Source of the DNA: Halobacillus sp. Marseille-Q1614
GTDB lineage: Bacteria; Bacillota; Bacilli; Bacillales; Halobacillaceae
Assembly (NCBI RefSeq): GCF_902809865.1
Contig: NZ_CADDWH010000001.1
Span: forward strand, 1,550,001-1,614,000
DNA length: 64,000 bases
Reading direction: 5' to 3'
Below the pieces are notes generated by a model. It had not been told where the DNA came from, made no database searches, and worked only from the letters and a program-made list of their open reading frames with translations. Numbering within the stretch: position 1 is the first letter of the stretch; each line of letters begins with the position of its first letter. The position numbers were made by a program, and so were the translations under genes. Of this stretch, positions 1 to 64,000 are shown piece by piece.

Positions 1-555
1 TGCTTTTGAGCCTCCGGTTGGAAGTACATCACAGGAGAATTCGTGCCAGCGGATGTAATCAAATGCTTTATGTTCATCACGATAATGATCAATTTCATTT
101 CCTTCACAGAAGACAAGTGACTGATAAAGCTCATTTTCCTTATAAAATTCTTTGTGCACTTGCGGATAATCAAAGTTTAACGACCCAAGTGCTTCACGAA
201 CGAACGAATGGTCCTGTTCTGTCGCTCTCATTCCCTCATGATTCATAAAAACCATTGGATGCTCGTTAGACTTAGCATCCTCATAAAGACGCTCAAGTTC
301 TGAAGATGGCAGAGGATTTTTATAAATTACTTCACCTTCAAAAACGACATATTGACCGTTAAAACTTACATAGGAATCGATTCCAAGAGTCTCCCTGATG
401 TCTTCATACATAAAGGGAGCTCTCCCTGTTGCAATTGCACAATATACCCCGTTTTTTTGGAGTTCCTTAACCGCTTGTATCGTTGATGCCGGCAGCTTTT
501 TCCGGTGGTTTAACAACGTTCCATCAATATCAAAAAATGCTATTTTTTCTGTCAT
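1..555 (-). CDS. ykrA: HAD-superfamily Cof-type phosphatase (YkrA-like), 3' end outside window
   Basis: The minus-strand frame opens with ATG at 553-555 behind a GGGGGA ribosome site and stays open for 185 codons to the left edge, so the C-terminus is missing. The start MTEKIAFFDIDGTLL carries HAD motif I (DxDGT, with the nucleophilic aspartate), and the visible end reads PTGGSKA, the lysine-containing motif III region of Cof-type enzymes, with a cap domain between them. Such enzymes dephosphorylate small phosphorylated metabolites in the cytoplasm; the substrate cannot be read from the sequence. In B. subtilis ykrA sits next to ykzG-rnjA, as here, which supports the YkrA assignment. It is divergent from the rpoY-rnjA unit. 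Confidence 0.88.
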   Translation of the reverse strand, partial: MTEKIAFFDIDGTLLNHRKKLPASTIQAVKELQKNGVYCAIATGRAPFMYEDIRETLGIDSYVSFNGQYVVFEGEVIYKNPLPSSELERLYEDAKSNEHPMVFMNHEGMRATEQDHSFVREALGSLNFDYPQVHKEFYKENELYQSLVFCEGNEIDHYRDEHKAFDYIRWHEFSCDVLPTGGSKA

Positions 556-681
556 TTTTATTCCCCCAGTCAAAAAATTATCCATTCTCTATTTGGCTGC
601 ATCTAACTTTGGATATACTGTAGCACGAGTGGATATATTTGAGAAGTTTTACGAAAGATAATATAAATTGATAATAGCTAA

Positions 682-710
682 TTGTTTCTTTCTGGCACAA
701 TCCGTATTAT
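682..710 (+). promoter_or_regulatory. Candidate sigma-A promoter upstream of the small ORF and rpoY
   Basis: TTGTTT at 682-687 and TATTAT at 705-710 are separated by 17 bases. The element lies in the divergent gap between the HAD phosphatase and the rpoY-rnjA unit, and would transcribe the 25-codon ORF at 779 and possibly rpoY-rnjA. The assignment is by consensus only. Confidence 0.4.
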
Positions 711-778
711 ACTATAGATAACAGGGATTGGGCGGTTTAACGTTTTTAGTGTCTTTCTTCATCGGTGAAAGGAGATGG

Positions 779-856
779 ATGCGCATGATGAAGCGTCTAA
801 GAAGGAAGCTTAGAAAACGTTGGAAAAAAATCATGGAACGTAGAAGCTATGCTTGA
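779..856 (+). CDS. Possible 25-residue highly basic peptide
   Basis: ATG at 779 follows AAAGGAG (768-774) and the frame runs 25 codons to TGA at 854-856. The product begins MRMMKRLRRKLRKRW and ends ERRSYA; about half of its residues are Arg or Lys, with no acidic residue except one Glu. It could also start at the ATG at 785 or 788. It lies alone in the 420-base gap between ykrA and rpoY, behind a plausible promoter. I do not recognise a family; a nucleic-acid-binding or ribosome-associated peptide is only a guess. The good ribosome site is the main argument that it is real. Confidence 0.35.
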   Translation: MRMMKRLRRKLRKRWKKIMERRSYA

Positions 857-864
857 AAAGTATT

Positions 865-884
865 GTCATTTAGCGGAAAATGAC
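865..884. other. 7-bp inverted repeat before rpoY
   Basis: GTCATTT (865-871) and AAATGAC (878-884) are perfect inverted copies around a 6-base spacer. The stem is AT-rich and has no T tract, so it is a poor terminator; an operator or RNA stem is possible. It lies between the small basic ORF and the inner rpoY promoter. Confidence 0.3.
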
Positions 885-925
885 TATTTCACCTTTGCAA
901 TTTAAACAAAAACTAAGTCATACTA

Positions 926-954
926 TTGTCAGTAATGAAAAATGGAATTTATAT
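926..954 (+). promoter_or_regulatory. Candidate promoter for rpoY-rnjA
   Basis: TTGTCA at 926-931 is followed after 17 bases by TTATAT at 949-954. The expected start site lies only about 15 bases before the rpoY start codon, just upstream of its AGGAGAG ribosome site. Confidence 0.4.
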
Positions 955-975
955 CTAGTAAGGAGAGATTGATGA

Positions 976-1185
976 ATGGTTTTTAAGGTTTTGTATCAGG
1001 AGCTTGCACAAGAAGTTCCTGTACGTGAACGTACAAAAGCTTTGTACGTAGAAGCAGAATCCGAGCAAGAAGTACGAACTAAATTAGTAGAAAAGAATAT
1101 CAATATTGAATATATTCAGGTGTTAAATGAGGAACACTTAGAATACGAAAAACAAAATGAAGATTTTCAAGTGGAGAACGTTTAA
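976..1185 (+). CDS. rpoY: DNA-directed RNA polymerase epsilon subunit RpoY
   Basis: This 69-residue acidic protein matches the RpoY/YkzG family (DUF1447) in length and in its opening MVFKVLYQE. RpoY is a small Firmicutes-specific subunit that binds RNA polymerase in the cytoplasm. The conserved position directly before rnjA, with a 3-base gap, agrees with B. subtilis ykzG-ykqC. ATG at 976 has AGGAGAG at 961-967; the ATG at 972 gives only a four-codon frame. The two genes are surely co-transcribed and end at the hairpin at 2864. A link between transcription and RNA decay is suggested by the pairing. Confidence 0.93.
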
Positions 1186-1188
1186 CGT

Positions 1189-2856
1189 ATGAAGTTTGTT
1201 AAAAATGACCAAACGGCCGTCTTCGCACTAGGCGGACTCGGTGAAATTGGTAAAAACACATACGCCGTTCAATTCCAAGATGAAATTATCCTCATTGATG
1301 CTGGGATTAAATTTCCAGAAGACGAATTATTAGGAATTGACTATGTCATTCCTGACTACACTTATTTAGTTCAAAATGTAGACAAAATTAAAGGCCTCTT
1401 TATTACACACGGCCACGAAGATCACATCGGCGGTATTCCCTACCTGCTTCGAGAGATCAATATTCCGATCTATGCCGGTAAGCTAGCTGCCGGACTTATT
1501 CGTAATAAGCTTGATGAACATGGTTTATTGCGTAATACAAAAATGCATACTTTTGACGAAGACGATGTGATTAAATTCCGCAAAACATCGGTTTCTTTCT
1601 TCCGTACAACGCATAGTATCCCTGATTCTTTTGGAATCGTTGTTAAAACACCACCTGGAAACGTCGTTCATACAGGTGACTTTAAATTCGATTTCACCCC
1701 TGTTGGAGAACCAGCGAACATTGCGCGCATGGCGGAAATTGGAAAAGAAGGCGTTCTTGCACTATTGTCTGACAGTACTAATAGTGAAGTGCCAGGCTTT
1801 ACAAAGTCTGAACGTGTAGTCGGCCAAAGCATTAATGATATCTTTTCACGAGTGGACGGCCGCTTGATTTTCGCGACATTTGCATCTAACATTTACCGTT
1901 TACAGCAAGTCGTTGAATCAGCCGTAAAATTCAATCGTAAAGTCGCGGTGTTTGGCAGAAGCATGGAGTCTTCTATCCGTATCGGACAGGAATTAGGCTA
2001 TATTAAAGCTCCTAAAGATACGTTTATCGAAGCGAATCAGATTAACCGTCTTCCTGCCCACGAAGTAACGATTTTATGTACAGGTTCTCAAGGTGAACCG
2101 ATGGCGGCCTTATCAAGAATCGCTAACGGCACCCACCGTCAGATTCAAATTCAGCCAAAAGATACAGTCGTGTTTTCCTCTTCCCCAATCCCTGGTAACA
2201 CGATTAGTGTCAGCCGTACAATTAATAAGCTGTACCGTGCCGGTGCTGAAGTCATTCACGGACCGTTAAACGATATTCATACTTCCGGACACGGCAGCCA
2301 GGAAGAAATGAAATTAATGCTTCGCCTGATTCAGCCGAAATATTTCATGCCGATTCACGGAGAGTACCGCATGTTAAAAGAACATGTGAACTTAAGTGAA
2401 GACTGCGGCCTTGATCCGGAAAACTGTTTCGTTATGGATAACGGTGATGTGCTCGCATTAGGCAAAGATGAAGCGATGATTGCAGGTAAAGTTCCTTCTG
2501 GATCTGTTTACGTCGATGGAAGCGGTATTGGCGATATAGGAAATATCGTATTAAGAGACCGACGTATCCTGTCTGAAGAAGGTCTCGTTATTGTTGTCGT
2601 AAGCATTAATATGAAAGAATTTAAGATTGCTTCAGGACCAGACATTATTTCCAGAGGATTTGTTTACATGAGAGAATCTGAAGACTTAATTAAAGAAGCT
2701 CAGAAGCTTGTCAGCTCCCACGTTGATAAAGTAATGCAGCGCAAGACGACCCAGTGGTCTGAAATTAAAAATGAAATTACGGATACGATTGCTCCGTTCT
2801 TATTTGAAAAGACGAAGCGCCGCCCAATGATCCTTCCAATCATTATGGAAGTGTGA
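1189..2856 (+). CDS. rnjA: Ribonuclease J1
   Basis: The 555-residue product is a metallo-beta-lactamase/beta-CASP nuclease with both endonuclease and 5'-3' exonuclease activity, central to mRNA turnover and rRNA maturation in Bacillus. The zinc-binding motif HGHEDH occupies residues 74-79; HTGDFKFD and the later SGHGSQEE and PIHGEYR (beta-CASP histidines) follow in order. Length equals the family norm. The ribosome site GGAGAACG overlaps the end of rpoY. The gene ends in a strong bidirectional terminator. No anomaly is visible, and identity is secure from motifs and from the ykrA-rpoY neighbourhood. Confidence 0.97.
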
Positions 2857-2863
2857 TAAATAG

Positions 2864-2898
2864 AAAAAATCTCGCTCGATGATCGAGCGAGATTTTTT
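2864..2898. terminator. Bidirectional terminator between rnjA and the pyruvate oxidase-like gene
   Basis: A 16-bp stem (2864-2879 with 2883-2898) around a 3-base loop has A6 on the left and T6 on the right. It therefore serves both the plus-strand rnjA and the minus-strand gene that ends at 2906. Confidence 0.93.
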
Positions 2899-2905
2899 TA
2901 TTTTT

Positions 2906-4627
2906 CTACCATAATCGTTTGATCGATTCCTTCATGTCAGGGAGATCTAGGTCGCCATGTTCAAAGAAATTTTTAATAATATACTTCGAGTAATTCGCCG
3001 CAGATTGATAGTCAATGTGTCCCGGCAGCGGAGCTTGATCTTCGACTACGACATCGATAATCGCCGGCTTATCAGATAGAAACGCCTGTTTCATTTTTGT
3101 ACTTAATTCATCATAGGACTGTATTCGATATCCTTCTCCTCCGCACGATTCGGCAAATTCGGCAAAATCCATACCGCCAAGCTCCGTTTCATATTCAAGG
3201 TGCCCCATCTGAGCCTGTTCATATTTGATCAATCCAATTTTACTATTGTTAAGCACAATCATTTTTATCGGCAATTTATACTTAACCGCTGTCGAAAAGT
3301 CCTGCATGACCATGGAAAATCCGCCATCTCCGCTGATTCCAATGACTTGGCGGTCGGGATATGCAATCTGGCTTGCGATCGCACCCGGCAGTCCACTGCC
3401 CATCGTTGCCAGCCAGCCGGAAATAATAAACTTCTGATCGACTAAAGGTAAATAGCGGGAGACCCATACCGTGTTATTTCCGACATCTGCAGAAATGATC
3501 GCTTTCGGCTCCATGACTTTTTCTAAATGATATAAGACTTGAGGCGCGCGCAGGGGATCCTCAGTTGATCTCTTTTCTTCCTGAAGCGCGATGCTCCATC
3601 TTTTCATCTTCTCCTGATACTTGGCTAGAAACTCATCGGAATGAGGCCTTGTAACTTTTTGTGTCAATTCAATTAACGTTTCTTTTGCGTCGCCGGCAAG
3701 TCCGATATTTATAGGATAGTACTTGCCTAAATGGGCCGGTTTATTGTCAATCTGAATCGCTTTAACATTATCAGGGAGAAAATCACGGTAAGGAAACTGA
3801 GTGCCGATTAAGATAAGCAGATCGCATTCCTTCATCGCGTGATAAGCCGGCTTTGTCCCAAGCTGTCCTGTCTGCCCTAGAACGTAAGGATGGTGGTCTG
3901 GCAGTATTCCTTTACCGAGCAGGCTGAGGATAATGGGAGATTTCATTTTTTCTGCAAAAGAGATAAGCTCTTCCCTCGCGTTAACAGCTCCCTGGCCGGC
4001 TAGAATTAATGGCTTCTCCGCCTGTTCCAAAAGCTCGGCGGCTTCTTCTATATGGGCATTTTTGGGCTGTATTCCCGGCTCATAGTAGTCACCTGATCTC
4101 AGTTTCACTTGATTGTTATTGATCTTACTGAACAGATCGTCGGGCACAACCAATACAGAAACACCTTTTTGAGCGTAAGCTTCTCTGATCGCCTGGTTTA
4201 GCAAGTCAGGCAGCTGCTCCTCTGTCTGGGCTCTCTTGCAATACACTGCCACATCATCAAACATTTTTTCTAAGTTTATTTCCTGAAAAGCTCCGGTGCC
4301 TACCAGTTCACTATCCACTTGTCCGACAATGGCTAATACGGGGGCACTGTCAGCTTTTGCGTCGTACAGCCCGTTTAAAAGGTGAATACCGCCAGGTCCT
4401 GCTATAGAAAGGCAGACACCTAAATTTCCTGTCAGCTTCGCGTAGGAAGAAGCCGCCAAGGCTCCAGTCTCTTCGTGCCTGACCTGCACAAATCTAATCT
4501 CTTCCTGTCTTTTTCTTAAATCTTCTACCAATTCATTAACAGAATCACCCGGAAGGCCGTAGACATGATCTACTCCCCAATTTATAAGTAAATCGATTAA
4601 GATTTGACCTGTTCTTTTATCACTCAA
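2906..4627 (-). CDS. Pyruvate oxidase-like thiamine diphosphate enzyme (YdaP/CidC type)
   Basis: The three-domain ThDP enzyme shows the catalytic glutamate in RHEETGA and the ThDP/Mg motif beginning GDGGFSMVMQDF and closing with NN about 26 residues later. Overall similarity is to pyruvate oxidases (YdaP, PoxB, CidC), which decarboxylate pyruvate to acetate or acetyl phosphate; acetolactate synthase is less likely. I place the start at TTG 4627 (MSDKRTGQIL), behind GAGGGTGG, giving 573 residues, close to B. subtilis YdaP. ATG at 4645 is the alternative; the frame is open to 4753 but that leader is not family-like. A sigma-B-like promoter lies at 4672-4697. It is transcribed alone. Confidence 0.88.
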   Translation of the reverse strand: MSDKRTGQILIDLLINWGVDHVYGLPGDSVNELVEDLRKRQEEIRFVQVRHEETGALAASSYAKLTGNLGVCLSIAGPGGIHLLNGLYDAKADSAPVLAIVGQVDSELVGTGAFQEINLEKMFDDVAVYCKRAQTEEQLPDLLNQAIREAYAQKGVSVLVVPDDLFSKINNNQVKLRSGDYYEPGIQPKNAHIEEAAELLEQAEKPLILAGQGAVNAREELISFAEKMKSPIILSLLGKGILPDHHPYVLGQTGQLGTKPAYHAMKECDLLILIGTQFPYRDFLPDNVKAIQIDNKPAHLGKYYPINIGLAGDAKETLIELTQKVTRPHSDEFLAKYQEKMKRWSIALQEEKRSTEDPLRAPQVLYHLEKVMEPKAIISADVGNNTVWVSRYLPLVDQKFIISGWLATMGSGLPGAIASQIAYPDRQVIGISGDGGFSMVMQDFSTAVKYKLPIKMIVLNNSKIGLIKYEQAQMGHLEYETELGGMDFAEFAESCGGEGYRIQSYDELSTKMKQAFLSDKPAIIDVVVEDQAPLPGHIDYQSAANYSKYIIKNFFEHGDLDLPDMKESIKRLW

Positions 4628-4671
4628 TGACGTCCACCCTCTCATTTCTAAAAATATCACTTCCTCAATTA

Positions 4672-4697
4672 ATTTCCTTAAACAAGCCGCTCTAAAC
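4672..4697 (-). promoter_or_regulatory. Possible sigma-B promoter of the pyruvate oxidase-like gene
   Basis: On the minus strand GTTTAG (4697-4692) and GGAAAT (4677-4672) are separated by 14 bases, each one base off the general-stress consensus GTTTWW / GGGWAW. B. subtilis ydaP is a known sigma-B gene, which makes the weak match worth recording. Confidence 0.25.
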
Positions 4698-4790
4698 CTT
4701 CCTATTACCAAGCATTCTTTATTATTAAAAGACGATGTTATTTGACAGAACAAGCAAAGACTTAGTGAGGTTTCTGCTGATAATCGTTTA

Positions 4791-4927
4791 GAACAAAGGC
4801 TAAAAGTGCCCTGGTAGACACGAAACGCATAAGCAAAACGGCCGGAGGAAGGTGGCCTTCCCTTTCCGCAGGGCGGATGGCTTATGACGCGAGTATCTGG
4901 ATGCTGGAGCTGGATGTCGCTCTTTTA
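4791..4927. repeat. Dispersed structured repeat, copy 1 (about 136 bp)
   Basis: This stretch is about 90 percent identical, over its whole length, to 37166-37301. It starts GAACAAAGGC, contains GGTAGACACGAAACGCATAA and ends TGGATGTCGCTCTTTT. Outer segments can pair with each other (the ends flank AGACAC/GTATCT, CATAAGC/GCTTATG and GGAAGG/CCTTCC), giving a long interrupted hairpin. In this copy some outer pairs are lost or are G-U, unlike the better-paired copy 2. It lies downstream of ktrC. An apparent 92-residue minus-strand reading frame across it is not a gene. Confidence 0.85.
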
Positions 4928-4969
4928 AACCTATATAAACAGCTTGGAATTTTATAATTTCCTCGACAA

Positions 4970-5013
4970 TAAAAAAAGACTTATTACCACCTTGCCGGGC
5001 AGTAATAAGTCTT
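4970..5013 (-). terminator. Terminator of ktrC
   Basis: A perfect 12-bp stem (AAGACTTATTAC at 4976-4987 with 5002-5013) is followed on the minus strand by seven T residues. It lies about 100 bases after the ktrC stop codon and before the dispersed repeat. Confidence 0.85.
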
Positions 5014-5113
5014 AAACGATTACGTGGCATGGGAGTGAATATTGCAACACCAGCTAAAAAACGAGCGATCCGAGACATCGCAGCACGGGCTTTCGATTTC
5101 CTGAGATAAGGCT

Positions 5114-5779
5114 CTAATCTTCTACGACTAGATTTTTCTCAAAACGGCTGATGTCTTTATCCGCTCCAATAACGATCAACACATCATTCTCTTGTATTCT
5201 TTCTGTGGCCATAGGGGATACGATAATATCTTTGGCACGCTTAATAGCTACGACGTTACAGCCGTATTCCGCGCGGATATCAAGTTCCACAAGCGTCTGG
5301 CCGCTCATCTTGTCTCCTGCTTTTACTTCCACTACGCTATGATCGTCTGATAACTCAATATAATCGAGAATGTTATTAGAAATAATGTTGTGGGCAATCC
5401 GCTTTCCCATGTCTCTTTCCGGGTGGACAACGTGGTCGGCGCCGATTTTATTTAATATTTTTTCATGATAATCATTTTGAGCTTTCACAGTAATCGTTTT
5501 GATCCCTAATTCTTTAAGCATTAACGTGGTCAGCATACTCGCTTGAATATTATCACCGATCGCTACGATCACGTGGTCAATGTTTCTGATCCCCAGCTCT
5601 TTTAACACATGTTCATCTGTCGAATCAGCAATTACCGCATGGGCGGCTATATCTCTAAATTCATTTACCTTATCTTCATCTAAGTCAATAGCCAGAACTT
5701 CCATGCCTTCGCGGCTGAGCTCTCGGCAGATGCTTCCGCCAAAGCGTCCTAAGCCGATTACAGCAAAATCTCTCTTCAT
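5114..5779 (-). CDS. ktrC: Potassium uptake regulatory (RCK) subunit KtrC
   Basis: The 221-residue cytoplasmic protein has an RCK_N (TrkA-N) Rossmann domain with GLGRFG at residues 9-14 followed by an acidic strand end (IDLDED), and a C-terminal RCK_C domain from about residue 135. It gates a KtrB/KtrD membrane channel; RCK_N binds ADP/ATP and RCK_C binds c-di-AMP in this family. The position beside rnjA matches B. subtilis ykqB (ktrC). Its likely partner KtrD is at 37345 in this window, and the c-di-AMP receptor CbpB is at 18387. The start has GGAGGCGG. Single-gene unit with its own terminator. Confidence 0.93.
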   Translation of the reverse strand: MKRDFAVIGLGRFGGSICRELSREGMEVLAIDLDEDKVNEFRDIAAHAVIADSTDEHVLKELGIRNIDHVIVAIGDNIQASMLTTLMLKELGIKTITVKAQNDYHEKILNKIGADHVVHPERDMGKRIAHNIISNNILDYIELSDDHSVVEVKAGDKMSGQTLVELDIRAEYGCNVVAIKRAKDIIVSPMATERIQENDVLIVIGADKDISRFEKNLVVED

Positions 5780-5880
5780 ATGTCCGCCTCCAACATTCTA
5801 TAAAATCTATCGTTATTTTATCACACTCTTTATAGAAAACTCCAAAAAGAAAAAAGGAAACGGCTGATCAGCCGTTCCCT

Positions 5881-6894
5881 CTATTTGTTTCCCTTTACGT
5901 AATCAGCGTCGAATAAGAAGAGACGCATCAGCAGATACAATGATGGGATGAGTAAACACAGGCCGCCGATAAAGGCAATGATCAGCGTTATCCCCATTGT
6001 TTCATTTGTCGCTCCGCTCGTGAGCGTAATGTAAGGCTGAAGAATGTACGGCAGGTGAGACGCTCCATAGCCGAAAAAGGCAAAAAAGAATTGAAGCATT
6101 ACCGCCACAAAAGCCCAGCCATAGAATCTCTTAACATATATTAAGAGTACCGCAATTATAAAGAATGCGACAGATAGACCGAACACCCACCATAAGTCAA
6201 TCGCCTTTTGGTAGTGCTCAGGGTTGTGCTGACTGAGTGCGATAAACGTAGTTAAACTGGCAATAATCGTTGGAGAACTCCAGAACAGGGCATATTTCCT
6301 TACCTGCTCTAAAGCCGGCTGGTCATTCGCTTTTGAAGCATAATACGTAAGGAACATTGAACTAATATACAGCACGGAAACGATCGCAAGAACCACAACA
6401 CTCCAGGAATAAGGGCTTGTAAAAAGTTCTCCATACAAAAGCCTCACACCATTGGCCGATTCTTCTATAAAGCCGCCTTCAGAAATCGTTAAAGTTGTAG
6501 AAAGAGAGGCAGGAATTAACAAGCCCGTTGCCCCATATAAAAACATATACAAATGGTTATCTTTTGAACCATAGTTTTCAAACGCGTAAAACGACCCTCG
6601 AATAGCTAGCAGAACGATCGCGATGCTTCCTGGTATTAACAAGGCCTGACCGTAATAATAGGCAGAGTCCGGAAAGAAACCGACAATCCCGACAAAGAAA
6701 AAGACGAAAAATACGTTCGTTACTTCCCACACCGGGGATAGATACCTTGAGATTAACTGATTCATAATATGATCTTTCTTTGTCACTTTAGCATAATACG
6801 CATAAAAACCTGCGCCAAAATCGACCGAAGCTACAATTAAATAGCCATAAAGGAAGAACCAGAGCACAGTTATGCCAATATATTCATAGCCCAT
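5881..6894 (-). CDS. cydB: Cytochrome bd quinol oxidase subunit II
   Basis: The 337-residue integral membrane protein has about eight hydrophobic segments and the CydB-like opening that runs FVGIVG and DFGAGFY. With CydA it forms the high-affinity terminal oxidase that reduces oxygen to water from menaquinol. The start codon overlaps the cydA stop (TAATG), so translation is coupled, and GGAGGGTG lies just upstream. No cydCD pair follows directly; the ABC genes upstream at 8484-12089 are of multidrug type. No clear terminator was found after the stop, although the 5820-5880 stretch contains a GGAAACGGCTGATCAGCCGT hairpin that could serve. Confidence 0.93.
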   Translation of the reverse strand: MGYEYIGITVLWFFLYGYLIVASVDFGAGFYAYYAKVTKKDHIMNQLISRYLSPVWEVTNVFFVFFFVGIVGFFPDSAYYYGQALLIPGSIAIVLLAIRGSFYAFENYGSKDNHLYMFLYGATGLLIPASLSTTLTISEGGFIEESANGVRLLYGELFTSPYSWSVVVLAIVSVLYISSMFLTYYASKANDQPALEQVRKYALFWSSPTIIASLTTFIALSQHNPEHYQKAIDLWWVFGLSVAFFIIAVLLIYVKRFYGWAFVAVMLQFFFAFFGYGASHLPYILQPYITLTSGATNETMGITLIIAFIGGLCLLIPSLYLLMRLFLFDADYVKGNK

Positions 6895-8255
6895 TATTGA
6901 TCACCCTCCTTTAAAGCGGCAGCTTCATCAGGATAACGGTTTTCAAACTCTGCCTCTGCCGGATGGTTTTTAAACATTTTACGGAGGACAGTAATACATC
7001 CTGAACCAAGGATAGTATATAAACCGATGAACAGAATGAACATAAGACCGACATGGTCAGAGGTTGTTGCCGCTTCAGAGACTGTCATGAATCCTCTTAA
7101 AATCCACGGCTGACGGCCTTCTTCAGCAAAAATCCAGCCAAATTCGATCGCTAGCATGGCCAGCGGTCCGCTTACGGCAATTCCCCAGAGCAGCCATCTA
7201 TTTTCTTCATTCCATTTTTTCACCTTCCAGAATAGGAGAAATAAAGCAGATATCCCGAGTAGATAAAAGCCGATGGATACCATTAAATCAAACATGTAGT
7301 GAATCCATAACGGCGGCTGCTCATCCACTGGTGTTTCATTTAGTCCTTCGACTTCCGCGTTAAAGTCCCCATGTGCTAAAAAGCTTAAAGCTCCCGGCAA
7401 TTTTAAAGCTGCCTGGGGCTCATTATTCTCATCCAGATAGCCGAACAGAACCAGATCTGCTCCTTCTTCTGTTTCAAAATGCCATTCCCCGGCAGCCAGT
7501 TTCTCCGGCTGGTATTCAGCGAGAAATTTCGCGGATAAATCACCCGCTACCGCTGTCAGCAGGGCAAAGATAAACGTAGCCGTTACAGTTAGTTTCAAGG
7601 CTTTCTTGTGGTATGCAGAGCCTTTTTTCTTAAGAATCATAACTGCGGAAATCGTCGCTAAAATGGCAGCCGATGTTAAGTAAGCCGAGGATACGACGTG
7701 AAAAACTTTAGTCGGAGTAGCCGGGTTAAACATTGCAGCCAGCGGACTAATCGCTGATACCGTATCCCCATCTAGCTCAAAGCCCTGAGGAGTGTTCATA
7801 AAACCATTTACAGTCGTAATGAAAAATGCGGACATCGTTGAACCGAGAATAATAGGAATTGACAGCAGCCAGTGATAAATCGGCTTTTTAAACCGATCCC
7901 ACGTATATAAGTAGATCCCCAGGAAGATAGCTTCAAAAAAGAATGCAAAAACTTCCATAAACAGAGGCAGGGCAATCACATTACCTGCAATCTGCATAAA
8001 GTTAGGCCACAACAGGGAAAGCTGAAGACCGATTGCTGTACCTGTTACAACTCCCACAGCGATAGTTACTGTCATACCGCGGGTCCAGCGCCGTGCCAGC
8101 AGCTGCAAATGCTGATCTTTCTTTTTAATACCAATAAGTTCGGCAATAGAAATCATTACAGGAATTCCTACGCCTACCGTAGCAAAGATAATGTGAAAAA
8201 CGAGTGTTAAGGAAGTAAGAAGCCGGCTCATTAATACCGGATCGTCAAAGAACAT
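6894..8255 (-). CDS. cydA: Cytochrome bd quinol oxidase subunit I
   Basis: The 453-residue membrane subunit carries hemes b558, b595 and d. The conserved GRQPW motif before the later heme-ligand region is visible, as are the N-terminal SRLLTSLTLVFH segment and a quinol-binding loop region. I start at ATG 8255 (MFFDDPVL), which has GGGGGA upstream; the open frame to 8300 lacks a ribosome site. It is first in the cydAB operon. A Rex-type palindrome lies 92 bases upstream, implying derepression when NADH/NAD+ rises under low oxygen. A GC-palindrome at 8406 may be a second operator. Confidence 0.95.
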   Translation of the reverse strand: MFFDDPVLMSRLLTSLTLVFHIIFATVGVGIPVMISIAELIGIKKKDQHLQLLARRWTRGMTVTIAVGVVTGTAIGLQLSLLWPNFMQIAGNVIALPLFMEVFAFFFEAIFLGIYLYTWDRFKKPIYHWLLSIPIILGSTMSAFFITTVNGFMNTPQGFELDGDTVSAISPLAAMFNPATPTKVFHVVSSAYLTSAAILATISAVMILKKKGSAYHKKALKLTVTATFIFALLTAVAGDLSAKFLAEYQPEKLAAGEWHFETEEGADLVLFGYLDENNEPQAALKLPGALSFLAHGDFNAEVEGLNETPVDEQPPLWIHYMFDLMVSIGFYLLGISALFLLFWKVKKWNEENRWLLWGIAVSGPLAMLAIEFGWIFAEEGRQPWILRGFMTVSEAATTSDHVGLMFILFIGLYTILGSGCITVLRKMFKNHPAEAEFENRYPDEAAALKEGDQ

Positions 8256-8346
8256 AATTATTCCCCCAATTACATAACAAGCTGAAATACTCATCACCAA
8301 TTATAAAACGTGATAACGGTTCCTTTTCCCCAGAGACATGACGATT

Positions 8347-8364
8347 TTGTGACAAACTTCACAA
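8347..8364. promoter_or_regulatory. Rex-type operator of cydAB
   Basis: TTGTGA (8347-8352), six bases, TCACAA (8359-8364) form a perfect dyad and fit the Rex consensus WWTGTGA-N6-TCACAWW. On the minus strand TTGACT (a possible -35) abuts it. Rex represses cyd genes in B. subtilis. The core also fits Crp/Fnr sites, so Fnr remains an alternative. Confidence 0.78.
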
Positions 8365-8405
8365 AGTCAAGATTTAATGTAATCTTACCTAATAATAAGA
8401 AAAAT

Positions 8406-8420
8406 GTCGATTAAATCGAC
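8406..8420. promoter_or_regulatory. 15-bp palindrome upstream of cydAB
   Basis: GTCGATT-A-AATCGAC is a perfect odd palindrome with 7-bp arms, 42 bases upstream of the Rex-like site on the cydA side. It has no T tract. It could be a second operator; no regulator is suggested by the sequence. Confidence 0.35.
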
Positions 8421-8451
8421 CTGTACTATAGACCTATACCACAATCCGCAC

Positions 8452-8481
8452 AAAAAAATGCCGCTGTTTAAACACAGCGGC
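8452..8481 (-). terminator. Terminator of the ABC exporter operon
   Basis: GCCGCTGT (8460-8467) pairs with ACAGCGGC (8474-8481), followed on the minus strand by a run of seven T. It ends transcription of the exporter genes two bases after their stop and separates them from cydAB. Confidence 0.88.
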
Positions 8482-8483
8482 TA

Positions 8484-10316
8484 TTAAATCGCATCAAGCA
8501 TCTGAAATTGGGCTTTTACTAATTCAAAGTATTCTCCTTTTTGTTCCATCAAATCATCGTGAGATCCGTGTTCAAGTATTTTTCCCTGCTCAAGAACATA
8601 AATCGTGTCGGCTTCCCTAATGGTTGAAAGCCTGTGAGCGATAATAATCGCCGTCCTTCCTTTAAGCAGGCGTCTAAGCGCATCCTGAATCTTCATTTCT
8701 GTTTCTGTATCTATGCTTGCTGTTGCTTCATCTAAGATTAATATTCGCGGATCTGCAAGCAATGCTCTTGCGAATGAAAGCAGCTGCCGTTCTCCAGCTG
8801 AAAGGATGCTGCCCCTCTCTTCCACTTCTGTTTCATAGCCTTTATTCAGTCTCTTTATAAAATCATCGGCACCGACAACTTTGGCGGCTTCCATAACTTC
8901 CTGATCTGATGCGGTCGGCCTCCCAAAACGGATATTCTCCATAATCGTACCTGAAAATATAAATGTGTCCTGAAGTACGACACTAATCTGCTGGCGCACA
9001 CTATCAATCGTGACATCTTGTAAATTATGGCCGTCGATCTTAACCGCACCCTTTGTCGGGTCATAGAAACGGCTGATCAAATTAGCAATCGTTGATTTGC
9101 CAGATCCAGTATGCCCAACGAGAGCCACTGTTTCGCCTGATGGAATGTCAATGTTGATGTTATGCAGGGCAATCCGCTTATCATCATAAGCAAACTGCAC
9201 ACCTTCAAACTCAATATGGCCTTGCATGTCTTTTAACTCTTCCGCATTTTCTTTCTCTTCAACGTTAGGCTTTTCATCTAAGAATTCAAAGATCCTCTCA
9301 GAAGCCGCCATTGCCATGAGCAGCTGATTATACATCTGTCCCAGTCGTGAAATTGGCTCCCAGAACATGCCGAGGAAAAAAGCAAAAGTAACAAAGGTAC
9401 CGTTTGTAATGTCTCCCTGTAAAATTAGAAAAGCACCGTAGGATATTAAAATTACCGTACCGACAGCATTGCACATTTCAACAAACGGACGAAACATCGC
9501 ACTTTTTCTAGTCGCTACATTCCATGACTGGAAGTTATCTGTATTCACTCCGTCAAAGTACTCGGAATTCTCTCTTTCCTGTGAAAAGGATTGAGTGATT
9601 CTAACTCCCTGCAAACTTTCATTTAAATGGGAGTTCAGCCGCGACTGCTGGATACGAACCTGCTGCCAGGAACGCCTGATGTTCCGGCGCAGCTTTGTAG
9701 AGATATAAAACATAATTGGCATAATCACAAGAATTGCGATCGCAAGCTTTGGACTTAGCGCAAACAGAATCATGATAATTCCTGTCAGCATAACGATATC
9801 CATCAGGACATTAATAATACCATTTGTGAAAAGCTCCTGCAGGGAATTGATATCATTCATAATCCTCACAAGAATCGATCCTGCCGACCGCTTATCGAAA
9901 AAGTTATGGCTCAAGCGCTGCACGTGAGAAAATAAATGCTGGCGCAAATCGTAAATAACGTTTTGACCGAGAATGTTTACATATTTGATGCGCAGTACAT
10001 TGGCCACATAGCTTAACAAGTATAGAACCGCTATGCCTATAACGAGCTGTATGAGCAGGTTATTGTTTCCATCGGCGATGGCTATATCAATTGCCACCTT
10101 ACCGATTAAAATTGGAACAACCAGCCGAACGAGCGTGGATATGAGCATTGCAATAATCGATACCGGTATCAGTGTTTTGGCATACGGTTTTACATATTTT
10201 AGAAGCCGAAGCATCTGTGCCCAGTTGAATGGTTTTTCAATCGCCTGGTCCTGGGTGTATTTAAAACGGTTTAAGTGCTTATTTGTTTCAGGCACATGTT
10301 TTGGTTTTCGGGCCAT
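8484..10316 (-). CDS. ABC exporter subunit with catalytic (consensus) Walker B site
   Basis: The 610-residue half-transporter has six N-terminal membrane segments (about residues 55-330) and a C-terminal ATPase. Walker A is GHTGSGKST, Walker B ILILDEATASID keeps the catalytic glutamate, and the signature is degenerate (LSAGERQ instead of LSGGQ). With the protein encoded 18 bases upstream it forms an asymmetric heterodimeric exporter of the BmrCD/LmrCD/YfiBC/YknUV type. The likely role is export of drugs or lipids; the substrate is not readable. CydDC was considered because of the adjacent cydAB, but lengths and sequence look like the multidrug branch. Confidence 0.88.
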   Translation of the reverse strand: MARKPKHVPETNKHLNRFKYTQDQAIEKPFNWAQMLRLLKYVKPYAKTLIPVSIIAMLISTLVRLVVPILIGKVAIDIAIADGNNNLLIQLVIGIAVLYLLSYVANVLRIKYVNILGQNVIYDLRQHLFSHVQRLSHNFFDKRSAGSILVRIMNDINSLQELFTNGIINVLMDIVMLTGIIMILFALSPKLAIAILVIMPIMFYISTKLRRNIRRSWQQVRIQQSRLNSHLNESLQGVRITQSFSQERENSEYFDGVNTDNFQSWNVATRKSAMFRPFVEMCNAVGTVILISYGAFLILQGDITNGTFVTFAFFLGMFWEPISRLGQMYNQLLMAMAASERIFEFLDEKPNVEEKENAEELKDMQGHIEFEGVQFAYDDKRIALHNINIDIPSGETVALVGHTGSGKSTIANLISRFYDPTKGAVKIDGHNLQDVTIDSVRQQISVVLQDTFIFSGTIMENIRFGRPTASDQEVMEAAKVVGADDFIKRLNKGYETEVEERGSILSAGERQLLSFARALLADPRILILDEATASIDTETEMKIQDALRRLLKGRTAIIIAHRLSTIREADTIYVLEQGKILEHGSHDDLMEQKGEYFELVKAQFQMLDAI

Positions 10317-10334
10317 TGGCTCTCCCTCCTTACA

Positions 10335-12089
10335 TTAAATATTAGCTGAATTCATGATTTTCTCTTTATCCTGGTACTGAATATCATAAATTCTCTGATA
10401 AGGTCCGCCATTATGAAGAAGCTGATCATGACGGCCCCTTTCTAGGACTCTGCCATCTTCTAAAACAAGAATTTCATCAGCGTGCTTTAATGAAGAAATC
10501 CGGTGAGCGATAATAAACGTCGTTCTTCCTTTCATGACCTCTTTTAAAGCAGTCTGGATCTTAAATTCAGTTTCCATATCTACAGCTGAAGTCGCATCAT
10601 CCAGCACTAATATCGCAGGATCTATTAAAATAGCGCGTGCAATCGCAATTCTCTGCTTTTGCCCGCCGGAAAGCCCCATACCCCGTTCTCCAAGCAGCGT
10701 ATCGTAACCGTCAGGCATATCCATGATAAACTCATGGGCCTGAGCCCTCTTGGCTGCCTGTTTCACATCTTCTATTGTGGCATCAGGGTTTCCATAAGCA
10801 ATATTTTCTTTAATCGTAGTTGAAAATAAAAACGACTCCTGTAGAACGAATCCAATATTTTTTCTCAGTGTTTTAAGACCATAGTCAGCTACAGGCTTTC
10901 CATCAACCAATACTCTGCCTTTTTCCGGCTCGTAGAACCTTGTGATCAGCTGAGTAATACTCGTTTTACCAGCACCGGTAGCACCGATCAAGCCTACTGT
11001 TTTCCCTGGCGGGGCATCAAAGCTGATATCATTTAAAGCCGAGTCATCATTTTCTGTATAAGTAAGCGTGACATTTTCAAAAGTAACATGCCCCAAAAGC
11101 CGATCCTGTACGATGGCCCCTTCTTTCTCCTGAATATCTTCAGGAGCATCTAATATTTCGAGTAAACGCTCACCTGAAGCTTTAGACTGGGAGAATAAGT
11201 TGATGACAAACCCTAAGTTCATCAGAGGCCCGAGGATATACCAGACTAGACTGAAGAAGGCGACTAACTCCCCTAACAGAAGAGATCCATCGACTACCAG
11301 ATAACCTCCGTAGGCAAGCAGTGCGACGACACAAACATTGCCTATAAACTCCATGAGCGGAAAATATTTCGCCCATATATTTGAGGTATTAATGTAGTTC
11401 GTACGGTAATGCGCACTGCGGTCAAGAAAACGTCCCACTTCAAAATCTTCACGCGATAAGGACTTTACAGTATTCATTCCGCTGATGTTTTCCTGAACCC
11501 GTGTGTTAAGCTTTCCAAACGATTTTCTTATTTTACGGAAAGCCGGATGGACACGGCGGTCAAACTGAAAAACGACAGCCCCTAAAAACGGCATCGCTGC
11601 CATCGTTACTAGTGCGAGCGGGATGGAATAGTAAAACATGACGGATAAACTGATTACAATCAGCAGCGTGATACGAATAAGCTCCGAAAAACCCATGGCA
11701 AGAAAGAAGCGAAAACCTTCTACATCTGCCGTGAGCCGGGACATTATATCGCCTGTCTTCGCATTATCATAATATTTAAAAGGAAGTCTTTGGAGCTTCT
11801 TATAAAGCTCATCGCGCAGCGTGTAAACAGATTTAATACCAAAGAATTCCCCTAAATACTGATGAAAATAAGTAGCGATTCCTTTAATAATCATAAGTAT
11901 GATAAAAACAGCGCTGATGTATGGAATCAAGTTATACCTTTCCTGGCCAATCACATCATCGATCGTAATTTTGAGCACCACTGGGTATGTGACCGTGATC
12001 CCTGTTACAAAAAGCAAAGCAAACAGTGACCAGAAAAAATACGATTTAAAAGGCCAGTAAAACGATTTCAATCTTTTAAATACATCCAT
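10335..12089 (-). CDS. ABC exporter subunit with degenerate Walker B site
   Basis: The 584-residue half-transporter has six membrane segments followed by an ATPase with Walker A GATGAGKTS, canonical signature LSGGQKQ, and Walker B LVLDDATSAVD, where aspartate replaces the catalytic glutamate. Its intact signature completes the active site of the partner (8484-10316), whose own signature is degenerate, exactly the division of labour seen in asymmetric exporters. It is the first gene of the pair, with AAAGGGAGGG upstream of ATG 12089. The hydrolysis-deficient site is inferred from the E-to-D change. Confidence 0.88.
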   Translation of the reverse strand: MDVFKRLKSFYWPFKSYFFWSLFALLFVTGITVTYPVVLKITIDDVIGQERYNLIPYISAVFIILMIIKGIATYFHQYLGEFFGIKSVYTLRDELYKKLQRLPFKYYDNAKTGDIMSRLTADVEGFRFFLAMGFSELIRITLLIVISLSVMFYYSIPLALVTMAAMPFLGAVVFQFDRRVHPAFRKIRKSFGKLNTRVQENISGMNTVKSLSREDFEVGRFLDRSAHYRTNYINTSNIWAKYFPLMEFIGNVCVVALLAYGGYLVVDGSLLLGELVAFFSLVWYILGPLMNLGFVINLFSQSKASGERLLEILDAPEDIQEKEGAIVQDRLLGHVTFENVTLTYTENDDSALNDISFDAPPGKTVGLIGATGAGKTSITQLITRFYEPEKGRVLVDGKPVADYGLKTLRKNIGFVLQESFLFSTTIKENIAYGNPDATIEDVKQAAKRAQAHEFIMDMPDGYDTLLGERGMGLSGGQKQRIAIARAILIDPAILVLDDATSAVDMETEFKIQTALKEVMKGRTTFIIAHRISSLKHADEILVLEDGRVLERGRHDQLLHNGGPYQRIYDIQYQDKEKIMNSANI

Positions 12090-12376
12090 TTAGGTTTCCC
12101 TCCCTTTCTTTTAACGTAATTATTAATATATCGGGTATCGAAATAAATTACCACCCATTTGACTGAAATTTTTAAAAAATTTGAAGGAAAAGCAAAATTT
12201 ATCTTCATCTGCGAAAATTTGAGTTTTTAATGCATGAAACGCAGCTCTTTTTAGATAACGCAAAACAGTTATACCTATGTATGCGAAAGTACTAGCGTTC
12301 CGTTTACGGAAAATGGAGATAGGGTCTGGGGAAACGATTCGCTCTCCATGGGCAAACTGAAAAAATCTAAAAACAG
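12090..12376. other. Intergenic stretch upstream of the ABC exporter
   Basis: This AT-rich stretch should hold the minus-strand exporter promoter, but no convincing -35/-10 pair was found. A 99-codon minus-strand frame crosses it and the neighbouring terminator and is not gene-like. A segment near 12320 (GGGGAAACGATTCGCTCTCC) resembles one near 37100 (GGGAAACGGATCGCTTTCC), too short to call a repeat. Confidence 0.4.
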
Positions 12377-12411
12377 AAAAAAAGCTGACGAGTAAATCTC
12401 GACAGCTTTTT
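12377..12411 (-). terminator. Terminator of ykuU-ykuV
   Basis: AAAAAGCTG (12379-12387) pairs with CAGCTTTTT (12403-12411), with a partial inner stem. It sits 11 bases after the ykuV stop and has T runs on the minus strand. Confidence 0.85.
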
Positions 12412-12421
12412 GTATCGTTCA

Positions 12422-12874
12422 TTATTTTGTGTTAACACCGAGCACACGGTTTACACGCTTGCGAAGCATTTTCATACCGCCGCCGCCGGCTTGGAAGTGA
12501 CGAAGATTTCCCTCTTCATCAAATACATAATAAGCAGGCACGTACTGGTTTTCAAATGCATCTGTCAAAGCATGTGCGTTGTCCACGTAGATTGGCTGAG
12601 TAATGCCGTGTTCCTCAGCTACTTCTTTAATCTGATCAAGATCTAAATCTTTTTCAGAACGAGGCATGTGAACGGCAATTACGTTTAATTCGTCACTGTA
12701 TTCATCTCTGAACTCGTTAACGTTAGGCATCGCTTCTTTACAGAGCCCGCAGCTGACAGACCAGAAATGAATAAGAGTCGGCTTGCCGCCTACTAAATCT
12801 TCTTTAGTTAAAGGTTCACTGTTCAACCATTTCGTAGCTTCTGGCAATTCTGGCATAGGTGATCTTAACTTCAT
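12422..12874 (-). CDS. ykuV: Thioredoxin-fold thiol-disulfide oxidoreductase YkuV
   Basis: The 150-residue TlpA/ResA-like protein has the redox motif CGLC at residues 42-45 and the cis-proline region near VPAYYVF. It lacks a signal peptide, so it is cytoplasmic. In B. subtilis YkuV is a thioredoxin-like reductant encoded with the peroxiredoxin YkuU, and the same order is seen here, 91 bases downstream of ykuU. I use ATG 12874 (MKLRSPMPEL) because AGGAGGAAAT lies directly upstream; the open frame runs to 12943 but crosses a hairpin. That hairpin may lower its expression relative to ykuU. Confidence 0.9.
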   Translation of the reverse strand: MKLRSPMPELPEATKWLNSEPLTKEDLVGGKPTLIHFWSVSCGLCKEAMPNVNEFRDEYSDELNVIAVHMPRSEKDLDLDQIKEVAEEHGITQPIYVDNAHALTDAFENQYVPAYYVFDEEGNLRHFQAGGGGMKMLRKRVNRVLGVNTK

Positions 12875-12904
12875 TCTATTTCCTCCTCGTATCATCCATT
12901 TCAA

Positions 12905-12940
12905 TGGAAAAAATGGTCTAACGTGAAAGTTAGACCATTT
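12905..12940 (-). terminator. Hairpin terminator or attenuator between ykuU and ykuV
   Basis: AAATGGTCTAAC (12911-12922) and its perfect complement (12929-12940) form a 12-bp stem with six T following on the minus strand. Because ykuV continues in the same direction 30 bases further on, partial read-through is likely. Confidence 0.85.
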
Positions 12941-12965
12941 CATACCTATTTATTTAAGGAAGCTA

Positions 12966-13508
12966 TTATAGAGTTTCTTGACCTGGCTTCCAGTTTGCTG
13001 GGCAAAGCCCGCCAGTTTGAAGTGCTTGAAGTACACGTAGTGTTTCGTCTACGTCACGTCCAATGTTATTGTGGTTAACTACTTGATACTGAAGCTCACC
13101 TTCAGGGCTGATGATGAATAGTCCGCGTAGTGCAACACCTTCATCTTCGATTAGTACACCGTAGTCTTTAGCTACTTGGTGGTTTGTATCAGCCGCTAGA
13201 GAATACTGAAGGTCACCTAGACCGTTATCTTCACGGGAAGTATTGATCCAGGCTAAGTGAGTGTGGATTGTATCAGTAGATACTCCAATTACTTCTGCAT
13301 CTAAATCTTCGAATTCATCGAAGCGGTCAGATAGTGAAGTAATTTCCGTTGGACATACAAAAGTGAAGTCCATTGGATAGAAGAATAATACTGTCCACTT
13401 ATCATTTTTCATGTTCTCTTCTAGAGATACTTTACCAAATTCTTTGTTAGGAAGCACTGCGTCCATTTCAAAGCGTGGTGCTTGTTTTGCTACCATACGT
13501 TCTGCCAT
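12966..13508 (-). CDS. ykuU: 2-Cys peroxiredoxin YkuU
   Basis: The 180-residue AhpC/TSA protein has the peroxidatic cysteine in FVCPTE (Cys52) and the resolving cysteine near the C-terminus in GGLCPANW (Cys169), the typical 2-Cys layout. It reduces hydrogen peroxide and alkyl hydroperoxides, probably using the thioredoxin-like YkuV downstream as reductant. ATG 13508 has GGAGGGATTC; five more upstream codons are open but lack spacing. A strong sigma-A promoter lies at 13569-13597 and contains a weak PerR-box-like sequence. The order ykuT-ykuU-ykuV is conserved with B. subtilis. Confidence 0.94.
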   Translation of the reverse strand: MAERMVAKQAPRFEMDAVLPNKEFGKVSLEENMKNDKWTVLFFYPMDFTFVCPTEITSLSDRFDEFEDLDAEVIGVSTDTIHTHLAWINTSREDNGLGDLQYSLAADTNHQVAKDYGVLIEDEGVALRGLFIISPEGELQYQVVNHNNIGRDVDETLRVLQALQTGGLCPANWKPGQETL

Positions 13509-13568
13509 TAAGAATCCCTCCATATGTTTTTAAACATTGTTCAACATTGATCAACCATCACACCCAAT

Positions 13569-13597
13569 AGTATAACGAGAATTTTAATTATAGTCAA
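13569..13597 (-). promoter_or_regulatory. Sigma-A promoter of ykuU
   Basis: On the minus strand TTGACT (13597-13592) and TATACT (13574-13569) are exactly 17 bases apart, about 60 bases upstream of the ykuU start. The spacer starts ATAATTAAAAT, about 9 of 14 matches to the PerR box, so peroxide control is possible but unproven. Confidence 0.75.
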
Positions 13598-13760
13598 TGT
13601 TAAATTACAATTAGTTTAATCTAGGTTAATTTAAATACCTCGTTACTAATATGGGCAATGTCACGTCCTATTAAACATGATCAAAAAGCTAATGTAAAAT
13701 GATATGCTTTTATCAATTTCGACAGGAAACGGCAGCTGTTGTTTTTTTCTTATTTTTCTT

Positions 13761-13811
13761 GGTACCAGGTACCGTTACTTTTTCTCTCTTTTTCTCTCGG
13801 TACCTGGTACC
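13761..13811. repeat. GGTACC-type REP-like palindrome, copy 1
   Basis: GGTACCAGGTACCG (13761-13774) and CGGTACCTGGTACC (13798-13811) are perfect inverted copies around a pyrimidine-rich spacer. A second copy with the same arms is at 28542-28584. Such palindromes resemble REP elements linked to Y1-type (RAYT) transposases; no transposase is in the window. It lies in the 407-base gap between ykuU and ykuT. Confidence 0.85.
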
Positions 13812-13915
13812 GTTATTTCGAATCGACTTCTTTTTGCAAAAACCAGCAAATTATTGAAACTACCTTCACCTTTCCGCTATGATGTGAAGGAAACATTGTT
13901 GAAAGGAGTTCGTTT

Positions 13916-14758
13916 ATGAATTTATTTGAAGAAGGATTTGAATTTAATATCACGGTACTAGTGGAATGGATGATTACTGCTGGGTTAAAGATCCTTGTGA
14001 TTTTAATAGCCTTCGCAATTATCGGGCCGCTCGGCAAAAAAGCAATCAGCGCCGCCCTTATTCGAATGGGAAAACAGCGTAAACTTTCAGAAGGGCGCAC
14101 CAAAACGTTAGAGAAATTATCGGTAAATATTTTCGCTTATACCCTTATATTTGTTCTTATCATAATGCTGCTTGGAGCTGTCAATATTAACATCGGACCA
14201 CTGCTCGCCGGCGCAGGTATCGTGGGACTTGCTATTGGCTTTGGTGCTCAAGGCTTAGTATCAGATATTGTAACGGGATTCTTTATTCTTCTTGAACGCC
14301 AGGTAGAGGTCGACGATTACGTAACTACCGCAGGGTATGACGGAATTGTTGAAGAAGTAGGAATCAGGACAACAAAAATTAGAAGTTTTGATGGCACTTT
14401 AAATTTTGTGCCAAACCGCTATATTGAAGGCGTGAGCAACCACTCTCGAGGCAATATGCAGGCCCTTGTGGATATTGGAATTGCCTATGATGAAAATATC
14501 GACGAAGCTATGACCGTCCTTAAAGGGGTAGCTGACCGTTTCCAAACGGATCCTCGATTCGTTGAAGGACCTGACGTACTTGGGGTTCAAAGTCTCGGTG
14601 AATCTGAAGTGGTTATTCGTATTCTTGGAAAAACGAAGAACATGGAGCAGTGGGGCGTTGAGAGAGATTTGAGAAAAGCAATGAAGGAAGCGTTGGAGGA
14701 AGCTGGAATTGAGATTCCATACCCTCACCAAATATTCGTAAGTAAAACAGAAGAATAA
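13916..14758 (+). CDS. ykuT: Small-conductance mechanosensitive channel YkuT (MscS family)
   Basis: The 280-residue protein has three N-terminal membrane segments (about residues 10-120), the glycine/alanine-rich pore helix (AGAGIVGLAIGFGAQGLV) and the cytoplasmic beta/alpha domain typical of MscS. It opens when membrane tension rises on osmotic downshift, releasing solutes, which is fitting for a halophile loaded with compatible solutes. GAAAGGAG precedes ATG 13916. It is transcribed divergently from ykuU and ends at a bidirectional hairpin shared with dapL. Gene order matches B. subtilis ykuR-ykuT-ykuU. Length is normal for the family. Confidence 0.93.
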   Translation: MNLFEEGFEFNITVLVEWMITAGLKILVILIAFAIIGPLGKKAISAALIRMGKQRKLSEGRTKTLEKLSVNIFAYTLIFVLIIMLLGAVNINIGPLLAGAGIVGLAIGFGAQGLVSDIVTGFFILLERQVEVDDYVTTAGYDGIVEEVGIRTTKIRSFDGTLNFVPNRYIEGVSNHSRGNMQALVDIGIAYDENIDEAMTVLKGVADRFQTDPRFVEGPDVLGVQSLGESEVVIRILGKTKNMEQWGVERDLRKAMKEALEEAGIEIPYPHQIFVSKTEE

Positions 14759-14761
14759 TAC

Positions 14762-14792
14762 AAAAAGTCCAGCTATTTTCGCTGGACTTTTT
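14762..14792. terminator. Bidirectional terminator between ykuT and dapL
   Basis: AAAAAGTCCAGC (14762-14773) pairs with GCTGGACTTTTT (14781-14792). A and T flanks make it usable by both converging genes. Confidence 0.92.
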
Positions 14793-14796
14793 TATA

Positions 14797-15912
14797 TTAC
14801 AGCTTGTGAAGAGCTGCTGCTACAAGATCGGCTCCTACCTGCAACGCTCCTTCGTCCGGCTTAAGCTGCGAGTGGTGTAACCCGGCAGCTGAGTCTACAC
14901 CGAGCCAGAACATAAAACCTGGTATGTCCCTTAATATATATCCAAAATCTTCACCGGTCATCGCTGCGTCTGCTTGTTTATAGTGATATCCTTCCTCTTT
15001 GGCAATGAATGAAAACTTCTCTACCGCGTGTTTGTCATTAAATACTTGGTAATAGTTCGCTCCGTAGTCAATAGAAATCTCACAGTCATTGGCAATTTCA
15101 ACGCCTCGAGTAATCTTTTCAATCTCCTGTTTAACTTCCTCCATCGCTTTAGGCGACATCGTACGGATGGTACCTTCAAGCCTTGCTTCTTCGGCGATAA
15201 TATTCTGTACAGTACCTCCCGTAATCTTACCAACTGTGATCACCGCACTGTCTAATGGATTAACCCTTCTCGCGACAATTTGCTGCAGCTGTGTAACTAA
15301 CGAGCTTGCAGCTAAAACCATGTCCTTCGTATGGTGCGGATAGGCTGCATGACCGCCTTTTCCTTTTAAATCAATAAATAGTTCGCTTGTGTTAGCGAAC
15401 AGCAGGCCTGGTTTTGATGAAACCGTACCTACTGGGAGTTCCGGGGCAATGTGCAAGGCAAAAATCGTATCGGGCTTCCAGCGTTTCATAGGCTCTGAAG
15501 CAAGCATCGGCTCTGCACCCCCAGGCCCCTCTTCAGCCGGCTGAAATAAAAACAGCACGTTGTTTTCGGCCGGACGACTTGCCAGTTCCTTAAGAGCAGC
15601 TAGCGCAATCGTCATATGAAAATCATGCCCGCACGCGTGCATCCTTCCTTGGTGCTCAGAAGCGAAGTCGTATCCCGTATTTTCGGTAAGAGGAAGGCCG
15701 TCCATATCTGCCCGGTAGCCAATTGTTTTTTTGGGATTTGTTCCTTTTATATAGACAAATATTCCGGTTCTCCACGTCTCAACAGTCAGGTGCGTTTGCG
15801 GGAGGTCTTCAATAAATTGAAGCAGATACGCCTGTGTTTTTACTTCCTGAAACCCGAGCTCAGGTATCCTGTGCAAATCTCTTCTAATTTGAGTCAGCTG
15901 TTCTAATTTCAT
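14797..15912 (-). CDS. dapL: N-acetyldiaminopimelate deacetylase
   Basis: The 371-residue cytoplasmic M20-family amidohydrolase (B. subtilis YkuR) removes acetyl from N-acetyl-LL-diaminopimelate in the acetylase branch of lysine and peptidoglycan precursor synthesis. Metal-site motifs are RADMDGLP and HACGHDFHM near the N-terminus, QPAEEGPGG in the middle and the late GEDFGY. ATG 15912 has GGAGG at proper spacing; the six upstream codons are open but not needed. It lies directly after dapH in the same direction with a long hairpin between them. It ends at the terminator shared with ykuT. Confidence 0.93.
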
Positions 15913-15926
15913 TGGATCCTCCGTGT

Positions 15927-15966
15927 GCAATAAAGACCTTGCTAAAAGTAAGCAAGGTCTTATTGC
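15927..15966 (-). terminator. Long hairpin between dapH and dapL
   Basis: GCAATAAAGACCTTGCT (15927-15943) pairs with AGCAAGGTCTTATTGC (15951-15966) with one bulged base. On the minus strand only a short T-rich tail follows, so it may attenuate rather than end transcription, letting dapL be read at a lower level. Confidence 0.6.
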
Positions 15967-15974
15967 ATTTCTAT

Positions 15975-16694
15975 TTAGTTATCTAGTTTTCTTAATTCTT
16001 GTTTGATTTCTGTTTTGGATTTCGTCTGATCATCAATCTCTTTGATCACTTTAGCAGGAGTTCCGGCAACAAGTGTGTTGGCTGGCACGTCTGCTGTAAC
16101 GATCGCTCCTGCAGCTACCACGGCACCTTCTCCAACTGTTACTCCTTCAAGAATAACAGCGTTCGCTCCAATGACAACTCCGTCTTTAACAACGACAGGC
16201 TTGGCAGATGGCGGCTCAATCACGCCGGCAAGGACAGCTCCAGCACCGATGTGGCAGTTTTTACCTACAGTTGCACGTCCTCCAAGCACAACGTTCATAT
16301 CGATCATAGTGCCTTCTCCAATAACAGAACCGATATTAATGCTTGCTCCAAGCATGATAACAGCACCGTCACCGATTTCTACTTGGTCACGGATGATGGC
16401 ACCCGGCTCAATACGTGCATTTACTTTTTTAAGATCAAGCAATGGAATCGCGGAGTTTCTGCGGTCATTTTCCAGTACATAATCCTCAATTTGATTGCTG
16501 TATTTCTCTAAAAGCGGTTCGATGACTTTCCACTCACCGAAAATAACACCTGTATCTTCAGTGATGAAATCTTGAACCCCTTCCCCGAAATCAATTCCAG
16601 AAAGGTCCTTTCCTTTTATATAAACCTTCACAGGTGTTGACTTTTCACTGTTTGAGATAAAAGAAATAATCTCGTTTGCATCCATTTGTTTCAT
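15975..16694 (-). CDS. dapH: Tetrahydrodipicolinate N-acetyltransferase
   Basis: The 239-residue protein has an N-terminal DapH_N domain (about residues 1-85) and a left-handed beta-helix of hexapeptide repeats (for example [27 protein letters not shown]) that binds acetyl-CoA. It acetylates tetrahydrodipicolinate, the first dedicated step of the acetylase diaminopimelate route; the deacetylase DapL is downstream. Adjacent dapH-dapL matches B. subtilis ykuQ-ykuR. AGAGGAGG precedes ATG 16694. Length is that of the family. Confidence 0.95.
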
Positions 16695-16759
16695 ATGTAT
16701 CCTCCTCTACAAGTTAAGTTACCACCTTTACTTTATCAAAGCCGATAATATGTGACAAG

Positions 16760-18214
16760 CTACGACCCTCTAGGAAGCCGAAAAATTAGCAGCAGGCTTA
16801 TTATTGCTAAAATAAGTAAGCCAATATAGACATTATGAAGCCCTGATGTTAAACCATCTTTAAACACGTCCATCGTCGTTTCAGTTAATTCGCTTCTCGT
16901 ATTCTCATCTAATAGAAGATTCACGGAATCAACGGTATAGTCCCCGTCTACATTTGCATCTTCAATTTTTGCCTGAATTCTATTGTTAAGAATTCCACCA
17001 AACAATGCTGCACCGACAGCACTGCCAAGAGTGCGCATAAACATATTCGTTGCAGTCGCAATTCCGCGTATTTTCCAGTCGACCGACTGCTGGATGGAAA
17101 CGATAAACGACGTGCTTGAAAGCCCCATTCCTATCCCGATAAATAAAGAGCCGGCTGCAGCAAACAGGGGGCCTTTTTCCGGAGAGAGCATTGTAAAAAG
17201 GAGCGCTCCGATGATTAACGAGAGGCCGCCGAAGATAGAAGTGAGCCGAAAGCCGATCCTAAGCAGCAGCCGTCCTGCGAGAGTAGCGGCAATCGGCCAG
17301 CCAATCGACATAGTCGTTAAGGTGAAGCCTGCCACTGTTGCAGATTGTTCCATAACACCCTGGACAAATGCCGGCAGATAGCTGGATACTCCAATCAATA
17401 TCATCCCGGTCGTCAGTGAGGTTAAGTTCGCATAGCGAATGGCCGGACTGCTCCATAAGCGAAGCGGTATCATAGGTGATTCAGTACGGCGCTGAGAATG
17501 GATAAATAAACCGAGACTTACCGTAACAACACCAAGAAGGGCGGACATAGCCAGCGAAGTCCACGGCACTCTTACGCCGCCTTCGACTAAAATAAACATT
17601 AAGACACTTACGGTTAACGTTAAATAGAGCGACCCTTTGATATCCACCGTGTTTGTTTCTCTGTTTTTGTTTTCTTTAAAAAAGATTAAAATGCCGAACA
17701 GCGCCAGCAGCCCTAAGGGAATATTAATCCAAAAAACGTACGGCCAGCTGAGCACATCCACAAACAAGCCGCCAATTAAAGGTCCTGCTACTGCGGATAT
17801 CCCCCACACGCTTGATAAATATCCTTGAATTTTCGCCCGCTCTTCTTTCGTATAAATATCTCCTACAATCGTTGTTGCAATCGGCATAAGAGCACCAGCT
17901 CCTAATCCCTGGACAAAACGTGCGCTAATCAGCACAGCCATCGATGGAGAGAGAGCAGCGAGCACTGATCCTATTAAAAAAAGCGATATGCCTATCATAA
18001 AAATCGGTTTTCTCCCGAATTTATCAGATAGTTTTCCAAACATGAGCACGGTAGCCGCATTCGTTAATAAGTAAGCCGAAAAGACCCAGCTGTAAAAACG
18101 AAAGCCTCCGAGGTCAGCTACAATACTCGGCATGGCTGTTGATACAATCGTAGCTTCCATCGCTGCTAAAAACATAGCCAGCATTATCGATCCCAATACA
18201 AAACCCCGCTTCAT
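16760..18214 (-). CDS. MFS exporter of the DHA2 (14-segment) family
   Basis: The 484-residue membrane protein has about 14 hydrophobic segments, the motif A loop GKLSDKFGRKP after segment 2, and the motif C region GPLIGGLF in segment 5, which mark drug:proton antiporters of the EmrB/QacA group. The position between dapH and cbpB is not the B. subtilis arrangement, so it may be an insertion into the block. AGAGGTGATGG precedes ATG 18214. The substrate cannot be read. No linked regulator is present. No clear terminator was found between it and dapH. Confidence 0.87.
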   Translation of the reverse strand: MKRGFVLGSIMLAMFLAAMEATIVSTAMPSIVADLGGFRFYSWVFSAYLLTNAATVLMFGKLSDKFGRKPIFMIGISLFLIGSVLAALSPSMAVLISARFVQGLGAGALMPIATTIVGDIYTKEERAKIQGYLSSVWGISAVAGPLIGGLFVDVLSWPYVFWINIPLGLLALFGILIFFKENKNRETNTVDIKGSLYLTLTVSVLMFILVEGGVRVPWTSLAMSALLGVVTVSLGLFIHSQRRTESPMIPLRLWSSPAIRYANLTSLTTGMILIGVSSYLPAFVQGVMEQSATVAGFTLTTMSIGWPIAATLAGRLLLRIGFRLTSIFGGLSLIIGALLFTMLSPEKGPLFAAAGSLFIGIGMGLSSTSFIVSIQQSVDWKIRGIATATNMFMRTLGSAVGAALFGGILNNRIQAKIEDANVDGDYTVDSVNLLLDENTRSELTETTMDVFKDGLTSGLHNVYIGLLILAIISLLLIFRLPRGS

Positions 18215-18326
18215 TCCATCACCTCTAAACTTCCCCGTTTAAAGACATAGGCTTACGCTAAAAGAAGAGCGAATCTGATCTCTTTCGCTCATCTCGCAGC
18301 CCTGTGCCATATTTAAAGCCAAAAAT

Positions 18327-18357
18327 AAAGAAATGGCGCCCGCTACAGGCGCCATTT
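18327..18357. terminator. Terminator after cbpB
   Basis: AAATGGCGCC (18331-18340) pairs with GGCGCCATTT (18348-18357); the minus-strand tail is T-rich (TTTCTTTATTTTT). It separates cbpB from the MFS gene. Confidence 0.85.
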
Positions 18358-18386
18358 TTGATTCTATCAAGAAATGACCGTTTCTC

Positions 18387-18839
18387 TTACGCTCGCTTCC
18401 AGATTTCGTGATAATACTTACTGAACTGTTTTAAAATCGTGCGTCTTGTAATAATCCCGTCAAATTCACCTTCATCATTTGCGACACAGATAAACGGGTG
18501 GTCAATCAATTTGTGCAATGCATCAATCATTGAATGCTCTCTTTGTAAACAAGGTACGCTATTATCCATAACTTTTTCTACAGTCATATCGTTTAAATGG
18601 TTTAATTCAAATTGCTCAATCCCGAGGGTCTCTTCCAGGATCATTGATTTACTAATAACTCCTTGAAACTTAAATTTAGCATCTAAAACGGGCACTGCGG
18701 AATATCCTGATTTCAACAATACGAGCAACGCATGATCTAGTGGATTCCCTATTTGTACATGAGCAACTTTCTCCGCAGGTATCATTAATTCTTCTACCTT
18801 TGGAAAGTCCAATTCTTCACTCTGTACGCTTATCATCAC
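18387..18839 (-). CDS. cbpB: c-di-AMP-binding CBS-domain protein CbpB (DarB, YkuL)
   Basis: The 150-residue protein consists of two CBS domains (about 15-75 and 85-145). Its opening (ISVQSEEL), the MIPAEKVAHVQIGN segment and the late GIITRRTILK correspond closely to B. subtilis YkuL, which binds c-di-AMP and, when free of it, activates the (p)ppGpp synthase Rel and pyruvate carboxylase. It thus links potassium status to metabolism, fitting the KtrC/KtrD system in the same window. The start is GTG 18839 or the next codon ATG 18836; AAGGAG lies 9 and 12 bases upstream respectively. Monocistronic. Confidence 0.88.
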   Translation of the reverse strand: MMISVQSEELDFPKVEELMIPAEKVAHVQIGNPLDHALLVLLKSGYSAVPVLDAKFKFQGVISKSMILEETLGIEQFELNHLNDMTVEKVMDNSVPCLQREHSMIDALHKLIDHPFICVANDEGEFDGIITRRTILKQFSKYYHEIWKRA

Positions 18840-19088
18840 TCATTCACACTCCTTTAAATCCATTGCTGAAGGAGCTAAGAAACGCTCGAACACATACATT
18901 CCTATAGTAACATACTTTCATTGTCCATAGAAATGTATTCTCCAAAATTTTCTTGCTTCATCATCCTTCGTTCACCTTTTTCTACCCATATTAATATAGT
19001 AATTAAACCACTATTATCGTCGATTTCTTTATAAATTTGCCGATTAGGTCTATACTGTTTCTAATGAAAAGTTTGGGGCTGATAATAA

Positions 19089-19724
19089 ATGATGACGCAC
19101 ACTTTTTCCAAAAGAGAAGAAATAGCCAATGCCGTTACGCATGGTATTGGAGTCCTCTTAAGTATTGCAATGCTCGTATTATTGATCGTCTACGCCAGCT
19201 TAGAAGGAACAGCATGGCATATTGTTTCAGTATCTATTTACGGAGGAACGATGGTGCTGCTCTATGTGTCCTCAACGCTCGTTCACAGCTTTCCTGCCGG
19301 TAAAGCAAAGGACCTGTTTGAAATCTTTGACCATTCGGCCATTTACTTATTTATCGCCGGAACCTATACGCCGATGCTGTTAATCCCTTTACGCGGAACG
19401 CTTGGCTGGACACTGTTTGGGATAGTTTGGGGAATGGCCATTCTCGGGGTTATCTTTAAAGTGTTTTTCGTAAAAAGGTTTGTCGTCTTATCGACCGTTT
19501 TTTATGTACTGATGGGCTGGTTAATTATTTTAGCGTGGGGGCCGCTGACAGCTGAGGTGCCTGCGGCTGGAATTACTTATTTAGTGGTCGGCGGAGTTTT
19601 ATATTCGATTGGGGCTGTTTTTTATGTATGGCGAAGCTTCACTTATCATCATATGGTCTGGCACTTGTTCGTATTAGGCGGATCAATATTTCATTTTTTC
19701 ACTATATTTTTCTACGTTATTTAA
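19089..19724 (+). CDS. Hemolysin III / PAQR-family membrane protein (YplQ-like)
   Basis: The 211-residue protein has seven predicted membrane segments. Family-typical residues include an early EE..N..TH motif (REEIANAVTHG), the SSTLVHSF / FDHSAIYLFIAGTYTP segment with conserved Ser, His and Asp, and the late MVWHLFVLGGSIFH histidines, which form the metal site in PAQR proteins. The bacterial function is uncertain; YplQ and YqfA are linked to membrane fluidity or lipid metabolism. The ribosome site is weak (TTGGGGCTG) and two ATGs (19089, 19092) are adjacent. Transcribed alone with a terminator after it. Confidence 0.87.
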   Translation: MMTHTFSKREEIANAVTHGIGVLLSIAMLVLLIVYASLEGTAWHIVSVSIYGGTMVLLYVSSTLVHSFPAGKAKDLFEIFDHSAIYLFIAGTYTPMLLIPLRGTLGWTLFGIVWGMAILGVIFKVFFVKRFVVLSTVFYVLMGWLIILAWGPLTAEVPAAGITYLVVGGVLYSIGAVFYVWRSFTYHHMVWHLFVLGGSIFHFFTIFFYVI

Positions 19725-19730
19725 GCAAGG

Positions 19731-19773
19731 CTGTCCTAAAAGTCTAACCACTGACTTGTCGGGGCAGCTTTTT
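19731..19773 (+). terminator. Terminator of the hemolysin III-like gene
   Basis: GGCTGTCC (19730-19737) pairs with GGGGCAGC (19761-19768), with an inner AGTC/GACT stem, followed by TTTTTA. It starts six bases after the stop codon. Confidence 0.7.
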
Positions 19774-19823
19774 ATTGTTAAAGCTCATTAAATGGAAACT
19801 ATTGTTGATATCTAATAAGAGAG

Positions 19824-19919
19824 GCATGGAAAACGTATCCCTTTGTCGCGGACGAACGACAGAGCTTCCTCGCGAAAACTAGCTGCGGAGTCTCGGATCG
19901 CCGTTTTCCATGCTTTTTT
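19824..19919. repeat. Long imperfect inverted repeat with 12-bp perfect ends
   Basis: GCATGGAAAACG (19824-19835) and CGTTTTCCATGC (19902-19913) are exact inverted copies; the pairing extends inward through ATCC/GGAT with a small bulge, and TTTTTT follows. The 66-base interior is GC-rich. It lies between the convergent hemolysin III-like and fadH genes. It may be an extended terminator, a structured RNA or a mobile-element remnant. Confidence 0.65.
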
Positions 19920-19968
19920 AGTCAATAACAATGCAACTGACACCGTCCTCTATTTTAATAAGAGAAAT

Positions 19969-20736
19969 CTAAAAAGGAAATTTGTTCAGCCATTGGCCCC
20001 CGTCGAGTGTCACAACTTCGCCATTCATATACGCCGCTTCCTCAGACAATATGAAGCGCGCTAATCCGGCAATTTCTTCCGGAGTTCCTAACCTTCTAAG
20101 CGGAACAGAATTCAGCGTCCGCTTGGCTGCAGCTTCTGACTGGAACAGCTTATCGGCCCCTCCTGTTCGTTCTATTGGGCCTGGGGCAATCGCGTTTACC
20201 CGAATTCCGTATTTACTTCCCCACTCCACAGCGAGCGTACGGCTCATTGTAAGCACTCCGGCCTTAGCGGATGCTGAATGAACGACTCCTGCGCCGGCTC
20301 CCCAGGCATACGTCGCCACCATATTTAAGATTGATCCTTTAATATTATTGTCGATCCAATACTTCCCTACAGCCTGGCTGCAGTAAAACGTACCATTTAA
20401 TACAATATTAATGACAGAGTTCCATCCGTTTGGTGAAAGTTCTTCAGCCGGCACGATGAAATTACCTGCCGCATTGTTTACTAAATGATCAATCGTTCCG
20501 TATGTATGTACGGTTTGTTCAACCATTCTCTGCACTTGTTCTGGTTCTCTTACATCCATATCGATCAGGAGAAGGCGATCTTCCCTGTCTTTTGCAATTT
20601 GTTCCCTTGCCTGCTGCAATCGTTCAAGACTGCGGCCGGTAATGGCAACTTTCGCCCCTTCATTAAGGAACCTCTCGGCCATATGCAGACCCATTCCGCT
20701 TGAACCTCCTGTTACGATGATGACTTGATCTTTCAT
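19969..20736 (-). CDS. fadH: 2,4-dienoyl-CoA reductase FadH (YkuF)
   Basis: The 255-residue short-chain dehydrogenase has the NADPH-binding TGGSSGMG at residues 9-16 and NNAAG near residue 85. In place of the usual YxxxK the catalytic region reads SASAK, with serine where tyrosine is expected, as is typical of the dienoyl-CoA reductase branch. It reduces 2,4-dienoyl-CoA intermediates in degradation of unsaturated fatty acids. ATG 20736 has GGGAGGAATG; the 21 extra upstream codons have none. It is divergent from ykuE, as ykuF and ykuE are neighbours in B. subtilis. Confidence 0.88.
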   Translation of the reverse strand: MKDQVIIVTGGSSGMGLHMAERFLNEGAKVAITGRSLERLQQAREQIAKDREDRLLLIDMDVREPEQVQRMVEQTVHTYGTIDHLVNNAAGNFIVPAEELSPNGWNSVINIVLNGTFYCSQAVGKYWIDNNIKGSILNMVATYAWGAGAGVVHSASAKAGVLTMSRTLAVEWGSKYGIRVNAIAPGPIERTGGADKLFQSEAAAKRTLNSVPLRRLGTPEEIAGLARFILSEEAAYMNGEVVTLDGGQWLNKFPF

Positions 20737-20970
20737 AATATCATTCCTCCCTTTTATTAAAATTCCATAAAAAAAACTGAATTCCTGTTCATTTTTCAAA
20801 ATATTAATAAAAAAAGATAAAGATGATATAATAGCTTTGATCAGAAAGACTCTGTTAAACTACCATTTTGATAATTATAGAAAAGTAAGGAGTTCTGCGA
20901 ACGAGCGCTTCTCCCTTCTTTTTTTATGAAAAATCCAAATAAAACAGCCAGAAAAGGGAGGAACACCATT

Positions 20971-21828
20971 ATGATTCTGACTAGGCGCAGCTTTTTGAAG
21001 AAGATGCTCTACAGCGGGCTGGGTCTTCTTGGTTTATCAGGCGGTGGTTATTACTATGCCCGTTATATCGAGCCGGATATGCTGAGGAAACAAAGTTACA
21101 TACTAAAACATCCGAAGATTCCTTCCTCCTTTGACCAATTGAAAATCGTACAGTTCTCTGATTTGCATTTAGGCTTTAATTACAGTCTCGAGCAGTTTCG
21201 AGAGCTTGCGAGAAAAATCCAGGCTGAATCTCCTGATCTAATCCTGTTTACGGGAGATCTAGTGGATGAGCCGCAAACCTATCATTTTTCCGGGGAACTC
21301 CCGGCTATTTTAAACGAGCTCAGTGCACCTCTGGGCAAGTATTGGATCTATGGAAATCACGACCATGGCGGCTATGGAACAGAAACCCTTCAAGCCGTAA
21401 TGACGGATGGCGGTTTTACGGTGTTGAAAAATGACGTGAAGGCGATAGAGAAAAACGGAGAACAATTTGTATTAGCCGGCTTGGATGATATTATGCTTGG
21501 CTCACCTGATATCAATGGAACGCTCGGAAACATAGATGTAAACCAATTCACTCTTTTACTCGTCCACGAACCAGATATCGCTGATGTGATTAAGAAATAC
21601 CCGGTCGATGTTCAGCTTTCCGGGCACAGCCATGGCGGACAGGTGCGGCTCCCTTTGATCGGCTCAATGATTACCCCGCCTTATGGAGAAAAGTATGTGG
21701 ACGGTAAACATGCGATCAGTGATCAATTAACGCTCTACATCAGCCGCGGAATTGGAACCACTCGAATGCCTTACCGCTTTTTATGCCAGCCTGAATTCTC
21801 TGTATTTACATTACAATCCACCCCTTAA
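20971..21828 (+). CDS. ykuE: Tat-exported metallophosphoesterase YkuE
   Basis: The 285-residue protein starts MILTRRSFLKK, a textbook twin-arginine signal (Arg5-Arg6) followed by a hydrophobic stretch. The calcineurin-like fold is marked by FSDLHLG, GDLVDE, GNHDHGG and SGHSHGG, which bind two metal ions. B. subtilis YkuE is a Tat substrate (TatAyCy) that binds metals in the cytosol and is attached to the cell wall. ATG 20971 has AAAGGGAGGAAC upstream; the 15 further open codons lack a ribosome site. A hairpin that overlaps its stop codon ends the unit. Confidence 0.92.
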   Translation: MILTRRSFLKKMLYSGLGLLGLSGGGYYYARYIEPDMLRKQSYILKHPKIPSSFDQLKIVQFSDLHLGFNYSLEQFRELARKIQAESPDLILFTGDLVDEPQTYHFSGELPAILNELSAPLGKYWIYGNHDHGGYGTETLQAVMTDGGFTVLKNDVKAIEKNGEQFVLAGLDDIMLGSPDINGTLGNIDVNQFTLLLVHEPDIADVIKKYPVDVQLSGHSHGGQVRLPLIGSMITPPYGEKYVDGKHAISDQLTLYISRGIGTTRMPYRFLCQPEFSVFTLQSTP

Positions 21829-21857
21829 CATTTCATCTGTCACAGAAATGTTAAGGG
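21822..21857 (+). terminator. Hairpin overlapping the ykuE stop codon
   Basis: CCCTTAACATTTC (21822-21834) pairs perfectly with 21845-21857. The TAA stop is inside the left arm. The T tail is weak (CTTCTTACTTT). Confidence 0.75.
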
Positions 21858-21913
21858 CTTCTTACTTTAAACCGTGATACACTAACTTAAAGGCTTACAT
21901 CGGAGGAAGATTT

Positions 21914-22483
21914 ATGAAATTATATGCAGCAATTATTCTATTAAGCCTGGCCCTGCTTAGCGGATGCGGCTCACCAATCGAAGAGAACATGTCCCGCGAG
22001 GTCGATCCATTTACAGCTACCAATCAATCACGTGAGGTGGTGAACCTTCCGGATGATCTCGAAGGCAAGTATTGGGTGGCTAATCACATTTTCACACAGT
22101 GTGACACGGTCTGCCCGCCGATGACGAACAATATGGCCCGCCTGCAGCAGCTGGCAAAAGAAGAGGATGTAGAAGTCCACCTCGTATCCTTTTCTGTTGA
22201 CCCGGAATATGATACGGAAAATCGGCTGACAGAGTTTGCGAAGCAGTTTAATGCCGACTTTGATAATTGGGACTTCTTAACAGGCTACGCCTTTAAAGAT
22301 GTCAAAGAATTATCGATTAAATCCTTTCAGTCCCCTTTAAAAAAATTAGAAGGAACCAATCAAGTAGCTCATGGAACTGCGTTCTATTTAGTAACACCTA
22401 AAGGAAAAGTGATTAAAAGTTATGATGGCACAAAAGCAGCGGAAATGACTAGTATTGTCGAAGACTTGAAAAAATTACAATAA
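21914..22483 (+). CDS. Sco/SenC-family copper-handling lipoprotein
   Basis: The 189-residue protein is a lipoprotein (lipobox LLSGC, Cys18) with a thioredoxin fold. The copper ligands are visible: CDTVC (Cys63, Cys67) and the distant histidine in VAHGTAF (His152). B. subtilis YpmQ (BsSco) helps assemble the CuA site of cytochrome c oxidase on the outer face of the membrane. GGAGGAAG precedes ATG 21914. It stands alone; no oxidase genes with CuA are in this window, since the cytochrome bd here has no copper. Confidence 0.9.
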   Translation: MKLYAAIILLSLALLSGCGSPIEENMSREVDPFTATNQSREVVNLPDDLEGKYWVANHIFTQCDTVCPPMTNNMARLQQLAKEEDVEVHLVSFSVDPEYDTENRLTEFAKQFNADFDNWDFLTGYAFKDVKELSIKSFQSPLKKLEGTNQVAHGTAFYLVTPKGKVIKSYDGTKAAEMTSIVEDLKKLQ

Positions 22484-22555
22484 AATACATTTTTCCTTTG
22501 CAAAAATTTCCCTTCTTCGGTAGGATGGAATAAAATTCAAGAAAGGAGTCTGGCC

Positions 22556-23023
22556 ATGAAAAATATGGATGTTTCCAATCGAGAGCTTGCCGAGTCCCTT
22601 TTTATCGTCAACCGTCATGCAAAGACAGCCCCGGAGCCTCAGCATCTGTATGAAATAAAGAAGAAAGCCATATCAAAGCTTCTCAAAGAAAATAAAGCCA
22701 AAAAGATTGGTCTGCATTATTCAGACCATCCGAAATATAGTAAACAGCACTCCACACTTCTTATCGAGGTGGGAGGATACTACTTTCACATCCCCGCAGA
22801 AAAGAAAGATTTTGAGCAGCTGGAGCATTTAGGCCGTGTCGACCAGTCTTACCGAAACCCTAAACCGAAACTCTCCCTATCGCGAGCCAAAAAAATCTTA
22901 TACAGCTATCTAGGCTGGAACCCGCAGCGAAACACAGTGGCTGCAGGAGCCCGTCAAAGCCCGCCATCCTTTTTAGGCCAGCAGCACATCACTCCATGGA
23001 ACCAAAGGCAGAAAAGAAGGTAG
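22556..23023 (+). CDS. ykyB: YkyB-family protein
   Basis: The 155-residue, basic, soluble protein matches B. subtilis YkyB: both share VNRHAKTAP near the N-terminus, KKIGLH in the middle, and YYFHIP / HLG...QSYRNPK further on. The function of this Bacillaceae-restricted family is not known. It has an extra tail after about residue 120 (ending NQRQKRR) rich in Gln, Pro and Arg. AGAAAGGAG precedes ATG 22556. It lies among former ykuE/patA neighbours, consistent with B. subtilis gene order. No terminator follows; the small gene at 23088 may be co-transcribed. Confidence 0.85.
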   Translation: MKNMDVSNRELAESLFIVNRHAKTAPEPQHLYEIKKKAISKLLKENKAKKIGLHYSDHPKYSKQHSTLLIEVGGYYFHIPAEKKDFEQLEHLGRVDQSYRNPKPKLSLSRAKKILYSYLGWNPQRNTVAAGARQSPPSFLGQQHITPWNQRQKRR

Positions 23024-23087
23024 GACACGCTTGCAAAGGTTTTAGAACAGGATAAAAAAGGTAAACAGCTATCAGGAGGGTGATAGC

Positions 23088-23303
23088 ATGACGATGAATG
23101 CAATGGAAGACTTTCTCTACCACTTACACAAATATGTAGAAGCCGGCACAGAAATGAGATCTTCATATGAGCATTTAACAGCAGCAGAAAAAGAACGTGT
23201 GAAAGAAGCCCATCCATTTGGGAGAAGTCCGGAAGATATTTCGAAGGATGTATATAAGTGGCATGACACCTTATTTGACAAAATGGATAAAACGACTAAA
23301 TAA
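23088..23303 (+). CDS. Small acidic/basic soluble protein of unknown function
   Basis: The 71-residue protein has a good ribosome site (AGGAGGGTGATAGC) and ends in a terminator whose stem includes the stop codon, so it is very likely real. It is rich in Lys, Glu and His, with no membrane segment and probably two or three helices. I do not recognise a family. It follows ykyB by 64 bases in the same direction and may share its transcript. ATG 23088 is preferred; ATG 23094 and 23103 are in frame. Confidence 0.7.
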   Translation: MTMNAMEDFLYHLHKYVEAGTEMRSSYEHLTAAEKERVKEAHPFGRSPEDISKDVYKWHDTLFDKMDKTTK

Positions 23304-23336
23304 ACAAGGAGCCTTTAACGGGCTCCTTGTTTATTT
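23301..23336 (+). terminator. Terminator after the small ORF at 23088
   Basis: TAAACAAGGAGCC (23301-23313) pairs with GGCTCCTTGTTTA (23320-23332), and T-rich bases follow. The stop codon forms the foot of the stem. Confidence 0.85.
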
Positions 23337-23395
23337 AATGTGCCTAATCCACAGTATTAAAGACGAGGGAAAAACTGCCATTCTTAGAATGGTAG

Positions 23396-23788
23396 TTAAG
23401 CCACTTTTCGCTTATTTCTTTTGAATAGTTTTTGTGTAACTTTACGGAAGCTTCTAAAGAGCACTATACCTGCTCCATAGGAACTGATCGCAAGCAGGCT
23501 GATCGACCAGAAATAATCAGGCAGGACAGACTGCTGATTTACCATCGCATAACGGTCAATAAACTGCAAAAATACTACGGCCAGTAACAGGCTTCCTAAA
23601 TAACTGAGCAGCGTACTCCAGTTCTTGGCCATCGCCCATTCGAGAAAAGGACGAAACACCCACATACAGGCCGCTACTAATAAGAAGACTAACGCAAATA
23701 AAAACTGCCAGGCTTGCAGTCCAAATATTTGCAGAAGATTGGGGTCAAACCATTGAAATAAAGAATCCATGAATGAGAAATTAAACAT
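23396..23788 (-). CDS. Small membrane protein of unknown function
   Basis: The 130-residue protein has three to four hydrophobic segments (about 22-45, 58-76 and 88-108) and a very basic tail (FRSFRKVTQKLFKRNKRKVA), which should lie in the cytoplasm. I do not recognise a family. Start ATG 23788 has GGAAAGGGA, 11 bases away. It is convergent with the small gene at 23088 and is not linked to the pseudogene upstream. The basic tail suggests contact with acidic lipids or nucleic acid, but that is a guess. Confidence 0.72.
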   Translation of the reverse strand: MFNFSFMDSLFQWFDPNLLQIFGLQAWQFLFALVFLLVAACMWVFRPFLEWAMAKNWSTLLSYLGSLLLAVVFLQFIDRYAMVNQQSVLPDYFWSISLLAISSYGAGIVLFRSFRKVTQKLFKRNKRKVA

Positions 23789-23887
23789 GACTTAAAAAAT
23801 CCCTTTCCCTTTGTTTTCCATCAGTTTAGACGCCTGTTCTGGTTTTTATACAGACCTTTCCAATCCCACTTCAATCCTTCCGTTCGG

Positions 23888-24457
23888 TTACAGAGGCCGA
23901 AGTTCGTTGTTTTCTATGTAAGTATCCACAGTACTAGGAATTGTCTTGCTGTACTCTCTTAATGCCCAGCCAACCGCATTCTCAATGCTGCTTGAGAATA
24001 CTCGTGCGGTGAACCCATAGATTACAAGACCTTACCCATTTTTTCGTTATGGGAACTAACAGCTCGGGATACTTTTTATAATATTCTCTGAACAACCTTT
24101 GATGCGATCATATCTACGATATCCCACCAGGGGTGAAGATACAGCAGCTTCTTATAGACTCCGATTCCGGAAAGAAGAACCTTTTTCTCATCCCGGTCTA
24201 AGACAGCCAGTGCGGTCATAGCACTCTCTTTCCTCTTCTTTATATAGAAGAAAAGCGGCTGCACTTCTTTTAGTAAAAGTATGGTTCTTATATTTCTTTA
24301 AAATTTCCCGCAGGATCTTTAGGCCCTCAGGTCTCTTAATTTTGAAGAAGGGATACTGATTTCTCATTTGCTGCTCCATCGGTTTTCTGTTGAATGCCTG
24401 CCTCTTTTCTGAAAAAGCTTTAATAATAGCTTGATGAAGGTCTCAGCTCCGTTTCAT
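23888..24457 (-). pseudogene. Decayed DNA alkylation repair enzyme (AlkD family)
   Basis: Pieces of an AlkD-type HEAT-repeat DNA glycosylase appear in order on the minus strand but in different frames: MRNQYPFFKIKRPEG, then LYLHPWWDIVDMIASK, then YPELLVPITKKWVRSCNLWV, then NAVGWALREYSKT ending IENNELRPL. A good start (AAAAGGAAG then ATG 24457) is followed by an in-frame TGA at codon 5. At least two frameshifts and a deletion after NLWVHRT are needed to align the rest, and the last piece stops early. About 190 of some 230 codons remain. Clearly non-functional. Confidence 0.85.
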
Positions 24458-24496
24458 AGGCACACTTCCTTTTTAGTAGCTTCTCCCATTAAAATA

Positions 24497-24523
24497 AAGC
24501 AACCACGCTATGCGGTTGCTTTT
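24497..24523. terminator. Terminator of the FbpB-like gene
   Basis: AAAGCAACC (24496-24504) pairs with GGTTGCTTT (24514-24522), flanked by A on one side and T on the other. It lies 15 bases after the minus-strand stop at 24538. Confidence 0.8.
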
Positions 24524-24537
24524 CTCCTGTGATATGA

Positions 24538-24684
24538 TCAGTTTATCATTCTATTTTTTTCTTTTGGGTTCAGCCTTTTTTTATCGATCAGGTCATCTAT
24601 TTTATCTAAAGCTTGCTGGTCTTTTAACAACTCTTCCTTGTTCTGGCTGACAAGCTCTTCAAATGTAGGCCGGTTTGGTCTCAT
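24538..24684 (-). CDS. FbpB-family small protein (48 residues)
   Basis: This short gene lies between the AlkD pseudogene and patA. ATG 24684 has GAAAGGAGTTTG upstream. The product begins MRPNRPTFEELVSQNKEELL and is charged and helical. It fits the Fur-regulated basic protein B (FbpB) family, whose B. subtilis member works with the small RNA FsrA to spare iron. No convincing Fur box is visible in the 100-base divergent region, so iron control is not shown. The high match in the ELVSxNKEELLKD core is the evidence; the exact role may differ. Confidence 0.72.
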   Translation of the reverse strand: MRPNRPTFEELVSQNKEELLKDQQALDKIDDLIDKKRLNPKEKNRMIN

Positions 24685-24786
24685 GATCAAACTCCTTTCG
24701 CAGTTGTACATTTATAGTATACCCGATTAATTGAAAGATAAATCTAAATTGTTTGAACATTTTGTTAACAATTAATGGAGGTCATT

Positions 24787-25944
24787 ATGGAACATAAAAT
24801 CAATAAAAATTTGTCTACTATTCAAATCTCCGGCATCCGCCAATTTTTTAATATGATCAGCGATTATGATGATGTGGTATCGTTAACAATCGGCCAGCCA
24901 GACTTCCCGACACCTGCTCACGTCAAAGCAGCGGCGGTGAAAGCAATTGAAAACAACCATACAACGTATACACATAATGCTGGAATTTTCGAACTAAGAA
25001 AAGCGATCAGTGAACATGTCTCTCAGAAATACGACCTTGAGTATGATCCTGCCAATGAAATTATCGTAACCGTCGGAGCTTCCCAGGCGATTGATATTAC
25101 TCTAAGGACAATTATCGAACAAGGTGATGAAGTCCTGCTTCCCGGCCCCGTATACCCGGGGTATGAGCCTTTAGCCAAGCTAGCCGGAGCCAAAGTGACA
25201 CATATTGATACATCGGCTAACCATTTCAAGCTTACTGCAGACCTTCTGGAACAATCGATCACAAAGGACACAAAGTGTGTCATCCTTCCCTATCCGTCAA
25301 ATCCAACGGGCGTATCTTTAACAAATGGTGAGCTTGAAGCCATAGCAGAAGTGATTGACCGGCACGGCATCTTTATGATTGCTGATGAAATCTACAGTGA
25401 ACTCGTTTATGAACAGTCCCATACGTCCATCGCTTCTTTTTCTAAAGTGAGAGACCAGGTAATCGTCGTAAATGGCGTTTCCAAATCCCACTCGATGACA
25501 GGGTTCCGCATCGGTTACCTGCTAGCTCCTGAGTGGCTGACGAAGCATATTTTAAAAGTTCACCAGTACAATGTTTCCTGTGCTACATCGGTCAGTCAAT
25601 ATGCGGCGCTTGAAGCGATCCAAAACGGAAAGCTTGATCCCGAATCTATGAAAGAGGACTATAAAAAGAGAAGGGAATATGTGACGAGGCGACTGGATAA
25701 GATGGAATTAGAATATGTAATTCCTGATGGAGCCTTTTACATTTTCCCAAAGTTTCCTCTCAACGGGAAAACGACCTTTGAAGCGGCTGTAGATCTTGTG
25801 AAAACGGCCGGAGTAGCTCTCGTTCCCGGAGATGCTTTCTCAAATTACGGCGAAGGCTATATGCGCCTCTCCTACGCTTATAGTGAAAAAATACTCAAAA
25901 TCGGTCTCGATCGTCTGGAAAAATATTTACAACAAACAAATTAA
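24787..25944 (+). CDS. patA: Class I/II aminotransferase PatA
   Basis: The 385-residue PLP enzyme has YPSNPTG, DEIYSEL and the Schiff-base lysine in SKSHSMTGFRIGY, followed by the late MRLSYAYS arginine. It matches B. subtilis PatA, an aminotransferase proposed to act on N-acetyl-LL-2-amino-6-ketopimelate in the diaminopimelate route, which would complete the branch with DapH and DapL in this window. The start is ATG 24787: the upstream in-frame ATG at 24775 overlaps the GGAGG ribosome site. Neighbourhood with ykyB agrees with B. subtilis. Monocistronic. Confidence 0.88.
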   Translation: MEHKINKNLSTIQISGIRQFFNMISDYDDVVSLTIGQPDFPTPAHVKAAAVKAIENNHTTYTHNAGIFELRKAISEHVSQKYDLEYDPANEIIVTVGASQAIDITLRTIIEQGDEVLLPGPVYPGYEPLAKLAGAKVTHIDTSANHFKLTADLLEQSITKDTKCVILPYPSNPTGVSLTNGELEAIAEVIDRHGIFMIADEIYSELVYEQSHTSIASFSKVRDQVIVVNGVSKSHSMTGFRIGYLLAPEWLTKHILKVHQYNVSCATSVSQYAALEAIQNGKLDPESMKEDYKKRREYVTRRLDKMELEYVIPDGAFYIFPKFPLNGKTTFEAAVDLVKTAGVALVPGDAFSNYGEGYMRLSYAYSEKILKIGLDRLEKYLQQTN

Positions 25945-26050
25945 CTTTTTATGACATTATTGCTTCTTCATCCACGCTCATACGTTTAGTATGCTAGAAT
26001 GAAGAAGGAACGATATGCACCCTGGTTTAAGTTAGAGAGGAAGATTAAGA

Positions 26051-26572
26051 GTGTCTGAAAACACTAAAAATGAATGGATAGAATGGATTAAAGCGATCTT
26101 AATTGCAGTCATTCTAGCTTTTATACTGAGAACTTTTTTCTTCGCCACATCCATTGTCGAAGGAGCCAGTATGAATCCGACTTTAGAAAGCGGAGAACGC
26201 GTAATGTTTAACAAAATCATTTATTATATAGACGAACCTTCTTATAATGATATTGTCATTATTGAAAAACCGACTAAAAATTATGTAAAACGAGTCATTG
26301 GACAGCCCGGAGATACCGTTGAGATCCGCAACAGCCATTTGTATGTAAATGGGCAGCAGCACGACCAGCCTTATCTTGATGAGGGTGCAATAATGAACAC
26401 CCGCGATTTTGGACCAATTGAAGTTCCAAAAGGACGCTACTTTGTAATGGGAGATAACCGTTCCGTCAGTAAAGACAGCCGAAATGGTTTAGGGTTTGTA
26501 GCCGAAGAAGAAATTATCGGGCGAACAGAACTTGTAATCTTTCCTTTTAATGAAGTAGAACTTACAAAATAA
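26051..26572 (+). CDS. lepB: Signal peptidase I (Sip/LepB type)
   Basis: The 173-residue protein has one N-terminal membrane anchor (about 11-33) with the catalytic domain outside the cell. The serine is in EGASMNPTL (Ser40) and the general-base lysine in YVKRVIGQPGD (Lys80); the late box MGDNR...SKDSR is present. It cleaves signal peptides of exported proteins, of which the genome will have more than one paralogue. The start is GTG 26051 with AGAGAGGAAG. A strong terminator follows. Length matches Bacillus SipS/SipT. Confidence 0.94.
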   Translation: MSENTKNEWIEWIKAILIAVILAFILRTFFFATSIVEGASMNPTLESGERVMFNKIIYYIDEPSYNDIVIIEKPTKNYVKRVIGQPGDTVEIRNSHLYVNGQQHDQPYLDEGAIMNTRDFGPIEVPKGRYFVMGDNRSVSKDSRNGLGFVAEEEIIGRTELVIFPFNEVELTK

Positions 26573-26575
26573 ATC

Positions 26576-26613
26576 AGCCACCGCAGCTGCTAAAGGCTGT
26601 GGTGGCTTTTTTT
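26576..26613. terminator. Terminator between signal peptidase and YvrJ genes
   Basis: AGCCACCGCAGC (26576-26587) pairs with GCTGTGGTGGCT (26596-26607) with one G-U, followed by TTTTTTT on the plus strand. It touches the stop of the convergent YvrJ gene at 26612. Confidence 0.88.
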
Positions 26614-26743
26614 ACAGCTTGTTTGGAATTTGGTTTAAAGCTTCTATTAATACGTCCAGTTTCCCTTCAATGCGGTGAAGTAAATAAAAAGTCACAGCAG
26701 CAGGGAATCCCAGATCAGTAATTAACGGCAGCCACTGTTCCAC
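26612..26743 (-). CDS. YvrJ-family small protein (43 residues)
   Basis: GTG 26743 has GAGGGGGTGTTGAT upstream and the frame runs to TAA at 26612. The product starts MEQWLPLITDLGFPAAV, has one hydrophobic segment (about 6-22) followed by LLHRIEGKLD, the hallmark of YvrJ proteins (holin-like in size and layout). The function is unknown. Across Bacillaceae these genes lie next to DUF2922 and DUF1659 genes, as they do here, although a repeat element separates it from them. It is probably a membrane-inserted peptide. Confidence 0.8.
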   Translation of the reverse strand: MEQWLPLITDLGFPAAVTFYLLHRIEGKLDVLIEALNQIPNKL

Positions 26744-26814
26744 ATCAACACCCCCTCTTTTTTTCTATAATTGATAGAAAAGTACTGGTATCTGCATTGG
26801 TGTTCCAATAAAGC

Positions 26815-26975
26815 AAGGGTTCCTGTTCGCTTTTTAGCGGCCACTCAAAACGCTTGATCGTTCAATGTTGGACACAACGTACCGTACTTCATCTTTATTA
26901 AACTCTCCTCGCTCGTGACCTCTCTAGGGGTCGGGAGGCCGACCGTTTTTTTAAGCAGGAGTCCGGCAGATTCCC
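26815..26975. repeat. Diverged dispersed element, copy A
   Basis: Blocks in this stretch recur in the same order at 59741-59880: TTCGCTTTTTAGCG, CTCGCTCGTGACCTCTC followed by GGGGTC, and GTTTTTTTAAGCAG, with different spacer lengths. Neither copy has a reading frame with a ribosome site. The element interrupts the YvrJ-DUF2922 neighbourhood. Confidence 0.5.
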
Positions 26976-26992
26976 CAGGCAGCATAGCCTTA

Positions 26993-27018
26993 AGAAAAAG
27001 CCGCTGTCGCAGCGGCTT
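26993..27018 (-). terminator. Terminator of the DUF1659-DUF2922 unit
   Basis: AAAGCCGCTG and CAGCGGCTTT (26998-27019) pair around a 3-base loop; the minus-strand tail is TTTTTCTT. It starts six bases after the DUF2922 stop. Confidence 0.85.
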
Positions 27019-27023
27019 TAGGA

Positions 27024-27236
27024 TTAAATTTCAATATTCGTTACGTTTCTTTCAACAATTCGTGCTTCCTTCTTTTCGACTAAATCTCCACCGCTTGAAT
27101 AGAGACAATTTTGGGCAATGATCGAGTCCATAGCGGCAATGATGTCTGCTTCTGCCGGCGGCTCAATTGGGTTGTCCAAAGAAACCGTTACGATCTTGCC
27201 TTCTTCATTTAGAAATTTCAGCTCCAGCTTTTTCAA
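27024..27236 (-). CDS. DUF2922-family protein
   Basis: The 70-residue protein begins MKKLELKFLNEEGKIVTVSLDNP and has the alternating beta-strand pattern of DUF2922. The start is TTG 27236 with GGAGGGGGAAGAC upstream. It lies 35 bases after the DUF1659 gene and is co-transcribed with it. DUF2922, DUF1659 and YvrJ genes cluster in many Bacillaceae, but no function is established. It is small, soluble and acidic. Assignment is by pattern and context. Confidence 0.82.
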   Translation of the reverse strand: MKKLELKFLNEEGKIVTVSLDNPIEPPAEADIIAAMDSIIAQNCLYSSGGDLVEKKEARIVERNVTNIEI

Positions 27237-27271
27237 GTCTTCCCCCTCCTTCCTGCATAATATTTACTTGG

Positions 27272-27496
27272 TTAAAGATCAACTAAAACAGATCGGTCCG
27301 TTTTCTCAATGGTGGAAAGAAGATCTTGCTGCAAGGACTCCAGCGCAACGGCCACTTGGTAAAGCTGTTCTTCAGTGGCTTCCATTTTTACGTTTCCAAA
27401 AGTTTTGCGGCGGTACTTCACATTGCCTTTACCATCTAAACCATCTTCAAAAACGAGCTGCAATTGAGTATTTATTTTGTCTGCTGATACGGCCAT
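27272..27496 (-). CDS. DUF1659-family protein
   Basis: The 74-residue protein begins MAVSADKINTQLQLVFEDG and carries the KYRRKTFGNVK segment typical of DUF1659; predicted strands alternate with a C-terminal helix (EEQLYQVAVALESLQ). ATG 27496 has GAAAGGAGGTGATC, a near-perfect ribosome site, so expression may be high. First gene of a two-gene unit with DUF2922; YvrJ follows beyond a repeat. The family is restricted to Firmicutes and of unknown function. Confidence 0.85.
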   Translation of the reverse strand: MAVSADKINTQLQLVFEDGLDGKGNVKYRRKTFGNVKMEATEEQLYQVAVALESLQQDLLSTIEKTDRSVLVDL

Positions 27497-27603
27497 GTTG
27501 ATCACCTCCTTTCACTTCTATAATCGAAAGAAATGACCAGGAGGTGTCCTTAAAAATAAAAACTTTTAAGATTTTTTCTCCTACATCTTAAATCCACACA
27601 CAT

Positions 27604-27640
27604 AAAAAAGTGAGCACCTTTTAAAGATGCTCACTTTTCA
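27604..27640 (-). terminator. Terminator of the 26-residue peptide gene
   Basis: AAAAGTGAGCA (27606-27616) pairs with TGCTCACTTTT (27628-27638); T on the minus strand follows. It lies 38 bases after the microprotein stop codon and upstream of the DUF1659 gene. Confidence 0.85.
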
Positions 27641-27677
27641 TCATGTATAGTATGTGATTTTTCCTATGTCCGGCTGC

Positions 27678-27758
27678 TTAGCCCCGGTCGAAGATACATA
27701 ACCCCATAAGCGTAAACAACGTACCCAGCAAGACAAGAAACATAACAATTTCTGCCAT
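27678..27758 (-). CDS. 26-residue single-pass membrane peptide
   Basis: ATG 27758 is preceded by GAGGAGGTGAGCG, one of the best ribosome sites in the window, and the frame ends with TAA at 27678, followed by a clean terminator. The product starts MAEIVMFLVLLGTLF and is one hydrophobic segment ending in CIFDRG. It is shorter than usual annotation limits. It may be an accessory subunit of a membrane complex (CydS and KdpF are of this size), but no sequence match is convincing. Its neighbours are DUF1659 and DoxX. Confidence 0.65.
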   Translation of the reverse strand: MAEIVMFLVLLGTLFTLMGLCIFDRG

Positions 27759-27870
27759 ACGCTCACCTCCTCATTCTTCTTCTAGTTTATCAAAAATATA
27801 AAAGAATAGCTTCAATTTTTATATATTTTTCGTATCAGATATAAGGAAAATTATACATATAGCGGCTCGG

Positions 27871-27906
27871 TCACAATTTAGACATAAAGTCGTGAACTAA
27901 TTGTGA
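27871..27906. promoter_or_regulatory. Inverted repeat upstream of the DoxX gene
   Basis: TCACAATTTAG (27871-27881) is mirrored by CTAATTGTGA (27897-27906) with one inserted base. The half-sites TCACAA and TTGTGA are those of Rex/Fnr operators but the spacing (15 bases or more) is too long for either, so the regulator is unknown. A further AATATT-GTGA-AATATT lies at 27964-27979. Confidence 0.3.
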
Positions 27907-28005
27907 AATACTGATCAAGTCATTCCCTTTTTTATAAAAAACGAATATATTATAAGTGTAATAAATATTGTGAAATATTGAACAATAAAAAGAGGAGGAA
28001 ATTTC

Positions 28006-28506
28006 ATGTTACGCAAATGGTTTCAGGAACACTTTAGTTCAGCCATCCTTTTAACTTTAATTCGCTTTTATTTAGGGTATATATGGATTAGTTCCGGAGT
28101 TGGAAAAGTAACAGGGGACTTTGATGCCAGTGGTTATCTACAGGGAGCGATCGCTAAATCTCAAGGGCAGGATGCCATTGTTCAAGGCTGGTGGGCCGCA
28201 TTTCTCAAAAACTTCGCTCTTCCTTACAGCGAAGTCTTCAGCTTCCTCGTCATGTGGGGCGAAGTGCTCGTCGGACTTGCGCTTCTCTTAGGGCTATTTA
28301 CAAAAACAGGCGCCTTCTTTGGAATCGTGATGAATGTAGCTTTTCTTTTAAGTGGAACGATCAGTACCAACCCTGAAATGGTCATTATGGCTGGCTTGAT
28401 TCTCGCCGGCGGAATGAATGCAAGCCGCATAGGTATTGAACCTTATGTTAAACCATACCTCTATAAACAGAACATTTTTACAGAAGAACACCAAAAAGCC
28501 TCTTAG
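28006..28506 (+). CDS. DoxX-family membrane protein
   Basis: The 166-residue protein has four membrane segments and the DoxX-typical RFYLGYIWISSGVGKV start, followed by SEVFSFLVMWGEVLVGLALLLG. Members act with quinones, thiosulfate oxidation or redox-stress responses (B. subtilis CatD and YfiD are related); the specific role here is unknown. AGAGGAGG precedes ATG 28006. It has its own terminator. An AT-rich stretch with two inverted repeats lies upstream and may be an operator region. Confidence 0.86.
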   Translation: MLRKWFQEHFSSAILLTLIRFYLGYIWISSGVGKVTGDFDASGYLQGAIAKSQGQDAIVQGWWAAFLKNFALPYSEVFSFLVMWGEVLVGLALLLGLFTKTGAFFGIVMNVAFLLSGTISTNPEMVIMAGLILAGGMNASRIGIEPYVKPYLYKQNIFTEEHQKAS

Positions 28507-28540
28507 CACAGCTGATCGCAGCTGTGCTTTTTTCTTTTTT
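28505..28540 (+). terminator. Terminator of the DoxX gene
   Basis: AGCACAGCTG (28505-28514) pairs perfectly with CAGCTGTGCT (28519-28528) around a 4-base loop, followed by T-rich sequence to 28540. The stem begins inside the stop codon. Confidence 0.93.
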
Positions 28541-28541
28541 T

Positions 28542-28584
28542 GGGTACCAGGTACCGGTTTTCTCTCTACCGGTACCTGGTACCC
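28542..28584. repeat. GGTACC-type REP-like palindrome, copy 2
   Basis: GGGTACCAGGTACCGGT (28542-28558) and its exact complement (28568-28584) form a perfect 17-bp inverted repeat with a 9-base pyrimidine loop. The arms match copy 1 at 13761-13811. It directly follows the DoxX terminator. Confidence 0.88.
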
Positions 28585-28606
28585 GCTTTGACTGTGCATA
28601 TCTTTG

Positions 28607-28634
28607 TTTGTGCTGCTTCTTTTTGAGGTATGAT
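28607..28634 (+). promoter_or_regulatory. Candidate promoter of the plus-strand carotenoid operon
   Basis: TTTGTG (28607-28612) and TATGAT (28629-28634) are 16 bases apart, about 95 bases before the CruF-like gene. Weak consensus. No TATACA repeats like those at the minus-strand crt promoter were found here. Confidence 0.35.
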
Positions 28635-28727
28635 GATAGAGAATCCTGATTGTTTACCTTCTCACCTTACTGCTATTCATCACACCATTTCATTAACCTA
28701 AAGATCATTTATAGAGGGGCAATGTTC

Positions 28728-29504
28728 ATGTTAACGGCAATCTTTCGTTTTTTTATTATTTGGTACATATGCGGCGTTTTTTTATTAAGCTTTGATCTAT
28801 TGCCGCCCTGGCTTGAATGGGCGAACAGTGTTTTTCTAATTACAGCCGGTGTGATCGGAGGCATTTATTTTACGCAGCTTTACGGCTGGTTGAGAGGTAT
28901 TCTTTACAGCTTTATCGTTATGGCTGTCAGCATCTATGTGGAACATTTAGGGGTACAGTCCGGCTTTCTTTTTGGTGATTACAGCTACGGAGAGAATTTC
29001 GGCTTAAAAATCGTCGATACGCCTGTGACGATAGGCTTCGCCTGGCTGCTCGTCATCGGATGTTCTCATGAACTGGCGCGGGGCATTACCCGGCGTTTTG
29101 ATTTCTTCCCCCGTACAGTACTGTTTGTGCTTACAGGCAGTCTGATTGCCGTCACGATGGATTTAATACTCGATCCTGTAGCCTATAAAGTTCAGCAATA
29201 TTGGATATGGGACGAGCCTGGGGTTTATTATGATATCCCTCTTTCTAATTTTTTTGGCTGGTTTGTACTTTCATTACTTTTTCACCTGATTTCTCTCGTG
29301 CTATTTAATAGGGATACCACTCTAATTTCAAAGCTATGGTATGGAAGAATGGCATTTATATACGGTGCAATTATATTTATGTTCGGCCTGCTCGCTGTAA
29401 TTGGCGGGGTAGGAGGCGCAGCACTACTCGTCGTCGTGCTGAGTTTCATCTGGTATGGTTTATATTTCTGGGGGGGGCGTCATGATAAAAGCGAAGAAAA
29501 ATAA
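28728..29504 (+). CDS. CruF-like carotenoid biosynthesis membrane protein (DUF422)
   Basis: The roughly 258-residue protein has about seven membrane segments and conserved acidic and histidine residues (VEHLGVQSG, CSHELARG, DLILDPVAY), the pattern of PF04240. Family members such as CruF hydrate carotenoid ends. In a C30 pathway it may add water to the apo-lycopene chain end. It is first in a four-gene unit with an acyltransferase, a glycosyltransferase and a desaturase. ATG 28728 or 28722 is possible (GAGGGGC upstream); longer frames lack a site. The 3' end carries a run of eight G. Confidence 0.8.
   Translation: MLTAIFRFFIIWYICGVFLLSFDLLPPWLEWANSVFLITAGVIGGIYFTQLYGWLRGILYSFIVMAVSIYVEHLGVQSGFLFGDYSYGENFGLKIVDTPVTIGFAWLLVIGCSHELARGITRRFDFFPRTVLFVLTGSLIAVTMDLILDPVAYKVQQYWIWDEPGVYYDIPLSNFFGWFVLSLLFHLISLVLFNRDTTLISKLWYGRMAFIYGAIIFMFGLLAVIGGVGGAALLVVVLSFIWYGLYFWGGRHDKSEEK
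29470..29477 (+). repeat. Homopolymer of eight G in the CruF-like gene
   Basis: G8 lies in the last codons of the CruF-like frame and forms the ribosome site (GGGGGGG then CGTC) of the acyltransferase starting at 29482. Slippage would change the CruF-like C-terminus and the spacing to the next start codon. Confidence 0.6.
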
Positions 29505-30153
29505 ATGGCTGATGTGGGGTTTTACACGTTTTAACCGGCAATTTATTAGAAGGAACTTCCAAAACATATACATTCGCAGGGAAAGTGAACGTCCTCTCAA
29601 TATGCGAAAAATGTTTATCGTTAATCATTCCAGCTGGTGGGACTCGCTCATTATCTTCTTTTTAAATGAGCAGGTCATCAAATCAGACGCTTATGGAATG
29701 ATGCACAAAGAAGGAATGGAGAGGTTCCCTTTTTTCCGCGGGATTGGAGTATATTCGATGGATGCCAATGACAGCAGCCACTTAATCGAATCCCTGCAAT
29801 ACAGCTGTGAACTGCTCAATAATGATAAAACAGTCTGGATATTCCCTCAAGGAAAAGAACAGCATTTAGAAAAGCGCCCGCTTGAATTCTCAAGCGGCAT
29901 TTCCTATATCGTACAAAAAACAGACGCAGTCGATGTGGTGCCTGTATCGCTTTACTATTCATTTGGCCACACGAAAAAGCCGGATGTATATATTCAGGTA
30001 GGGCGGCCGCTAGAAAACGGAACCTTCCAACAGCTGTCTAGAAAAAAGATCACAGATCACTTGGAAACAGTCGCAACTGAGCAGTTAGATCTTTTGAAAT
30101 CAGCGGCTGTAAAGGAACAGCATGACGAATTTGTTAATTATGGAAGGAGCTGA
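29482..30153 (+). CDS. PlsC-type acyltransferase of the carotenoid operon
   Basis: The 223-residue protein has the acyltransferase HX4D motif (NHSSWWDS) and, instead of the usual EGTR, the block FPQGKEQ; it is related to 1-acylglycerol-phosphate acyltransferases and to the acyltransferase that finishes staphyloxanthin. Here it probably esterifies the sugar of a glycosylated C30 carotenoid acid. Its start (ATG 29482) lies inside the CruF-like gene, an overlap of 23 bases, and its stop overlaps the glycosyltransferase start (TGATG), so all are translationally coupled. No signal peptide. Confidence 0.85.
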   Translation: MIKAKKNKWLMWGFTRFNRQFIRRNFQNIYIRRESERPLNMRKMFIVNHSSWWDSLIIFFLNEQVIKSDAYGMMHKEGMERFPFFRGIGVYSMDANDSSHLIESLQYSCELLNNDKTVWIFPQGKEQHLEKRPLEFSSGISYIVQKTDAVDVVPVSLYYSFGHTKKPDVYIQVGRPLENGTFQQLSRKKITDHLETVATEQLDLLKSAAVKEQHDEFVNYGRS

Positions 30154-31268
30154 TGAGTACATTGATTTTAACGATTGCGCTGGTTCTCACACTAATTCTT
30201 AACTTATGGACGATCATTAACAGCTGCTTTCTTCCGTCTCTTGAACGCTCTAAACCTATAAAAAAAAAGCCGCTAGTGTCTTTTTTAATTCCTATGCGTA
30301 ATGAAGAAGATCAAGTTAAAGGACTCATTGAATCATTGAAACAAGTGACTTATAATAATGTGGAATTTCTCATTATAGATGACCATTCGGAGGATCGCAC
30401 ACCTGAACTGCTGCAAAAATACATACGCTCAGATCAACGGTTTACGGTATGGCAGGGAGACCCGCTGCCTTCAGGCTGGAATGGAAAAGTCCATGCCTGT
30501 CACCAGCTCTCCTTAAAAGCAAATGGAGACTATTATTTGTTTTTAGATGCAGATGCCCGTGTGGCTCCTGCTATTATTGAGCGGAGCCTGCTGACTTTAT
30601 GGAAACATGACGCATCAATGCTGAGCGGCTTTCCGAACTATCCGAGCCGTCATTTCTTATCACACATGCTCGTTCCCCTGCAGCACATGGTCGTCTGGCT
30701 GCACCTTCCATTAATGATGGCTAATTTTACAACTCGTCCAGCTTTCACAGCGGCCTGCGGTATTTTTATCTTCATTGAAAAGCAAGCTTATCAAGCCATA
30801 GGGGGTCATGAATCTGTTCAATCTTCGCTTGTTGAAGATGTCCATATTGCCCGTGAAGTAAAAAACCACGGATTTAAAATGATCCTGTGCAATATTTCGG
30901 ATTCTGTTATTTCTTTTATGTATGACTCTTCAAAGGAAACGTGGGAAGGGTTTAAGAAAAATATATTTACAGGCATCGGGCGTTCAAGTCTTCTGGCCTT
31001 TGGCTTAATGGCACTCTACTTTTTACTGTTTCTCCATCCGGCATTTCTTGCTGTCTACGGATTAGTCACCAGCCAGTGGGTATATGTACTCCCTTTTTTA
31101 TTAACCGTCTCTTTTAAAATGTATATAGATATTCGCACAAAACATCCTTTATGGCTCGCCTGGCTGCTGCCTGTATCAATTGTCTGCCTGATTGCGATAC
31201 TTATGGCTTCAATGTTTGTCAGCTTGAAGGGTAAAACCTATCAATGGAAAGGGAGGTTATACAAATGA
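30153..31268 (+). CDS. Family-2 glycosyltransferase (CrtQ-like) of the carotenoid operon
   Basis: The 371-residue protein has an N-terminal anchor (about 3-25), a GT-A domain with VSFLIPMRNEE, DDHSEDRT and DADARV (metal-binding DxD), a later VEDVHIAREV, and a C-terminal membrane region (about 285-365). It resembles 4,4'-diaponeurosporenoate glycosyltransferase CrtQ of the staphyloxanthin route. It should transfer glucose to the carotenoid acid at the membrane face. The start ATG overlaps the previous stop by one base, and the next gene begins 4 bases before its stop. Confidence 0.86.
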   Translation: MSTLILTIALVLTLILNLWTIINSCFLPSLERSKPIKKKPLVSFLIPMRNEEDQVKGLIESLKQVTYNNVEFLIIDDHSEDRTPELLQKYIRSDQRFTVWQGDPLPSGWNGKVHACHQLSLKANGDYYLFLDADARVAPAIIERSLLTLWKHDASMLSGFPNYPSRHFLSHMLVPLQHMVVWLHLPLMMANFTTRPAFTAACGIFIFIEKQAYQAIGGHESVQSSLVEDVHIAREVKNHGFKMILCNISDSVISFMYDSSKETWEGFKKNIFTGIGRSSLLAFGLMALYFLLFLHPAFLAVYGLVTSQWVYVLPFLLTVSFKMYIDIRTKHPLWLAWLLPVSIVCLIAILMASMFVSLKGKTYQWKGRLYK

Positions 31269-32734
31269 AAACAGTTATTGTCGGCGGCGGATTAGGAGGG
31301 CTGTCCGCAGCCGTTTCACTGGCTAAGGAAGGCGTGGAGGTCGAGCTTTTTGAAAAAAATGATCACTTTGGCGGTAAGATGATGCCTGTCGATGAAGGGG
31401 GCTATCACTTTGACTTTGGCCCTAATACGATTACGATGCCGCACGTATTTCAAAACGTGATGGATGAAGGAAGACTCCCGCGCAGCGAACAGCCCGTTTT
31501 TCATAAACTGACAAACCATACTCGAAATCAGTGGGAAGATGGAACCGTTTTTGACCTTTCAACCGATCGTTCCTATATAAAACAGCAGCTTCAGAAGCTG
31601 GATCCTAAAGCGGAATCGACTTATGACGACTTCCTGAAAGAAGCCGAACGTCTTTATGATTTATCGAACCGTCATTTTATAAATCGCTCATTTTTATCGT
31701 TCAAGGATTATATATCGCTGGAACTGGCCGTTAATACGATGAAGGTCCGCCCTTTTCAGTCGATGAACAGCTTCTTTTCCAAGTATTTTTCTCATCAGGG
31801 AATTGTTCAATCCTTAAATCGTTATGCCACGTACATAGGATCCAGTCCATATCGCTGCCCTGCTACATTTGCCATGATTGCCCACCTGGAATTAAATGAT
31901 GGTGTTTACTACGTGAAAGGAGGAAACACCCGGATTGCAGCTGCTTTTGTAAAAGCAGCAAGAAATCAAGGGGCGAAACTGCATTCAGGGACAGAAGTCA
32001 CCCGCCTGCTTACATCAAAAAATAAAATCACGGGCGTCCAGCTGTCAAATGGAGAGAAAATACATGCTGACCACGTCATTTTAAACGGGGACCTCTTACA
32101 TACACTTCCACGGCTGCTAAACAAGAAGGAAAGGCGCTCGTTAAGTGACCGTTCGATTGAACGTTATGATCCTTCCGTTTCTGCTTTTGTCATAATGGCG
32201 GGCCTTAATACAAAAATCAGCGAGCTCCATCACCATCATGTCTTTTTTTCTTCTGATTATGAGAAGGAATTTAAGGAACTGACCCACGGACAGTACAGCA
32301 GTGACCCTACCGTTTATATTTGTACGTCCTCTAAATCGGACGCCGAAGTATCTCCCCGCGGTGATAATTGTTTTATTCTTGTCAATGCACCTCCTGTTCA
32401 AAGCAGCAGCATCGAAAAAGAAGCCTATAAAAAAGTGATCTATGACAAATTACACAGAAATCATATTGAAATTAAGAAGCATGTATCGTTTGAAAAAGTC
32501 ATTGGCCCCGAGGATATAGAATCTCAATTTTATTCATTTAAAGGTGCTCTATACGGCCCCTCTTCAAATACGAAAGTACAAGCATTTAGAAGGCCGTATA
32601 ACCAGTCACAGGATTATTCAAACCTTTATTTCTGTGGAGGGAGCACGCACCCTGGAGGCGGATCTCCGATGGTCGTCCTCAGTGGACAAAACGTTGCCCA
32701 TCACCTCATCGGAAAGAGATTATCCATGGAATAG
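31265..32734 (+). CDS. CrtN-type carotenoid desaturase/oxidase, paralogue c
   Basis: The 489-residue flavoenzyme starts with the FAD-binding VIVGGGLGGLSAAVSL, then the FEKNDHFGGKM segment, and ends with GGSTHPGGGSPMVVLSGQN typical of phytoene desaturases. It is one of three CrtN-like paralogues in the window. In Halobacillus and Bacillus C30 pathways one paralogue (often CrtNc) oxidises terminal methyl or aldehyde groups; its placement with the glycosyltransferase suggests the oxidation step that gives the carboxylate. ATG 31265 has GGGAGG. It ends at the hairpin shared with crtM. Confidence 0.85.
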   Translation: MKTVIVGGGLGGLSAAVSLAKEGVEVELFEKNDHFGGKMMPVDEGGYHFDFGPNTITMPHVFQNVMDEGRLPRSEQPVFHKLTNHTRNQWEDGTVFDLSTDRSYIKQQLQKLDPKAESTYDDFLKEAERLYDLSNRHFINRSFLSFKDYISLELAVNTMKVRPFQSMNSFFSKYFSHQGIVQSLNRYATYIGSSPYRCPATFAMIAHLELNDGVYYVKGGNTRIAAAFVKAARNQGAKLHSGTEVTRLLTSKNKITGVQLSNGEKIHADHVILNGDLLHTLPRLLNKKERRSLSDRSIERYDPSVSAFVIMAGLNTKISELHHHHVFFSSDYEKEFKELTHGQYSSDPTVYICTSSKSDAEVSPRGDNCFILVNAPPVQSSSIEKEAYKKVIYDKLHRNHIEIKKHVSFEKVIGPEDIESQFYSFKGALYGPSSNTKVQAFRRPYNQSQDYSNLYFCGGSTHPGGGSPMVVLSGQNVAHHLIGKRLSME

Positions 32735-32735
32735 A

Positions 32736-32775
32736 AAAAAGCAAATTATTGCATATCGGCAATAATTTGCTTTTT
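32736..32775. terminator. Bidirectional terminator shared by the two crt operons
   Basis: AAAAAGCAAATTATTGC (32736-32752) pairs perfectly with 32759-32775. The right half encodes the last codons and stop of crtM on the minus strand, so it is both coding and terminator. Confidence 0.9.
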
Positions 32776-33582
32776 CTGCTGGTCGGAGACATAGTTTCTA
32801 CGACGAAAGACTTCATAATTGTTATCACGAACGGAAGGTAAAATCGCCCGGTAAAGATAGGCCGCTCCTTTTACCGGTGTCCTCGAATATGAGGGGTACA
32901 TAGGGAGAGTAGCAATTCCTCTTTTATAATAATATTCTGCCTCTTCTGCAAGTTCTTCCCAAAGGTTTATAAATGAAGAGTTAATGATGCCCGCTCTTAG
33001 ATCCTCACAAGAATATTGATGATTTTCAAGTAAATCCTTTGGAAGATAGACACGTTCTCTGTCTAAGTCTTCCCCAATATCACGAAGGATGTTTGTGATC
33101 TGCATCGCATAACCGAGATCAACGGCTCCCTGTCGAAGCTCTTTTTCACGCCCCGGGGCAATCACAGGCAGGAGCATTAGACCAACCGTGCTGGCCACGT
33201 GGTAACAGTAAGATAATAGATCTTCTTTCGTCCTGATCGTTCTTGGTTCAAGATCCATCCACTGTCCCTCAATCTGCTCGTAAAAAGGTGTGGGGTCCAT
33301 CGGGAATTTTTCAAAAACGTCAGCTAAGGCTGTCCATGCCGGGTGCCGGCTTTGTAATTTCCCTTGAACGAACTGATCGAATTGGAGGGTAAATTGGGTT
33401 AACTCTTCTTTAGGGTTTTCTCCTTCATCAACTATATCATCGACCTGGCGGCAGAAAGTATAAATCGCCCATACCGCTCTCTTCTGGTCTTTAGGGAGCA
33501 TTGAAAAAGCTTTGGAGAACGTTTTGGAATGTTTGTATATGACATCTCTGCAATATTGATAAGCTGCGTTTAATTCGCTCAT
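32746..33582 (-). CDS. crtM: Dehydrosqualene (diapophytoene) synthase CrtM
   Basis: The 278-residue squalene/phytoene synthase has both aspartate-rich motifs, DDIVDE in the first helix region ([11 protein letters not shown]) and the second in [18 protein letters not shown]. In C30 producers it joins two farnesyl diphosphates to dehydrosqualene. Length and neighbours (two CrtN) point to C30 rather than C40 products. ATG 33582 has GAGGTGG. It is the last gene of the minus-strand crt operon, starting one base after the crtNb stop. Confidence 0.93.
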
Positions 33583-33583
33583 T

Positions 33584-35059
33584 CTATCCACCTCGCTTAT
33601 AATTATGCCTATGCTCTATTAAAAGCTGCAAGTGATCCGCCAAGAGTTTTGCCCCTTGCATAACGATTGGTATGCCGCCGCCTGGATGGATCGAGGCGCC
33701 TGCTGCAAAAACGTTATCTAAAGGGTATGGCTGCAGCTGGGGGCGAAAGACACCTGACTGAAACAGTGTAGGGGCGATCCCGAAGCTGCCTCCTTGAAAC
33801 AAACCATCTCTTTGCGCATCTTCTGGTGTACGAATTCTCATCCATTCAATATGCTTCCTTAAATCCGGGAATCCTCTCTTTTCCATCTGATCAATCACTA
33901 GTTCAACAAGCTCATCTTTTTTAGACCAGTCCACATGTTCACTTGCAGGAACAGGAACTAATGTATATAAAACTCCTTTGCCTTCTGGAGCTAAGGAGGA
34001 GTCGATGATCGACGGATGAAACGTGTAGAAGGATGGATCGTCCGGCAGTGTCTTTTCTAAAAAGACCTGCTGCATATGGCGGTCAAAATCATCAGACATA
34101 AAGAACTGGTGAATCGTTTCTCTTTCATAAATTTTATTTAATCCCATGTAAATTAACAGACATCCGGAAGAAGGTGTATACCGGCGGCGAATTTGTTTAT
34201 GAACTGGAAATAAACGATCCATAAGGGGAAAGTCTCCATTTAATACGACACGATCCACAGGGAAAGTGCTGCCGCCCGCCTTAAGACTGGTAACCTTTCG
34301 CTTTTCAGTATGAATGCTTTCCACTTCACAGTTGGTTTCAATTTGAACGCCGCGCTTCTTTAATTCCTCGACAATAATTTCGACAAGTTTAGCGTATCCT
34401 CCCATCAGGTACCAGATGCCGTGTTTATGCTCACTATAGGAAACTAAAGAATACATTGCAGGCGACTGCTCAGGATGTCCGCCGATATATAGCGTCTGCA
34501 GTGTGTAGGCCTCAATTAACCGCTCATCTTGGAAATAATTCTTCATCATTTTTTTAACGTTTTGATAAGCTCTCAACCTCATAAGTGTCTGCAGGTTCTT
34601 TGTCGTAAAAAACGTTTTTTTATTTACAAATGATTTCTCTAGGAACTGTTCTTTGCCCTGCATAAAACGCAGCTTCATGTCTTCAAGAAATCGATAGTAA
34701 CCGGCTTCATTACCGGGAAATTTTCTGCTGATTTCGTCGATCTGCTTTTCTATGTCAGCGTATTTCGTAAAGCTATATCCGTCTTTAAAGTGAATGTGAT
34801 AAAGAGGGTCACACGGAACGATAGGAATCTGGCTGCGGCTTATTCCTCCTTCTTCAAGAATTGAAAGAAGCATTTCAGGGAGAAGCACGATCGTCGGGCC
34901 TTGGTCGATTTTATAGTCTCCCTGTTTTTCATAGGTGAGCCTTCCGCCTAAGTGGCCGTTTTTTTCTAAGATCCTGACACTTTCTCCACGCCTGGAAAGA
35001 ATTAAAGCAGTGACCAGGCCGCCGATCCCTCCTCCAACAACCGTTACTTCTGACTTCAT
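33584..35059 (-). CDS. CrtN-type carotenoid desaturase/oxidase, paralogue b
   Basis: The 491-residue flavoenzyme opens with [21 protein letters not shown] and ends with the [18 protein letters not shown] signature. It is the middle gene of the minus-strand operon, overlapping crtNa (ATGA) and followed directly by crtM. In Staphylococcus the second CrtN-like enzyme, CrtP, oxidises 4,4'-diaponeurosporene, and that is the likely role here. Which of the three paralogues desaturates and which oxidises cannot be decided from sequence alone. ATG 35059 has AGAGGCGG. Confidence 0.85.
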
Positions 35060-36540
35060 AATGCCGCCTCTTTTCTTTCTTTCATCCAATTCGTCGTAAT
35101 TCGTGCAGATTCGAGTATTGTCGGAAGGCCGCTCCCTGGATGGGTTCCTCCTCCTACTAACCAGCAGTTGCCGAGCTCCTCGAAGCGGTTATGGGGACGA
35201 AAGTACATCATTTGTGACAGCTGATGCCCCATACTGAAAGTCGCTCCTTTATGAACATAATGATCTGTTTCCCACTGCATAGGCGTTAACACTTTTTCTT
35301 CAACGATGTGGCTTCTTAAATCTTTAAATCCTGTTTTCTCTTCCACTTCATCTAACACCAAGTCTCTAAAGGCCGCTTCTTTATCCTCCCAGTCAATCTC
35401 CGCATAGTTGTTTGGGACAGGAGCAAGAATGTATAATGCTGAGTGGCCTTCTGGAGCCAGCGTAGGGTCTGTGACGCTCGCATTATGAATATAGATGGAA
35501 GGCTCTTTTGAAAGGACCATATCTTTCGTCATTTCTTCTACGTTCTTCTTGTAATCTTTAGCAAACAAAATCGTATGGTGCGGCATATCATACTTGCGGT
35601 TAACTCCGAGATAAATCATAAACGTGGAACAGGAGAATTTACGTTTATCGAGTTTTTCTTTTGAAAATTTCTTGAGGACGCCATCTTTTACGAACCTGTT
35701 CATCGAATGGGCAAAATCTGCATTTACAATAACTTCATCAGCTTCTGCAATTTCTCCATTCTCAAATTTAACGCCGGTTACTTTCCTGCCATCAAGCAGG
35801 AACTCTTCCACCCCTTTATTCAAGTGGATCTTTCCTCCGAGTTCTTCAACGGCTTTTGCCATCGACTTGGATAATTGATTGACACCCCCAATAGGGTGGA
35901 AAACGCCATATTCATGTTCCATATACGATAGGATAGAAAAAGCACCCGGACATTCCCACGGTGACATTCCTAAATACTTCGCCTGAAAAGTAAACGCGAT
36001 CTTTAATTGTTCATCAGTAAAGTATTCAGAGAGAACATCATATACAGATTTACCAATCGACAGCTGCGGCAGTGCTTTTAATGCCCTTGGACTGATATAA
36101 TCCATGAGACGGTGATGTCTCGTTTGTAATAGCGGAAGCAGGGTGTTCATTTTCTTGCGTGTATCCTTCATAAAACGAAGGTACCCCTCTTCATTGCCCG
36201 GGAAATGTTTTCTAATCACTTCAAGCATCTTTTCTTTATCGCGATACATCGGTACTCTTTCATTTTCAAACTGAAGCTCATACATTGGTGAAAGCTCCAC
36301 TAAATCTATATAATCATGCAGGTTTTTCCCAGTCTGTTGAAAAATTTCTTCAGCGATATGCACCATGCTTAAAAAGGTAGGGCCGATATCAAAGGTATAA
36401 GAACCGAGACGGAAGTGGCCGTTTCTGCCGCCTACATAATTTTGCTTTTCAAATACTTGCACGTCGTATCCATCTGCTGCCATCAGCATGGCTGCAGCTA
36501 ACCCTCCCGGCCCTGCTCCTATTACATTAATCTTCTTCAT
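35056..36540 (-). CDS. crtN: Dehydrosqualene desaturase CrtN, paralogue a
   Basis: The 494-residue enzyme starts INVIGAGPGGLAAAMLMAADG, the Rossmann FAD motif, then VFEKQNYVGGRNG, and ends with GGGTHPGSGLPTILESA. As the first gene of crtN-crtN'-crtM it is the best candidate for the stepwise desaturation of dehydrosqualene to diaponeurosporene or diapolycopene. AAGAGGTGG precedes ATG 36540. The operon has a near-consensus sigma-A promoter at 36578-36606 overlaid by 11-bp spaced direct repeats, so it is probably under a dedicated repressor. Confidence 0.92.
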   Translation of the reverse strand: MKKINVIGAGPGGLAAAMLMAADGYDVQVFEKQNYVGGRNGHFRLGSYTFDIGPTFLSMVHIAEEIFQQTGKNLHDYIDLVELSPMYELQFENERVPMYRDKEKMLEVIRKHFPGNEEGYLRFMKDTRKKMNTLLPLLQTRHHRLMDYISPRALKALPQLSIGKSVYDVLSEYFTDEQLKIAFTFQAKYLGMSPWECPGAFSILSYMEHEYGVFHPIGGVNQLSKSMAKAVEELGGKIHLNKGVEEFLLDGRKVTGVKFENGEIAEADEVIVNADFAHSMNRFVKDGVLKKFSKEKLDKRKFSCSTFMIYLGVNRKYDMPHHTILFAKDYKKNVEEMTKDMVLSKEPSIYIHNASVTDPTLAPEGHSALYILAPVPNNYAEIDWEDKEAAFRDLVLDEVEEKTGFKDLRSHIVEEKVLTPMQWETDHYVHKGATFSMGHQLSQMMYFRPHNRFEELGNCWLVGGGTHPGSGLPTILESARITTNWMKERKEAAL

Positions 36541-36557
36541 TCAGCCACCTCTTAACC

Positions 36558-36598
36558 TATACAAATGTTATACAAAAATTATACAAAGGATATATGTA
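36558..36598. promoter_or_regulatory. 11-bp spaced direct repeats over the crtN promoter (CarH/LitR-like operator)
   Basis: TATACAAA begins at 36558, 36569 and 36580, exactly one helical turn apart, with a degenerate fourth unit (TATATGTA) at 36591. The TnTACA core and 11-bp direct-repeat spacing are those described for the B12-dependent photoreceptor CarH. The repeats cover the -10 element and the start region of the crtN promoter. Confidence 0.7.
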
Positions 36599-36606
36599 AG
36601 TTGCAA
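36578..36606 (-). promoter_or_regulatory. Sigma-A promoter of the crtN-crtN'-crtM operon
   Basis: On the minus strand TTGCAA (36606-36601) and a perfect TATAAT (36583-36578) are separated by exactly 17 bases, about 40 bases upstream of the crtN start. The -10 lies within the third TATACAAA repeat. Confidence 0.82.
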
Positions 36607-36800
36607 TTAATCACTAGCTTCCAATGTGTTCCTGTTTAATTTCCATGTCATACCATACCCTCCACTTTTAGCAAATAAGCCTCCTCTTTATACACCTAAA
36701 CTACATTTATTTAATAAAAGAATGAAATCTGGGTGAATCCCCATACCCTCCGCTTGTACCTAACATAGTCTGAGAATGTAAGATAACAGGAGGTGACATT

Positions 36801-36959
36801 ATGTACGGAAACAGTCCTTACCAGGTTCAGGGAGCTAACATGCCTTATGGAGTTAGTCCTTACTACGGCCGCAGGTGTCATAGACCAGGCAGTACATTTG
36901 CATTGATCGTGGTGTTATTTATCCTTCTCATTATTGTGGGAGCCGCTTTCTACTGCTAA
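36801..36959 (+). CDS. YjcZ-family sporulation protein (52 residues)
   Basis: The short gene has ATG 36801 with AGGAGGTGAC upstream. The product is rich in Tyr, Gly and Pro at its start (MYGNSPYQVQGANMPYG) and ends in a hydrophobic tail FALIVVLFILLIIVGAAFYC, which is the YjcZ/YczN family signature. Such proteins are made during sporulation and are thought to sit in spore membranes or coat. No sporulation-sigma promoter was confidently placed. It has its own bidirectional terminator. Too short for many gene finders. Confidence 0.87.
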   Translation: MYGNSPYQVQGANMPYGVSPYYGRRCHRPGSTFALIVVLFILLIIVGAAFYC

Positions 36960-36976
36960 TGATTTAATCACTGAAT

Positions 36977-37015
36977 AAAAAAAGCTGTTTCCCTCTATTG
37001 GGAAACAGCTTTTTT
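36977..37015. terminator. Terminator of the YjcZ-family gene
   Basis: AAAAAAGCTGTTTCCC pairs with GGGAAACAGCTTTTTT around a 6-base loop between 36977 and 37015. Confidence 0.92.
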
Positions 37016-37165
37016 ATCAGCTTGTAGAGAGAAACCTCATGCTTTTCAGACGACGGATTTTACTTTCAAAGGATCGGATACGGCACAGGGCTCAGGGAAA
37101 CGGATCGCTTTCCGCAATTTTTAAACGATCCCATCTCGGTTAGCTGGAATGCAATATTTTACTAG
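37016..37165. other. Non-coding stretch before repeat copy 2
   Basis: No gene or clear signal was found. It contains GGGAAACGGATCGCTTTCC near 37100, loosely similar to a segment near 12320. Together with repeat copy 2 it forms a 330-base non-coding gap between yjcZ and ktrD. Confidence 0.4.
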
Positions 37166-37301
37166 GAACAAAGGCGCAAGCGCCCTGGTAGACACGAAAC
37201 GCATAAGCAAAACGGCCGGTGGAAGGTGGCCTTCCCTTCCGCAGGACGGGTTGCTTATGACGCGAGTGTCTGGGCGCTGAAGCTGGATGTCGCTCTTTTT
37301 A
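37166..37301. repeat. Dispersed structured repeat, copy 2 (about 136 bp)
   Basis: It is about 90 percent identical to 4791-4927 with two one-base gaps. The foot of the hairpin is perfectly paired here (GCGCCC with GGGCGC, then AGACAC with GTGTCT), and CATAAGC/GCTTATG and GGAAGG/CCTTCC follow inward. It ends in CTCTTTTT, so it could also end ktrD transcription on one strand. It lies 44 bases after the ktrD stop. Confidence 0.87.
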
Positions 37302-37344
37302 TTAATCAGGTCAATCTCAAAATTTTAAATAGCTTTTAATTTAA

Positions 37345-38703
37345 TCAGCCAATAAGAATGCGTTCTTTTGGCAGTGAATATTTAGCTGTCGTATGTGGTT
37401 TATGGAATGAAAATAAGAATGTGAGTATCCCTATCCGTCCTAGAAACATCAGAAACATAAGGACGAACTTCCCGAAAACCGTTAATTCTGAGGTGATTCC
37501 TAAAGACAAGCCCACGGTTCCAAAAGCAGAACACACTTCAAAAATAACTTCGTGCAGCATGGCGTTTTCTGAAATACTTAATAAAAGTACTGAAATAAAT
37601 ACGACCAGCAAAGCCATCATCGTCACGACCACGGCACGGTTTAAATCCTCATGGTGGATTTCTCTTCTGAAAATGCGGATGTTCTTCTGCCCTCTCGCAA
37701 AAGTTAAAATAAAGATGACAACAAGCGCGAAAGTAGTTGTTCGTATTCCGCCCCCTACACTGCTCGGAGAAGCCCCGATAAACATAAGCGAGGACATAAA
37801 GAGCTGTGTGTGTTCTGAAAACTCAGTAATATCCATTGTAGACAGTCCACCGCTTCGAGTTGTTACAGATTGGAACAATGAATAAAACAGAATCTCGTGC
37901 CATGATTTCCCTGCGAAGAAGTTATTGATCTCCAGCAGAAAAATCATGATTGTACCAAAAATAATGAGAGCAAAAAATGTAAAGGTGGTCAGTTTGGCGA
38001 ATAATGAGAATTGAATCGTTCTTAAATCCTGCCTGTTAAACAAATACTGCTTCACCTCAATCAGCACAGGGAAACCTATGGCGCCTGAAATAATCAGTAT
38101 CATATTAACGAATTGGACGAAATAGTCGCCTCGAAATGGTATAAGAGAAGCACCCGTTATATCAAACCCGCCGTTAGTCATCGCGCTGATAGCACCAAAA
38201 AAGCCTTGCAGATAAGCTTCTCCAGGCTCATAGTATTGCAAGAAGTATGTTCCTAATGTAAGAAATCCTATAAATTCTATCAAAAGAACAACCAGGATGA
38301 TTTGTTTAACCATCCTTACAATCCCTTCAAAAGATGTCTGATTATGATCAGCCATAATTAAACGGCGTTCTTTCAGGCCGATTTTCTTTCCTATAATCAG
38401 CCAGATCATCGTTCCTACTGTCATAACGCCAATGCCCCCAAACTGGAGCACAAAAGCTATGATAAAGTATCCTGTCGTACTAAAGGTTTCCGTAATAGAA
38501 ACGGTCGTAAGCCCAGTAACGCTGACTGCACTTACCGCTGTAAACAATATATCGATAAATTCTAATTCTACTCCCGGCCGGTGTGCAATTGGGAGGGCGA
38601 TTAAAATAGAGGATATAGTAACGGCGATAAAATAGTACAATGCAATAAGCTGAAATGGTGATAAGTGGTTAAGCCACCTAAGACTTTTTCTTCTCGCCCA
38701 CAT
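37345..38703 (-). CDS. ktrD: Potassium transporter membrane subunit KtrD
   Basis: The 452-residue protein has the four membrane-pore-membrane units of the TrkH/Ktr family. Selectivity-filter segments are visible as TGLTTVS, MTNGGFD, TTRSGGLST and FGTVGLSLG, each with its key glycine. It imports potassium with sodium, gated by a KtrC ring; KtrC is at 5114. High K+ demand fits a halophile. KtrD (YkrM) is more likely than KtrB because no ktrA is adjacent. It is preceded by a YwpF-like gene 52 bases upstream in the same direction. A structured repeat follows. Confidence 0.92.
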   Translation of the reverse strand: MWARRKSLRWLNHLSPFQLIALYYFIAVTISSILIALPIAHRPGVELEFIDILFTAVSAVSVTGLTTVSITETFSTTGYFIIAFVLQFGGIGVMTVGTMIWLIIGKKIGLKERRLIMADHNQTSFEGIVRMVKQIILVVLLIEFIGFLTLGTYFLQYYEPGEAYLQGFFGAISAMTNGGFDITGASLIPFRGDYFVQFVNMILIISGAIGFPVLIEVKQYLFNRQDLRTIQFSLFAKLTTFTFFALIIFGTIMIFLLEINNFFAGKSWHEILFYSLFQSVTTRSGGLSTMDITEFSEHTQLFMSSLMFIGASPSSVGGGIRTTTFALVVIFILTFARGQKNIRIFRREIHHEDLNRAVVVTMMALLVVFISVLLLSISENAMLHEVIFEVCSAFGTVGLSLGITSELTVFGKFVLMFLMFLGRIGILTFLFSFHKPHTTAKYSLPKERILIG

Positions 38704-38755
38704 GTTTGAAATGCCCCTTTATCCTGCAAAAATTTCATAGTTGTTATGTATCTTT

Positions 38756-39181
38756 TTAAGTACCGGCTTCCTTGCCTCTTCGCTTAAACTCTTCCAGAAG
38801 ATCGTCTCCTTGATAACCATCATCCAATAAAGCCTTTAAAATCTTTTCAATCTGTTCCCGCCGTCTGTCGATCATTGTACCCATAAATATAACATTCATC
38901 TCATCGCCGATGATATTGGTATCAATAATTTTGGCCAGAAAAGTAGCCGGCTGGTTGGAACTCTTAGTGATTTTAACCTGAATCATTAATTCGTCGGAGT
39001 TGGTCATAATCGGCTGAAAATAATCTTTGTAGCTGCTGTCTACATAAGCCTCAACGACCCAGCGTCCTCGCTCATCTTCTCTGTTTATAATCAGCCCGTC
39101 GTTCAATTTAATACGTCTTTGCGTAATATCGTCATTTTTTTCTTCTACAATATCCAGAGACACAAGTTTAAATGTTTTCAC
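38756..39181 (-). CDS. YwpF-like protein
   Basis: The 141-residue soluble acidic/basic protein begins MKTFKLVSLDIVEE and continues with LNDGLIINREDERGRWVVEAY, the pattern I associate with the YwpF-like family of Bacillaceae, whose function is unknown. The C-terminal third is a charged helix (RRREQIEKILKALLDDGY). ATG 39181 has TAGGAGGGAG upstream. It lies directly before ktrD in the same direction and may share its promoter. No membrane segment or signal peptide. Confidence 0.68.
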   Translation of the reverse strand: MKTFKLVSLDIVEEKNDDITQRRIKLNDGLIINREDERGRWVVEAYVDSSYKDYFQPIMTNSDELMIQVKITKSSNQPATFLAKIIDTNIIGDEMNVIFMGTMIDRRREQIEKILKALLDDGYQGDDLLEEFKRRGKEAGT

Positions 39182-39256
39182 TGGTCGGGCTCCCTCCTAA
39201 GTGAATTCTATCAATATTATTATAGAGGACGAACCGTCATAGAGCAAAGTCCAGAT

Positions 39257-39288
39257 AAAAAAACGAGCTGAACGCAGCTCGTTTTTTT
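39257..39288 (-). terminator. Terminator of moeA-moaA
   Basis: AAAAAAACGAGCTG (39257-39270) pairs perfectly with CAGCTCGTTTTTTT (39275-39288) around a 4-base loop. It abuts the moaA stop codon. Confidence 0.93.
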
Positions 39289-39289
39289 A

Positions 39290-40300
39290 TCATCCGCCAA
39301 TATACGACATTTCGATTTTCTTATCAACCGGTTTTCCTTTTGCACGGTCTATCGAATATTGGTCGTCGCGTTTTGTCCATATTTTTATGAGATAGGAGAT
39401 GATTTGCTCATTGCTGCAGTCCGTTCTCAACATCTCACGAATGTCATATCCTTCTGAAGCAAACAGGCAGGTGAATAATTTCCCATCTGCCGATAAACGC
39501 ACTCTCGTACATGAACTGCAAAATGCTTCAGTCACGGAAGAAATAATGCCAATTTCGCCTGCACCGTCTTTGTAACGGTAACGATCGGCCACCTCGCCAA
39601 AATAATTCGGATCGACTGGTTCAACCGGCATTTCTTCATTAATCTGCTGGACGATATCTTTTTTTGATACAACAGCATCCAGGTTCCAGCCGTTATGATT
39701 GCCTACATCCATGAATTCAATAAAACGAAGCGTGTCTCCTGTTTCTTTAAAGTACCGGGCCATCGGTAGAATCTGACTTTCATTCATTCCCTTTTTAACG
39801 ACCATATTTATTTTTATTGGGAGGCCGGCATCTCTTGCCGCTTCAATTCCTCTTAAAACAGGTTTGGTTTTAATTCCGCGTCCGTTCGTCTCTTTAAATA
39901 CATCGTCTTCGATAGCATCAAGACTGATATTTACCCTGTCCAGTCCGGCTTGTTTCAGCTTTTCTGCCTGCCTTACGAGAAAGACAGCATTTGTTGTTAT
40001 AGCTACATCTTTTATGCCGTTTATCTGCTTGATCCGGTAAATCAGCTCATCGATATTCTTTCTCATTAACGGCTCTCCGCCGGTTAATCTCACTTTCTCT
40101 GTTCCAAACCTGGCAAAGATCTCAACAAGCCTGACAATTTCGTCAAAGCTGAGCAATTCACTTTCAGGCATAAATGAATAATCATCTCCAAAGATTTCCT
40201 TCGGCATACAGTACGTGCAGCGGAAATTGCATTGGTCGATTACAGAAATGCGCAGATCTTTCATCGGGCGGTCATATTTATCTAGTACATATTCAGCCAC
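39290..40300 (-). CDS. moaA: GTP 3',8-cyclase MoaA
   Basis: The 336-residue radical-SAM enzyme has the N-terminal cluster motif CNFRCTYC (Cys24, Cys28, Cys31), the C-terminal cluster in FCSSCTRVRLSADG...C, and the required C-terminal Gly-Gly. It makes the first intermediate of molybdenum cofactor synthesis. It is the second gene of moeA-moaA, 16 bases after the moeA stop; the start is GTG 40300 with GGAGGGTAAG. The formate dehydrogenase at 56298 is the obvious user. Other moco genes (moaC, moaE, mobA) are not in the window. Confidence 0.95.
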   Translation of the reverse strand: MAEYVLDKYDRPMKDLRISVIDQCNFRCTYCMPKEIFGDDYSFMPESELLSFDEIVRLVEIFARFGTEKVRLTGGEPLMRKNIDELIYRIKQINGIKDVAITTNAVFLVRQAEKLKQAGLDRVNISLDAIEDDVFKETNGRGIKTKPVLRGIEAARDAGLPIKINMVVKKGMNESQILPMARYFKETGDTLRFIEFMDVGNHNGWNLDAVVSKKDIVQQINEEMPVEPVDPNYFGEVADRYRYKDGAGEIGIISSVTEAFCSSCTRVRLSADGKLFTCLFASEGYDIREMLRTDCSNEQIISYLIKIWTKRDDQYSIDRAKGKPVDKKIEMSYIGG

Positions 40301-40316
40301 GACTTACCCTCCAATA

Positions 40317-41591
40317 TTATGATTTGATGATAAAATCATCAGCTCCCTGATGTCCTTCTAACAAAACGGCTTGGACACGATCTCCCTTCTTATAGCCTCT
40401 CGTGCCTCCGCGTAATATAATAAACAGATTCGTACGGGCCAGTGAGGTCACGACACCTGACTTGTCAATGCCCGCCGGATGTACGGTTACCTGATTGTCC
40501 TCATATTCTATATACCCTCTCATAAAGCGATGAAATGGGTTCGGCTTCATTATATCATGGCCGAGGACTGCCTCAATCACTTTATGGTAAGGTTTTCCGT
40601 TCCCCAGGATCTTTTGAGTAAAAGGAAAGGCAAATAATTCAAAACCGACATAGCAGGCAGAAGGATTGCCTGAGAGGCCGAATAACAGCTGGCCGTTCAG
40701 CTGGGCAACTGTCGTTACACTTCCTGGGCGCATAGCAATTTTGTTAAACAGCACCTCTGCACCAAGCTTCTCGTAAACAGCTGGCATTAAGTCATAATCC
40801 CCAACGGATACTCCTCCTGTTGTAATTAAAATATCGACTTCTTTTAAAGCAGAAACCACTGAATCATAACAAGTGTCAAAGTCATCAGCCAGCTTTCCAA
40901 GATACACCGGGATCGCACCGCTTCTCTCGATCTGGGAGAGTATCATGTAGGCATTAGAATTTCGGATTTTTCCTGGTTCTAGCTGCTCATGTACCTCTAA
41001 CAGCTCTGTTCCTGTAGCAAACACTCCGACTTTAGGCTGTCTGTAGACTTTTACCTCATGGTAGCCAAACGTAGCCAGCAGCGCTTCAACACCTGGATTA
41101 ATCTTAGTTCCTTTGCTGACAAGAAGCTGCCCTTTTTCAGTTTCTGATCCTTTGGCCATAATGTTTTGGCCCTCTGTCATTTTCCTTTTTATCGTCATAA
41201 ATGCCTGACCGTCCTGCTCATACGTCTGGCAAATTTCAAACATGGCCACGCACGTAGCTCCTTTGGGGATTTCTGCACCTGTCATGATGCGGACCGCCTC
41301 CCCGCTTTCAATCGGTCGGGAAGCCCGCTGGCCCGCTCCTATTTCTTCTATAACACGAAATTCAACCGGATGATCCCGTGATGCCTGATCTGTATCGGAA
41401 GCTATAAAAGCATAACCGTCATATGGGGATTTCGGAAAAGGCGGAATAGCGTGGACAGCGACTAAATCTTCAGCCAGTATACGATCATGACTGTTAGGTA
41501 TAGAGACTGTTTCGATTTGTTTGTCGGCGTTAATCTCCATAATACGGGAGACAGCTTCTGTAACTGGAATCGGATTTCTATGTAAATTCAA
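40317..41591 (-). CDS. moeA: Molybdopterin molybdenumtransferase MoeA
   Basis: The 424-residue enzyme inserts molybdate into adenylylated molybdopterin. Family motifs include PPFPKSPYDGYAF at the start, the middle IMTGAEIPKGA, TTGGVSVGDYDLM and GLSGNPSACYVGF. The start is probably TTG 41591 with AAGGTAGG upstream. First gene of the moeA-moaA pair, which ends in a strong terminator. Length is normal for the family. Confidence 0.93.
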   Translation of the reverse strand: MNLHRNPIPVTEAVSRIMEINADKQIETVSIPNSHDRILAEDLVAVHAIPPFPKSPYDGYAFIASDTDQASRDHPVEFRVIEEIGAGQRASRPIESGEAVRIMTGAEIPKGATCVAMFEICQTYEQDGQAFMTIKRKMTEGQNIMAKGSETEKGQLLVSKGTKINPGVEALLATFGYHEVKVYRQPKVGVFATGTELLEVHEQLEPGKIRNSNAYMILSQIERSGAIPVYLGKLADDFDTCYDSVVSALKEVDILITTGGVSVGDYDLMPAVYEKLGAEVLFNKIAMRPGSVTTVAQLNGQLLFGLSGNPSACYVGFELFAFPFTQKILGNGKPYHKVIEAVLGHDIMKPNPFHRFMRGYIEYEDNQVTVHPAGIDKSGVVTSLARTNLFIILRGGTRGYKKGDRVQAVLLEGHQGADDFIIKS

Positions 41592-41670
41592 TGGATTAAC
41601 CTACCTTCTGCATTTTTTTACCTATTGCATTGACCATAACGAAAAAATAACAAAAATTCAAAAATAAAAA

Positions 41671-41697
41671 CCCCCGGCTTTTTTTTGCCGCGGGGTT
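41671..41697 (-). terminator. Terminator of the YrzI-like gene
   Basis: CCCCCGGC and GCCGCGGGG (41671-41695) pair with one bulge around a T-rich loop; the minus-strand tail is T-rich (TTTTTATTTTTG). It lies just after the stop at 41699. Confidence 0.65.
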
Positions 41698-41698
41698 C

Positions 41699-41836
41699 TT
41701 AGTATAAATAACGATAAGCCGCTTTTCTATTAAGAAGCTGCTCCTTCATGTCATCCTGTGTCTTCCCATTACGTCCTCTATGATTGCTTTTATTAACCTT
41801 AATATCGACCGTAAACATTAAAAAATGAATCGTCAT
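41699..41836 (-). CDS. YrzI-family small protein (45 residues)
   Basis: ATG 41836 has AAGGAAGATATGTG upstream and the frame ends with TAA at 41699. The product starts MTIHFLMFTVDIKVNKS, has a charged middle (QDDMKEQLLN) and ends AAYRYLY, the layout of the YrzI family (annotated as probable sporulation proteins in Bacillus). It is short enough to be missed by gene callers. It lies between moeA and an HD-domain gene, in the same direction. Confidence 0.72.
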   Translation of the reverse strand: MTIHFLMFTVDIKVNKSNHRGRNGKTQDDMKEQLLNRKAAYRYLY

Positions 41837-41929
41837 CACATATCTTCCTTTCTTCCTTTCCTTTAGCTAAAAAAGCCACAAGATTACAATATGCAGCTTA
41901 TCAGGCCGATATGTGTGCGAATCAATCAT

Positions 41930-42448
41930 TTATTTATTGTCGTAATAGTCTGATATTTTTTCGTCAAGCCTGCTTAAAATTTTAATTGCTGTTCTATGTT
42001 GCATCTCCTTGTAATGGTGCAGTCCGCCCGGCTGTTCATCCATTCTATCGGCTTCTTCTACAACGGCCTGCAGCGGTGTTCTTTTCCCTTCAAGCGAAAA
42101 TGGAAGGTAACTGTCCGTATGCAGCAGTACAGCAAGGGACACTTCTTTGGCAACTAAGCGGTCTTCTCCCAGCCTGATCAGCAGTTTGTGGGCCCGCTCT
42201 GCGCCTTTGATCGCATGAATATCATGACGACGGTATTCATCATAATCCCACTTGCCGTCACGATACCATTCATAGTGTCCCATATCATGGAGCAAGGCGG
42301 CCTTCGTTGCCAGCTCCGGGCAGACGGAAGCTTTTACCGCCAAATCAAAAGCGTTATCTGCAACCGATACCGCGTGATTCACTCCTGATCTTGCCAAGTA
42401 TTTCTGGGTAATTCTATGTTTAAAAATCTCTACTAACGTTACGCGCAT
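41930..42448 (-). CDS. HD-domain phosphohydrolase-like protein
   Basis: The 172-residue protein has the metal-binding motif HDMGH (residues about 54-58) with a preceding histidine (NHAVSV) and a later histidine/aspartate pair (HTDSYLP, EEADRMD), typical of HD-superfamily phosphohydrolases. The substrate is unknown; nucleotides or inositol-like phosphates are usual. ATG 42448 has GAAAGAGGTGG upstream; the 14 extra open codons lack one. It is divergent from the SDR gene at 42583. No clear terminator follows. Confidence 0.82.
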   Translation of the reverse strand: MRVTLVEIFKHRITQKYLARSGVNHAVSVADNAFDLAVKASVCPELATKAALLHDMGHYEWYRDGKWDYDEYRRHDIHAIKGAERAHKLLIRLGEDRLVAKEVSLAVLLHTDSYLPFSLEGKRTPLQAVVEEADRMDEQPGGLHHYKEMQHRTAIKILSRLDEKISDYYDNK

Positions 42449-42582
42449 CCTACCACCTCTTTCAAAAAAATATATCATTACAAATGACAAGGCTCAAGTT
42501 TACTGTTGTTCTGCCGCTTTATAGGTTTGACAGACCGCAGGAAAAGGAACGCTTTTAAAGAAAAGAAATAGGAGGAATTCTA

Positions 42583-43329
42583 ATGGATTTTAGGAACGAT
42601 ACGGTACTTATTACAGGAGCAAGCAGAGGAATCGGCCGCCACTTAGCTAAGACGTATGCTAGTCAAGGCGCCGAAGTTATTCTCACAGATGTCGACGCCG
42701 AACATGGCAGACAGCTGCTGGGTGAACTTCATAATGAAGGGGCTGAAGCCTTCTTTTATGAATGTGATGTCAGCAGCCATGAAGCTATCGTCCAGTTATT
42801 TTCCCAAATAAAAGATACCCACCAGGTGACAATTTTAATCAACAATGCCGGCATCAGTAAATTTACGCCGCTTGATGAACTGACTGTTGAAGCCTGGGAT
42901 GAAGTGATCAATACGAACTTGCGAAGTGTTTTTCTATTCTCTAAAGCTATTGCTGAAATTTGGAGAGAAAACAAGACTCCAGGAAGAATCGTAAATATTG
43001 CATCAACACGGGCTTTTATGTCTGAACCAGATTCAGAGGCTTATGCGGCAAGCAAAGGCGGCATCATCAGTCTAACTCATGCGCTTGCAGCCTCCCTTTC
43101 CCAGTATGACGTGCGGGTGAATGCTATCAGCCCAGGCTGGATTGCAGCAAAAAATTATGAAAGCCTCCGCCCTAAGGACCATGAGCAGCACCTATCTAAC
43201 AGAGTCGGTTTTCCAGAAGATGTTGCGAAAGCCTGTTTTTATTTAACAGATAAAGAGAACGGCTTTGTGACGGGTGAAAATATAACTGTAGATGGAGGAA
43301 TGACCCGTAAGATGATTTATCATCACTAA
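42583..43329 (+). CDS. Short-chain dehydrogenase/reductase
   Basis: The 248-residue classical SDR has TGASRGIG (residues 11-18) for NAD(P) binding, NNAG near 88-91, and YAASK as the catalytic YxxxK, with a serine in IVNIAST. The aspartate in TDVDAEH suggests preference for NAD. The substrate cannot be read; glucose-1-dehydrogenase-like and 3-oxoacyl-ACP-like enzymes share this layout. AGGAGGAATTCT precedes ATG 42583. Transcribed alone. Confidence 0.87.
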   Translation: MDFRNDTVLITGASRGIGRHLAKTYASQGAEVILTDVDAEHGRQLLGELHNEGAEAFFYECDVSSHEAIVQLFSQIKDTHQVTILINNAGISKFTPLDELTVEAWDEVINTNLRSVFLFSKAIAEIWRENKTPGRIVNIASTRAFMSEPDSEAYAASKGGIISLTHALAASLSQYDVRVNAISPGWIAAKNYESLRPKDHEQHLSNRVGFPEDVAKACFYLTDKENGFVTGENITVDGGMTRKMIYHH

Positions 43330-43403
43330 GGACAGGTATGGTTTAGTTTTTTTTTAATAAGGGTAGTGGTTTATTAATACAAAGAAAAACGGGGGTGAAA
43401 AGG

Positions 43404-43736
43404 ATGACACAGCTATCTTCTTTTCATATCACTTTTAAACAGCCATTATCTACAACTCAAATCTTAAAAATTAATAAACAGTCTTCGAAATCAGACCACC
43501 AAATCTACCTGCATCAAAATCACTTAATTGCAGATGCCAGTCATCTGACAAAGCTATTATCCTTCTTCCTTTTTGTGAATACGGAAGAACCTATACTTAT
43601 GATCATTGATGGAAAGAACGTTGAGGAAATGCTTCAGTCGATACAAGACGACTGCGGCGACTGCATTGTAGAGGTTAGTGAACGTTCTTCCTACAATGAG
43701 GGACAGATCAGCCGCAACACTTCCATTTCTGTGTAG
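43404..43736 (+). CDS. HPr-like domain protein without the active-site histidine
   Basis: The 110-residue protein follows the HPr fold in order (ITFKQPLSTTQILKINKQSS, then a two-strand hairpin, then ASHLTKLLSFFLFVNTEEPILMIIDGKNVEEMLQSIQ). Where HPr has GIHARPA this one reads PLSTTQI, so the phosphorylated histidine is missing, and no serine phosphorylation segment is conserved. It may be a regulatory or structural relative such as a Crh-like protein. ATG 43404 has GGGGGTGAAAAGG; a GTG at 43395 is alternative. Very basic start and acidic middle. Confidence 0.62.
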   Translation: MTQLSSFHITFKQPLSTTQILKINKQSSKSDHQIYLHQNHLIADASHLTKLLSFFLFVNTEEPILMIIDGKNVEEMLQSIQDDCGDCIVEVSERSSYNEGQISRNTSISV

Positions 43737-43756
43737 AAAATTCTATAGCTATTAGT

Positions 43757-43790
43757 AGAAAGCCCAGCCTAACAGTTGCGGCTTTCTTTG
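43757..43790 (+). terminator. Terminator of the HPr-like gene
   Basis: AGAAAGCC (43757-43764) pairs with GGCTTTCT (43780-43787), followed by TTTGTTT. Confidence 0.7.
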
Positions 43791-43847
43791 TTTATGTTCA
43801 CAATTTTCAGTATAATAATTAGTATTAGATATTAGGAGGGTGTTAGA

Positions 43848-44408
43848 TTGTTTGATTTAGCAATTATTGGAGCCGGCCCTGCCGGCGCAAGCGCTGCACT
43901 GTTTGCAGCGAAAGCAGGCAAAAATGTTGTGTTCTTTGACCATGACAAAAGTATCACCTCAAAAGCCTGGGTGGAAAACCACTACGGAGTTGAAGGCATT
44001 AAAGGACCTGATTTATTAAACACCGGACAGAAACAGGCAGTTGAACACGGGGCACAGCTTGTAAAAACAGAGGTTTCCTCTATGGAACAGACTGACAGCG
44101 GCTATTCCATAAAGACGAATGAAGGAAAATTTGAGGCTCAGCATATTTTATTTGCAACTGGGATGTCTACGAAACTTGCTGAAGCTTTTGAATTAAACGT
44201 GGTTGACGGCACCGAGCCTCGGGTTGCTAAAATTATTCAAACCAATGAAGAGGGCCGGACAGAAAAACCTGGTGTATGGGCGGCCGGAACTGTTGCCGGT
44301 GTAAGTGTTCATACCATTATTACAGCTGGAGATGGTGCAAGAGTAGCTGTTAATATCATTAGTGAATTAAATGGCAAGCGGTATGTAGACCACGATATCC
44401 TAAAATAA
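43848..44408 (+). CDS. Short thioredoxin-reductase-like FAD oxidoreductase
   Basis: The 186-residue flavoprotein begins FDLAIIGAGPAGASAALFAAKAGK, the FAD Rossmann motif, and ends with the second FAD segment GVWAAGTVAGVSVHTIITAGDGARVAVNII. It lacks the NADPH domain and the CxxC disulfide of thioredoxin reductases, so it is about half-length (310 is usual). It may be an FAD-dependent partner whose NAD(P)H domain is on another protein. The start is TTG 43848 with TAGGAGGGTGTTAGA. No frameshift or missing part is visible in the neighbourhood. The function is unknown. Confidence 0.78.
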   Translation: MFDLAIIGAGPAGASAALFAAKAGKNVVFFDHDKSITSKAWVENHYGVEGIKGPDLLNTGQKQAVEHGAQLVKTEVSSMEQTDSGYSIKTNEGKFEAQHILFATGMSTKLAEAFELNVVDGTEPRVAKIIQTNEEGRTEKPGVWAAGTVAGVSVHTIITAGDGARVAVNIISELNGKRYVDHDILK

Positions 44409-44552
44409 AGCTAAAGAACACGTGCTTCAGGTTTTTTCACAGATTGCAGAGAACCCCTTGCTTTAGAGAATACCCTTCTCTTTCCAGTGGAATATGATAA
44501 ATGAGCACAGCTACGCTCAACTTTTCTATTTCATACGTAAATCAACACTAAT

Positions 44553-44580
44553 AAAGCTGTCGAGATATTTTCTCGACAGC
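44553..44580 (-). terminator. Terminator of corA
   Basis: GCTGTCGAGA (44556-44565) and TCTCGACAGC (44571-44580) form a perfect 10-bp stem; only a short T tail follows on the minus strand. Confidence 0.75.
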
Positions 44581-44590
44581 CTTCAAATGT

Positions 44591-45541
44591 TCAATCGAAC
44601 CATCCTTTAGACTTAAACCACAGGTACATGCTGACCACCATCCCAATCATAATAAACCAGACAAGAAAATATCCATATTGTGTTTCAAGCTCCGGCATAT
44701 TAACAAAGTTCATGCCATAAACTCCAACAATAAATGTCAGCGGCATAAAAATTACGGAAATAACGGTAAGAATCTGCATCGTCCGGTTGGTCTGATGTGA
44801 GTTTAAGGATAAGTAGCTGTCTCTGATGTCCTGAGTCATCTCCCTATTGGATGCTACCATTTCAGCAACCTTAAGGAGATGGTCATAAATATCAGCAAAG
44901 TACTCCCTCCGCTCTCTCACACCATCGAGATGATGTGTATTCAATATCCGGTACAGCAGATCTCTCATCGGATGCACAGTCTGCCTGATCCTCAGCAGTT
45001 CGCCGCGCCTGTCAAACAGCTCATCCAATAGCTGTTCCATCGACAAGTCTCTCGTATTGTCTTCAATTTGATTGATATGGTCTTCGATTTCATAAACAAT
45101 TGGAAAATATCGATCGACGACTTGATCGAGCAGCTCATAGAGCACGAAAAACTCATCCAATTCCTCTATGTTCTTCGCGTTTTTAATAGCTGCTTCAACC
45201 GCATCAATTTCTTTAGAAGGCTCTTTATGATACGTAACCACATATCCATCTCCAAGAAATAAATTCTTTTCTCTTTTTTTCAAAGTGTCTGGATCGATCG
45301 AATGAAAGACAAAGAAGGTGTGGTCATCATAATAATCGAGCTTCGGCCGCTGCAGTTCATGTAAACAATCTTCTATGGCCAGCGGATGAAACTGAAAAAA
45401 AGTATCTAAGTATTGGGCTTCTTCCTCTGAAGGAGACCCAAAGTCCACCCAGTACCAGTCAAAGGACCGGCCGGCTAACTCTTCTACCCTGTCGAACTTC
45501 TCTATACCGTATTTTTTAGAAGAGCCATAAATTCTAAGCAT
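44591..45541 (-). CDS. corA: Magnesium/cobalt transporter CorA
   Basis: The 316-residue protein has a long cytoplasmic N-terminal domain and two C-terminal membrane helices; the signature GMN (YGMNFVNMPE) lies at the end of the first. It forms a pentameric Mg2+ channel. B. subtilis YfjQ is a close functional match. AGGGTGATGCAGG precedes ATG 45541. No magnesium (M-box) riboswitch is seen in the 130-base upstream gap. Divergent from the GNAT gene. Confidence 0.92.
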   Translation of the reverse strand: MLRIYGSSKKYGIEKFDRVEELAGRSFDWYWVDFGSPSEEEAQYLDTFFQFHPLAIEDCLHELQRPKLDYYDDHTFFVFHSIDPDTLKKREKNLFLGDGYVVTYHKEPSKEIDAVEAAIKNAKNIEELDEFFVLYELLDQVVDRYFPIVYEIEDHINQIEDNTRDLSMEQLLDELFDRRGELLRIRQTVHPMRDLLYRILNTHHLDGVRERREYFADIYDHLLKVAEMVASNREMTQDIRDSYLSLNSHQTNRTMQILTVISVIFMPLTFIVGVYGMNFVNMPELETQYGYFLVWFIMIGMVVSMYLWFKSKGWFD

Positions 45542-45671
45542 CCTGCATCACCCTAACCTTCATCACTTTCTCTCTTTCAAATACCCTGTAATATTCTTCT
45601 AAAACGTATGAAAGATATAAACCTGTGATAGTATGAAAAAGTAGCAGGAAAAAATAGCGAGGTGACTTCCA

Positions 45672-46277
45672 ATGAGCGCACTTGAAACACGGCTGACAGG
45701 TGACCATGTCGTCTTAAGAAGTATTAAGGACGACGATATTCCCCGGCTTTGGGAACTGATATATAAACCGAAAGATCCTGAATGGAAGAAGTGGGATGCT
45801 CCTTATTATCCACTAGAACCTCATACGGTTGATACGTACCGCAGTCATGAGAGCGCAAGAAAAGAAAGGTTGAAGGAAACAGAGCCGGACTCCCGGTTAC
45901 TTATCGAAGTAGACGGTGAAATTATCGGTACCGTCTCCTACTACTGGGAGCATAAGGCCTCCCTCTGGCTTGAAGTAGGAATCGGTATTTATTCTAAAGA
46001 GTACTGGGGTGGAGGCTATGGGTCTGAAGCGCTTGAGCTGTGGATTGATCATCTGTTTCATGAACTTCCTTTAGCCCGAGTAGGCTTAACCACATGGTCT
46101 AAGAATGAACGAATGATGAAAGTCGGAAAAAAACTGGGGATGAAGCTAGAGGGCAGAATGAGAAAATGCCGGATTTACGAAGGGAAATATTATGATTCCA
46201 TCCGAATGGGAATTCTTAGAGAAGAATGGCAGTTGAAAAGAAATAGAACACCAGTAAAAAAGGGATCTTACCATTAA
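45672..46277 (+). CDS. GNAT-family N-acetyltransferase (RimJ/RimL type)
   Basis: The 201-residue protein has the RimL-like opening (LTGDHVVLRSIKDDDIPRLW), the acetyl-CoA loop EYWGGGYGSEALELW (the Q/RxxGxG/A equivalent), and the late NERMMKVGKKLGMKLEGRMRK helix with the GNAT RKCRIYEGKYYDSIRMGIL ending. The substrate is a protein N-terminus, an amine or an antibiotic, not readable here. GCGAGGTGAC precedes ATG 45672. A terminator overlaps the stop codon. Confidence 0.88.
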   Translation: MSALETRLTGDHVVLRSIKDDDIPRLWELIYKPKDPEWKKWDAPYYPLEPHTVDTYRSHESARKERLKETEPDSRLLIEVDGEIIGTVSYYWEHKASLWLEVGIGIYSKEYWGGGYGSEALELWIDHLFHELPLARVGLTTWSKNERMMKVGKKLGMKLEGRMRKCRIYEGKYYDSIRMGILREEWQLKRNRTPVKKGSYH

Positions 46278-46297
46278 CTCGGCAAGATCCCTTTTTT
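46256..46297. terminator. Terminator overlapping the GNAT stop codon
   Basis: AAAAAAGGGATCTT (46256-46269) pairs with AAGATCCCTTTTTT (46284-46297). A and T flanks allow use by the GNAT gene and by the convergent ppaC. Confidence 0.9.
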
Positions 46298-46330
46298 CGA
46301 TACAGTTCAATATTTAAAAATAAACACTTT

Positions 46331-47260
46331 TTATTTGGATAACTGCTCGGTAAGTGGAGGTACGATTTGTTTCTTACGGGAAACAACACCTTTAAGCACC
46401 GCTTGATTGTCTTCAACTTTTACATTAAAGGCTTCAGATACAGCATCCGCTTTCGTTCCTGCAGTAAGCGCTGTGGAGTCATTAGTCAGGATATCTGTGA
46501 TGACGAAAACAAACAAATCAAGACTTCGCTCTGACACTGTATTGTCGATCGCTTGAAGAATCTCTGCTTTACGCTCAAGAACTTCATCCGTATCGACGGT
46601 ATTAACCTGAGCAATCACCACTTTGGAATCTCCCATTGAGAATTCTTTTGCATCTAAAGTGAGAAGCTCATCAGCAGTCAGGCCGCTGATATCTGCACCG
46701 GCTTTTAACATTTCAAGGCCGTAAGATTCCGCGTCGACGCCAGCAATCTCTGCAAGCTCATTTGCTGCTTGTACATCTTCATCCGTGCAGGTTGGTGATT
46801 TAAATAATAGAGAATCTGAAATTATGGAAGAAAGCATAAGGCCAGCCAGAGGTTTCGTAATTTCCTGATTCTTTTCTTTGAACATCTTCGTTAAAATAGT
46901 TGCCGTACATCCAACCGGTTCCGCACGGTAATAAAGCGGGCCGCTTGTTTCAAAATTCGCAATACGGTGATGGTCAATAACCTCTGTTACTTGTACATCC
47001 TCAATATCGTTCGCACTCTGCTGACGCTCGTTATGGTCAACAAGGATGACCTGGTCTGCTTCAGCGGCAACCTTTTCTACGAACCTTGGCGCCTCTACGT
47101 TAAAGTAATCCAGCGCGTACTGAGTTTCGCTGCCTACTTCGCCAAGACGAACAGCTTCCGCTTCTTCTCCAAGCTTAATCTTAAGCTCAGCATAGACAAT
47201 AGCTGAACAAATCGTATCCGTATCAGGATTCTTATGCCCGAATACTAACTTTTTCGCCAT
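46331..47260 (-). CDS. ppaC: Manganese-dependent inorganic pyrophosphatase (family II)
   Basis: The 309-residue cytoplasmic DHH-family enzyme hydrolyses pyrophosphate to phosphate and so drives biosynthesis. Metal-binding motifs are GHKNPDTDT near residue 9, [13 protein letters not shown] and the C-terminal SRKKQ ([11 protein letters not shown]) that binds the substrate. Length is that of B. subtilis PpaC. GAAGGAGAGA precedes ATG 47260. Divergent from the alcohol dehydrogenase gene. Confidence 0.95.
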
Positions 47261-47425
47261 GTTATTCTCTCCTTCTTTACTAGTATGTAATGGACTTCAG
47301 TACCGATTATAAGGGATATAACACTATACGTCTATCACTGGCTGCAAGGGACCGGACGATTTGTTAGTTTAACATAGCAAAATATTGGAAATAGTCTTGT
47401 AATCGAGACTAAAGGATGGGATATC

Positions 47426-48562
47426 ATGAAAGCTGTAACATATCAGGGAAAAGAAAGAATGGTCGTTAAAGATGTAGAAGCACCGTCGATTCAAAAGAAT
47501 GATGATATGATTGTCCGCATTACAGCGAGCGGGATCTGCGGGTCTGATCTTCACTTATACAAAGGCGGCCTTGAGCCGCAGCAGGAAGATTATATTGTCG
47601 GACACGAACCGATGGGGATTGTAGAAGAAGTCGGTCCTGAGGTCAAAAGCCTTAAAAAAGGCGATCGAGTCGTGATTCCGTTTAATATCGGCTGTGGGGA
47701 TTGCTTTTTTTGCAGCAACCAGATGGAAAGCCAGTGCGACAACTCCAATCCCCACAGTGATGCTGGAGGCTTATTTGGATTTACAGAACCCTTCGGAGGC
47801 TACCCAGGAGGACAAGCGGAATACTTAAGGGTTCCTTATGCCGACTTCACTTCTTTTAAAGTCCCCGACTCAAGCGAGTTAAAAGATGAAAGTGTCCTCT
47901 TTTTATCCGATGTCGTTCCTACCGCTTACTGGAGTGTAGAGCACAGCGGTATGAAAGAGGGAGATACGGTTATTGTCCTTGGCAGCGGTCCGATCGGCCT
48001 TATGACGCAGAAGTTCGCCTGGATGAAAGGCGCTAAAAGGGTCATCGCTTGCGACCAGGTAGAGCACCGTTTAAAACACGGGAAGAAAACAAACAATGTA
48101 GAAACATTTAATTTTAACAACAACAGTGAGATCGGCTCCGTGCTTTTTGATGAAACGAACGGCGGCGCTGATGTTGTGATCGACTGTGTCGGAATGGACG
48201 GCACCGTGTCCCCTGGAGAAGAGTTCGGATCTGAACACGACAACCAATTCGGCACGATCAGCCCGATCATCACAGCTTCCCAGTCTGTCCGTAAATTCGG
48301 GACAGTACAATTGACCGGTGTATACGGCACAGAAGCAAATGCATTCCCGCTCGGTGATTTCTTCAGCCGGAATGTTTCCTTGAAAATGGGTCAGGCTCCT
48401 GTTATTCATTTAATGCCGAAGCTGTACGATATGATAGAAAATCAGGAATTCGATCCGACCGATATTATTACTCATTCCATTAACCTGGAAGATGCCGCAC
48501 GAGGCTATGATATTTTTGATAAAAAAGAAGACGGCAATATTAAAGTTGTGTTAAAGCCATAA
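47426..48562 (+). CDS. Zinc-dependent alcohol dehydrogenase (AdhB/formaldehyde dehydrogenase-like)
   Basis: The 378-residue medium-chain dehydrogenase has the catalytic zinc motif GHEPMGIVEEVG and Cys in GICGSD, a structural zinc lobe (CGDCFFCSNQMESQC), and the NAD-binding GSGPIGLM. The close match is to glutathione-independent formaldehyde dehydrogenase-like proteins (B. subtilis AdhB), which act on S-containing or simple alcohols. AAAGGATGGGAT precedes ATG 47426. It ends at the hairpin shared with rsgA. Confidence 0.88.
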   Translation: MKAVTYQGKERMVVKDVEAPSIQKNDDMIVRITASGICGSDLHLYKGGLEPQQEDYIVGHEPMGIVEEVGPEVKSLKKGDRVVIPFNIGCGDCFFCSNQMESQCDNSNPHSDAGGLFGFTEPFGGYPGGQAEYLRVPYADFTSFKVPDSSELKDESVLFLSDVVPTAYWSVEHSGMKEGDTVIVLGSGPIGLMTQKFAWMKGAKRVIACDQVEHRLKHGKKTNNVETFNFNNNSEIGSVLFDETNGGADVVIDCVGMDGTVSPGEEFGSEHDNQFGTISPIITASQSVRKFGTVQLTGVYGTEANAFPLGDFFSRNVSLKMGQAPVIHLMPKLYDMIENQEFDPTDIITHSINLEDAARGYDIFDKKEDGNIKVVLKP

Positions 48563-48568
48563 ATGAAT

Positions 48569-48604
48569 AAAAACCTGTGATCGAAAATCGATCACAGGTT
48601 TTTC
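48569..48604. terminator. Bidirectional terminator between adh and rsgA-like genes
   Basis: AAAAACCTGTGATCGA (48569-48584) pairs with 48588-48603 in a 16-bp stem around a 3-base loop, with A and T runs on the flanks. Confidence 0.92.
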
Positions 48605-48606
48605 AT

Positions 48607-49605
48607 TTAATAGAGCTTAGTATTTGGACTGTGCAGCAGCCGGTTGGTCCGGTGTGTGCCATATTTGTCTTTTAAATCAAGCCTTTCTAATTCCCTCAGC
48701 AATTTCTTATAGTTTCTCAAACGCTCGCTGGGAATCATTCCTTCATTTATCGCTTTTTGAACGGCACATCCAGGTTCCTGCTCATGCCGGCAGTCGCGGA
48801 ATTTACAGGATGCGGCTTTTTCTTCAATATCTGAGAAAGCACCTTCCAAACTTGAAGCATCTCCCCACAGCTGCAATTCCCTTATCCCTGGCGTATCGAT
48901 GACGATTGTTCCGTTAGGCAGTTTGAACATTTCCCTATGCGTCGTCGTATGACGTCCTTTTCCGTCCTGTTCCCTGACTTGCTTCGTTTCCTGAAGGTCT
49001 CTGCCTAGCAGACGGTTTATAAGGGTGGACTTCCCAACTCCTGAAGAGCCAACGAATGCTATCGTTTCATTCTCATCCAGACGCTCGATAATGGCATCCA
49101 TTCCTTCTCCGGAAATACTGCTTACTGTATAAACAGGAACGGCAGGAATATGATTCTCCACCCTCCACACAAGTTCCGCTGGATCATCACATAAATCCTT
49201 TTTCGTACAAATAATAACCGGGCTGGCTCCACTGTCGTACACCTGTGTTACATAACGTTCTAACCGCGGGATATTAAGCTCATCTGTAAGTGAAGTTATG
49301 ATAAATACGGTATGAATATTAGCCGCAATCACTTGTTCCTGGTGACGAGTTCCTGCTTCTTTTCGCGATAATACCGTCTTTCGTTCCAGCACCTGATGTA
49401 TGATCGCTTTCACTTCATCATAAGGCTCATAGACGACCCAGTCTCCAGTAGCCGGCCATAACGTCGAGCTGTAGCGGAGCTTTCCGGCAGCCTGTGCCTG
49501 ATAAACTTTGTCCTCGCCCCAGATTAAAAATTGGTCTGATGCTGAACGCGCAACACGTCCCACCCGTTTTTCTTCATTAATAATTAACTGTTCACTGTTT
49601 TTCAC
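48607..49605 (-). CDS. rsgA: RsgA-type circularly permuted GTPase
   Basis: The 332-residue protein has an N-terminal OB fold, then a permuted GTPase in which TKKD (G4) precedes GSSGVGKST (G1) and DTPG (G3), and a C-terminal zinc finger CKFRDCRHEQEPGC. RsgA matures the 30S subunit. The B. subtilis yloQ copy lies in another locus, so this may be a second, paralogous RsgA. The start is GTG 49605 with AGGAGGAATTCA; the frame is open to a TTG at 49620 within that ribosome site. Convergent with adh. Confidence 0.9.
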   Translation of the reverse strand: MKNSEQLIINEEKRVGRVARSASDQFLIWGEDKVYQAQAAGKLRYSSTLWPATGDWVVYEPYDEVKAIIHQVLERKTVLSRKEAGTRHQEQVIAANIHTVFIITSLTDELNIPRLERYVTQVYDSGASPVIICTKKDLCDDPAELVWRVENHIPAVPVYTVSSISGEGMDAIIERLDENETIAFVGSSGVGKSTLINRLLGRDLQETKQVREQDGKGRHTTTHREMFKLPNGTIVIDTPGIRELQLWGDASSLEGAFSDIEEKAASCKFRDCRHEQEPGCAVQKAINEGMIPSERLRNYKKLLRELERLDLKDKYGTHRTNRLLHSPNTKLY

Positions 49606-49844
49606 TGAATTCCTCCTCAAAATTTGCGGAGGATACCGAACTAGCTGATGGATCCTCCAGTTGATTGTATATGGGTGGATTGGATCTTATTATTATATTT
49701 TGCCATAAGACATCAGCTCCTTAATGATTAGTCCTTTTATTATATCTTAAAAATATGCGGCTGGTAACTTTATTTTTGTAAGATCAGTGCATTCTCATCC
49801 TTGTCTCTGGAATTGTGAAGCTTCTGACAGTCTATTTTACTCAT

Positions 49845-51863
49845 TTACTCCAATTCTTGAAATACATTTTTTACTTTCTCTACGACATAGGAACTTCCTT
49901 CCTCTACGTCCTCGATCATCATTGAGACGAGCAGGTCCTCTTCTTCTGTATCCCAGCCGATGAACCATCCGTTTTCCTGGGCATTTTCATCATCCAGGGA
50001 CTGTTTTAATTCGGCGGTTCCTGTCTTACCTGCCAGCTGAATTCCTTCAAGCTGTGGTTCATGAGCAGAGCCTGCCGGGTCTTCTACAACGGCAGTTAAA
50101 TCCTCGCGTATGATTGCAGCCGTCTCTTCACTGACTACATCTTTGTGCCACGCTTTGCCTGTTTTCTGATCTTTATATAGTACAGGCTCAAGCATTGTAC
50201 CGTTAGTTATAAAAGGTGTATATGTCATGGCAAGGTGAAGCGGGCTCATCTGCACCTGTCCCTGCCCATAACCCGTATCCGCCAGCAGGACTTCCTGATC
50301 TCCGAATTCTTCGTCATTTAAAATCTGTGAACTGCTGATTGGATAAGGAAATGGAATTTCTTCAGAAAAGCCAAAATCCGCAGCTTTTTCCAAGAAAGTT
50401 TCGCCGCCGATTTCTAAAATTGTCCGGGCAAAGTAAATATTATCAGAACGGACGAGCGCATCTCTTAGATTTACCGATTTATCTTCATTCGCACCGTCCA
50501 CTCTTGTTACCGAATAGTCTCCCCATCCGTCTTTTGTATAAGTTTTCTCTGGAATTGACATTTCTTCCTCTGGATTAATGTCTCCTGTCTCTAATCCGAT
50601 CGCTGCTGTTATCGGCTTAAAGGTGGAACCCGGAGAATAATTGGCCGTAAATTTATTAGTAAGCGGGCGTTTTTCGTTTTCCTGCAGTTCATTTCTTCGT
50701 TCACTGCTCATACCTAAAATAAATTCGTTCGGGTCGTATGCAGGTGAGCTTACAAGCGCACTGACTTCGCCGGTTGATGGGTTAATGGCAGCCGCTGCTC
50801 CTGCATCGTCTTCCATCTGTTCATACATGGTCTTTTGAACGTCAGCATTAACCGTAAGATTGAAATTCTGACCTTCCTGTGCCTCTCTCTCAGCTAGTAC
50901 GGCTTTTTCATTGCCATCTGCGTCCAGAATCGCAACTTTTCCACCTGGCTGTCCTCTAAGTTCTTCTTCTAGTACATTCTCAAGACCAGTCTGCCCGATC
51001 ACTGAGGATGCCGAGTACCCTTGACCGCCTAATTCTTCGAGCTGTTCAGCGGTAATTGCTCCTACATAGCCGGTAAGATGCGCAGCAGCTTCTCCCAGCG
51101 GATAAACACGTGCTTTTTTATCCTGGAACTGAGTGCCGTTTAAGTCTCTGATTGTCTCAATCCTTTCTTCGTCGTCATCGGCAACAGAAGCAAGCGGAAC
51201 AAAGGAACTTTCCTCTACCCAAGACTGATTTAACTGTTCGTCAATATACTCGACGGATATATTCAGCTTTTTAGCTAAGGTTTCTTTTACTTCCTCTGGA
51301 TCTTCAGGCATTCTCACCGGTACTAATCCTACTTGCTGGACGATTCCATTAATGGCTAGCTCATTTCCATTAACATCAAAAATTTCTCCTCTTTCAGCAG
51401 GAAGAGTCTGAGCTCTAACTGTATCTCCTTCCTCCATTTCAGAGAAGATCATTGATGAATTCCAGCGCAGTGCCCAGCGGCCGCTGTCTTCTGTTTCTTC
51501 AAAGACAAATTCAGCTTCATTCCCGTCCTCAATCTCTCCAGCCAGCGTATTCATTTTTATCTGATAACCAAAGGAGGGACGATCGTCTTCTACGTATTCC
51601 TGATCTTCCTCTGGGGCATCATATGTAACTTCCAAGTCACTCATTTGAATACCATCATAAATAGCAGTATATCTTTCTTTAAATTCTTCTTCGCTGATCA
51701 CTTCTTTTGAACTTTCACTAAGCAAGCTGTACATTTCTTCAAAATTTTCATTCTGCCAGGCTTCTACATATTTTTCCATGGCAGATTCCGGTTTTGGTTG
51801 ATTTGAACATCCTGCTATAAGACCAAGCAGGATCAAAGATAGGATGACACTGAGCTGTTTCAT
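49845..51863 (-). CDS. pbpC: Class B penicillin-binding transpeptidase (PBP3/MecA-N type)
   Basis: The 672-residue protein is a lipoprotein (lipobox LIAGC) with an NTF2-like MecA_N domain (about 25-150), a dimerisation domain and a transpeptidase domain. Active-site motifs are STFK (SPGSTFKPITA), SDN (RSDNIYFAR) and KTG (AGKTGTAEL). It cross-links peptidoglycan outside the membrane and is B. subtilis PbpC (PBP3)-like. ATG 51863 has GGAGAGG; the in-frame GTG two codons earlier is too close. The strongly acidic composition suits a halophile. Its neighbour downstream is rsgA. Confidence 0.92.
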   Translation of the reverse strand: MKQLSVILSLILLGLIAGCSNQPKPESAMEKYVEAWQNENFEEMYSLLSESSKEVISEEEFKERYTAIYDGIQMSDLEVTYDAPEEDQEYVEDDRPSFGYQIKMNTLAGEIEDGNEAEFVFEETEDSGRWALRWNSSMIFSEMEEGDTVRAQTLPAERGEIFDVNGNELAINGIVQQVGLVPVRMPEDPEEVKETLAKKLNISVEYIDEQLNQSWVEESSFVPLASVADDDEERIETIRDLNGTQFQDKKARVYPLGEAAAHLTGYVGAITAEQLEELGGQGYSASSVIGQTGLENVLEEELRGQPGGKVAILDADGNEKAVLAEREAQEGQNFNLTVNADVQKTMYEQMEDDAGAAAAINPSTGEVSALVSSPAYDPNEFILGMSSERRNELQENEKRPLTNKFTANYSPGSTFKPITAAIGLETGDINPEEEMSIPEKTYTKDGWGDYSVTRVDGANEDKSVNLRDALVRSDNIYFARTILEIGGETFLEKAADFGFSEEIPFPYPISSSQILNDEEFGDQEVLLADTGYGQGQVQMSPLHLAMTYTPFITNGTMLEPVLYKDQKTGKAWHKDVVSEETAAIIREDLTAVVEDPAGSAHEPQLEGIQLAGKTGTAELKQSLDDENAQENGWFIGWDTEEEDLLVSMMIEDVEEGSSYVVEKVKNVFQELE

Positions 51864-51963
51864 TTTCACCTCTCCTATTACTTCATAAACTGTGATCCCA
51901 TTATTAGGACCGTGTGTCTAAAATTATATCAAATATTGGTGAAAGAGAGAATGTAAGCGGCTT

Positions 51964-52311
51964 TTAAGAGCGGCGTAATCTTCTTTCTATAAATTCACAT
52001 AAATGACCGACAGTAGGAAAATGTTCGAACTCACTTCCTAGTGGATAGTCTTCGACAGGATTAATCTCAATATTCCAGTACTCGACAAGCTCAGAAAAAG
52101 CTCTGGCAAACCGGCAGCTTTCTCCATTGAAAACTGCATGTAAATCGGCTGATGTACTCAAGTAGTCTCCGGGCGGGGTGTAGTCGGGGGAACGATGTTT
52201 GTGGACATATTCAATCGTAGTCAGGTAAATCTCATAAATTCTGTTTCTCTGGCTGATCTGCTTTATTTCCTTTCTCGTTTTGTAGCTTCTGAAATCAAAT
52301 ACATCCGTCAT
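51964..52311 (-). CDS. Uncharacterised soluble protein (115 residues)
   Basis: The 115-residue protein has ATG 52311 with AAGGGAGGAGTTAT and no membrane segment or signal. It is rich in aromatic and charged residues (SYKTRKEIKQISQRNRIYEIY) and Arg/Phe, with a conserved-looking ending (CEFIERRLRRS). I do not recognise a family. It is in the same direction as pbpC, but 100 bases precede that gene, so co-transcription is unclear. An AT-rich 170-base gap separates it from the divergent nitroreductase. Confidence 0.72.
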   Translation of the reverse strand: MTDVFDFRSYKTRKEIKQISQRNRIYEIYLTTIEYVHKHRSPDYTPPGDYLSTSADLHAVFNGESCRFARAFSELVEYWNIEINPVEDYPLGSEFEHFPTVGHLCEFIERRLRRS

Positions 52312-52486
52312 ATAACTCCTCCCTTATAATCTTTTATTTAATAATTCTACAGCTATCGACATATCCCTTTCCTTTTTCAGCATTTTTCTAAATATTTTAC
52401 TAAAGAGGTGCAAGCATGGTCCGGGTCATTTTATGAAGAGGTATGTTATTCTAACTACAAATTATAGTGGACTTAGGAGGAAGCTT

Positions 52487-53218
52487 ATGAACTCAACTAT
52501 CGAAACGATTTTAAATCATAGAAGCATTCGAAAGTTTAAAGATACGAAGCTGACAAACGAACAGCTTCGCACGATCTTACAATCCGCCCAGCAGGCGTCA
52601 ACTTCAAGCTATATGATGGCTTACACAATAATTGGAATAACTGATGAAGAGAAAAAGGCAGCCCTGGCAGAAATCAGCGGTCAGCCATATGTAAAAGATA
52701 ACGGGCATTTACTCGTTTTTTGTGCTGATCTTCACCGGCCGACACACACGTCCGAAAACTTCGAAGAGATGAAAGAGAATCTAGGAAATAGCGAACACTT
52801 TCTCGCATCTGCAATAGATGCGGCGCTTGCTGCGCAAAATGCGGCCATTGCAGCTGAATCACTTGGTCTTGGGATCTGTTATTTAGGAAGCTTGCGCAAT
52901 AACCTGGCCAAAGTGGACGAGCTACTTGCCCTGCCACAGCACGTGATCCCGTTATTTGGAATGGCGATTGGCGAACCGGCCCACCAGCCCGAGCGAAAGC
53001 CGCGCCTTCCCCTTGAAGCTGTTTACTTTGAAAACGAATATAAGAAGCATGAGAAAGCTGTTGAAGCATTTGACAAAGAAATCGCAGATTACTATCAATC
53101 CCGTTCTTCAAACAGCCGCGCGGACACATGGACAGAGCAGATGCACAGAAGATTTTCAAAGACCATTCGTATGGACGTCACCGATCTTGTTCAGAAAAAA
53201 GGGTACAACAAACGCTGA
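52487..53218 (+). CDS. NADPH-dependent FMN reductase/nitroreductase (NfrA/NfsA type)
   Basis: The 243-residue flavoprotein has the nitroreductase-fold features NHRSIRKFKDT (FMN phosphate binding near residue 12) and GICYLGSLRNN, as in NfrA and NfsA enzymes. It reduces nitro compounds, quinones or free flavin with NAD(P)H. ATG 52487 has TAGGAGGAAGC; the 18-codon extension is not supported. The sirtuin follows 15 bases after the stop and is co-transcribed. Confidence 0.9.
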   Translation: MNSTIETILNHRSIRKFKDTKLTNEQLRTILQSAQQASTSSYMMAYTIIGITDEEKKAALAEISGQPYVKDNGHLLVFCADLHRPTHTSENFEEMKENLGNSEHFLASAIDAALAAQNAAIAAESLGLGICYLGSLRNNLAKVDELLALPQHVIPLFGMAIGEPAHQPERKPRLPLEAVYFENEYKKHEKAVEAFDKEIADYYQSRSSNSRADTWTEQMHRRFSKTIRMDVTDLVQKKGYNKR

Positions 53219-53233
53219 GGAGTGAGAAGGACG

Positions 53234-53965
53234 ATGCAGCTTAAGAATGTGGCAAAGCAAATTGAAAATGCAGAACATATCGTGGTTCTTACAGGAGCCG
53301 GTGTATCGACTGCCAGCGGCATCCCAGACTTCCGTTCAAGCGAAGGGGTATGGACTGAAGACCGTTCCCGAGAAGAATACATGTCCAATCACTATTTTTC
53401 TGCAAACCCAGAAGACTTTTGGAAAAAGTATAAGGACATTTTTAGGATCAAGCTGTTACAGCAATATGAACCTAATGAAGTCCACAAATTTATTCAGGAA
53501 TTAGAAGCAGTTAAGAAAAAAGTATCTGTCATCACCCAGAATGTCGACGGCCTTCATGAAAAAGCCGGAAGCAGCTCCATTATTGAATATCACGGTTCTC
53601 TTGATAAAGCCGACTGTCCAAGCTGCGGACGTTCTTATGATATCGAATACGTTTTACAACATGAGGTTCCTTCGTGCATCGACTGCTCCTCCCCAATCAA
53701 GCCAAATGTCGTACTTTTTGGCGATTTGATAACAGAACACGATGCAGCCGAAGCAGCGATTGACCGTGCGGAATTACTACTGGTTCTTGGGACTTCCCTT
53801 CAAGTAACACCATTTAACTTTCTGCCGGAATACGCCGTAAGCCGTGACATTTACTCTGTTCTCATTAATAATGAACCGACTATTAAAGACTACCTTTTTG
53901 ATGAGGTAATCCTGGGAGATTTATCAGCCGTCGTCAAAGATTTAAAAAGCCGTATAGCCCGCTGA
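53234..53965 (+). CDS. NAD-dependent protein deacylase (sirtuin, CobB/SrtN-like)
   Basis: The 243-residue Sir2 protein has the NAD-binding GAGVSTASGIPDFR, the TQNVDGLHEKAG loop with the catalytic His in EYHGS, a zinc finger CPSCG...CIDCSS, and late GTSLQV. It removes acyl groups from lysines using NAD+. With the nitroreductase just upstream it forms a two-gene unit. ATG 53234 has GAGAAGGACG; GTG at 53222 is alternative. Length is typical of bacterial sirtuins. Confidence 0.92.
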   Translation: MQLKNVAKQIENAEHIVVLTGAGVSTASGIPDFRSSEGVWTEDRSREEYMSNHYFSANPEDFWKKYKDIFRIKLLQQYEPNEVHKFIQELEAVKKKVSVITQNVDGLHEKAGSSSIIEYHGSLDKADCPSCGRSYDIEYVLQHEVPSCIDCSSPIKPNVVLFGDLITEHDAAEAAIDRAELLLVLGTSLQVTPFNFLPEYAVSRDIYSVLINNEPTIKDYLFDEVILGDLSAVVKDLKSRIAR

Positions 53966-54037
53966 AATACGTTTAGCATTTTCAGAAGATTAACCGAAAA
54001 TAATCCCGGGTACACAGAGGAGTAGTTGGAGGTGTAT

Positions 54038-55042
54038 ATGATGGAAAAAGTTAAAATAAGTTCGACCGGTTTAAACGCAAGCCGCATTGGTCTTGGGACA
54101 TGGGCCATCGGCGGCTGGAAATGGGGCGGAACCGATGAAAAACAGTCGTTGAAAACGATTCACGCTGCCATCGATCAGGGCATTAATTTTATAGATACCG
54201 CACCTGTTTACGGATTTGGCCGCTCGGAGGAAATTGTCGGTAAAGCAGTGGAACAGTCCGGAAAGCGGGAAGATTTGATATTAGCTACTAAGTCAGCGCT
54301 CGACTGGAAAGGTGAACAGCCTTTTCGAAACGGCACGAAAGAAAGAATTCATAAAGAGGTTGAGGATTCCTTAACGAGGCTTAAAACTGATTATATCGAC
54401 GTTTATCAAGTCCACTGGCCGGATCCTATAACTCCGCTTCATGAAACTGCAGAAGCATTAAACTATTTATATAATCAAGGCAAAATCCGCGCCATTGGGG
54501 TAAGCAATTTTTCCCCGGAGCAAATGGACAGCTTCCGCGAAGCAGCACCGCTTCATACCGTTCAGCCACCCTATAATTTGTTCGAACGCGAAGCCGAAAA
54601 TGACGTGCTGCCCTATTCTCAGAAACATGAACTGACTTCCATTACCTACGGAGCGTTATGCCGCGGGTTATTATCCGGTAAAATGACAGCGGACCGCTCG
54701 TTTAACGATGACGATCTGCGAAAAGATGATCCGAAGTTCCAGCAGCCGCGAATTGATCAATATTTAGCAGCTGTGAAAGAGCTTGATGAGCTGGCACAGG
54801 ATAAGTTTGATAAGGGTGTAATCCATTTAGCCATTCGATGGGTGCTTCAGCAGCCAGGATCAGGCATTGCTTTAATGGGGGGCAGACGTCCGGAGCAGCT
54901 CAACGCTGTAAAGGAGGTTCACGATTTTGAAATCGATGAGGAGTCGATGAAAGAAATTGATGAAATTTTAGCTAGAAATGTGAGAGAACCCGTAGGACCG
55001 GATTTTATGGCACCCCCTGATAAACAGTCTTTGGGAATTTAA
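54038..55042 (+). CDS. Aldo/keto reductase
   Basis: The 334-residue TIM-barrel reductase has the catalytic tetrad elements Asp-Tyr in IDTAPVYGFG and the lysine in LATKSAL, His in YQVHWPDP, and the NADPH-binding late ALMGGRRPEQL. It is closest to the YdbC/IolS-like group that reduces aldehydes and sugars. GGAGGTGTAT precedes two adjacent ATGs (54038, 54041). It has its own terminator and stands between the sirtuin and a DUF456 gene. Confidence 0.9.
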   Translation: MMEKVKISSTGLNASRIGLGTWAIGGWKWGGTDEKQSLKTIHAAIDQGINFIDTAPVYGFGRSEEIVGKAVEQSGKREDLILATKSALDWKGEQPFRNGTKERIHKEVEDSLTRLKTDYIDVYQVHWPDPITPLHETAEALNYLYNQGKIRAIGVSNFSPEQMDSFREAAPLHTVQPPYNLFEREAENDVLPYSQKHELTSITYGALCRGLLSGKMTADRSFNDDDLRKDDPKFQQPRIDQYLAAVKELDELAQDKFDKGVIHLAIRWVLQQPGSGIALMGGRRPEQLNAVKEVHDFEIDEESMKEIDEILARNVREPVGPDFMAPPDKQSLGI

Positions 55043-55045
55043 TTG

Positions 55046-55087
55046 TAAGAACCGGGTGCATAAAAGAAGCCCGGTTCTTATTTTTTT
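55046..55087 (+). terminator. Terminator of the aldo/keto reductase gene
   Basis: TAAGAACCGGG (55046-55056) pairs with CCCGGTTCTTA (55070-55080), followed by seven T. Confidence 0.92.
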
Positions 55088-55129
55088 GCTACACTATAAA
55101 AAGCAGAATCTGACTGGGAGGAATACAAA

Positions 55130-55612
55130 GTGGATATTTTAGTGTGGATTCTTATTATTCTTTTATTTATTGCAAGCTTTGCTAGTTTGATATTTCCGAT
55201 CATACCGGGCGCCCTCGTGCTTTGGCTCGGATTTTTAGCGTATCATTTTATACTCGACCATACAGAATTAACGATCTTCTTTTGGGGAGTTATGATTATT
55301 CTAACCCTCTCTCTTTTTGTCGCAGATGTAATAGCGAACAGTTATTGGGTAAAAAAATACGGTGGCAGCAAATGGGGAGAGCGGTCAGCCGCCATTGGCG
55401 TGATTGTCGGATCATTCCTCATTCCGCCTTTTGGCATCATCATCATTCCTTTTATGATTGTTCTTTCCGTTGAATTGTTCCAAAAACGCTCACCGGATAA
55501 AGCTCTGCTGGCAGCAGTTGGCTCACTTCTCGGCTTTTTAAGCGGAACGGCTGCTAAAATAATTATCCAGCTGTTTATGATCATCTGGTTCTTAGTCGAA
55601 GTTTTGGCTTAA
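55130..55612 (+). CDS. DUF456-family membrane protein
   Basis: The 160-residue protein has four or five hydrophobic segments, including the small-residue run IPGALVLWLGFLAYHF and the glycine-rich GSFLIPPFGIIIIPF / GSLLGFLSGTAAKII motifs of DUF456, a family of unknown role. The start is GTG 55130 with GGGAGGAATAC. It is transcribed alone and followed by a strong terminator. The paired small-residue segments suggest a packed helix bundle, possibly a scaffold, but no function can be read. Confidence 0.88.
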   Translation: MDILVWILIILLFIASFASLIFPIIPGALVLWLGFLAYHFILDHTELTIFFWGVMIILTLSLFVADVIANSYWVKKYGGSKWGERSAAIGVIVGSFLIPPFGIIIIPFMIVLSVELFQKRSPDKALLAAVGSLLGFLSGTAAKIIIQLFMIIWFLVEVLA

Positions 55613-55670
55613 ATAGTAAACAGCCCGATAACAAAAAAAGGACTGTCCTAAAAGACTTTATAACGTTAGT

Positions 55671-55710
55671 AATCCCCCGGATAAAATAAATGCTCCGGGG
55701 GATTTTTTTA
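55671..55710 (+). terminator. Terminator of the DUF456 gene
   Basis: AATCCCCCGGA (55671-55681) pairs with TCCGGGGGATT (55694-55704), followed by TTTTTTT. Confidence 0.9.
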
Positions 55711-55837
55711 TAGCAGGAAGTGGTTTCAGCCATTTGTTGATCATAAGGCTCGGCCGGTCATCCGCGAAAAAGCGAGTTGTTTTCCCGCCTTTCTAATAAA
55801 AATTAAGAATTAAATTATGTTACGCCAGTCCTTTTTA

Positions 55838-56305
55838 TTATTCTCTTCCCATTCCTTTTAGGAACTGCATAAGCATCGTAATACTTCGGTTGATTTCCGG
55901 ATCTTTTAAAGCTTTAGCCATATCAAATACTGAGGTTTTATCATGAACGTCCGCTTCGTTCATCTGCTTCACTCCTTCGTTTAATCTTGAAGTGACTTCC
56001 CTGATGGATTTTACATCAAGCTCGACTAAAAGGAAGAAAAGCTGTGGCAGATTCTCCAGCAAAGGACTATATGTCTCTTTGCTGATTTCATTTACAAAGT
56101 AACCAAGCGCCTTCTTTTTAGAGCGGGAAACGGCCTGAAGGGTGTTCAAAGTCCCGCCTTCCTCGAGCGCTTTTAGCAGGTCAATTCCTTTTATGATTGC
56201 GTCTTTATTCTCTGCGAGAGCCTGCTTCACTTCCTGATAATCTTTTTCCAACTGTTCCTCTTTAGAGACTTCCAGCCTTTTAATATTCGTTATCGCTTTA
56301 CCCAT
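55838..56305 (-). CDS. DUF1641-family protein linked to formate dehydrogenase
   Basis: The 155-residue soluble helical protein matches the DUF1641 family (B. subtilis YrhD and YjgD), whose genes follow formate dehydrogenase alpha subunits. It overlaps the fdhF stop by eight bases and is clearly translated from the same mRNA. The central [38 protein letters not shown] segment is the family core. It may be an accessory, assembly or electron-transfer partner, but no cofactor motif is visible. ATG 56305 has AGGTGAG. Confidence 0.9.
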
Positions 56306-59249
56306 CTTTTCTCACCTGATCTCCTGGGAATTCGTAATCATCTCTCTGCCATTTTCCTTCAACAAATACACCAGCCTGCGGGACTGGGTTCCCTCTTCGG
56401 TGGTTGTTCGGAGGGATAGGAGACTTCCCTTCTTTTTTAACGACCTCCATGCGGACGGCGACTTCTTTAAACGCCGGGGTATTGGTATCCTTATCAACCC
56501 GGTTATCTGTCAATAAGTTAACGGCGGATTTCCCGTCAGCACTCATCGGTATGAACAGTTCTTTGCCTCTTACTCTATCAGAAACGTTTACTGTTCCATC
56601 GGCCTCACCAGCTTCTGAAATTAACTTAATTTTAGCACCTTCGCTAATTCCTCGTTCTTTAGCAAGTTCTTTAGAAACTTCGACAAATGGATAAGGAGTT
56701 TTTCTTTTAATTCCCTCCACTTTGTAGGTCATATTTCCTTCGTGGAAGTGCTCAAGCAGACGACCATTGTTTACGTGCAAATCGTATTCTTCAGACGTAT
56801 CATATTCAAGTTCAAACTCCAGCGGGAAGAATTTGGCCTTCCCATCTTTAAAAGGAAATCCATCTACAAACAGCAGCGGCGTATCGGTTCCATCTTCAGC
56901 AACCGGCCATTGAAGGGACTCATAGCCTTCTAGTCTTTCATACGTAACACCCGCAAATAATGGCGTCAGCTCTGCAGCTTCCTTCATGATTTCTCCAGGG
57001 TGACGATAATTCCAGCCAGCTCCCATTTCCTGGGCAATTAACTGAATGATCTCCCAGTCCGGCTTCGTTCCAGGAAGCGGGTCAAGCGCTCTATAAAGCC
57101 TTTGAAAACGCCGTTCCGTATTAGTAAACGTTCCTTCCTTCTCTAAAGCCGGAGAAGCCGGAAGCACAACATCTGCAAATTGAGCAGTTCTTGTTAAAAA
57201 TAAATCCTGAACGACAAAGAACTCAAGTTTTGCCAGGGCGTCTGTAACATAATTAATATTGGCATCTACAATTCCTGTATCTTCGCCTTTCACATACATA
57301 GCACTCAAGTTGCCCGCATGAATGGCTTCAATCATCTGGTGATTATCTTTACCGGGCTCTTTTGGAATCGTACAGTTCCAGGCTTTTTCAAAACGTGCCC
57401 TGACTTCATCATCCGTTGTTTCCTGATATCCGGGAAAGAAGTTCGGCATGCTTCCGAAGTCACTGCAGCCCTGCACATTGTTATGCCCGCGAAGCGGATA
57501 GGCCCCTGTTCCTTCTCGCCGGTAGTTGCCTGTAACTAATAAAAGATTTGAGATAGCGGTGCTTGTATCACTTCCGCGCATATGCTGCGTGACACCCATG
57601 GCCCAGCAGATCGCAACTTTATCCGAATTGGCGATCTCTTCAGCGACTTCAATGAGTTCTTTTTTAGGAACTCCTGTCATTTGCTCCGCATATTCCATCG
57701 TAAATGGTTCGAGGCTTTCTCTATACTCTTCAAATCCATTGACCCATTCGTCAATAAATTTTCTATCTTCAAGGCCGTGATCCAAAATATATTTAGTTAC
57801 AGCCGAAAGCCAGACGAGGTCTGTTCCTGGTTTCGGCTGATAAAAACGATCAGCTCTTTTCGCCATTTCATGTTTTCTTAAGTCAAACACAAACAATTTT
57901 TGGCCATAGAGCTTCTGAGCACGTTTAATTCTCCCTGCGAGTACCGGATGAGATTCTGCTGTATTTGTCCCGATTCCGATCACTAAGTTGGCTTTGGCAA
58001 GATCATCGATTGAACCCGAATCCCCTCCATGTCCGACAGTACGGAATAACCCTTTTGTAGCCGGCGACTGACAGTACCTTGAGCAGTTATCCACATTATT
58101 AGTGCCAATCACCTGTCTTGAAAGCTTCTGCATTAAATAAGATTCTTCATTCGTTGCCTTGGATGAAGAAATAAAACCTAAATCATCGGCTCCGCGTTTT
58201 TCTTTTATTTCACTAAAGCGCTTCGCGACGTAGGAAATAGCTTCATCCCACTCGACTTCTTCGAAGGAATCTCCACGTCTGATCAATGGCTTTGTTAAGC
58301 GCTCTTCACTATTGACGTAGTCCCAGCCAAACTTTCCTTTTACGCAAGTAGCGATTCCATTGGCCGGAGATTCAGGCTGTGGGTCGATTTTCAAAATTTT
58401 ACGGTCTTTTGTCCACACGTCAAATGAGCAGCCTACGCCGCAGTACGTACAGACGGTCTTCGTTTTCTTAATGCGGCTTTCCCTCATGGAAGCTTCGGTA
58501 TCTGAGACCGCGAATAACGGTCCATAGCCTGTCTCCACTTTTTTCGTAAGTTCTATCATGTTTTTCAGGATCCCTGGTTCCTGATCCGTAATAAACCCGG
58601 CTTCCCCTTCCATTCCTTTTTCCATCATCGCATTACAAGGACAGACTGTGGAACACTGGCCGCAGTTTACGCAGGATGACAAATCAATTGGTACATCATT
58701 ATCCCAAATTACTCTAGGCTGTTCTCTTTCCCAGTCAATCGTCAGTGTTTCATTAACCATAACATCCTGACACGCTTCAACACAGCGGCCGCAAAGGATA
58801 CACTGATCCGGATCATAGCGGTAAAAAGAACCGGACTCATCACGGTCATAAGGCTTTTCTTTAAACGGACGGGACTGATGCTCCAGCCCGAATTCAGCCA
58901 TCGTGTTATGAATTTCACATGTGCCATTATTATAGTCACAGACCGTGCAATACAGCTCATGATTTTCCAAAATTCTATCAAGCGACTCTTTCTGGGCTTT
59001 CTGTACATGAGGCAGCTTTGTCTGCACCTTCATTCCTGCTTCCACCGTTAAACCACAGACTCTCTTCAGCTCTCCGTTTACTTGTACAATACATGTGTCA
59101 CACGTTTCTAAAGTCCCTAATGATTCAGTATAGCAAATTTGCGGTACCCTTTCGTTTGCATCGTTTAGCAAATCGATTAATTTCTGACCTGGATCGGCTA
59201 AGTATTCCCTTCCATTGACAGTTACTATGGTATGGTCTCTTTCTAGCAT
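56298..59249 (-). CDS. fdhF: Cytoplasmic formate dehydrogenase, molybdopterin alpha subunit
   Basis: The 983-residue protein has an N-terminal ferredoxin-like [2Fe-2S] domain with cysteines in [15 protein letters not shown], the histidine-cysteine pair ([15 protein letters not shown]), two 4Fe-4S motifs ([24 protein letters not shown]), the molybdopterin 4Fe-4S site CTYCGVGC, and the catalytic Cys (not Sec) in [13 protein letters not shown]. It oxidises formate to CO2, probably to NAD+ or ferredoxin with partners. Close to B. subtilis YrhE/YjgC. DUF1641 follows; moeA-moaA in the same window provide the cofactor. GAGGAGGGGTCC precedes ATG 59249. Confidence 0.93.
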
Positions 59250-59274
59250 TCATGGACCCCTCCTCTAAAATTAC

Positions 59275-59412
59275 TCATTCGTTCTTAATCTGGATGTGTA
59301 TATTGTCATCCACCCTCCAGACAAAGCCAATCTCCGTAATGTTCACGGCTTCGGCTGATCCAGGAGCCAGGTCGTTTGGAGCTGACTACGATAAAATAAA
59401 CCCGATGTTCAT
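59275..59412 (-). pseudogene. Interrupted 46-codon reading frame upstream of fdhF
   Basis: After GGAGAAAGCAG, ATG 59412 opens MNIGFILS, then TAG at codon 9, then an open frame that reads APNDLAPGSAEAVNITEIGFVW and ends DDNIHIQIKNE at TGA 59275. The composition after the stop is protein-like and the frame ends 22 bases before the fdhF start. It may be a degenerate small gene or a chance frame. Confidence 0.3.
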
Positions 59413-59740
59413 CTGCTTTCTCCAATCTTTTTTAGATCCCGGCCTTATTATGAAACGCTTTCATTAATTTCAGGCATTTAGGAGTGCTGATGATCATCTT
59501 CGGATTCGTCTGTATAGCTTCATGATGAAAACAAAAAGCCTGACTCGTCCTTCAGCTCAATCCAATCCATCGAATACCGGAATCTGCGTTGGACACTTTT
59601 TTACTCGTAGTTATGTATGCAATAGCCTTCTGTGTAAATTTCACGCAGATATAGTTCTCTTTAACCTATAAATGGATAAATAAAACATATAAATACACGA
59701 TTCTTTACGTGAAATCTGTGTAATTATTAACTTTGATATT
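59413..59740. other. Non-coding stretch with a near-cre palindrome
   Basis: No gene was found. TGAAACGCTTTCA (59451-59463) is an almost perfect dyad one base shorter than a CcpA cre site, about 200 bases before fdhF. A fragment on the minus strand near 59550 reads YSMDWIELKDESGFLFSS in frame, but has no start or ribosome site. Confidence 0.35.
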
Positions 59741-59880
59741 AAAAAGGGGAACCTGCTCGCTTTTAAGCGCCCCGCATGACGCGGGGCCTGAACTTCCTTC
59801 TCAATAGTGAGCCTTCTCGTTCATGACCTATCTGCGGGGTCCCAGTTCGCCCGTTTAAGCAGAAATTTCACATCCCCCTT
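59741..59880. repeat. Diverged dispersed element, copy B
   Basis: The blocks CTCGCTTTTAAGCG, CTCGTTCATGACC with GGGGTC, and CGTTTAAGCAG follow the same order as in copy A at 26815-26975. This copy contains a strong hairpin GCCCCGC-ATGAC-GCGGGGC (59768-59786), and its ends (AAAGGGGA / TCCCCCTT) are mutually complementary. Confidence 0.5.
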
Positions 59881-59984
59881 CAATAATGGCGTTTCCCAGC
59901 ACCTACATAAAGCCTGTAACCTTCACTGATTGCAAGCTTTCTATTTACTTCATTTATCGGATGATTTCCATATTTTTATATAGA

Positions 59985-61168
59985 TTAGGTATTTTGCGCC
60001 TGTTTTTTTATTCTTATTACGGCAAAACATAATAAAAAGATACCAGCCAGCATCAACTGGACAACACCTCCACCTGCCCCCACCCACCGGGCGTCAAAGT
60101 GATCGATAAGCCAGCCGGTAACTAACATAAAAAGTCCCATATTAATATTGACCAATGAATCAAGACAGCCGAAGACTTTTCCCTGATGGTCTACTTTCGT
60201 ATGCATCATAATCAGAATATCTAAGCATGCATTCGTCACTCCGCCTGCCAGGGAAATCAAGATAAACGCCATCATGGCAATAAGGATAGAGGAAGCCTGA
60301 CTCGCTAGAATGTGCATCAGCCCTTCTACAAAAATTGTCAGCAGAGCAATCAGCATGAATTTACTTTTTAAAGAACGGGTTACCCAGAAACTGATCACAA
60401 GACCCGCTCCTAATGAGCCGTACAGAAGACCGACCCCTAAGTCTCCGAGGTTAAACGTAACGGCACCGTAATAACTAATTAATATATTGACGACACCATC
60501 AGTTATCGGAAGCGTAAGCTGGATCGCAATTACCCACCATACGATTTCTTCCAACGAGCGCATCCAGTGAAGGTTCTGTTCATCTTTAGATACAAGTCCT
60601 TTTTTATATTCCTGCGTCTCAGGCAGCCTGCTTATGATCACAGCAGCGATCATAAAGGTAAAGCCGTTGATAAGAAACGAAGCGGTATGACCGATATAAA
60701 AAGCGACAAGTCCTCCTGTAACAGAACCGATAATAAGCACGATTCCGATCATTACCTGCTCCAATGCATAACTTTTATAAGATCCTTCTTTTCCACGAAA
60801 GCCCCGATACTGCTTTTTCGAATCGGTGAATAAAAAGCTTCTCCGCACGCTAATAAAATTACCCCAACATAAATAATCCATAAATCCTCTTTAGATTCGA
60901 CAAATAAAAATGATAAAGCGACCGGAACCCGAAGGAAATCGGTTAAGATCAGCAGTGTTTTCCGATTCATTTGATCAGCCAGTCTTCCTCCAAGCGGCGC
61001 CAGCAGTAAAAATGGGAGCATCCGCATACCCATTACCACTCCTACCGCCAGACCTGATCCCGTAAAGTTCAGGATCAGCGCCAGCACAGCTACCTGACTG
61101 AAACGGTCACCAATCCCGCTGATTACTCCGGAGCTGAAAAGAAAATGATATGGATGGTCTTTTCTCAT
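59985..61168 (-). pseudogene. Frameshifted MFS exporter (MFS_3/MacM-like)
   Basis: Two frames cover one protein: residues 1-138 from ATG 61168 (MRKDHPYHFLF...EKKDLIKVM) and the rest from about 60775 to 59985 (ALEQVMIGIVLIIGSVTGG onward, with about 10 more membrane segments). The boundary at 60766-60780 needs a single-base deletion, after which the frames match the canonical DLIKxxALEQ continuity. The N-terminal part has the motif A loop LGGRLADQMNRKTLL. It is downstream of the ArsR-type gene and its matched operator. A sequencing error cannot be excluded; otherwise it is a recent inactivation. Confidence 0.83.
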
Positions 61169-61185
61169 AAATAACGACTCCCCTT

Positions 61186-61207
61186 TAATTAGATACTCAT
61201 CTAATTA
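61186..61207. promoter_or_regulatory. Palindromic operator before the MFS gene
   Basis: TAATTAGAT-ACTC-ATCTAATTA is a perfect 9-4-9 inverted repeat 18 bases upstream of the MFS start. The same arms recur before the ArsR-type gene at 61861-61882, with one mismatch. Confidence 0.82.
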
Positions 61208-61212
61208 GTTAT

Positions 61213-61242
61213 GTAAAAAAACAGCTTCGATAAATCGAAGCT
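61213..61242 (-). terminator. Terminator of the ArsR-type gene
   Basis: AGCTTCGAT (61223-61231) pairs with ATCGAAGCT (61234-61242), followed by seven T on the minus strand; it abuts the stop codon. Confidence 0.92.
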
Positions 61243-61833
61243 TTAAGACCGCTTAACGACAACAGGCCACATTTCTATTGGATTCAGTTCATACTTATTA
61301 TTTTCCCTGTACATAAACCCCTGCATAATCCACTCTCTTCTTACGGTCGCATAATCATCAAAGAAAGCGAGAATACGTTCATTGACTTCCTGTTCACTGT
61401 AAATTCGGCCTTTTTCAAAAACCTGTACGTAATATGAAAGAATCACAAGCTTTTTCTTAAGCTGGCTAGGCAGCTGCTTCAGCTTTCCATCTTTCGTCAT
61501 AAAGCTGCGCAGAATTTTCTGCTGATCCAGCTCTGACACGTATAATTCTTCCTGCTTCACTTCATCATCTCCTAATCTTAGAATGGCCGTAGCCATAAAC
61601 TCGAGCTTCTTTTCATCTAAGAAAAAGTATACTGTGTTTTTATCTCTTCTTGAATAAACCATCCCTGTATCCCTCAGCTTCTTTAAGTGATGGGTAATCG
61701 TCGGAGCCCGCAAGCCCAGTTTGTATGCAATCGCCTGCCCATGAAGCGGTCCGCTCTTTAAGAGGGAAATAATTCTCAGCCGAGTTGTATCTCCAACGGC
61801 CTTATAAAAGCTCACCATTCGGTCTAACTGCAT
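61243..61833 (-). CDS. ArsR-type regulator with DUF2087 C-terminal domain
   Basis: The 196-residue protein has a winged helix-turn-helix (about residues 10-80; GDTTRLRIISLLKSGP and APTITHHLKKLRDTGMV) typical of ArsR/SmtB, followed by a DUF2087 domain (about 115-190) whose QLKKKLVILSYY and RREWIMQGFMYREN segments are visible. It is expected to repress the linked MFS exporter and itself, since the same palindrome precedes both. No ArsR metal cysteines are present, so a small-molecule signal is more likely. ATG 61833 has AAAGAGGTGAAGG. Confidence 0.9.
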   Translation of the reverse strand: MQLDRMVSFYKAVGDTTRLRIISLLKSGPLHGQAIAYKLGLRAPTITHHLKKLRDTGMVYSRRDKNTVYFFLDEKKLEFMATAILRLGDDEVKQEELYVSELDQQKILRSFMTKDGKLKQLPSQLKKKLVILSYYVQVFEKGRIYSEQEVNERILAFFDDYATVRREWIMQGFMYRENNKYELNPIEMWPVVVKRS

Positions 61834-61860
61834 TGTCCTTCACCTCTTTAAATAATAATC

Positions 61861-61882
61861 TAATTAGATGTTAGTCTAATTA
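61861..61882. promoter_or_regulatory. Palindromic operator before the ArsR-type gene
   Basis: TAATTAGAT-GTTA-GTCTAATTA is the same 9-4-9 dyad as at 61186-61207 with one mismatch, 28 bases upstream of the start codon, and so suggests autoregulation. Confidence 0.8.
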
Positions 61883-61902
61883 TGACTTTCTGTCAAAAGA
61901 AA

Positions 61903-61935
61903 ATAAAAAACTCAGAGCGATAATGCTCTGAGTTT
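61903..61935. terminator. Hairpin of unclear use upstream of the ArsR-type gene
   Basis: AAACTCAGAGC (61908-61918) pairs with GCTCTGAGTTT (61925-61935); T-rich on the minus-strand side. No gene ends directly next to it; it may stop upstream transcription from entering the regulator. Confidence 0.6.
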
Positions 61936-62002
61936 CTGCTGTTACTTGTTTTATAAGCTCATAAGAATTACTCTATAAGAAACGGATAAGGAGTGAAGCT
62001 GT

Positions 62003-62359
62003 ATGAGCATTGTATTACAGCGTATTTATGAAAAAGATGAGCCCATTAGCGGAAATCGCATTTTAGTGGACCGAGTATGGCCGCGCGGCATATCCAAGGA
62101 AAACGCACACCTTGATCAGTGGATGAAAGACATTGCCCCAAGCCCCAGCTTGCGCAAATGGTTTAATCATGACCCCGATAAGTTTGATGAATTTAAACAG
62201 GCCTATAAGGATGAGATTCAACAGAACGATGAAAAGCTTTCTTTATTAAAAGAGCTGAAAAAGAAGTCAGATGGTGAACGCTTAATCCTGCTATATGGAG
62301 CGAAAGATCAACAACACAATCATGCCGTTGTATTAAAAGAAATGTTAGAAAGCAGCTAA
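62003..62359 (+). CDS. DUF488-family protein (YeaO-like)
   Basis: The 118-residue soluble protein has the family signature LVDRVWPRGISKE near residue 23 and PSPSLRKWFNHDP around 47, and ends LLYGAKDQQHNHAVVLKEML. DUF488/YeaO proteins are of unknown function; some are linked to heavy-metal or antibiotic responses. ATG 62003 has AAGGAGTGAAGC. Its TAA overlaps the stop of the convergent DUF1028 gene by four bases, within a small hairpin. Confidence 0.92.
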   Translation: MSIVLQRIYEKDEPISGNRILVDRVWPRGISKENAHLDQWMKDIAPSPSLRKWFNHDPDKFDEFKQAYKDEIQQNDEKLSLLKELKKKSDGERLILLYGAKDQQHNHAVVLKEMLESS

Positions 62360-63225
62360 GCTTTCTGCATTTGTTTTAAGAACTCGACGACTTTTAAATC
62401 AATATAACCTTTCTTCTGCTCCCGTTCTTCAAAGTTTTCCGTGTGAAGGAAAGTCGTTACTGCTTCATGAAACTCCTGGTCAACGGGTTTCTCTGTTTTT
62501 AAATAGCCGAGGCGATGCAGGTCGTAAATCACTTCGTGCTTAAGGTTTCCGGATAATTCAGTGACATCGTTTGGATCCGTTCCCCCAAAGTACAGCTGCT
62601 GGAGCTGATAAATACGCTCGAGCTCCTGAATGGGTTCAGGGTGATCATCAACTCTTAAATCAACAAACACGTCACTCAGCCCGCTGTAGCCGCCTTTGTC
62701 TTTTACGACGTAAAGAGCGGCAGACTGTTTACCCCGTTTATCACCGCCTGCTTCCTGGGCAGCTTTTAAGCCGTAAAGCAGCCGGTCAGAGAGGGAGCCT
62801 TCACATGCTTCAAAAGCTCGGCCCATTTCAGTCACCGTTTCTTTATTCATTAGAATATTTCCCTGCGCTGCGTAATGCCTGCCCGTTATACCTCCTGCCC
62901 AATCGTAGCAGCCTTCTCCGGTATAAGTAGCCGCCTGGCCGTTTGCGTCGACAATTCCTACCTGGCGATCGGCATAACCCTCATCTTCTTTTATAAGCCG
63001 GTCGACGGTTTCCTTAGCACTTAACCCCTGGCTTAAATATTTCAGTCCGTCCGGTCCATACGCCGGATTAGCGAAAGCCTGGGTAGCAACAGCTCCCACT
63101 CCTGCTTTCGCCCATGGCACGACAGACCCTACACCGAGAAACTTTGACTGTACCGCTACTCCAAGCTCTCCCGTTTTTGGGTCGGCTCCTACAATTGAAA
63201 AAGTAGCAATGATCTTCTTTTTCAT
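62356..63225 (-). CDS. DUF1028-family Ntn-hydrolase-like protein
   Basis: The 289-residue protein starts TFSIVGADPKTGELGVAVQSKFLGVGSVVPWAKAGVGAVATQA, the DUF1028 core (distant Ntn-hydrolase fold), followed by the YTGEGCYDWAGG and later DLRVDDHPEPIQEL segments. The C-terminal region (about 230-289) is a peptidoglycan-binding-like extension. The role is unknown. ATG 63225 has GGGAGTGAATGGG. The upstream gene (PLD-like) is 27 bases away, and they are probably co-transcribed. Confidence 0.88.
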   Translation of the reverse strand: MKKKIIATFSIVGADPKTGELGVAVQSKFLGVGSVVPWAKAGVGAVATQAFANPAYGPDGLKYLSQGLSAKETVDRLIKEDEGYADRQVGIVDANGQAATYTGEGCYDWAGGITGRHYAAQGNILMNKETVTEMGRAFEACEGSLSDRLLYGLKAAQEAGGDKRGKQSAALYVVKDKGGYSGLSDVFVDLRVDDHPEPIQELERIYQLQQLYFGGTDPNDVTELSGNLKHEVIYDLHRLGYLKTEKPVDQEFHEAVTTFLHTENFEEREQKKGYIDLKVVEFLKQMQKA

Positions 63226-63252
63226 ATCCCATTCACTCCCGTTTTATTGCTG

Positions 63253-64000
63253 CTAGTACGTCGTAAACCAGCTCCACTTCTGAAGATGATAAGTAATATA
63301 CCTCAGCGTCGTAAGCTGATCCTGATATTCTTCATAATCAGCCGTATAATGGCCGTCTTCATTGTTCCATATTCGTTTAAAATATTCGTCCACTTCCTGA
63401 AAAACTTCTTCATCGGCCGGTCCGCTGATTTTCAAATTAGACTCAAGATTTAAGTTAGACAAATTACGACGCGTAAAGTTCGCGGAGCCTGCGATAATCA
63501 TTCGGTCTTCACCGCTGTCGACATAGAGCATTTTAGTATGGTACTGCTCTTTATTAATGTCATACCATTTGATATTCATATTATCGTGGCCGAGCTTCTG
63601 AATTTCAGCAGCAACCGGCAAATTCGGCACTCCTGTTTTTTTGTTGCCAAATGCCATCGTATTAGGGTCCAGTATTATATTTACTTCCGTTCCCCGATCC
63701 GCTGCCTTATCTATTAAATCGATGATCTTCCGGTCCGCTAAGTAAAACATGCCGAGCCATATTGTATCCTCTTCTTTTACCTGCTCTAATTCATCGAGAA
63801 TGGCTTCGTAGATTTTCCCTTCTGTTAAATACTGAGTGTTTATAGGTCCTTCCTCTTCCTTAAACTGCTCAGGGTCATACGTCGGAAACTTGACGTCTTC
63901 TTTTGAATACTCGAGTACAGCCTTTTCCGCTATTAACAAATCTTCAAGAATTGGACCAGTCACTTTGAAGGCCACATTTTCATGGAAACTGCTCTCTTCA
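63253..64000 (-). CDS. Phospholipase D-like protein, 5' end outside window
   Basis: The minus-strand frame runs to the right edge (open back to codon EESSFHENVAFKV at 63999), so the start is missing and 249 codons are visible. The catalytic half-motif HTKMLYVD...GSANFTRRNL (HxKx4Dx6GSxN) belongs to the second PLD repeat; the first repeat is presumably upstream of the edge. Family members are cardiolipin synthases, phospholipases or nucleases; which cannot be told from half the protein. The FHENVAFKVTGPILEDL segment is typical of the linker before the second active site. Confidence 0.85.
   Translation of the reverse strand, partial: EESSFHENVAFKVTGPILEDLLIAEKAVLEYSKEDVKFPTYDPEQFKEEEGPINTQYLTEGKIYEAILDELEQVKEEDTIWLGMFYLADRKIIDLIDKAADRGTEVNIILDPNTMAFGNKKTGVPNLPVAAEIQKLGHDNMNIKWYDINKEQYHTKMLYVDSGEDRMIIAGSANFTRRNLSNLNLESNLKISGPADEEVFQEVDEYFKRIWNNEDGHYTADYEEYQDQLTTLRYITYHLQKWSWFTTY

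Follow-up and report, generated by a model that had tools for sequence, protein, structure and literature searches.

Predicted Operator of a B12-Dependent LitR/CarH Repressor at the crtN Promoter of Halobacillus, and a Candidate Second Site before an Spx/MgsR-Type Gene

The Carotenoid Genes and the Repeats at the crtN Promoter

The window (the whole stretch of 64,000 nucleotides of Halobacillus sp. Marseille-Q1614 that was analyzed) contains two convergent sets of carotenoid genes, at 28722-32734 and 32746-36540, the ends of which lie 11 bp apart. The minus-strand set, the crt operon, starts at 36540 and is formed by two genes of the CrtI family followed by a squalene/phytoene synthase gene. 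The first of these is the crtN of the original prediction, and its closest counterparts are found in Halobacillus, with up to 88% identity. The features of the region are the following:

28722..32734, plus strand: convergent second carotenoid set (CruF-like, acyltransferase-like, glycosyltransferase, and CrtI family; profile matches)
32746..33591, minus strand: squalene/phytoene synthase family gene (PF00494, E 2.6e-69)
33584..35089, minus strand: second CrtI-family gene (TIGR02734, 353 bits; scanned as 33584-35062)
35056..36540, minus strand: CrtI-family gene, crtN, first in the crt operon (TIGR02734, 483.8 bits)
36554..36564, plus strand: 11-bp direct repeat 1 (nnnnTnnACAn; core TATACA at 36558-36563), in the crtN leader
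36565..36575, plus strand: 11-bp direct repeat 2 (core TATACA at 36569-36574), over the inferred transcription start
36576..36586, plus strand: 11-bp direct repeat 3 (core TATACA at 36580-36585), overlapping the -10 hexamer
36578..36583, minus strand: predicted crt -10 hexamer TATAAT (consensus match; aligned with relatives)
36587..36597, plus strand: pseudorepeat, a degenerate fourth copy (TATATG) that retains the T but not the ACA, located in the promoter spacer
36601..36606, minus strand: predicted crt -35 hexamer TTGCAA, at 17-bp spacing to the -10
36619..36629, minus strand: conserved block ACACATTGGAA upstream of the -35, GCACAT-like in most Halobacillus rows of the promoter alignment and not of the LitR type

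According to the original prediction, a minus-strand sigma-A promoter carries three 11-bp-spaced copies of a short sequence and a degenerate fourth unit across its -10 and transcription start. The repeats were confirmed in this position, at a promoter that is itself predicted. The sequence TATACAAA is present in three exact copies, at 36558, 36569, and 36580, with a period of exactly 11 bp, and the series is continued by the unit TATATGTA at 36591. The predicted promoter, TTGCAA-17-TATAAT (36606-36578), has 10 of the 12 consensus positions. Promoter-like matches are frequent by chance (a mean of 1.4 in shuffles of the crt promoter stretch), so this promoter rests on its position and conservation.

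The CarH-like core, period, and position of the repeats were also upheld. The tandem units fit the published nnnnTnnACAn, and three repeats plus a pseudorepeat over the -10 reproduce the form described for the operators of CarHBm, which consist either of four repeats or of three with a pseudorepeat, and overlap the -35 or the -10 (PMC9304148, in the portions available). The third unit lies over the predicted -10, ahead of the two CrtI-family genes and the synthase. The operator of CarHTt, the CarH of Thermus thermophilus, differs in that it includes the -35 element, whereas the crtN repeats cover the -10; the stricter CarHTt consensus, nAnnTnnACAn, contains an A that is missing from unit 2 here (PMC8156234, likewise in part). 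The repeats precede one of the two carotenoid sets only, and no site at a score of at least 12/15 was found near 28 kb, before the plus-strand genes.

Occurrence of the Repeat in the Genome

When up to three mismatches were allowed, the matches in the window were limited to two overlapping registers of the crtN site, where 100 shuffles gave 0.00 on average, and this was the sole site in the window at a score of at least 13/15. The 3.98-Mb genome contains exactly two copies of the core triple TNTACA-n5-TNTACA-n5-TNTACA and none of its backward reading, and the triple was not recovered in 79.9 Mb of sequence simulated from the window with an order-4 Markov model. The genome search for further triplets at 11-bp spacing thus recovered one other exact site. 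It is found outside the window, at C1:1061151-1061178 (L007:1501-1528), and starts 65 bp before the ATG of a gene of the Spx/MgsR family. A third candidate with one mismatch (L112:1501), before a 75-aa ORF with no Pfam match, was set aside, given that approximately 0.8 sites at 14/15 or better are expected per genome by chance.

The LitR/CarH Regulator

A MerR-type B12 regulator had been predicted to lie outside the window, and the genome does encode one LitR/CarH homologue. Six matches to the B12-binding domain were found, one of them in a 302-aa protein that combines a MerR HTH with the two B12-binding subdomains. Its gene, litR, is located at C1:1183097-1184002 (L004:967-1875), 366 kb before the window. 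The protein exceeds the cut-offs of PF13411, PF00376, PF02607, and PF02310, and aligns with the Thermus CarH 5c8d (E 8e-28) with conservation of the W, the EH, and the axial His; these four B12 residues are intact, in the W-x9-EH motif WEKNQITSAHEH and in GPNERHELG, which carries the axial His. The cut-off of the NCBIfam CarH equivalog (NF052513) is not reached (135.5 vs. 400 bits), although this model is the best-ranked of 14 families for the protein, which weakens the label of CarH equivalog and leaves membership of the wider LitR/CarH family unaffected. The genome also encodes methylmalonyl-CoA mutase, which is an AdoCbl enzyme.

One of the closest known systems is the CarHBm/LitR of Bacillus (Priestia) megaterium, which has the same MerR HTH, B12 domain, W-x9-EH motif, and 11-bp TnnACA repeats (PMC9304148 and PMC8156234, in part). 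It belongs to another genus, and litR is found here approximately 0.4 Mb from the crt genes. Another is CarHTt (PDB 5c8d/5c8e), which is homologous over the HTH and B12 domains and also acts on tandem 11-bp repeats. By analogy with these proteins, the Halobacillus LitR would bind AdoCbl, form a tetramer in the dark, and be released by light.

In some relatives, the homologues of LitR (L049, L050, L051, and the G114 protein, L252) have a conserved DNA-binding domain and have lost the W, the His, and the axial His, and these may perhaps be natural B12-blind forms.

The crtN Promoters of Related Genomes

The crtN promoter was compared in 24 genomes, that is, the own genome and 23 others, in all of which LitR was sought. 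A close LitR (49-85% identity) was found in 15 of the 23 and a distant one (40-42%) in three, while five had none; in four of the latter, the matches begin at residue 84 or beyond and leave out the HTH, and the fifth, a MAG with 0.8 Mb covered, has no match. All 16 of the close proteins (own included) keep the W, the EH, and the axial His. From the three distant ones, the W, the His, and the axial His are missing, and these proteins therefore look B12-blind.

The repeats were found to follow this division. All 16 genomes with a B12-competent LitR reach a triple score of at least 12/15 at crtN, a threshold chosen after the scores had been seen, and 15 of them reach at least 13. None of the other eight attains 12, with scores of 9, 9, and 9 in the genomes with a distant LitR (L029-L031), where the operator is thus absent, and of 9, 9, 11, 9, and 10 in those with none. 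The signal is also specific to the period of 11 bp, at which 15 of the 16 score at least 13, against none at eight other spacings between 7 and 15 bp, except for one of the 16 at 13 bp. The register of the repeats relative to the -10 shifts between species, which is not what a constraint on the promoter only would produce. Owing to their shared phylogeny, the species do not count as independent cases. The repeats are thus kept in related species and track LitR there, and a lack of such conservation had been named as a reason to abandon the original prediction. Taken together with the regulator encoded in the same genome, this sequence evidence indicates that the crtN repeats are very probably the operator of a B12-dependent LitR/CarH repressor of the genome itself. 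An operator of this type at a crt promoter is of a known kind, to which the Halobacillus site adds one.

A further block, similar to aGCACATTg, precedes the -10 of crtN by approximately 45 nt. It is recognizable in 11 of the 12 Halobacillus rows (L011-L021 and the window), the divergent row being L015, and reads ACACATTGG in both the window and L011. It was not recognizable in the Pontibacillus, Priestia, and Robertmurraya rows of the crtN promoter alignment. This block is perhaps the site of an activator.

The Site before the Spx/MgsR-Type Gene

The protein encoded downstream of the second exact site has a CxxC and exceeds the cut-offs of both TIGR01617 and the Spx subfamily model NF002459 (132.2 vs. 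123). It belongs to the Spx/MgsR family and is distinct from Spx itself; a second, Spx-like copy, at 43-46% identity, is found in many of the same genomes. Its gene is adjoined by genes for a metallo-beta-lactamase and a DUF2626 protein, and then by ORFs that were read as pilin-like, a neighborhood that we take to correspond to the yqgX-yqgY-mgsR-comG order of Bacillus subtilis. The MgsR of that species is similarly a CxxC regulator of the Spx/MgsR family, with metallo-beta-lactamase and DUF2626 genes adjoining. It is exclusively sigma-B dependent. At the mgsR site, two readings of the promoter fit by eye, one sigma-B-like (GTTTAA-13-GGTTAT) and the other sigma-A-like (TTTAAA-17-TACAAT). In the own genome, the repeats have the opposite orientation relative to the gene to that found at crtN.

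The exact triple was matched 18 times in 14 of the 23 related genomes (the reversed control gave 0). In 13 cases, it lies before the mgsR-type gene, in four at crtN, and in one elsewhere. Of 17 mgsR-type promoters from the own genome and its relatives, 16 reach 14/15 at 11 bp and none does at other spacings, in a count that covers neither the locus L143 nor 15 Spx-like loci (L097-L111). The LitR-positive Robertmurraya genome (G018) has a site of 13 at this gene, and the exact triple was not found there.

Among 44 genomes of the own family, some of them of the same species, the exact triple is present in 28 of the 35 with LitR and in none of the nine without (Fisher 1.6e-5, uncorrected for kinship). 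The site is at the mgsR-type gene in 27 of these 28, as read from the sequence, with the downstream gene read in a subset of the loci. This mgsR is absent at E 1e-36 from all nine LitR-less genomes, and this crtN is present at E 1e-100 in just four of them, those of the genus g5, so the family count cannot separate the loss of the site from the loss of the gene. One genome (G056) has a LitR, at 58% identity, and the mgsR-type gene, yet scores only 10 upstream (L143), at a start codon that is uncertain. In another (G066), the mgsR-type site scores 14/15, and this crtN was not found.

The Survey of Spx-Family Genes across the Bacilli

A broader sample was drawn from 299 genomes of Bacilli, in which the Spx-family gene was matched in 94, the own genome included. 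LitR was sought in 80 of the 93 others, 13 having been left out by hand, and 41 had a match at E 1e-30. The 300 bp upstream of the gene (296 in one case) were scored on both strands in all 80. A site of at least 14/15 was found in 27 of the 41 genomes with LitR and in none of the 39 without, the best of which scored 13 (p 2.5e-11). Many of the rows are close kin, so the p-values overstate the evidence, which comes down to a handful of independent clades. The 27 sites are all at 11-bp spacing, and other spacings gave none, except in one LitR-positive genome at 9 bp. The sites are found in seven families of Bacilli (f1, the own family, to f6, and f26), with a weaker, reverse-strand site in one member of f3 (G101).

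Within the family f2, the four genomes of genus g7 have neither LitR nor the site, and the three of genus g9 have both. At the mgsR-type gene, the LitR-less g7 genomes have a GTTTA-n-GGGTA-like promoter, which presumably resembles the sigma-B consensus, where their sister genus g9 has the 11-bp repeats.

The 14 LitR-positive genomes without a site at 14/15 include five of genus g37 (scores of 12-13), eight of other families with a LitR at 34-40% identity, and G114, the LitR of which is B12-blind. The residues of LitR were read in 28 of the 41 genomes, including all 14 of these (the G190 protein is partial). Seven of the eight divergent proteins keep all four B12 residues, and the other (G077) has R in place of W. 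Over the 14 genomes, 12 keep the four residues, so a B12-competent LitR is not always accompanied by the site. The Spx-family matches at approximately 50% identity may not be orthologues of mgsR.

Alternative Explanations

The pattern of these sites suggests that LitR probably also acts on a second operator, before the Spx/MgsR-type gene. Alternatively, LitR may have its operator at crtN only, and the repeat at the Spx-family gene may be bound by a different regulator, or by LitR with no effect on expression. The link between LitR and this gene is one of sequence, and both the opposite orientation of the own-genome repeat and the 14 LitR-positive genomes that lack the site would be in keeping with such an arrangement. 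It is nevertheless rather unlikely, as the repeat has the same core and period as the crtN site, and its presence follows that of LitR through the class, including the contrast of g9 with g7 within a single family.

A regulatory role for LitR at these sites is also compatible with the lack of any light switch in this species, if the protein responded to B12 status only, or repressed in the B12-free manner of CarA. The existence of the B12-blind relatives lends this some substance, but it appears quite improbable for the own LitR, in which all four B12 residues are intact, in a genome that encodes methylmalonyl-CoA mutase, and the three crtN genomes with a B12-blind LitR have no operator at that gene.

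The idea that the repeats are simply an AT-rich promoter pattern, conserved through sigma-A recognition, draws on the AT-richness of the region and the -10 hexamer contained in unit 3, but is scarcely credible and has been largely refuted by the covariation with LitR at the Spx-family gene and the spacing controls, given that repeats 1 and 2 fall outside the hexamers, the signal nearly vanishes at spacings other than 11, and the promoters of the same gene in four LitR-less Salimicrobium genomes do not have it.

Proposed Mechanism and Significance

The preferred reading, in which LitR acts at both crtN and the mgsR-type gene, transfers to Halobacillus the photochemical mechanism of CarHTt and CarHBm (PMC8156234 and PMC9304148, in the portions available). 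In the dark, AdoCbl-bound LitR would occupy the three tandem repeats and the pseudorepeat, blocking the sigma-A polymerase at the crtN promoter. In the light, the cobalt-carbon bond would be broken and LitR released, allowing the transcription of the two CrtI-family genes and the synthase. LitR would also occupy the mgsR-type promoter, so that light would release pigment synthesis together with a redox and general-stress regulator. Binding, repression, the response to light and B12, and the direction of control at both crtN and mgsR would, by this analogy, be those of the characterized proteins. Given the same kind of site at the gene of a stress regulator, light may switch on both the pigment and a stress response, and if the mgsR promoter is of the sigma-B type, LitR would turn it into an AND gate that requires stress as well as light.

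Across the Bacilli, it is somewhat more likely than not that B12-dependent LitR is a switch of photo-oxidative stress rather than of carotenoids, with the Spx-family regulator MgsR as a widely conserved target and crt control as one branch. Darkness and B12 would then hold back, and light release, part of the redox and general stress response.

The crt operator would, by its sequence, extend B12-based light control to Halobacillus and its relatives, which are not listed among the characterized species in the parts of the literature available. The second site matters more, as the prediction that follows from it is the direct control of a stress regulator of the Spx family by a vitamin-based photoreceptor, across seven families of Bacilli. 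A second conserved operator of this type was not found described for P. megaterium, and a full-text literature search, at the level of the titles and the opening lines of abstracts among the matches listed, returned no link between LitR/CarH and MgsR/Spx, although the primary work on P. megaterium may contain one. If the prediction is correct, LitR would detect the danger of photo-oxidation before damage occurs, and light could reach the stress response of the Bacilli by a second route, in addition to the activation of sigma-B by blue light, which is mentioned in PMC7235348.

Further Candidate Sites

Five genomes of the own family (G031 and G062-G065) have LitR, and neither this crtN nor the mgsR-type gene was found in them at the cut-offs used; LitR presumably has other targets there. 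A triple of the LitR type (L120:1501-1528) precedes an ORF for a secreted protein, which we take to be DUF4397-like, adjoining a sortase-like ORF in two genomes (G033 and G036), and a third genome (G037) has a related site. This site is rare, and the same holds for the triples of the TTTACA form at L069/L119 and in G035.

The litR promoter itself was scored in the own genome and eight of 18 relatives. Six of these nine upstream regions reach 12-14/16 for four TnnACA units, a count that carries no calibration against chance, and the own region reaches only 10. In several relatives (L034-L048), the litR promoter has two TnnACA units, 11 bp apart and adjoining the -35, which are degenerate in the own genome (L004:850-967). 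This arrangement makes the autoregulation of litR possible in several of these relatives.
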